A DNA stretch of 20,935 bases from a virus. The notes beneath the pieces are model-generated. The model worked only from the letters and a program-made list of their open reading frames with translations, searched no databases and had not been told where the DNA came from. A program made the translations under genes and the position numbers. The first letter of the stretch is position 1. The number at the start of each line of letters is the position of its first letter. The stretch lies in IMG/VR virus record IMGVR_UViG_3300050014_000694, positions 1 through 20,935 of that record; one strand, given 5' to 3'. Positions 1 through 20,935 of this stretch are shown one piece after another.

Positions 1-18
1 AGGGGGGGGAGGGGGGGT
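1..18. repeat. G-rich low-complexity tract
   Basis: The first 18 bases are almost all G, broken only by A at positions 1 and 11. The tract lies just beyond the stop of the small minus-strand gene. It could be a real polypurine tract or a sequencing or assembly artefact at an end; the sequence alone does not decide. Confidence 0.5.
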
Positions 19-23
19 GATTT

Positions 24-281
24 CTAACCTTTTCCGCCAGGCCAGAATTCCAGCACCCCTCGGCGGGATACCCATGCGGCACCGAGCATAAGCGCCAATT
101 TCAGACAACCGCTGGAAATTCCGATTCGTACTCTTAAACCTTCGTCAATCGGCTTGTTCACCGGTTGATAATTAACCTCGCCATGCGGTACGCTATGCGG
201 CATCGCCCAGTTATTAGGGATCGCCGCGTTGAACGCCAGAAACACAACGCCCCAGACCAACCACCCGATCTTGTTTTTCAT
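24..281 (-). CDS. small membrane protein, function unknown
   Basis: This is an 85-residue protein that I do not recognise. I chose the ATG at 281 (MKNKIGWLVW...) over an upstream start because it follows a G-rich stretch (GGGGTGGGGGCTT) and opens directly with a basic N-terminus plus a hydrophobic segment at about residues 5-21. That segment could be a signal anchor or signal peptide. A second, weaker hydrophobic stretch lies at about 56-71, between a polar middle and a basic end. It is the next gene downstream of the integrase on the same strand, separated by a large inverted repeat. A holin-like or superinfection-exclusion role would fit the location, but nothing in the sequence shows either. 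A false ORF is still possible. Confidence 0.4.
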   Translation of the reverse strand: MKNKIGWLVWGVVFLAFNAAIPNNWAMPHSVPHGEVNYQPVNKPIDEGLRVRIGISSGCLKLALMLGAAWVSRRGVLEFWPGGKG

Positions 282-314
282 AAGCCCCCACCCCAGCGCA
301 GCAACCCCGCAACT

Positions 315-373
315 GTCAAGCAATCCTTGACGGTTGCCCTGCGGAGCCCGGCCAACCGTTAAGGAATCCTTAA
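315..373. repeat. compound inverted repeat downstream of the integrase
   Basis: Bases 322-338 pair with 350-367 around an 11-base loop, with about 15 Watson-Crick pairs, one G-T pair, one bulge (352) and one mismatch. Each outer flank can also fold on its own arm: GTCAAG (315-320) with CTTGAC (326-331), and TTAAGG (359-364) with CCTTAA (368-373). Two alternative foldings are therefore possible. It begins 17 bases past the integrase stop. No T-run follows on the minus strand, so it is not a standard Rho-independent terminator. It might protect mRNA ends, act as a binding site or be a recombination site. Confidence 0.75.
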
Positions 374-389
374 TAGTTCGCGCGCCACC

Positions 390-1499
390 TCAAGCCCCCG
401 GCATCTTCTGCATTGCCGCGCGCATCGTCTCCATGTCCAGATGCGTGTAAACCCGGCTCACCGCCGCCGACTCGTGGCCCACGATCGCGCGGGCGATCGC
501 ATCTGAAACCCCCGCGGCCTTCAGCATGGATGTCGCCGTGTGACGCAGCGAGTGGAAGCAAAGCTCGCTAACCTCCCTGGAGCCGGTCTTGCTAGTGCGT
601 TCCGCGTGCGGGTGGCGTGCCAACCCCACGCTCGAGAGGATCTTGCGGAACGCATTGGAGCGCGCCGCCTTGTGGATTTTCGCAATCCCTGGAAACAGCA
701 ACCCATCAGGGTTAGCCCGCCCCGGCAGGGCTAGCAAAGCCTCCTTGGCCGCATCCATCAGCGGCAGCGCCACCACGGCCCCGGTTTTCGCCGCGGTGAA
801 GGCGATCGTTCCTTCCATCAAATTCACATTGCGCCAGCTCAGCACCGCCAGGTCATTCAGTCGCTGCCCGGTATAGAGCCCCAGGAACACCATCCCCCGC
901 CACTCCCCCTTCAACGCCGGCAGCAATACCGCCAACTCTTCCGGACGAAACTCCCGCCGCGCCGTGGCCGCTTTGCGCAATGCTGGCACTTCCGCCGCCA
1001 CATTGTCTGCAATCAACTTCTGCTTGCGCGCCTGCCCGAAGGCGATCTTAAGAATCTTCATCTTCAGATTCGCCGTGCCTGCGGATTGATTTGCTCCCCA
1101 ATAATCCCGCAGTTCCCCGAGCCGCTGCGGAGTCACCGCCGAGAACCGCACAAGATCCTGTGCCCTTAGCCACTCAGCGGTTTCCTTGATTGTCGCCACA
1201 TACGCCGCCCCGGTGGTGGCTGCCACCTCGCCCAAGCGCGACGTCACCCACTTTTCCAGCCATGCCGACGGGTCCGGATCGGCTTCCGGCACATAATCCA
1301 CCATCAGACGGTCCAGCGCGGCGCGCAGCTGGTGGGGTTTGTCCCGGTGCTTGCGCAGCGCCCGTTCCGTGGCCACCGCCACTGCCAGAGCTTCCGTCTT
1401 GTTTTCCAGTCCCGTGGAGAACTGCTTCTGTTTTCCGTCTGGTCCGCAGATGCATGCATACCAGTACTTGCTTTTCTTATGTGTCCGTAACGAGGCCAT
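390..1499 (-). CDS. int: tyrosine-family site-specific integrase
   Basis: This 369-residue phage integrase would catalyse recombination between the phage attP and a host tRNA gene. The N-terminal part (about 1-60, MASLRTHKKSKYWYACI...) looks like an arm-type DNA-binding domain. About 75-170 is the core-binding SAM-like domain and about 180-365 the catalytic domain. The catalytic set is complete: R213 (TGQR), K238 in the beta-hairpin (AAKTG), H316 and R319 (HSLRH), H342 (GHES) and the nucleophile Y351 (VYTH). I prefer the ATG at 1499, since MASL followed by a KYWYA strand is a usual opening for this type. An upstream in-frame TTG at 1520 has no better ribosome binding site. The start lies about 120 bases from a tRNA-like attachment core and points away from it, as phage integrases commonly do. 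The style resembles verrucomicrobial integrases, which is an impression only. Confidence 0.95.
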   Translation of the reverse strand: MASLRTHKKSKYWYACICGPDGKQKQFSTGLENKTEALAVAVATERALRKHRDKPHQLRAALDRLMVDYVPEADPDPSAWLEKWVTSRLGEVAATTGAAYVATIKETAEWLRAQDLVRFSAVTPQRLGELRDYWGANQSAGTANLKMKILKIAFGQARKQKLIADNVAAEVPALRKAATARREFRPEELAVLLPALKGEWRGMVFLGLYTGQRLNDLAVLSWRNVNLMEGTIAFTAAKTGAVVALPLMDAAKEALLALPGRANPDGLLFPGIAKIHKAARSNAFRKILSSVGLARHPHAERTSKTGSREVSELCFHSLRHTATSMLKAAGVSDAIARAIVGHESAAVSRVYTHLDMETMRAAMQKMPGA

Positions 1500-1505
1500 G
1501 AGGTT

Positions 1506-1533
1506 ACAATAGACTTCCAAGAAACCATGTCAA
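1506..1533 (-). promoter_or_regulatory. candidate sigma70-type promoter of the integrase
   Basis: On the minus strand a perfect -35 box TTGACA (1533-1528) is followed, after 16 bases, by TATTGT (1511-1506), a 4 of 6 match to the -10 box. Only six bases separate the -10 box from the integrase ATG at 1499, so transcription would start at about the A of the ATG and give a leaderless mRNA. This agrees with the lack of a well-placed Shine-Dalgarno sequence. The promoter lies on the integrase side of the att core and would stay with the gene after integration. Confidence 0.45.
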
Positions 1534-1618
1534 TCCATGATAACTCAGGCCAAAAAGAAAAACTTAACCCGTTGCAAATCAATAACTTCTCTCTATCAAA
1601 AACACCCATTATCTAACC

Positions 1619-1643
1619 AGGGGTTCGAATCCCTCCCGTTCCG
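1619..1643 (+). other. attP: attP core: 3' end of a tRNA gene (T arm and acceptor strand)
   Basis: The plus strand reads as the 3' end of a tRNA. G53 (1623) is followed by the T-loop TTCGAAT (1624-1630), the 3' T-stem CCCTC (1631-1635), the acceptor strand CCGTTCC (1636-1642) and discriminator G (1643). The T-stem has three G-C pairs, one G-T and a mismatched outer pair. No CCA is encoded. The preceding 90 bases contain no matching 5' acceptor strand (GGAACGG) or D arm, so this is a fragment. Phage integrases often use such 3' tRNA ends as identity segments, and this one lies beside the integrase. The isotype cannot be assigned. Core ends are approximate, since identity with the host tRNA may extend a few bases either way. 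Confidence 0.7.
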
Positions 1644-1721
1644 CGCTCCTTATGGAATATATAAAAACCGATTCCAGCAGGGCTAAAGTCACAATGACCT
1701 TCCAACCCTGATCCAAGACCC

Positions 1722-2300
1722 TTATCGGGTAGCCTGGAAGTGGGCGGCATCCCGGCCCCAGAACGCACCGGCCGGTAACCAACCTTCCCGCGCAAAGATC
1801 TCCATCACTTCCAGCGGCATGGTGGCCACTGCCGGCCAATGCACCAGGTTGCCGTTCTCAGCGTCATTCAGATCGATGGCCGCCCCTCGGGCGTGCAGGC
1901 TGGGGGAAGTGCCGTTGCGCATGGGCCGATCACAATAGCAGCCGTCGTAGTGCTTGAGGATCCACGCATGCGGACTGTCAGCGATCGCCCTCAGCACGCG
2001 CCCGAGCGATTCCGCCACCTTGCGGTGGCAGCGCACGGTTTGCACCGGCTTGCCTTCGTAGAGCATGCCGAGGCTGGACACGGGGAGGTTGACGAGTTGC
2101 GCCTCGTCGCCAGGGTCGCCATAGTACGCTTGCAGCCGGGCCGCGTTGGTTTCCGGCCACGGGTTCGGACTTGGCATCAGCCGGCGCAAATACGTTTGCA
2201 AGGCGGCAATGCTCTTCGGTCCCCAGTATCCATCAGCAGCGGTGCTGATCTTGCGTTGCATCACTTTAATCTCTTCGGTAATCATTGGTTGTTTCTCCAT
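1722..2300 (-). CDS. endolysin: peptidoglycan-binding domain plus M15-type metallopeptidase
   Basis: This 192-residue lysis enzyme is expected to cut peptide bonds in peptidoglycan (L-alanyl-D-glutamate or D-Ala-D-Ala type). Residues about 7-40 look like a peptidoglycan-binding domain 1 repeat, with the D23-G-Y-W-G27 turn followed by SIAALQ. The C-terminal part carries the M15 pattern SxHxxGxAxD (S134, H136, G139, D143) and then W181-x-x-D184-x-x-H187-F. This gives the expected zinc ligands H136, D143 and H187, with D184 as probable general base. I chose the ATG at 2300 because GAGGAAAA (2315-2308) lies seven bases upstream. An earlier ATG at 2336 would add 12 residues outside the recognised domains. 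No signal peptide is seen, so export would depend on the holin-like protein encoded just upstream. It is the last gene before the attachment site. Confidence 0.88.
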   Translation of the reverse strand: MEKQPMITEEIKVMQRKISTAADGYWGPKSIAALQTYLRRLMPSPNPWPETNAARLQAYYGDPGDEAQLVNLPVSSLGMLYEGKPVQTVRCHRKVAESLGRVLRAIADSPHAWILKHYDGCYCDRPMRNGTSPSLHARGAAIDLNDAENGNLVHWPAVATMPLEVMEIFAREGWLPAGAFWGRDAAHFQATR

Positions 2301-2307
2301 TGTTCGA

Positions 2308-2315
2308 TTTTCCTC
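2308..2315 (-). promoter_or_regulatory. Shine-Dalgarno site of the endolysin
   Basis: GAGGAAAA on the minus strand, seven bases before the ATG at 2300. It decides the endolysin start and is one of the few clear Shine-Dalgarno sites in the window. Confidence 0.7.
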
Positions 2316-2338
2316 AACAACCAGCAGGGCAGTCATGG

Positions 2339-2818
2339 CTAGTTTCCTGTCTCGCCCAGACGGCGAGCCTCACGATCAAGCTCGGCCTGATCGGCGGCAG
2401 TCCTTGGGATCTCGGTGGCGGTCTTGCCGTCCGGCGAAATGATTATGACATTTGCGTTCTTGGATCCGTTCTTGGCCTGATAGGCGTTGATGGCACTGGC
2501 GATGGCAACCGGGTCAATCCCAAAAACAGGCTTTCCAGCCGGTGACATGCTGACGGTGCAGGATGTCAGCCCAGAGCCGAACAGACCCACGAAGAGCAGC
2601 ACGAGCAGAGGCTGTAACTTGCTGCCGGTTCCACCAGTGCTCCCGCCAGAAGGCGGCACGGCGTCCTTGGCGAGGTGTCCCAGCGCGGCGATCGCCACCG
2701 GCACGAGGTACGTTTTCCAGTCTTCGAGCGAGTTACCCGCTTGCAAGACGGAGACGAGGGCATAGGCGATTGCGCCGAGGATTCCGGCGATGGTGGTTTT
2801 CCAGTCGGTGGGGTTCAT
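2339..2818 (-). CDS. holin-like membrane protein fused to a lipobox-containing C-terminal segment
   Basis: This 159-residue protein has two parts. Residues 1-52 look like a small phage holin, with hydrophobic segments at about 9-26 and 36-50 around a polar turn (NSLEDWKT). After a Gly/Ser/Thr linker (56-66), a third hydrophobic stretch (about 69-83) ends in L84-T-S-C87, a good lipobox. A polar tail rich in N, K, D and E follows (88-159). The second half alone would look like a lipoprotein signal peptide plus a short periplasmic domain, as in an outer-membrane spanin subunit. I see no internal ATG or well-placed GTG/TTG from which that half could be made separately. The gene lies four bases after a coiled-coil membrane protein gene and just before the endolysin, so it belongs to a lysis cassette. 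Which half does what is inference. Confidence 0.65.
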   Translation of the reverse strand: MNPTDWKTTIAGILGAIAYALVSVLQAGNSLEDWKTYLVPVAIAALGHLAKDAVPPSGGSTGGTGSKLQPLLVLLFVGLFGSGLTSCTVSMSPAGKPVFGIDPVAIASAINAYQAKNGSKNANVIIISPDGKTATEIPRTAADQAELDREARRLGETGN

Positions 2819-2822
2819 TTGG

Positions 2823-3161
2823 CTATTTGGTGTGAGTGGCTATTCTATCAATTCCGGTTTCAATGCGCGTGATGACAGTCCGCATCTCAGAGACAGAGGA
2901 GGATGTCTTTGCGGCAGCCTCCTTCATGTCGTCGCTCATCTCTCTGACGACGGCAGCGTTGGATGCGAGAACTGACGCATTGGATGTCAGCAGATCCTCC
3001 AGCCTGCGGTCCCGTTCCCTGCCATCAACATAGAGGACCGATACCATGATTATGCACATGACGACCAGTATCCCGTTCTTCCGGTAGATGGCACCGATCA
3101 GTCCTACGACAGAACTTGGGATCTCCAGATCAAATAGCTGCTTGTCGGTGGGGCGGGTCAT
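2823..3161 (-). CDS. single-TM coiled-coil protein of the lysis cassette (inner-membrane spanin-like or XhlA-like)
   Basis: This 112-residue protein has a short N-terminal part (1-29), one strong transmembrane segment (about 30-45, ILVVMCIIMVSVLYV) and a long polar heptad-like region (about 48-109) typical of a coiled coil. The layout matches either an inner-membrane spanin, with a periplasmic coiled coil, or a haemolysin XhlA-type phage protein. Its place directly before the holin/lipobox gene and the endolysin favours a lysis role. A partnership with the lipobox segment of the next gene would resemble a two-part spanin. No enzymatic motif is present. Confidence 0.6.
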   Translation of the reverse strand: MTRPTDKQLFDLEIPSSVVGLIGAIYRKNGILVVMCIIMVSVLYVDGRERDRRLEDLLTSNASVLASNAAVVREMSDDMKEAAAKTSSSVSEMRTVITRIETGIDRIATHTK

Positions 3162-3164
3162 GAA

Positions 3165-4712
3165 TTACAAGGGTTCTATCGCAAACAGATCTATCAAAGT
3201 GAGGGGATAGGTACTTTGGATCCCGTGTTTGGTTGACGTATTGTTTTGAGCGCTGGTCACTGTAGCCAAGTGGCAATCCCGGTAAAACAAGCGGATGGCG
3301 TCACCCTCCAGCTCGGCAGAGATCCAATCCCCGTCGGTCCAATCCACATTGGAAACAGTAACCAGATCCGTCGCCCCTGGTGCGTAGATTGAGCATTTCA
3401 AGGTTGTGGAATTAATCCGACCCCAGCGCAAAAATGTCGTCGCATCCGCGCTCACCCGGAGATTCAGAAAAACCTGAGTGGCCAAAGTCGGGTCGAAGGC
3501 GGCCACATGCACCATGACCCGGCAATTGACCAACCCGCCATCCAGTGTCGCCCGGTTATTGGCGTAGGCAGTAGGTTTTAGTTTATTGGTCACGATTTCC
3601 CACGCGCCGGAGCTCACCAGCCACGTTCTAGTGCCAGTGGTGATGGGGTTCCCGAAAGTCACTCGGTCCGCAAGATCCGCCACCCGGGTTGGAATCTTGT
3701 TGGCCAATACTTCTGCCGCTATCCTGGTCCGTTTTGAAGCCGGAGTTTCAAGCCCGAATTTTGCGAGCCCGGTGTTAAACCCGTGCAGCCAGGAGAGGAA
3801 AATCCGCCCCTGCCACTGCCCATCACGGTAGAATGGTACGAAATCCGGCTTGTAAATAGCTTGGTCCGCATTGTCCGCGATCGTTGAATAAGCCAGCGGT
3901 CGGGTGGTGCAGGTAAACGTCAGCCCATCCGGAGAGGTGGCCAACCATGCCGCGCCGGGTATGCCCCCACCCTCATTGCCAGCGTTCACGAAAAACAGCA
4001 CCCACTGATTTCCTACTTTTCGGACGCTGTAATGCCACAGGTGGCCGGTCGGTTTGCCGGTGATTGAGATCGTCCCCACCAATGTCCAAGGGCCGACAAG
4101 CGCGGTCGCTGTGTATCGCCGTATTAAATCGGGTGATGGCGTCCCGTCCAACGCGTACATTTCAAATCCTGTCGGAGTCTGAAGTACAACCGGACAGACA
4201 AAATCAGCCCCCGTCGCGCTATCAACCATCATTGTTTTTGCGCTCCAATTGATGCCATTCGAGCTGGATGCATAGTAAATAACCGCATCAGGCCCGGCGG
4301 TGATTCGCTCCCGCCAAATACAATACAAAATGCCCCCCGAGAGCAGCAGGTTGACATCAGAATTATAGTCGGCAGCAGGAACTGGCTTGGCCGCGATTGG
4401 ATTGACAAGACCCGCCGGCGTCACCCATGTGGTTCCATCGTTAGAGGCGGCGATAGACGGGTTTTCAAAAGCCGAATTTGAGGTATCCCCCAATGGGGTG
4501 TAGGCCATCCACCAAGTATAGCCTCCGAATCCTTCCGGCACCCATAGAGCGGACGGGTGCATGGGCTTCGCGTTGTCCCCCGCAACAGCTCCGGCATAGG
4601 CGGCCAGGGAATTGGTTGGCACTTGCAAAGAGATCATGCTCAGGGCTGCAAAATCCAGCGTCGGAACATCCACCTTTCTCCCCGTCAACAGCCGTCTCAA
4701 AGCGGGCCTCAT
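3165..4712 (-). CDS. tail spike-like protein: beta-propeller plus lectin-like C-terminal domain
   Basis: This 515-residue protein probably binds or trims host surface glycans. Residues about 50-320 have the look of a five-bladed propeller related to GH43/GH32-type hydrolases and sialidases. Repeated Asp-box-like turns are visible: SNDGTTW (90-96), SSNGINW (150-156) and SPDGLTF (260-266). There are also strands such as YTWWMAYTP (65-73) and ILYCIWRE (128-135), and the FENPSIAAS segment (82-90). About 352-515 resembles a concanavalin/LamG-like jelly roll. A catalytic triad cannot be assigned, so it may only bind. The ATG at 4712 overlaps the stop of the upstream gene (TGATG), indicating coupling. 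The reading frame extends further upstream, but that part lies inside the previous gene. Being last in the tail block supports a receptor-binding role. Confidence 0.65.
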   Translation of the reverse strand: MRPALRRLLTGRKVDVPTLDFAALSMISLQVPTNSLAAYAGAVAGDNAKPMHPSALWVPEGFGGYTWWMAYTPLGDTSNSAFENPSIAASNDGTTWVTPAGLVNPIAAKPVPAADYNSDVNLLLSGGILYCIWRERITAGPDAVIYYASSSNGINWSAKTMMVDSATGADFVCPVVLQTPTGFEMYALDGTPSPDLIRRYTATALVGPWTLVGTISITGKPTGHLWHYSVRKVGNQWVLFFVNAGNEGGGIPGAAWLATSPDGLTFTCTTRPLAYSTIADNADQAIYKPDFVPFYRDGQWQGRIFLSWLHGFNTGLAKFGLETPASKRTRIAAEVLANKIPTRVADLADRVTFGNPITTGTRTWLVSSGAWEIVTNKLKPTAYANNRATLDGGLVNCRVMVHVAAFDPTLATQVFLNLRVSADATTFLRWGRINSTTLKCSIYAPGATDLVTVSNVDWTDGDWISAELEGDAIRLFYRDCHLATVTSAQNNTSTKHGIQSTYPLTLIDLFAIEPL

Positions 4713-5488
4713 CAGATTGAAATGCTGGAGAGTTGCAGGGTTTTCACCGCTCCCGAGGTGGGGGTATAGCCTCCAGTGGTCACCAGGTAGCAGAACAGCG
4801 AGCCGCTCAGCGCAGCCACATCCTTGTTGATGCCGCTGGTCTGTGCCCACAGCGTTGACCCCAGATCCACGGGCGATCCGATGTCAACAAATCCAAGATA
4901 AGCCGCGCGGTCGCCCGCTGGCAGATCCCACGCGTCGTTATCCAGGTACGCGCTGGGCGGGGTGGCATTGTATAGGTGCAGACGGAAGGAAGACATGCCG
5001 GAAGGCACTGCCGCCACGTCGATGCGCAGCGTAGCTTCCCGCAGCGTCACCACATCCAGCCCGGCCACGAGTGAGGGAAATTCCCAGATGGCGGACCCCA
5101 CCACGGAAACCGTGTGTGTGCCGCTGCCCGCGTTGGTGGTAGCGATCGCCGCGCCGCCCGAGGTGGCCGCGAATGAAAACGTATCAGCAGTCGCCGACAC
5201 CACAAAGTAATTGGTTGCCAGGGCAAGCCCAGCTGGAAGCACGCCTGTGGTGGTGAGTTGCAGACAGGTGCCATCCGTCAAGCCATGCGCCGCCAACGTC
5301 GCCACGCCGGGATTTGCATTGCTGATGGATGTCAGTACCGAAACCGTGCCGACGCCATTACCCACCCCCACACAATCTCCGGCTGTGTACGGTATGACGT
5401 TGGCCGGACGGCGCAGTGTGGTGGCGATAAACGCGCAATCGCTGGCCACACGCGTGCGACCGAGACGGGAGATTTGATTCAGGTTCAT
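4712..5488 (-). CDS. phage tail-associated connector protein with an inserted tail-repeat module
   Basis: This 258-residue protein falls into two interleaved parts. Residues about 14-46 (SDCAFIATTLRRP, then YTAGDCVG) and about 132-258 (AIWEFPSL, AYLGFVDIGSPVDLG, LFCYLVTTGGYTPTSGA) read as one phage structural domain common near tail fibre genes. Between them, about 52-128, lies a module with the hallmark AHGLTDGTCLQL, TTGVLPAGLALATNYFVV and GSGTHTV. That is the repeat found in many phage tail fibre and baseplate proteins. There is no signal peptide and no catalytic motif. It is coupled to the spike gene by a TGATG overlap and follows the fibre adaptor gene by 12 bases. The role is inferred from family style and position: linking or decorating the tail fibre or spike. 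Confidence 0.55.
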   Translation of the reverse strand: MNLNQISRLGRTRVASDCAFIATTLRRPANVIPYTAGDCVGVGNGVGTVSVLTSISNANPGVATLAAHGLTDGTCLQLTTTGVLPAGLALATNYFVVSATADTFSFAATSGGAAIATTNAGSGTHTVSVVGSAIWEFPSLVAGLDVVTLREATLRIDVAAVPSGMSSFRLHLYNATPPSAYLDNDAWDLPAGDRAAYLGFVDIGSPVDLGSTLWAQTSGINKDVAALSGSLFCYLVTTGGYTPTSGAVKTLQLSSISI

Positions 5489-5500
5489 GGTTTCAGCGGG

Positions 5501-6412
5501 TTAGAGAGTGGTTTTTTTCCAGAGCACGGGAGAGACGCAGACACAGACGTATTCATCCACACCCCCCACGATGCAGCGTTGCCCGAGGAAAGTGGCAGGC
5601 GTGGCCGTGGCGCTCACCACCGTGGCCGTTCCGGTGCCGATGCTAGGTGCCGCGTAGGTGGTGACCGGTGTCATGGCGTCCCCGGTGGAGGCGCTAAGAT
5701 AGATTTGGCTACCGCTTGCCCCCGATCCAGAATAGGATATCCCCCATTTATGGTCTCCGGAATCGTACCCGATCACCGCGTATGGCGGCGAATAGACGTT
5801 TCGCACCATGTCCCCGTTGGAAATCCACAGCGGAACGTTCATAAACGTGCCGTAATACTTAAGCAATCCGTTGCCACTCGCACTTGCTCCGGTCATGCCT
5901 GACAAGATCACATCCGCCGCTGAGATTGGTGAACCTTCCAGCGCCGTCCGGCTCATCGTGCAGGATGTCAGCGCGGTGGCCATGGCTCCGGCGATCCCAG
6001 CCAGCCCCAGTCGGTCCTGAATTGCCATGCACAGCCGGTCCAGCACGCCTTCCAGAGCGGGAGCGGGCAGCGGCGCATTGTTTTCCAATTCCAAATCCTG
6101 CAAAGGAATGGCAGAGCGGGTAATCCGCAGCGTGGCGGTAGCCGCCAGCGCCGTCCCCGTGCGCAGTGTGGCACTTGCTGCCACGCCGTCCCCGGCCAGC
6201 CCGTACCCGCTTCCCAGCGCCAGCACGGTTTCCGCGCCGCTGGCCGCGATCGCTGTCACCACCAGCCAGGTGGGGGAATCAAAGCGGAAGGGAATCACGT
6301 AGCCCGTCACCGTCGATGCGTTGCCGGCATAGGAGACTGTGTTAAGGATGCTGCCAATCACGCCCGCAAGCCTGCCCCGCAACCAGCCCGGGGAGTATTT
6401 AACAGGTGGCAA
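5501..6412 (-). CDS. tail fibre protein with T7 gp17-like N-terminal domain
   Basis: This 303-residue protein would attach the host-recognition module to the tail. Residues about 22-135 fit the T7 tail-fibre N-terminal domain: SYAGNAST, then PFRFDSPTWLVVTAI, a LALGSGYGLAGDGV strand pair, TATLRITR and finally E121-x-x-LDRL...QDR. The remainder (about 160-303) is Gly/Ser-rich and probably beta-structured; it ends in a segment (FLGQRCIV...WKK) seen near the ends of other phage fibre proteins. No ATG precedes the conserved domain. The only usable start is TTG at 6412, three bases after the stop of the giant gene, and no clear Shine-Dalgarno site is present. The protein is short for a fibre, so receptor contact may be delegated to the two following gene products. 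Confidence 0.68.
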   Translation of the reverse strand: MPPVKYSPGWLRGRLAGVIGSILNTVSYAGNASTVTGYVIPFRFDSPTWLVVTAIAASGAETVLALGSGYGLAGDGVAASATLRTGTALAATATLRITRSAIPLQDLELENNAPLPAPALEGVLDRLCMAIQDRLGLAGIAGAMATALTSCTMSRTALEGSPISAADVILSGMTGASASGNGLLKYYGTFMNVPLWISNGDMVRNVYSPPYAVIGYDSGDHKWGISYSGSGASGSQIYLSASTGDAMTPVTTYAAPSIGTGTATVVSATATPATFLGQRCIVGGVDEYVCVCVSPVLWKKTTL

Positions 6413-6414
6413 AG
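6398..6414. repeat. 17-bp exact repeat, copy 1, at the fibre gene start
   Basis: The minus-strand sequence CTTTGCCACCTGTTAAA spans the TTG start of the tail fibre gene. An identical copy lies at 15930-15946. The two are in different coding contexts, encoding PPVK here and CHLLK there. Confidence 0.85.
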
Positions 6415-6415
6415 G

Positions 6416-9400
6416 TCAGTGCACCACATTCTTGGTCACTCCATAAAGATCCCGCGCCAGGTGGGAAAGCGAAGCCGCAGCCGCGATTGTGTCATTAAAG
6501 ACCCCCATTCCGGAGAGGATCGCTTCCGCGTCCTTGAGCGCGGTACTAACGTCGCCTTCTCCGTCGAACCAACCCGGCACATGCTTCGCCGCAGCGGCAC
6601 CTTGGGAGACGTTGGAAAACAGATTGCCAGAGGGTTGGTACTCCCCGAACGCCTTGAATACCGCGCCTTGCACCAGATCCCCAAAAACCGGGATGCCTTG
6701 CAGCGGGCCTGTGAGCGCAGAGAGGGCCAGTCGCCGGGATCCCCAGTTCTTTTCATCAAACCATTTGTCGTCCTTCCCTTCGTCCTTGAGATCCCTCACC
6801 ACGGCCCGCACCAGCGATGCCCCGAGCCCACCCACCAGCCAGGCCACAGCGAGCGCCCGAGCCTTGCGGGCAGCGCTGGCGTCCGGATTCGCCAGCTGCC
6901 ATGCGGCATAAGCCAGTTTCTGCCGTCCTTCAGAAGAGAATGCCCACACCAGCTTCATAATGGGGTTGGTGGATGTCGCTTCAAAAAGCGAGCGGGCCCC
7001 GGGTCGCGTTGGTTGCGCGATACGGTCCGTGATGCGTTCCGCCGATTGCAGGGCAAACGCTTCCGCTGTTTCTGCTGTGAGGCCGTGTTCACGGGCAACC
7101 TTGCGTTGGTAATCATGCACGATAGCGAAGGACCCGGCGGTAAACAGCGCGTCCGCGCCGCCAATGAGATTGCCGAGCCGGGCGATTTGATGCGTCAGCA
7201 CGTTGGGCCGCGCTGAGTGCATTCCTTCCATTGCCTGCCTAACCACGGGCGGCAGCTCCTGCAAGCGGCGTTGGATGTACTCGCTGCGAATCGCTTCCCC
7301 CCACCCGAGTTGACCAGTGAACAGCATTCCCAGCCGCTTGGCAAAAGACACGGTGGGCATTTCCGCCAATGCCGCCCCGAGCTGCACGGATTGAATTGCC
7401 AGCACACTGGCCCGTCCCACCAGCGCCATGGACGCCGCGCGGTTTGTGTTGCGGTTGAGTTGCTTGTTGAACGCCAGATGGGCCGCCGCATCGCGAGTGC
7501 CGCCTTGCGCAAAGTAATCCACCCAAGCCCGCAATACCCCGAGCCCCTCTTCTCCGGCGCTCGCTTGCACGGAGTTTCCCACGTCCCGCCGATTCAGCAG
7601 CGCCATGGCTTCCGAGGCGAAGCCCGCATAAGCGATGAAGTGTTCCATCTGCTTGGTGTGACCGATATAGGTTTGCAGCGCATCCCTAAAATCCGGTTCA
7701 GCCACGGCGCTTTGCGAGCGATTCCGCAGGCTTCCAGGTGTGACCGATGTCCCATTCATGGAGAACCCGCTCACTGGGTCCACCATCTGCCCGGCTGCCG
7801 CTTGTTGCGGTTTGACCGTGATCGGGCTGTAATTCTTGTGGTGCGGCATGTTCACCCCGTAAAGCCCGCGAAACACCGTGTTGATCCGCTCGTATTCCGC
7901 CGCGTAACGCTCGATGAGGTGCAGACGCACCGCTTTGGCTTCCGGCGTGATTTGGCTCTCGATTGCATCCATGTCCGCTTGCCGGTAATGCCACTCACCG
8001 ACCGGCTTTCCTGTGTCATCCAACACGCCTTCCATGTGCCTCTTGCCATCGTCCTGCCGCCACATCATTGAGGCAGCTATCGCTTGCAGTTGGGTGAAGG
8101 TTTCAGTCTTCCCGTTCCAGAGGATGATTTGAATATCGTTCTTAACCCCCATGTCATACCGCAGGATCTCACCCTTGAGCCTGGAGCCCGCCAGTGAGGT
8201 GAACAAGTCCTCCAGCGCCACCATGGACGCGTTGATTGAATCGCTCTTGCGATACGAGGCATTGCGTTCCGCGTCATTCAATGAATTGGCCTCCACGGAG
8301 TTTTCGCCGAACACAAAGTGCAGCACATGTTCAAAGCTGAGCAGGGATACCAGATTCTTTTTCCACCCCCCCTTGAGAGAGTTTTCCTCCAGCACCTTTT
8401 TCTTGCGCTCTTCCTTGTCTCCCGTGGTTCCGAGACGGTTCACGTCGCCTATCAAAGCCCCACGCGCTTTTTCCCGCCTCTCCGCACGCTTTGACCATAG
8501 AATTTTAGCGGCCATATACCCGCCTGCAAACATCTTGTCCGCTTCCAGAAATGCCGATTCGCGCCGGCCCGCATCTGCCTTGGACCAGTTCCCCACCAAG
8601 CGAACCATATTTGCCGCCATCGTGTAATGCGCGGCATCCTCCGGCGAAGTGTCCGCGTGTTCTGCCAAACCGTCCAGCCTGCCTGCTTCAGCTTCCGTTT
8701 GTTTGGCGTCCATGAACATTGCCGCTTCGATCAGCCGGAAAATATCGTGAATCTCAGGAGTGAGTTTGCCCGTGGGCTTTTCCCCGGGTGCGTCCTTGGT
8801 TGGTTTGGACCGTTTAAGAAGGTCGCGAAACTCTGCGTCATAGCTTTTGCGCATCCAGCTTTCCAATTCCTTGTCCGCTGCCGCTAGTTTTTCCCGCAGA
8901 TAATCCAGCCGCGCGTCATCGCTACCCAGCCGCGCCATTTGGGTGTATCCACCCAGCTTCCCACGAATCTCGGGCGGAAGCGCCGTCATGATGGCATCCA
9001 TCGCCACCAACGCCCGCAGGATTTCCACCTTTGGACTGTAGTTTTCCTTTTGATTTCCCGTCTCATTGGCCAGCCAGGCGTTTGCTTCCTCCTTGGCCTT
9101 GGCTTGCGCTTCCTTCATTTTGCCTACCATGGCCTGTTCCTGCCGCAGAAGGTTCCACATGGCATCCGCTGTGGGTTCCTTGATTAAATGCGCATCAAAC
9201 AATTCCTGTGCCGCTTGGTCCGGCATCAGCGTCCCACCAAAAACCGCGCGCGAAATCCCGTCGGCCCCGTCATACTCCCCGGCCCGGTGCAGGCGGAACA
9301 TATCCGGATGATCCTTGAGCGCCTGTGTCTTGCTCATGATCCGTCCGCGCAAATGAGAATCGGGGTCCGCCAGCAGCTGGTGACCAGGCTGTGCCTTGAT

Positions 9401-12400
9401 CCGCGTCAAATCCTCGTCACTCAAAATCCCGTAGTGCCTTCCCCACACCTCCCCGGCCAATTCTTCCGCCCGCATCGCTTCGCGCATCGCCGCCTCCTTC
9501 AGCAAACTTTTGCCCGGGCGCTTGCCTCCGGCCAGCAACTCCAGCCGCTCATTCACGAGCTTCAGCGACTCGAAGTTGCGCGCTACCTTGCTCATTGCCT
9601 GGACGCGGCGCAACGGGTCTTTGATCCTCCGGATCGCATCCCCCATCATGAACCCAGCCAGGTCTGCCGGGCCGATGGAAAACGCGGTATCCTTGCCCTT
9701 GGCAAACCTTTGGGAAATCACCGCGCGGGCTTCCGTCTCACCGGGCAATGTCACCATGCCCTCGAATCTCACATCATCACCAAACGCCTGGTTGTGCAGG
9801 GCCCAGCGTTGGAGATATTTACCGCCGTCCTCACCCTGCGCGCCAAACAAACCGGGCTTGCTCAGTTTAACCACGCGCCCCGACGTCTCGTCGTAAAGCA
9901 CCACATGCTCGCCGCCACGCGGAGCGTCGGAACCGCCTAAGGCTTGGATCGGTCCGGGTTCGAGGACGCGTCCAGAACGCTTCGCCCATTCCATGATTCC
10001 GGCATAACCGACGAGTTCTCGCCCAAGTTTCCGCCGCTTTTCTCCATCTGCGCGTACGCCTTCCGCGCCGACACGCGGCTCTTGTCCGGTGATTGCTTCA
10101 AGGATTGTTTTTGGGTTGCGAACTCGCTCATCGCCGACAGTGTTTGCTTTGGTTGTAGAGGAGTCAAGAGGTAAGATTATCGCGGGAACCCCGATGGAAA
10201 ACGGAATATCCATGTCTTCCGAGCTGCCGCTCGTGTAAATATCCGCTGCCGCCTTTTCAACCGCCGCGTCATGTTCCGCCTGAGCGTCAGTTCCTAGCAG
10301 TTTATTCAAGTAACCCTCGTACCTCGCCTTATCAAATATCCCTTCCCGCTCCGCTTTCCTGAGCGCAAGCGCCCGTTGCAGGGAAAGGCCCCAATGCGCG
10401 CGCACCGCATTTAGGAACGCTGTGAACTTCCGCGCTGCCTCCGGTGCCAGCTTGGCAATAGCGTTCAGATTTCGCGTGATAAAGCCGGGCTTAAGAGTGA
10501 GCGGTCCGCCCTTGCCCTTGCGCGAACGCAGGATTTCCATTTCCCCAATATGACCGCAGGCCTCGTCAAGCATCGTGTCGGTGATTTCCGCGTCCGCCAG
10601 GTTCTTTGGCAGGAAGCGCAATTGCTGGGTGCTGCGGGCATCGCCCTTGCTCCACTTCCCGTTCAGAACCGTGTCGAGCGAGCGCAGCACCGCGATTTCA
10701 TCCTCGCGGGTGAGCCTGCCCGCCGCGCGCGCATCGCGCCGCAGCCGGTGAAACGTCTCGTGAAACACATCCGTCACGCTGGAACCGGCAAACAGGCGCT
10801 CCACGGGCGCGCGCTGGTCGGATGCCGACACGCTGGCACCGAGAATGCTTTGCGCAATCGATCCGTCGCCGCCGGCCATGCGTTCCTTGAGCTCGATTTG
10901 TTCCGCGTAGCGTTTTGCGTTGCGCGGATCTTCCGTCGCCGCCTTGGCTTCCGTCATCATGTTGGCCAACTCCAGACTCACCGAGGCGTCTTCTTCCCCT
11001 TTACCCAGGGCGCGCGCTTGCTGTGCCGCTTCCATCATTGTCCCCACATAGGCGATATGATCGGCGCTAAAATCATCCATCGCCGTAGTGTGGGTCTGTA
11101 CGATCTTGAGCGCTCCAGCCGCATCCGGAGAAGCTCCGATTTCCTCCCCGCTGTCCCGGTCCCGCACGCTCCATCCCGCAGCCGTGTGCACCAGGTCGGG
11201 CAATACTCCCGCCGCCTTTCCTTCCTGCGCCAGCAACAAGCCTCCCACTTGCGCTTTCACCAGGGTGTCCACTGCCGCCCGGGCTTCTGCGCTGTGTGGA
11301 TCCGCTGCCAGCATGCCTACATCCACCGCCCGGTTGAGTGAGCTTTGCCCCTTGGCCGCCGCCGCGTGAATGGCTGCCGCGTGATCCTTGCGCATGCCCA
11401 GGGCCGCCAGTTCTTCCGGAGTTGCCTTAGCGAAGGCCCCCGCCCGCGCTTCTTGCGATACCCCGCCCGCCGCGCCGAGGATGGCCAGAGGAAGCATGGA
11501 AACGAAGATGCTGAAGGATTGACCCCAGAAGCCGTCCAGCACGCCGTCCTTGCCCGTCCAGCGCACATCCGGCACATCCGCGTCCAGCGCGTTGCCGATG
11601 TCTTGGGTCAAAGGCACCATAAGGTTTTGAACTTGCTCGATCGCGGTTTCCTCCACCCCACCAACCAAGGATCTTGCAGCACCGCGCAACAGGCGGGTTT
11701 TGATTTTGTCCCCCATGGCACCCAACGTCTTTCCCAGAATTGGCAGCTTGCCCAGCCACAGAGAAGCTTCCAGCTTTTCCAGCGCCGCTTGCGGTATAGC
11801 CAAATAGGGTGCCCATTGTTCTGCGCGGGTGCTCGCGTCGGCCTCACTCATTCCTGATTGCCGAAGTCCATTGCGCAAATCGTCGTAAGCCTGTCCCTGC
11901 ATCGACAGATAGATCAGCGGCACGCCTGCAAACGGGATCGCCGCTTCCGCGGTGGATGCCAATGCACCCGGAATGCCATACAGCCCGCTTTCCACCAGCC
12001 CCGGCGCACCGGTCCGCCAGGCGGATTTCATCGGGTTGTAGGCATTCTGTTCAATCCGCCTCACATCCGAGGCGAAGTTCTTGCGTGCCATGAAATCGGA
12101 CCGAGCCTTATCAGCGATCGTCTTTGCCTTGGCGTCCTGCCCGCTGGTTGCCGTCATCACTTGCCCGATGCCACCAGGGATCGGCATCCCGCTGAACATG
12201 TTCATTACACCCGCTTCGAAAGCGCTGCTTGCCAGGTTATCCACATCACGCCCGCCTTGCTTGGCCAAATTGGCAAAAAATCCGGCCTTCTCTTCCTTGG
12301 GAAACGCCTTGGCCACCAGTCCCAGTGCGTTCATGAAGTTTTCCCGCTGACCTTCCGGTAATTGGCCATAGACGTCGAATGCCGTGGCGGCCGCGTCCCG

Positions 12401-13252
12401 TGATCCGGCTTCCGTGAATACCGCCTTCACTCCCGTGACCGTCCCATAAAGCCCGGTGAACAGGTTTTTTGCCAGCGCTTGAGAAGCGGTTCCAAGCACC
12501 TCGCTGGCGGTTCCGGCACCGCCTTGGGTCATCTTGGACCACACTTGTTGCAGTTGCGGTGCGAAGGGTTGCAGAATCTCCCGGCCTGCCATTTCTGCCG
12601 CGTGAAATTGCTCGTGATAATCCGCTTCCGCTTCGGGCCGGTAACCCGGCATTGCCTTAATGCTTTCGCGAGTGCTCTTCCAGTCCTGCGGGCTTGCCCC
12701 TGGTTGGATGCCGGCAATCACCGCCGTGTTCCATCCGTTGTCATGCAGGTACTCGCCCAGCGCCTTGTCATCCTTGCGTTGTGTATGATCCCTGAGAATC
12801 TCCGCGTGAAAGGCATCCTCGCTTTCCGCTCCCTTGCCATCAAACAACTGATTAGCCACCGTCACCCGCAATAGGTGCCTATCCAGTCCGCGCACGGGAA
12901 CCGGTTCCCCTCCATTGTGAAGAGCCATGAACGCGTCATTAATCGCCAGTCGTTGGCCTTCCTTCACGGAGCGCGCAAAACTCAGATCTCTGGCTTTGAA
13001 ATGCGCGTCAGGATCAGCTACGATCTTGTCAAACGTATCCTGTGCCTTGGTCTGCCACTCCGCTTGCGAAGCCGCCGTTTCCCGCGCCTGCACATCCCAC
13101 GTGTTTTCCCCGAAGGCTTCCACCATCGCAGGTGCTGCCGCGGATTGCGGGATTCCCACCGAGGCATCCAGCACGGGAGAAGCATCAGGAAGGGCAAGTT
13201 GAGCGTCCAGCGAAGGCGCTACATTGGATTGGAACGGTAGGATGGTTGCCAT
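6416..13252 (-). CDS. giant polyvalent internal virion protein (gp16 position) with metallopeptidase-like and kinase-like regions
   Basis: At 2278 residues this fills the slot of T7 gp16, the large ejected protein, but is far longer than gp16. Hydrophobic segments lie at about 426-450, 577-597 and 2133-2150. About 820-905 is a gluzincin-like peptidase region with H831-E-T-F-H835 and a later candidate ligand E897 (MLDEACGH). About 1048-1188 matches the N-terminal half of the kinase found in polyvalent proteins: GGEHVVLYDETSGRVVKL with K1129, then YLQRWALHNQAFGDDVRFEG and AVISQRF. The C-lobe motifs are absent. FSIG motifs at 1018-1021 and 1191-1194 bracket the kinase region. About 1460-1500 is charged. 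The end (about 2095-2278) resembles the conserved C-terminal region of large polyvalent phage proteins. It probably enters the host with the DNA and acts early. The start overlaps the lysozyme gene by 34 bases and lacks a clear Shine-Dalgarno site. Confidence 0.8.
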   Translation of the reverse strand: MATILPFQSNVAPSLDAQLALPDASPVLDASVGIPQSAAAPAMVEAFGENTWDVQARETAASQAEWQTKAQDTFDKIVADPDAHFKARDLSFARSVKEGQRLAINDAFMALHNGGEPVPVRGLDRHLLRVTVANQLFDGKGAESEDAFHAEILRDHTQRKDDKALGEYLHDNGWNTAVIAGIQPGASPQDWKSTRESIKAMPGYRPEAEADYHEQFHAAEMAGREILQPFAPQLQQVWSKMTQGGAGTASEVLGTASQALAKNLFTGLYGTVTGVKAVFTEAGSRDAAATAFDVYGQLPEGQRENFMNALGLVAKAFPKEEKAGFFANLAKQGGRDVDNLASSAFEAGVMNMFSGMPIPGGIGQVMTATSGQDAKAKTIADKARSDFMARKNFASDVRRIEQNAYNPMKSAWRTGAPGLVESGLYGIPGALASTAEAAIPFAGVPLIYLSMQGQAYDDLRNGLRQSGMSEADASTRAEQWAPYLAIPQAALEKLEASLWLGKLPILGKTLGAMGDKIKTRLLRGAARSLVGGVEETAIEQVQNLMVPLTQDIGNALDADVPDVRWTGKDGVLDGFWGQSFSIFVSMLPLAILGAAGGVSQEARAGAFAKATPEELAALGMRKDHAAAIHAAAAKGQSSLNRAVDVGMLAADPHSAEARAAVDTLVKAQVGGLLLAQEGKAAGVLPDLVHTAAGWSVRDRDSGEEIGASPDAAGALKIVQTHTTAMDDFSADHIAYVGTMMEAAQQARALGKGEEDASVSLELANMMTEAKAATEDPRNAKRYAEQIELKERMAGGDGSIAQSILGASVSASDQRAPVERLFAGSSVTDVFHETFHRLRRDARAAGRLTREDEIAVLRSLDTVLNGKWSKGDARSTQQLRFLPKNLADAEITDTMLDEACGHIGEMEILRSRKGKGGPLTLKPGFITRNLNAIAKLAPEAARKFTAFLNAVRAHWGLSLQRALALRKAEREGIFDKARYEGYLNKLLGTDAQAEHDAAVEKAAADIYTSGSSEDMDIPFSIGVPAIILPLDSSTTKANTVGDERVRNPKTILEAITGQEPRVGAEGVRADGEKRRKLGRELVGYAGIMEWAKRSGRVLEPGPIQALGGSDAPRGGEHVVLYDETSGRVVKLSKPGLFGAQGEDGGKYLQRWALHNQAFGDDVRFEGMVTLPGETEARAVISQRFAKGKDTAFSIGPADLAGFMMGDAIRRIKDPLRRVQAMSKVARNFESLKLVNERLELLAGGKRPGKSLLKEAAMREAMRAEELAGEVWGRHYGILSDEDLTRIKAQPGHQLLADPDSHLRGRIMSKTQALKDHPDMFRLHRAGEYDGADGISRAVFGGTLMPDQAAQELFDAHLIKEPTADAMWNLLRQEQAMVGKMKEAQAKAKEEANAWLANETGNQKENYSPKVEILRALVAMDAIMTALPPEIRGKLGGYTQMARLGSDDARLDYLREKLAAADKELESWMRKSYDAEFRDLLKRSKPTKDAPGEKPTGKLTPEIHDIFRLIEAAMFMDAKQTEAEAGRLDGLAEHADTSPEDAAHYTMAANMVRLVGNWSKADAGRRESAFLEADKMFAGGYMAAKILWSKRAERREKARGALIGDVNRLGTTGDKEERKKKVLEENSLKGGWKKNLVSLLSFEHVLHFVFGENSVEANSLNDAERNASYRKSDSINASMVALEDLFTSLAGSRLKGEILRYDMGVKNDIQIILWNGKTETFTQLQAIAASMMWRQDDGKRHMEGVLDDTGKPVGEWHYRQADMDAIESQITPEAKAVRLHLIERYAAEYERINTVFRGLYGVNMPHHKNYSPITVKPQQAAAGQMVDPVSGFSMNGTSVTPGSLRNRSQSAVAEPDFRDALQTYIGHTKQMEHFIAYAGFASEAMALLNRRDVGNSVQASAGEEGLGVLRAWVDYFAQGGTRDAAAHLAFNKQLNRNTNRAASMALVGRASVLAIQSVQLGAALAEMPTVSFAKRLGMLFTGQLGWGEAIRSEYIQRRLQELPPVVRQAMEGMHSARPNVLTHQIARLGNLIGGADALFTAGSFAIVHDYQRKVAREHGLTAETAEAFALQSAERITDRIAQPTRPGARSLFEATSTNPIMKLVWAFSSEGRQKLAYAAWQLANPDASAARKARALAVAWLVGGLGASLVRAVVRDLKDEGKDDKWFDEKNWGSRRLALSALTGPLQGIPVFGDLVQGAVFKAFGEYQPSGNLFSNVSQGAAAAKHVPGWFDGEGDVSTALKDAEAILSGMGVFNDTIAAAASLSHLARDLYGVTKNVVH

Positions 13253-15408
13253 GGTTGAATTTTCAGTGGATTCTTGGCAACCGGACTGGGTGCAGTTGGT
13301 ACGCTTGCGGCCTTCCCGGCGTAGCCATTGAGGAAGATCGCCTGTTCTGCCGCTCGCCTGGCCTCGAGTCCCGGCAGGCGCTCACCTCCTGCGTGGCGAT
13401 ACAAGGGCAGCGTGGCCGCGATTTCCGCTTTACTGCGGGTCCCACCATTCAACAGCGAGTCAAGATGTCCGGTGTTGAAATCAAAGCTCGTGAGCGCGTC
13501 CACTTCGTTCGGCGTGAGTCCCAGCTGGTATTCCGTGTTTGCTTTCTCCACCCGCCCCCGGTGCATCGCCAGTTCCGAAGCGAGTCGCTTCTCTGCTTCC
13601 GCCTGGTTGATAACCTCGCCCTGTTTGGACCGGGTGCCATAGCCAATGCTCCATTGATGCACGTCCCAATACGCAGTTCGAAAGAACCCCCCAGGCGCGC
13701 CGCCCGCTTCGAATTGCTTCACCGTATCAATCAGATTGGATGCAGGAACCGAGTCGTTGCCAGCACCTATAGGCTTGGCCCGGGTTTCGTAAGTCCCAGC
13801 CTGCAACCGCTTGCGGGTTTCCTCCCCTGCCAACTCAAACACTTGTTGGTCGATTTCCTTGGACGATGCCTTGGGGTTGACTTTCAACCAGCTTGCCAAT
13901 TCCGTTTTTGCCAGTCCGAGCGCTTCCTGTGCCCTGAGTTTTTCAGTAATCGCCGCGTCCGCCGCCTCCGGGTCGATCCAATCCACCTTTGTCGTTCCAT
14001 TCAGAATTGCATCAGCCGTGGCCGCCACCAACCCGCCGGCCGTGGCCTTGTCCGAGTTGCCGCGTTTTTCCCATAGGCTTTGAAACATTTCCTTGCGAGC
14101 CGCGTCGTTTGGCACCGCGTTCATGGTCGATCCCTTGGCGGTAATGATTGTTTGAACTTCGGTGGGTGAAAATCCGAGCGAGGCAAGCTTTTCTTCAGAG
14201 CGCAGAAACCCGGCGTCAATAAACCGCTGGGTGTGGTACTCGCTTTCCACAGTTCCTTTCAGATTACCAAAGCGCCCGTCTTTGGCTGCCGCGTCCAGGG
14301 ACTTCATGGCCGCCTGTGCATGCGTCGTGATTTCATCCAGCTTCTGAGCCCGGGCGTCCTTAATGTTTTTTTCCAGCTCAACGCGAATCGCGCCCTCTGG
14401 CAGACTGCGCACCGCGCCGTCCATCTTGGCAAACTGGCTGTCATACCCATCCGTCACCGGATTGTAATCCGCTAGTGCAGCCGTCACGGCACCCACCACT
14501 TGGTTTTGATATTCTGGCGTGGCTCGGCGTTGCTTTTCCGCGTCGGATTGATTCTTAGCCAATGCGTCCTTGAGATCCGCCAGCACCGCAGGACGCAAAC
14601 CTGCGCCGATCTCATCAATTTGTGCCGGCGTGGTGATATAGTCGGTCGCCATCCCGTCATGAATCGCCGAAATCAGATCATAGGTCTTTTCCCTAACGGC
14701 GGTTTTCGCCTGTCGTTGCAGCGTCATCACGCTTTCCGGAGTGGCTGCCGGGTGTTGTTTCAGGTACTCTGGATCCGCCAGTGCCTTTTCCGCGCCCAGC
14801 GGATCGCGCAGGATCGCCTGTTGAGCTTCCCGGTAATCGAAGTGGTACGCCACCTTGCGTTGGATAGCGTCCATTTCCTCCGGTGTCTTTGCCCCTGTGG
14901 CCCGCATCCGTTCCACCACCCCCAGCGCCGATGCCTGGTCCGGTGCCGCCTCGATCTCATTGCCGAAGGCGGTGTCCGCCCGCTTCTCAGCCAGTCGCGC
15001 CGCATCCTCCCCCGCCGCGATGGTCGCCCGGGAAACAAACTCCCCGGCATGCAGCGCCAGCCGGTCCCGCACGGCGGGGGGCATGTCCGGGGTCACCAGG
15101 GAGTTTTGCGCGCCAGCCAGAAAGGTTTTCGTCTTGGCCAGGCGTGCCGCCGGGTCCTGTTCGTTTTGCAGCCCCAGCTGGAATGCCGAGTAATCCCCGG
15201 CCAGCTGCTGCCGCGCCTCGCTTTCCACCCGCGCGTTTTCGATTTGTTGCGCCTTGAGTGCCGTGGTCTGGAAGTGCTCGCCCAGGCTCGCCAGGCCCTG
15301 CGCCAGCGGCCCGAGGGCCCGCGCGGGAGCAGCCGCCACCCCGGCATCGGCGAAGGGCATGCCGATGGCAGTCTGTTGCAGAGCGGGTGTGTCTGGAATG
15401 CGGATCAT
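13219..15408 (-). CDS. internal virion protein (gp15-like) with C-terminal GH24 lysozyme domain
   Basis: This 729-residue protein is close in length to T7 gp15 and sits in the same gene order. Residues 1-550 are largely helical, Ala/Gln/Glu-rich and without a recognised domain. Residues about 556-695 form a T4-type lysozyme (GH24) domain: F566-E567-AGG, YWDVHQWSIGYG with D582 and S587 where T4 lysozyme has its catalytic Thr, then LTPNEVDALTSFDFNTG (631-647) and RRAAEQAIFLNG (684-695). It would open a local hole in peptidoglycan during DNA ejection. The tail (about 696-729) is Pro/Ser-rich. The ATG overlaps the upstream stop as ATGA (15408-15405), and the 3' end overlaps the giant gene by 34 bases. 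Confidence 0.85.
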   Translation of the reverse strand: MIRIPDTPALQQTAIGMPFADAGVAAAPARALGPLAQGLASLGEHFQTTALKAQQIENARVESEARQQLAGDYSAFQLGLQNEQDPAARLAKTKTFLAGAQNSLVTPDMPPAVRDRLALHAGEFVSRATIAAGEDAARLAEKRADTAFGNEIEAAPDQASALGVVERMRATGAKTPEEMDAIQRKVAYHFDYREAQQAILRDPLGAEKALADPEYLKQHPAATPESVMTLQRQAKTAVREKTYDLISAIHDGMATDYITTPAQIDEIGAGLRPAVLADLKDALAKNQSDAEKQRRATPEYQNQVVGAVTAALADYNPVTDGYDSQFAKMDGAVRSLPEGAIRVELEKNIKDARAQKLDEITTHAQAAMKSLDAAAKDGRFGNLKGTVESEYHTQRFIDAGFLRSEEKLASLGFSPTEVQTIITAKGSTMNAVPNDAARKEMFQSLWEKRGNSDKATAGGLVAATADAILNGTTKVDWIDPEAADAAITEKLRAQEALGLAKTELASWLKVNPKASSKEIDQQVFELAGEETRKRLQAGTYETRAKPIGAGNDSVPASNLIDTVKQFEAGGAPGGFFRTAYWDVHQWSIGYGTRSKQGEVINQAEAEKRLASELAMHRGRVEKANTEYQLGLTPNEVDALTSFDFNTGHLDSLLNGGTRSKAEIAATLPLYRHAGGERLPGLEARRAAEQAIFLNGYAGKAASVPTAPSPVAKNPLKIQPWQPSYRSNPM

Positions 15409-15890
15409 GGTAAAGTGCCGTTATATTTGTGGGTGTCGTACATCGATGCTGCTTGGCCGAATCCTTGCAGGCCGGTGCCTGCCGCCGAGAACAGCGAAGC
15501 CTGCTTTTGGGTTGCCCCCTCATAGCGCAGCATCGCCTGCTTCTGCCGGTTGGCTGCAAGCTGCATGTTGGTCGATCGCGCCGCGTCGGAAATGCTGGTT
15601 TGGAACGCGCTTGCCGTGTCGCCGAAGATTTGCAGGGCCGTACCGGTGTCGCTCTGCACCCCGCTCGTGGAAAGCCGCGCGTGGATGGCGCTCAGGTGCC
15701 GGTCCTGGTTCGTGCGCTCGCGGGACACCCCCTGCATGAACTCCGCTTCCTTGTTTTTGCCTTCCGCCGCCAACAGTTGCGCGTTGTAATCCGCCACGGC
15801 ACTCGCTGCCTTCCCCTGCTGCATCTGCGAGTACATCCCTACCCCCGTCGAAACGGCAGAAAACAACAATCCTGTGGCGGCGAGTCCCAT
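15405..15890 (-). CDS. internal virion protein, T7 gp14-like
   Basis: This 161-residue protein starts with a hydrophobic, Gly/Ala-rich segment (MGLAATGLLFSAVSTGVGMY, 1-20) followed by an Ala/Gln-rich helical body with charged stretches (about 22-135). It ends in a Gly/Ala-rich tail. This matches the small core protein gp14 of T7-like phages, which forms a pore in the outer membrane on ejection, and it is followed by a gp15-sized gene. I chose the ATG at 15890 because it opens directly on the hydrophobic segment and lies 17 bases after the previous stop. The open frame continues upstream but only inside the previous gene. The family call rests on composition and position more than on signature residues. 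Confidence 0.7.
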   Translation of the reverse strand: MGLAATGLLFSAVSTGVGMYSQMQQGKAASAVADYNAQLLAAEGKNKEAEFMQGVSRERTNQDRHLSAIHARLSTSGVQSDTGTALQIFGDTASAFQTSISDAARSTNMQLAANRQKQAMLRYEGATQKQASLFSAAGTGLQGFGQAASMYDTHKYNGTLP

Positions 15891-15907
15891 GGCGATCGCC
15901 AGCCTAT

Positions 15908-16339
15908 CTAAGCCGCCCCGCCGATGGGTTTTAACAGGTGGCAAAGCCCGGTTTCCCCGGTGCCGTAGCCATGTTTCACCAATAATCGGTGCATTCCGCT
16001 GTCCATCACCTGCGTGCACAGCAGATCCACCAGCCCCATGGCCGCCGCAATCCGTTCCACAGCATCAATACAATGTTCCACAGCCAGCTTTGCCACCCGT
16101 GGCGAGCTTTTCGGGTTGGATGCCACCCAGGCCACCACACCCACCCCGGAGCCGGTCGCGTCGCAGTACAAAAACGCGCAGGCCAGAGGCTTGCCGCAAT
16201 GCGCGAAAAGCACCCCCACCGTGGGCAGGCGTTGCCGGGGTGGCGGCGTCCCTCCCCGCGCCGTCCAGAATCCCGCAATCGTCGCATAGTCCGCGGAATC
16301 AATCCGCCCGTCCGCCGCCTTCTTAATTTCCCGTATCAT
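15908..16339 (-). CDS. GNAT-like protein in the virion gene block
   Basis: This 143-residue protein has a GNAT-like outline: an N-terminal helix region, a beta-strand pair (VGVLFAHCGKPLACAFLYCDATG, about 42-64), a strand VGVVAWVASNP (66-76), a helix over about 83-100, and the C-terminal pattern DSGMHRLLVKHGYG (about 113-126), where acetyltransferases often have a GF/GY turn. The usual acetyl-CoA loop (Q/R-x-x-G-x-G/A) is not evident, so activity is uncertain. Similar small proteins occur between nozzle and internal core genes in other podoviruses, as I recall. The start overlaps the nozzle stop as ATGA. It may be a structural or scaffold-like derivative and not an enzyme. Confidence 0.5.
   Translation of the reverse strand: MIREIKKAADGRIDSADYATIAGFWTARGGTPPPRQRLPTVGVLFAHCGKPLACAFLYCDATGSGVGVVAWVASNPKSSPRVAKLAVEHCIDAVERIAAAMGLVDLLCTQVMDSGMHRLLVKHGYGTGETGLCHLLKPIGGAA
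15930..15946. repeat. 17-bp exact repeat, copy 2, near the end of the GNAT-like gene
   Basis: Minus-strand CTTTGCCACCTGTTAAA, identical to the copy at 6398-6414. Here it lies 22 bases before the stop of the GNAT-like gene and about 40 bases upstream of the gp14-like start. Confidence 0.85.
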
Positions 16340-19300
16340 GGCTCATGCACTCCCCACCGCAGCACCGCCGCCAGACAGGTGAATGGATAGGCGTCTGCAT
16401 GCCTCATGGAAACCACCAGGTCAGTCACATGCGCCGGGGAAAGTGTCACTGCCAACCAGCCCGTGAAGTCATCCGCCCGCGTGCCCATCAGATCGCCCGT
16501 ATTCGAAAATTGCAAATCGTTCGCCTCGCCGTCATACACCACTTGCCCGCCGCGGCTGCGGTGCAGGTTGAGAACCATTTCCTGTGCCCGCTTCATCCTC
16601 GCGTTGGTGGTGCCCGTGTCTGTCTGCGTGTCGATCGGCAACAACGTCAGTGTGGAGGTCACCGGCAGCCCGATTGTCAGCGTGTCCGGCACCGGGGAAA
16701 GCGTGAAGGTGCTCGAAAATGCCGCCCGCTCCACCAGCAGCACCTGCGCCACCCCATCCACAGTCAGCTCGGAAAAACCCACCAGCGGATCCGCCTGCAA
16801 ATGTGCGGGAAGCGCAAACATCCCGCCCGTCGGCGTCAGCGTCACCCTGGCATCCGCCACCGTGTCCGGCGCACCCGCTTCCCGCGCAGCCTGCCACCCG
16901 GTAGGAAACTTTTCCAGCAACGCGGTGCCACCACGATCCACCACGAAAAACACCTCATCATCCCCCGCCACGCCCGGCAACACCGCCACCGCGCGAAACA
17001 ATCCCGCCAGCGTCGTGTGCCTACTCCAGGCAATCAATTGTTCTCCGCGGTCATGCGCCAGGTGCAGCAGTGTGCCTGCCGTGGTGATACTCCACAGTCC
17101 CGGCGAGCGTACCGCCTGATACGCCGCCGCCACCACCCCGGCCTGCGTGAGGTGTTCCGCGTAGCGGGAAAGATCCTCGCCCGCGTACCCGTCCGCCGAA
17201 AAACTCATTTCCCACACCCGGGCCCCATTGCGTCCCGGGAAAAACAGCGAATCCCCCACCGCCACCGGCTGCAAGGAAGTCGATCCGTACGCCGTGAATT
17301 GCCGCGCCTGGAAGCTCGTGGGCGTCAGCGGCACGTCCGCCGTGTCACTGCCACAGATCCATTCCCCCAGCGGTGTGCCAAGGAACAGCCTCCGTTGAGA
17401 TACCATCCAGTGAATCGGTGCGCTCGCATTCGCCGCCAGCGTCACAAACAACGCGTCCCCGTCCGCCGTCCCCGTCTCGAAGTTGTTCATGTCATCGGAA
17501 GCGCTGGCCCACAGCGATACCGGATTGTTGGGTGTGCTCGCCAACAGCAACCGCCGCTCGTGCAGCGCGATCGAGCGCGGGAATCCCGACACATCGGAAA
17601 ACGCCCCTTGCGCCCAGCGGTGGGTGCTTCCCGATAGCATCGGCGAAACCGCCACCCCTGTCATTTCCGTGGCACTCACGTACCGGTCAAGTAAAGCGTA
17701 ACCCGTCACATACGGCAGGCGCGGAATCAGCACTGCCCGGGGTGATCCTTCCGCCGCAGTGTCATCCAGCTTCGCAAAGCCGATGCGCATCATGGTCGGT
17801 GCGTCTTCGATGCCGCTTTCAGCCACGTTGCGGTCCCCCGTGGATTGCCAGCTGCGCAGCGCCGTCCATGTCACCCCGGCATCAATCGAGCGTTCCAGTG
17901 TGAACGTCCCGCGCCAGGTCCCAAAGGTGAAAAAATCCCAGCCGCCGTCCAGCACGATTTCCGGCGAGCGGTGCCCGTCCATGGCCGGCGTTCCCGCCAG
18001 TTCCACTTGTGAGTCCCCGAGATCCCGCTCCGGAGAGATCCGATAGTACTGTCCCGGCCCGCGTAGCGCCATCGATGAGGAAGACCCATAGGTCACCAGC
18101 AACAGCCAGTAATCCAGCCAATTCGCGCCGGTCCCCGGTTCGTTCGTGTCGGAGGGTTGGTGCCGCACCGTGCAGCGGAAACGCCGCCCGTCGTTGGATA
18201 CCTCATCACCCACCTCAAACCACCCGTAATAGGTGAAGGATTCCGGAGAAACCCCGGTTGCCACCATATCCCAATAAGTTTCCCAGCCTGTGGTTTCCCC
18301 TGGCACGATCGAAATCACGCTTTCGATATGCTCCACCTTGCAGCGGTACACTACGCCAGTGTTGGTTTCCCGGTAGGCTCCCACCTTGCAGGATGCTGTG
18401 TTGTCTGCATCGTAGCTCGCCACGATCGCCCACTTTTCCGCCGTCGGCACATCCTCCGGCGTGAACGATCCAGCGGACGATGTGTGCGAAACGAGACAGA
18501 TCGCCCAATGGTAATGCAAGTGCAGCGTGTCCGTGCCAGGATCCCCAGCCGGAAAAATATCCCATGCGGTATCCACCACGGTCCCTTCGCTGTAGGTCCG
18601 CCACAGCTTGGTCCACCCGTTATCCGTCCGATCCGCCGCAATCAAGGTCACCGGGTCCCCCGTGCCGTACATCTTGCGCCTCCAAAAGCCTTTCCACCCG
18701 CTGCCCACTCCTGGCTTGTTGGTCACCGCGGATGCCGTGTGCCCCACCGTGCAAAACCATTCCGAGGAAACAAAGCACACATCGCCGTAAGCGTACCCAT
18801 GCCCCGCCACCCAGGTAGCCGCCACCGGATTGGATGCCACCGAGTACACCGCCGCGCGGTTGGTATTGGCATCCAGTGTGGGAGCCGCCGTGTAGGCCAT
18901 CCACAACAGCGTCCACGAGGCATCGCTCCACCGGCTCAGCCGCATGGGTGCGCAGGCCGGGTGCGTGATGAACGCCACATCATTGAGCTGCACCACTTGC
19001 ACGTCCCGCAGGCTGGCCGCACTCGCATCCCAATCGTACCCCACCAGGAAATCCAGCGTCGCTTTCACCACCCCCGCAGCAGATAGCACTGTCAACGTGT
19101 CAGGCTGGAACAGCAGCAGGTACTGTTCTCCCGCCGCCGCCACGAACGGCACCAGCGCTAGATTGCCGCCGGCGTCCCCCACATCCGCCACAAACTGCGT
19201 GCCGGGCCGTTTCTGAAACGCCCCGTAGGACATCGGTAAAAAATTCTCCATCCGTTCCGCCCCGCTCGCGTGCTTGGCAAAGTCGGATCGGTGGCGCAAA

Positions 19301-19347
19301 TACGGCGATAACTCGCCCGAGTTGAAGGAAAGCAAACTTTGGTGCAT
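16336..19347 (-). CDS. tail nozzle (tail tubular B-like) protein with four carbohydrate-binding-like repeats
   Basis: This 1003-residue protein would form the distal tail tube, as T7 gp12 does. The N-terminus has the typical opening SFNSGELSPYLRHRSDFAK (6-24) with GAERMENFLPMSYGAFQKRPGTQFV shortly after. The middle and end show the usual nozzle pattern: HERRLLLASTPNNPVSLWAS, LFLGTPLGEWICGS and GARVWEMSFS. Inserted at about residues 177-415 are four units with aromatic ends and a YxC core, recalling CBM5/12: about 177-222 (YGDVCF, WFCTVGHTAS, GWKGFW), 262-306, 319-361 (VYRCKVEH, GWETYW) and 376-415 (FRCTVRH, NWLDYW). The ATG at 19347 begins at the conserved opening and lies four bases after the upstream stop. 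A longer ORF start lies inside that gene. Confidence 0.8.
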   Translation of the reverse strand: MHQSLLSFNSGELSPYLRHRSDFAKHASGAERMENFLPMSYGAFQKRPGTQFVADVGDAGGNLALVPFVAAAGEQYLLLFQPDTLTVLSAAGVVKATLDFLVGYDWDASAASLRDVQVVQLNDVAFITHPACAPMRLSRWSDASWTLLWMAYTAAPTLDANTNRAAVYSVASNPVAATWVAGHGYAYGDVCFVSSEWFCTVGHTASAVTNKPGVGSGWKGFWRRKMYGTGDPVTLIAADRTDNGWTKLWRTYSEGTVVDTAWDIFPAGDPGTDTLHLHYHWAICLVSHTSSAGSFTPEDVPTAEKWAIVASYDADNTASCKVGAYRETNTGVVYRCKVEHIESVISIVPGETTGWETYWDMVATGVSPESFTYYGWFEVGDEVSNDGRRFRCTVRHQPSDTNEPGTGANWLDYWLLLVTYGSSSSMALRGPGQYYRISPERDLGDSQVELAGTPAMDGHRSPEIVLDGGWDFFTFGTWRGTFTLERSIDAGVTWTALRSWQSTGDRNVAESGIEDAPTMMRIGFAKLDDTAAEGSPRAVLIPRLPYVTGYALLDRYVSATEMTGVAVSPMLSGSTHRWAQGAFSDVSGFPRSIALHERRLLLASTPNNPVSLWASASDDMNNFETGTADGDALFVTLAANASAPIHWMVSQRRLFLGTPLGEWICGSDTADVPLTPTSFQARQFTAYGSTSLQPVAVGDSLFFPGRNGARVWEMSFSADGYAGEDLSRYAEHLTQAGVVAAAYQAVRSPGLWSITTAGTLLHLAHDRGEQLIAWSRHTTLAGLFRAVAVLPGVAGDDEVFFVVDRGGTALLEKFPTGWQAAREAGAPDTVADARVTLTPTGGMFALPAHLQADPLVGFSELTVDGVAQVLLVERAAFSSTFTLSPVPDTLTIGLPVTSTLTLLPIDTQTDTGTTNARMKRAQEMVLNLHRSRGGQVVYDGEANDLQFSNTGDLMGTRADDFTGWLAVTLSPAHVTDLVVSMRHADAYPFTCLAAVLRWGVHEP

Positions 19348-19351
19348 GGCT

Positions 19352-19990
19352 TCAGTTGGTGGGGATGTAGGGCGGCCTGCCGTTACCGAAGCGCGCATTC
19401 ACCAGCCCGCTCATGCTCGCCAATTGCCTGGGTCCGAAATTCTCCCCGCTCGCCACCTCCCGCGCGTCCGCTGTCTGCGCCTGCGGCAACGCCAGCGCCT
19501 CCAATCGTTGCAAGGCTGCGTCCCCCAGCGCCGGGTTCTGCGTCACGTCAGGCGCGATCCTTGATGCGAGCTTGTACGCCACCGCGTCCACGAATAGCGC
19601 GTCCCACTCCACCGGCTCCACCGCACTGGACACATACAGGATTTCCAGCGTCGGGTAATCCGCGCTCAACAGCTTCCGCCCCTCGATCGTGAAATCACGG
19701 ATTGGATTGCTTGAATCCCCGGAGGAAAGCCGGATCAACCGCACCAGATCCGCGGGCACCTGCCATGCCGCCGCCCATTCGGAAAGCGGCGCATCCGCCA
19801 ACCTGGAGAGCATCGCTCGCATCGTCGCAAAATTCCATTGGTGCCGCCGCAACAGCGTGTTCACCACTTGGTCCAGGTGCAACCGGCAGCTGCGCGCCTC
19901 CACGCTCGCTTCCGTCTCATACGCCACGATCCGCCGCGCCCCAAGCTCCCCCAGCGCCAGATTGCAAATGTCCGTCTTGCTAGTAATCAT
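19352..19990 (-). CDS. head-to-tail adaptor (tail tubular protein A, gp11-like)
   Basis: This 212-residue protein begins with the well-known adaptor signature KTDICNLALGELGARRI (5-21). It continues with ARSCRLHLDQVVNTLLRRHQWNFA (32-55) and a central region ending in LPQAQTADA (about 173-181). Proteins of this type form the ring joining the portal to the tail nozzle in podoviruses, and the nozzle gene follows after four bases. The start at 19990 is supported by a strong Shine-Dalgarno site six bases upstream. It is the first gene after a terminator, so it opens the tail transcription unit or depends on read-through. Confidence 0.88.
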   Translation of the reverse strand: MITSKTDICNLALGELGARRIVAYETEASVEARSCRLHLDQVVNTLLRRHQWNFATMRAMLSRLADAPLSEWAAAWQVPADLVRLIRLSSGDSSNPIRDFTIEGRKLLSADYPTLEILYVSSAVEPVEWDALFVDAVAYKLASRIAPDVTQNPALGDAALQRLEALALPQAQTADAREVASGENFGPRQLASMSGLVNARFGNGRPPYIPTN

Positions 19991-19996
19991 AATTTT

Positions 19997-20004
19997 CCCT
20001 CTTC
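19997..20004 (-). promoter_or_regulatory. strong Shine-Dalgarno site of the adaptor gene
   Basis: Minus-strand GAAGAGGG six bases before the ATG at 19990. It contrasts with the weak or absent sites before most other genes here. Confidence 0.75.
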
Positions 20005-20016
20005 TTTAAGTCTTTC

Positions 20017-20053
20017 AAAAGAAAACCCCGCCCGCGGATACACACGAGCGGGG
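20017..20053 (-). terminator. Rho-independent terminator between head and tail genes
   Basis: On the minus strand CCCCGCTCG (20053-20045) pairs with CGGGCGGGG (20034-20026), nine positions with a single mismatch around a ten-base loop. TTTTCTTTT follows immediately (20025-20017). It lies about 25 bases past the stop of the capsid-associated gene. Confidence 0.9.
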
Positions 20054-20078
20054 ACCAACACGATTCAATCAGCAGAGT

Positions 20079-20570
20079 TTAGCCCAGCGCCCAGAAGGCG
20101 ATGTTGAAGATCAGCTTGGAATCAGCCGTGTCATTCAGCGTCACCGTGCTGGCGAAGGTTGCAATCACCGTGGTGACGGCGGTATTCACAAACGGGGTTT
20201 TCTGCCCTGCCGGGAGCGTCCCCGAGGAGAGCGTCACCAGCGCGTTGGCGGCCTTCACGTCCAGCGCGTTGGCGTAGCGGGTGGGTGTGTCCGCGTCGCC
20301 GATGCTCAGGTTGCAGGCCGTGTGCACCAGTTCATTCCAGACCGTCGAAAGCGACGGGTCCACAATGGCGCCTTTCGGCACGGTGCACAGGCTGATGATG
20401 TCCGTGGTCACGGGCTTGGTCCCGTTGGTGGCCTTCGGAATGATGAAGGCCACCTTCTGGTAGCGCAACTTGCGGCCTGCGTAAACGTCGGAACCGTAGG
20501 TTGGTGCGGCACTCGAAGCGTTGGCCGCCTGAGTGGTCATATTGTCGGATTTGTAAGTGATCGCTGGCAT
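20079..20570 (-). CDS. small capsid-associated protein (possible head decoration protein)
   Basis: This 163-residue protein is rich in Ala, Thr, Ser and Val, with alternating beta-type segments (VAFIIPK 40-46, TVIATFASTVTLND 133-146, KLIFNIAFWALG 152-163) and no signal peptide or catalytic motif. It lies 44 bases after the major capsid gene and just before a strong terminator, so it is probably co-expressed with the capsid protein at high level. A head decoration or cement protein fits size and position, but I do not recognise the family. The ATG at 20570 lacks a Shine-Dalgarno site; an in-frame ATG ten codons later is the alternative. Confidence 0.55.
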   Translation of the reverse strand: MPAITYKSDNMTTQAANASSAAPTYGSDVYAGRKLRYQKVAFIIPKATNGTKPVTTDIISLCTVPKGAIVDPSLSTVWNELVHTACNLSIGDADTPTRYANALDVKAANALVTLSSGTLPAGQKTPFVNTAVTTVIATFASTVTLNDTADSKLIFNIAFWALG

Positions 20571-20614
20571 GATGTTGCTAGGTTACTTGGTTGTTGTGGT
20601 TGGTTTCAACCGGC

Positions 20615-20935
20615 TCACGTGCCGGCCACGAGGTTGAGGCATTCGATGCGCACCACCTTCTGGTCATCAGACCGGCAGGCGTTCATTGCGTACTCGGTGA
20701 AGAACTGCGTGGCGTTTTTCTTGTCGGGACGCACGGAAACAGTGGTTTGGGCCACCTTCCAGAAATCCAGATAGACCGCATCGCTGGTCCAGATCGCGGC
20801 GTAACGCAGCGTGGTTGAACCGGCTGTGTACGGCAACAGGGTGGAACGCATCCAGTTCACGCCGAGGAAGAACGAGATATTCCCGTTTTCATCCAGCGTG
20901 GGCGGCATGTAGTCCTTGGAGAACAAGCGGTTGCC
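20615..20935 (-). CDS. major capsid protein, C-terminal part (cut by the window edge)
   Basis: Only the last 106 residues are present; the frame is open at the window end, so the true start lies outside. The end carries a pattern I associate with HK97-fold capsid proteins of podoviruses (Phage_capsid_2 type): AVYLDFWKVAQTTVSV followed by RPDKKNATQFFTEYAMNACR and KVVRIEC. The late, highly ordered gene position before a small capsid-associated gene and the tail adaptor agrees. The scaffold and portal genes would be expected upstream, beyond position 20935. Confidence 0.7.
   Translation of the reverse strand, partial: GNRLFSKDYMPPTLDENGNISFFLGVNWMRSTLLPYTAGSTTLRYAAIWTSDAVYLDFWKVAQTTVSVRPDKKNATQFFTEYAMNACRSDDQKVVRIECLNLVAGT

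What the first reader, a model, noticed from the sequence alone, without database searches (positions are those of the whole stretch)
9683..10201. Kinase-like N-lobe without a C-lobe, bracketed by two FSIG motifs
In the giant protein, about residues 1048-1188 match the first half of the kinase domain of polyvalent proteins (nucleotide-pocket lysine candidate K1129, then the YLxRWxLHNxxFGDD and SQRF segments). The catalytic-loop and metal-binding half that normally follows is missing. The break comes exactly where a second FSIG motif (1191-1194) stands; the first FSIG (1018-1021) precedes the region. The frame is intact, so this is an in-frame loss or a deliberate half-domain. FSIG may mark inter-domain joints or protease cut sites, so that the half-kinase could be released as a separate piece.
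Basis: partly seen in the sequence, partly recalled or inferred. Interest (0 to 1): 0.68.

Follow-up and report, generated by a model that had tools for sequence, protein, structure and literature searches.

The report
Broken kinase cassette between swap joints
A giant phage protein, probably injected into bacteria with the viral DNA, carries a slot where different effector domains are swapped in and out between copies of a short peptide, F-S-I-G, and in this phage the slot holds a kinase domain that has lost its catalytic half.

Summary
In the 2278-residue protein at 6416-13252 (minus strand), two FSIG motifs (residues 1018-1021 and 1191-1194) bracket a segment homologous to Kinase-PolyVal. 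A model built from ten complete relatives matches at E 2e-25, but only positions 1-77 of 141, and the missing half is nowhere in the window in six frames. Close relatives (53-56% identical) in a Verrucomicrobiota chromosome are complete and bracketed the same way: FSLG, kinase, FSIG. The window copy lacks about 65 residues holding the D..N catalytic loop and the last aspartate. It is an in-frame deletion ending about five residues before the joint, not a designed half-domain.

FSIG is a general joint. FS[IL]x separates unrelated modules (ART, phosphoribosyltransferase, RadC, MuF_C, LPD3, kinase) in many giant phage proteins. Eight contigs (six different cassette sets) with 97.6-100% identical C-backbones carry 197-806-residue cassettes, and DNA identity restarts exactly at the joint. 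The joint is conserved as protein (serine coded by both TCN and AGY), falls in predicted unstructured linkers, and never occurs inside 38 kinase cores.

So this is a degraded cassette in the exchange slot of a polyvalent protein. Protease release at FSI remains possible but untested. I found no description of the joint motif in the literature searched.

The parts
6416..13252 (-). Giant protein, 2278 aa: N-backbone (1-1017), one cassette slot (1018-1190), C-backbone (1191-2278)
   Evidence: backbone homologues L003, L006-L024
10202..13252 (-). N-backbone, ending ...DMDIP before joint 1 (compare L009/L022 ...DDIP-FSI/FSL)
10748..10762 (-). HExxH (HETFH, residues 831-835), candidate zincin metallopeptidase motif in the N-backbone
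   Evidence: same slot is HEFTH/HEESH in L009, L011, L022, absent from L007 and L014-L021
10190..10201 (-). Joint 1, FSIG (residues 1018-1021)
   Evidence: aligns with FSLG that starts the complete kinase module in L196
9917..10189 (-). Module leader (residues 1022-1112), homologous to the leader of complete kinase modules (PLDPST..., GKRRK)
9686..9919 (-). Kinase-PolyVal N-lobe (residues about 1112-1189): E1115, K1129, FGDD, Q1181
   Evidence: HMM positions 1-77 of 141, E 2e-25; AF2 b-b-aC-b-b core with block-mean pLDDT mostly 60-85
9683..9691 (-). Deletion junction (D1188-A1190): GKD|TA joins where relatives have about 65 more residues
9671..9682 (-). Joint 2, FSIG (residues 1191-1194), first residues of the C-backbone (FSIGPADLAGFMMGDAIRRIKDPLRR)
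   Evidence: compare L007 FSLGNARLSDLMAGDALARVKDPIRR
13219..15408 (-). Neighbour: long virion protein with C-terminal phage lysozyme domain (position of T7 gp15)
15405..16019 (-). Neighbour: internal virion protein (phrog_418; position of T7 gp14)
16336..19990 (-). Neighbours: tail tubular/nozzle proteins (phrog_376, phrog_394)

Best explanation
The segment is one effector cassette in the exchange slot of a podovirus polyvalent protein that is probably ejected into the host with the DNA (gp16-like by gene order). The slot lies between a conserved N-backbone and a conserved C-backbone. It holds zero to several effector modules, and a short peptide joint, [FY]S[IL]x (FSIG here), stands at the start of each module and at the start of the C-backbone. 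Modules are replaced as blocks between these joints. In this phage the slot holds one Kinase-PolyVal module whose catalytic half (about 65 aa) was removed by an internal in-frame deletion just before joint 2, probably between two similar G[RK][DE]-type stretches, so it should no longer phosphorylate. Shown: homology, both joints, truncation, joint-to-joint cassette swapping in relatives, protein-level conservation of the joint. Inferred: ejection, the deletion route, loss of activity, and the joint's job. The joint must at least act as a tolerant linker that keeps modules independent; recognition by a protease in virion or host is the next most likely role.
For: Complete modules FSLG-kinase-FSIG 53-56% identical to the window in genome G285 (L196), with local similarity confined to the module and a few residues before it. 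HMM covers 1-77/141 in the window against the whole domain in most other loci. Complete kinases with FSx on both sides also in L223, L224 and phage L104; no FS[ILV] inside 38 kinase cores. One domain per joint-to-joint interval: LPD3, MuF_C, kinase, kinase in L223; ART, PRTase, RadC in L007. L014-L021: C-backbone 97.6-100% identical, cassettes 197-806 aa, nucleotide identity rises from 0.3-0.8 to 1.0 at the joint's serine codon. Upstream joint in 31 of 55 non-redundant viral ARTs against 0.05 expected; 15 of 15 of those with a readable end also have one downstream; serine codons 28 TCN, 7 AGY. Motif four times enriched elsewhere in such ORFs, not in ORFs with another joint. Both window joints lie in pLDDT<50 linkers. 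Virion-gene neighbourhood.
Against: The giant protein itself matches no Pfam, PHROG or PDB family, so gp16-like rests on gene order. The window kinase is a single sequence, so neither selection on the half-domain nor an assembly error at the junction can be excluded. The viral ART sample was drawn with queries from FSI-bearing phages, so its frequency is not a population estimate. Foldseek finds only weak matches to kinase N-lobes (best E 0.024).
Confidence: 0.82

Rival explanations
1. FSI is a processing site: a protease (phage- or host-encoded, in trans) cuts at each joint in the virion or the new host and releases the modules as separate effectors.
For: Motif conserved at protein level with synonymous serine codons, placed on both sides of modules, in predicted disordered linkers. 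Autoproteolysis of polyvalent proteins is proposed in Iyer 2017. The window has HExxH at 831-835.
Against: No cut has been observed. The cis HExxH motif is absent upstream in 35 of 48 viral ORFs with an FSI joint. The motif does not match known prohead-protease sites (own knowledge).
Confidence: 0.35
2. The half-kinase is a functional pseudokinase or nucleotide-binding module, kept on purpose.
For: The frame is intact; ATP-pocket lysine K1129 and Q1181 are kept; the N-lobe core is predicted with moderate confidence.
Against: The four closest relatives are complete with the same joints; no other open-frame copy cut at this point was found, the other clearly incomplete copies being broken by stops or frame changes (L204, L210, L214).
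Confidence: 0.15
3. FSI is only a DNA recombination site, a short homology at which cassettes cross over, with no role in the protein.
For: In the window both joints share 13 identical bases; identity restarts at the joint in L014-L021.
Against: Between phages the joint keeps its residues while codons vary, including TCN against AGY serine; FSIG, FSLG, YSIG and FSIR are interchangeable.
Confidence: 0.12
4. FSI is simply the first strand of the modules (for example of the ART fold) and no joint at all.
For: Before ARTs it lies at a fixed distance, with A at -1.
Against: It precedes unrelated folds and the backbone itself, and also follows modules; stand-alone kinases lack it.
Confidence: 0.06
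5. The truncation is an assembly or sequencing artefact.
For: A single metagenomic record; the overlapping contig L002 does not reach the junction.
Against: In-frame, 2278 aa intact, joint 2 correctly placed.
Confidence: 0.08

Closest known systems
Kinase-PolyVal (PF18762; Iyer et al. 2017, PMC5512222)
   Same: Leader, glutamate before strand 2, lysine, HNxxFGDD, SQ strand; occurrence in polyvalent proteins of Verrucomicrobiota prophages
   Different: The window copy ends at model position 77 of 141: no D..N loop, no last D; no hit to the Pfam model
Polyvalent proteins of phages (Iyer et al. 2017)
   Same: Giant multi-domain protein beside virion genes; relatives carry ART, kinase, RadC, MuF_C and LPD3 modules; cassette clusters were already noted there for V. 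spinosum
   Different: The FS[IL]x joint delimiting modules is not mentioned in the passages searched (no 'FSI', no 'linker'); the window slot holds only one degraded module
VENN motif of CdiA and similar pre-toxin motifs in polymorphic toxins (e.g. PMC3482391; function from own knowledge)
   Same: A short conserved peptide marks where a conserved carrier ends and an exchangeable effector begins
   Different: Here the joint repeats, several modules are chained, and the carrier resumes after them; no immunity gene logic seen
T7 internal virion proteins gp14/gp15/gp16
   Same: Gene order: phrog_418, lysozyme-bearing protein, then the giant
   Different: No sequence match of the giant to gp16; effector slot in the middle

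Membership tests
Kinase-PolyVal | Match to PF18762 over the Pfam cut-off | tested here: not met
   no match at E 10
Kinase-PolyVal | N-lobe with glutamate before strand 2, lysine, conserved glutamine in last strand | tested here: met
   E1115, K1129, Q1181 align with complete members
Kinase-PolyVal | Phosphotransfer residues (D..N loop and last D) after the insert | tested here: not met
   HMM 78-141 absent in six frames
Kinase-PolyVal | Kinase activity | not testable with these tools
   needs protein
Polyvalent protein | Several disparate domains in one polypeptide | tested here: met
   met in homologues; the window itself has one truncated module plus HExxH
Polyvalent protein | Injected into the host with DNA | not testable with these tools
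   gene order only
Exchange cassette with FSI joints | Same joints bracket different modules on a conserved backbone | tested here: met
Zincin metallopeptidase (MPTase of polyvalent proteins) | HExxH plus downstream third ligand | tested here: inconclusive
   HETFH at 831-835; third ligand not identified

The most novel reading that the evidence does not exclude
Phage polyvalent proteins are polyproteins: FS[IL]x is a common recognition site at which a trans-acting protease frees each effector after ejection, so that any module carrying the joint works in any carrier, and the joint is the rule that makes the effector pool exchangeable across unrelated phages.
Probability: 0.33. Interest if true: 0.85.

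Novelty: new variant of a known kind. Interest (0 to 1): 0.62.

Why it matters
Polyvalent proteins were described as mosaics of domains, without a stated rule for where pieces join. A short joint peptide lets one cut these giants into modules by eye, predict effector boundaries in unannotated phages, and test directly whether the giants are processed. The window itself shows that a cassette can decay inside the slot while joints and frame are kept, so the carrier seems to need the frame but not the effector.

Tried and rejected
Single-sequence scans of viral contigs with the kinase region or the whole giant found nothing; the tail protein gave the first relatives. The C-backbone alignment found nothing in genome contigs. 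A degenerate HNxxFGDD pattern and the kinase alignment A5 found nothing in viral contigs. PF18762 in 22 related viral records: none. tblastn against named phages: none. The idea that the cis HExxH peptidase cuts FSI was weakened by its absence from many FSI-bearing relatives. Foldseek matches of both models are weak and used only as consistent with a kinase N-lobe.

Full report
What is there. The window is an IMG/VR virus record of 20,935 bases. All main genes lie on the minus strand: integrase (390-1520), M15 peptidase (1722-2336), tail fibre-like genes, the giant protein (6416-13252), a protein with a C-terminal lysozyme domain (13219-15408), an internal virion protein of phrog_418 (15405-16019), tail tubular proteins (16336-19990). 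Gene order therefore puts the giant where T7-like phages keep gp16, which is ejected; the giant itself matches no Pfam, PHROG or PDB family.

The observation. FSIG occurs exactly twice, at residues 1018 and 1191, with identical codons. Pfam's Kinase-PolyVal does not hit, so the claim needed better relatives. PF18762 was sought in 388 Verrucomicrobiota genomes. Genome G285 gave two copies of a complete module 53-56% identical to the window segment: FSLG-PAPSLIRPLDPST...GKRRKHG...GGEHKVLYDEESQRVIKLTKPGLFG...YLERWALHNRAFGDDVAFEGLVTLPGE...AVISQRYAEGRDAT, then about 65 further residues with DTVTPGN and VIDLQV, ending GRETS-FSIG. The window runs ...AVISQRFAKGKDTA-FSIG. It thus shares the first joint, the leader, the N-lobe and the second joint, and lacks the catalytic remainder. 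A profile from ten complete kinases matches the window at E 2e-25 over model positions 1-77 of 141 only, and finds nothing else in any of six frames, while most other loci carry the whole domain. Other clearly incomplete copies (L204, L210, L214) are broken by stops or frame changes. The window's is an in-frame internal deletion. The edges (EGRDAT on one side, GRETS on the other, GKDTA in the window) suggest recombination between two similar short stretches; that route is inference.

A note on the family. Iyer et al. 2017 (PMC5512222) state that polyvalent kinases as a family have lost the C-terminal subdomain of ordinary kinases but keep the phosphotransfer residues.

The joints. The tail gene led to relatives. 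In L003 two FSIG motifs bracket a phosphoribosyltransferase instead of a kinase; in L006 the slot is empty with a single YSLS. The C-backbone found 18 more loci. L007 has six FSIG/FSLG motifs separating ART, phosphoribosyltransferase and RadC modules before the C-backbone restart FSLGNARLSDLM...RVKDPIRRAQAMSK, which is homologous to the window's FSIGPADLAGFM...RIKDPLRRVQAMSK. L014-L021 have C-backbones 97.6-100% identical over 800 aa but cassettes of 197 to 806 aa with one to four modules; L016/L017 carry the same cassettes and so do L020/L021, so these are eight contigs with six different sets. Nucleotide identity is 0.3-0.8 before the joint and 1.0 from its serine codon on. In a Verrucomicrobiota chromosome (L223) the intervals between FSL motifs hold exactly LPD3, MuF_C, kinase and kinase. 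Complete kinases with FSx on both sides occur in L174, L189, L223, L224 and phage L104, and the motif never occurs inside 38 kinase cores of 5340 residues.

Is it more than chance, and is it protein or DNA? ART modules were searched with a query that did not contain the motif. Among 55 non-redundant viral ORFs, 31 have [FY]S[IV] exactly five residues before the ART start, against 0.05 expected. Of 15 with that joint and a recognisable ART end, all 15 have another FS[ILV] within about 20 residues after the end. The serine is coded by TCN in 28 and AGY in 7, so the peptide is what is kept. Outside the ART joint the motif is four times more frequent than in shuffled sequence in these ORFs, and not enriched in ORFs that use a different joint. 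The sample is biased towards relatives of the query and is not a frequency estimate. Both window joints fall in stretches of pLDDT below 50 in the AlphaFold model, whose kinase core (strand-strand-helix-strand-strand) has moderate confidence. Fold matches are to kinase N-lobes but weak.

How it works. Best reading: an ejected carrier with an internal exchange slot; modules enter and leave as blocks between FSI joints; this phage's single module is a decayed kinase. The joint is at least a permissive linker. Whether it is also cut is open. A HExxH motif (HETFH, residues 831-835) sits at a slot conserved in L009, L011 and L022, but 35 of 48 viral ORFs with an FSI joint lack HExxH in the preceding 700 residues, so a cis zincin cannot be the general cutter; a trans protease is not excluded.

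Host. The tail protein has relatives in 38 of 388 Verrucomicrobiota genomes; the best, at 39% identity, is about 12 kb upstream of the kinase-bearing giant in G285. That giant is also preceded by a lysozyme-bearing protein like the window's. A Verrucomicrobiota host is likely, though no other phylum was tested as control.

Novelty. Polyvalent proteins, the kinase family and cassette clusters are known. In the papers searched no inter-module joint motif is described; most subscription papers are not in the library. I rate it a new variant of a known kind.

Noticed in passing
L192:670-3390, L226:3689-6721, L227:2675-5611 (Verrucomicrobiota genomes G285, G338, G246): A Kinase-PolyVal domain (36-42 bits, over cut-off) is inserted in the middle of the adenylation domain of what looks like the chromosomal NAD+-dependent DNA ligase LigA (Pfam DNA_ligase_aden interrupted near profile position 98; OB, zinc finger and HHH domains follow). 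L187 (G282) looks alike from sequence.
   Followed up: partly
window 10748-10762 (-): HExxH (HETFH) at residues 831-835 of the giant, a candidate zincin peptidase conserved in L009, L011, L022 but absent from L007 and L014-L021.
   Followed up: partly
L025-L085 (bacterial genomes), residues just before the ART start: In 27 of 58 non-redundant chromosomal ARTs the slot taken by FSI in phages holds LYQ/LFQ/FFQ (Q at -3), perhaps a second joint class.
   Followed up: partly
L196:5322-7937 (-): Next to the main giant gene (7960-13023) lies an 872-aa partial duplicate of its cassette end with diverged modules, like an orphan cassette store.
   Followed up: no
window 13937-20935: Contig IMGVR_UViG_3300050015_000190 (L002) is 100% identical over 6999 bases and extends the phage by about 8.4 kb beyond the window's right end.
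   Followed up: no
L182, L180: A second, distant kinase-like family (FLDKGAESxVY...VLKVRKLS...LAKIVYHNYLFPKDAY) is flagged by PF18762 over the curated cut-off but scarcely by the model from complete kinases.
   Followed up: no
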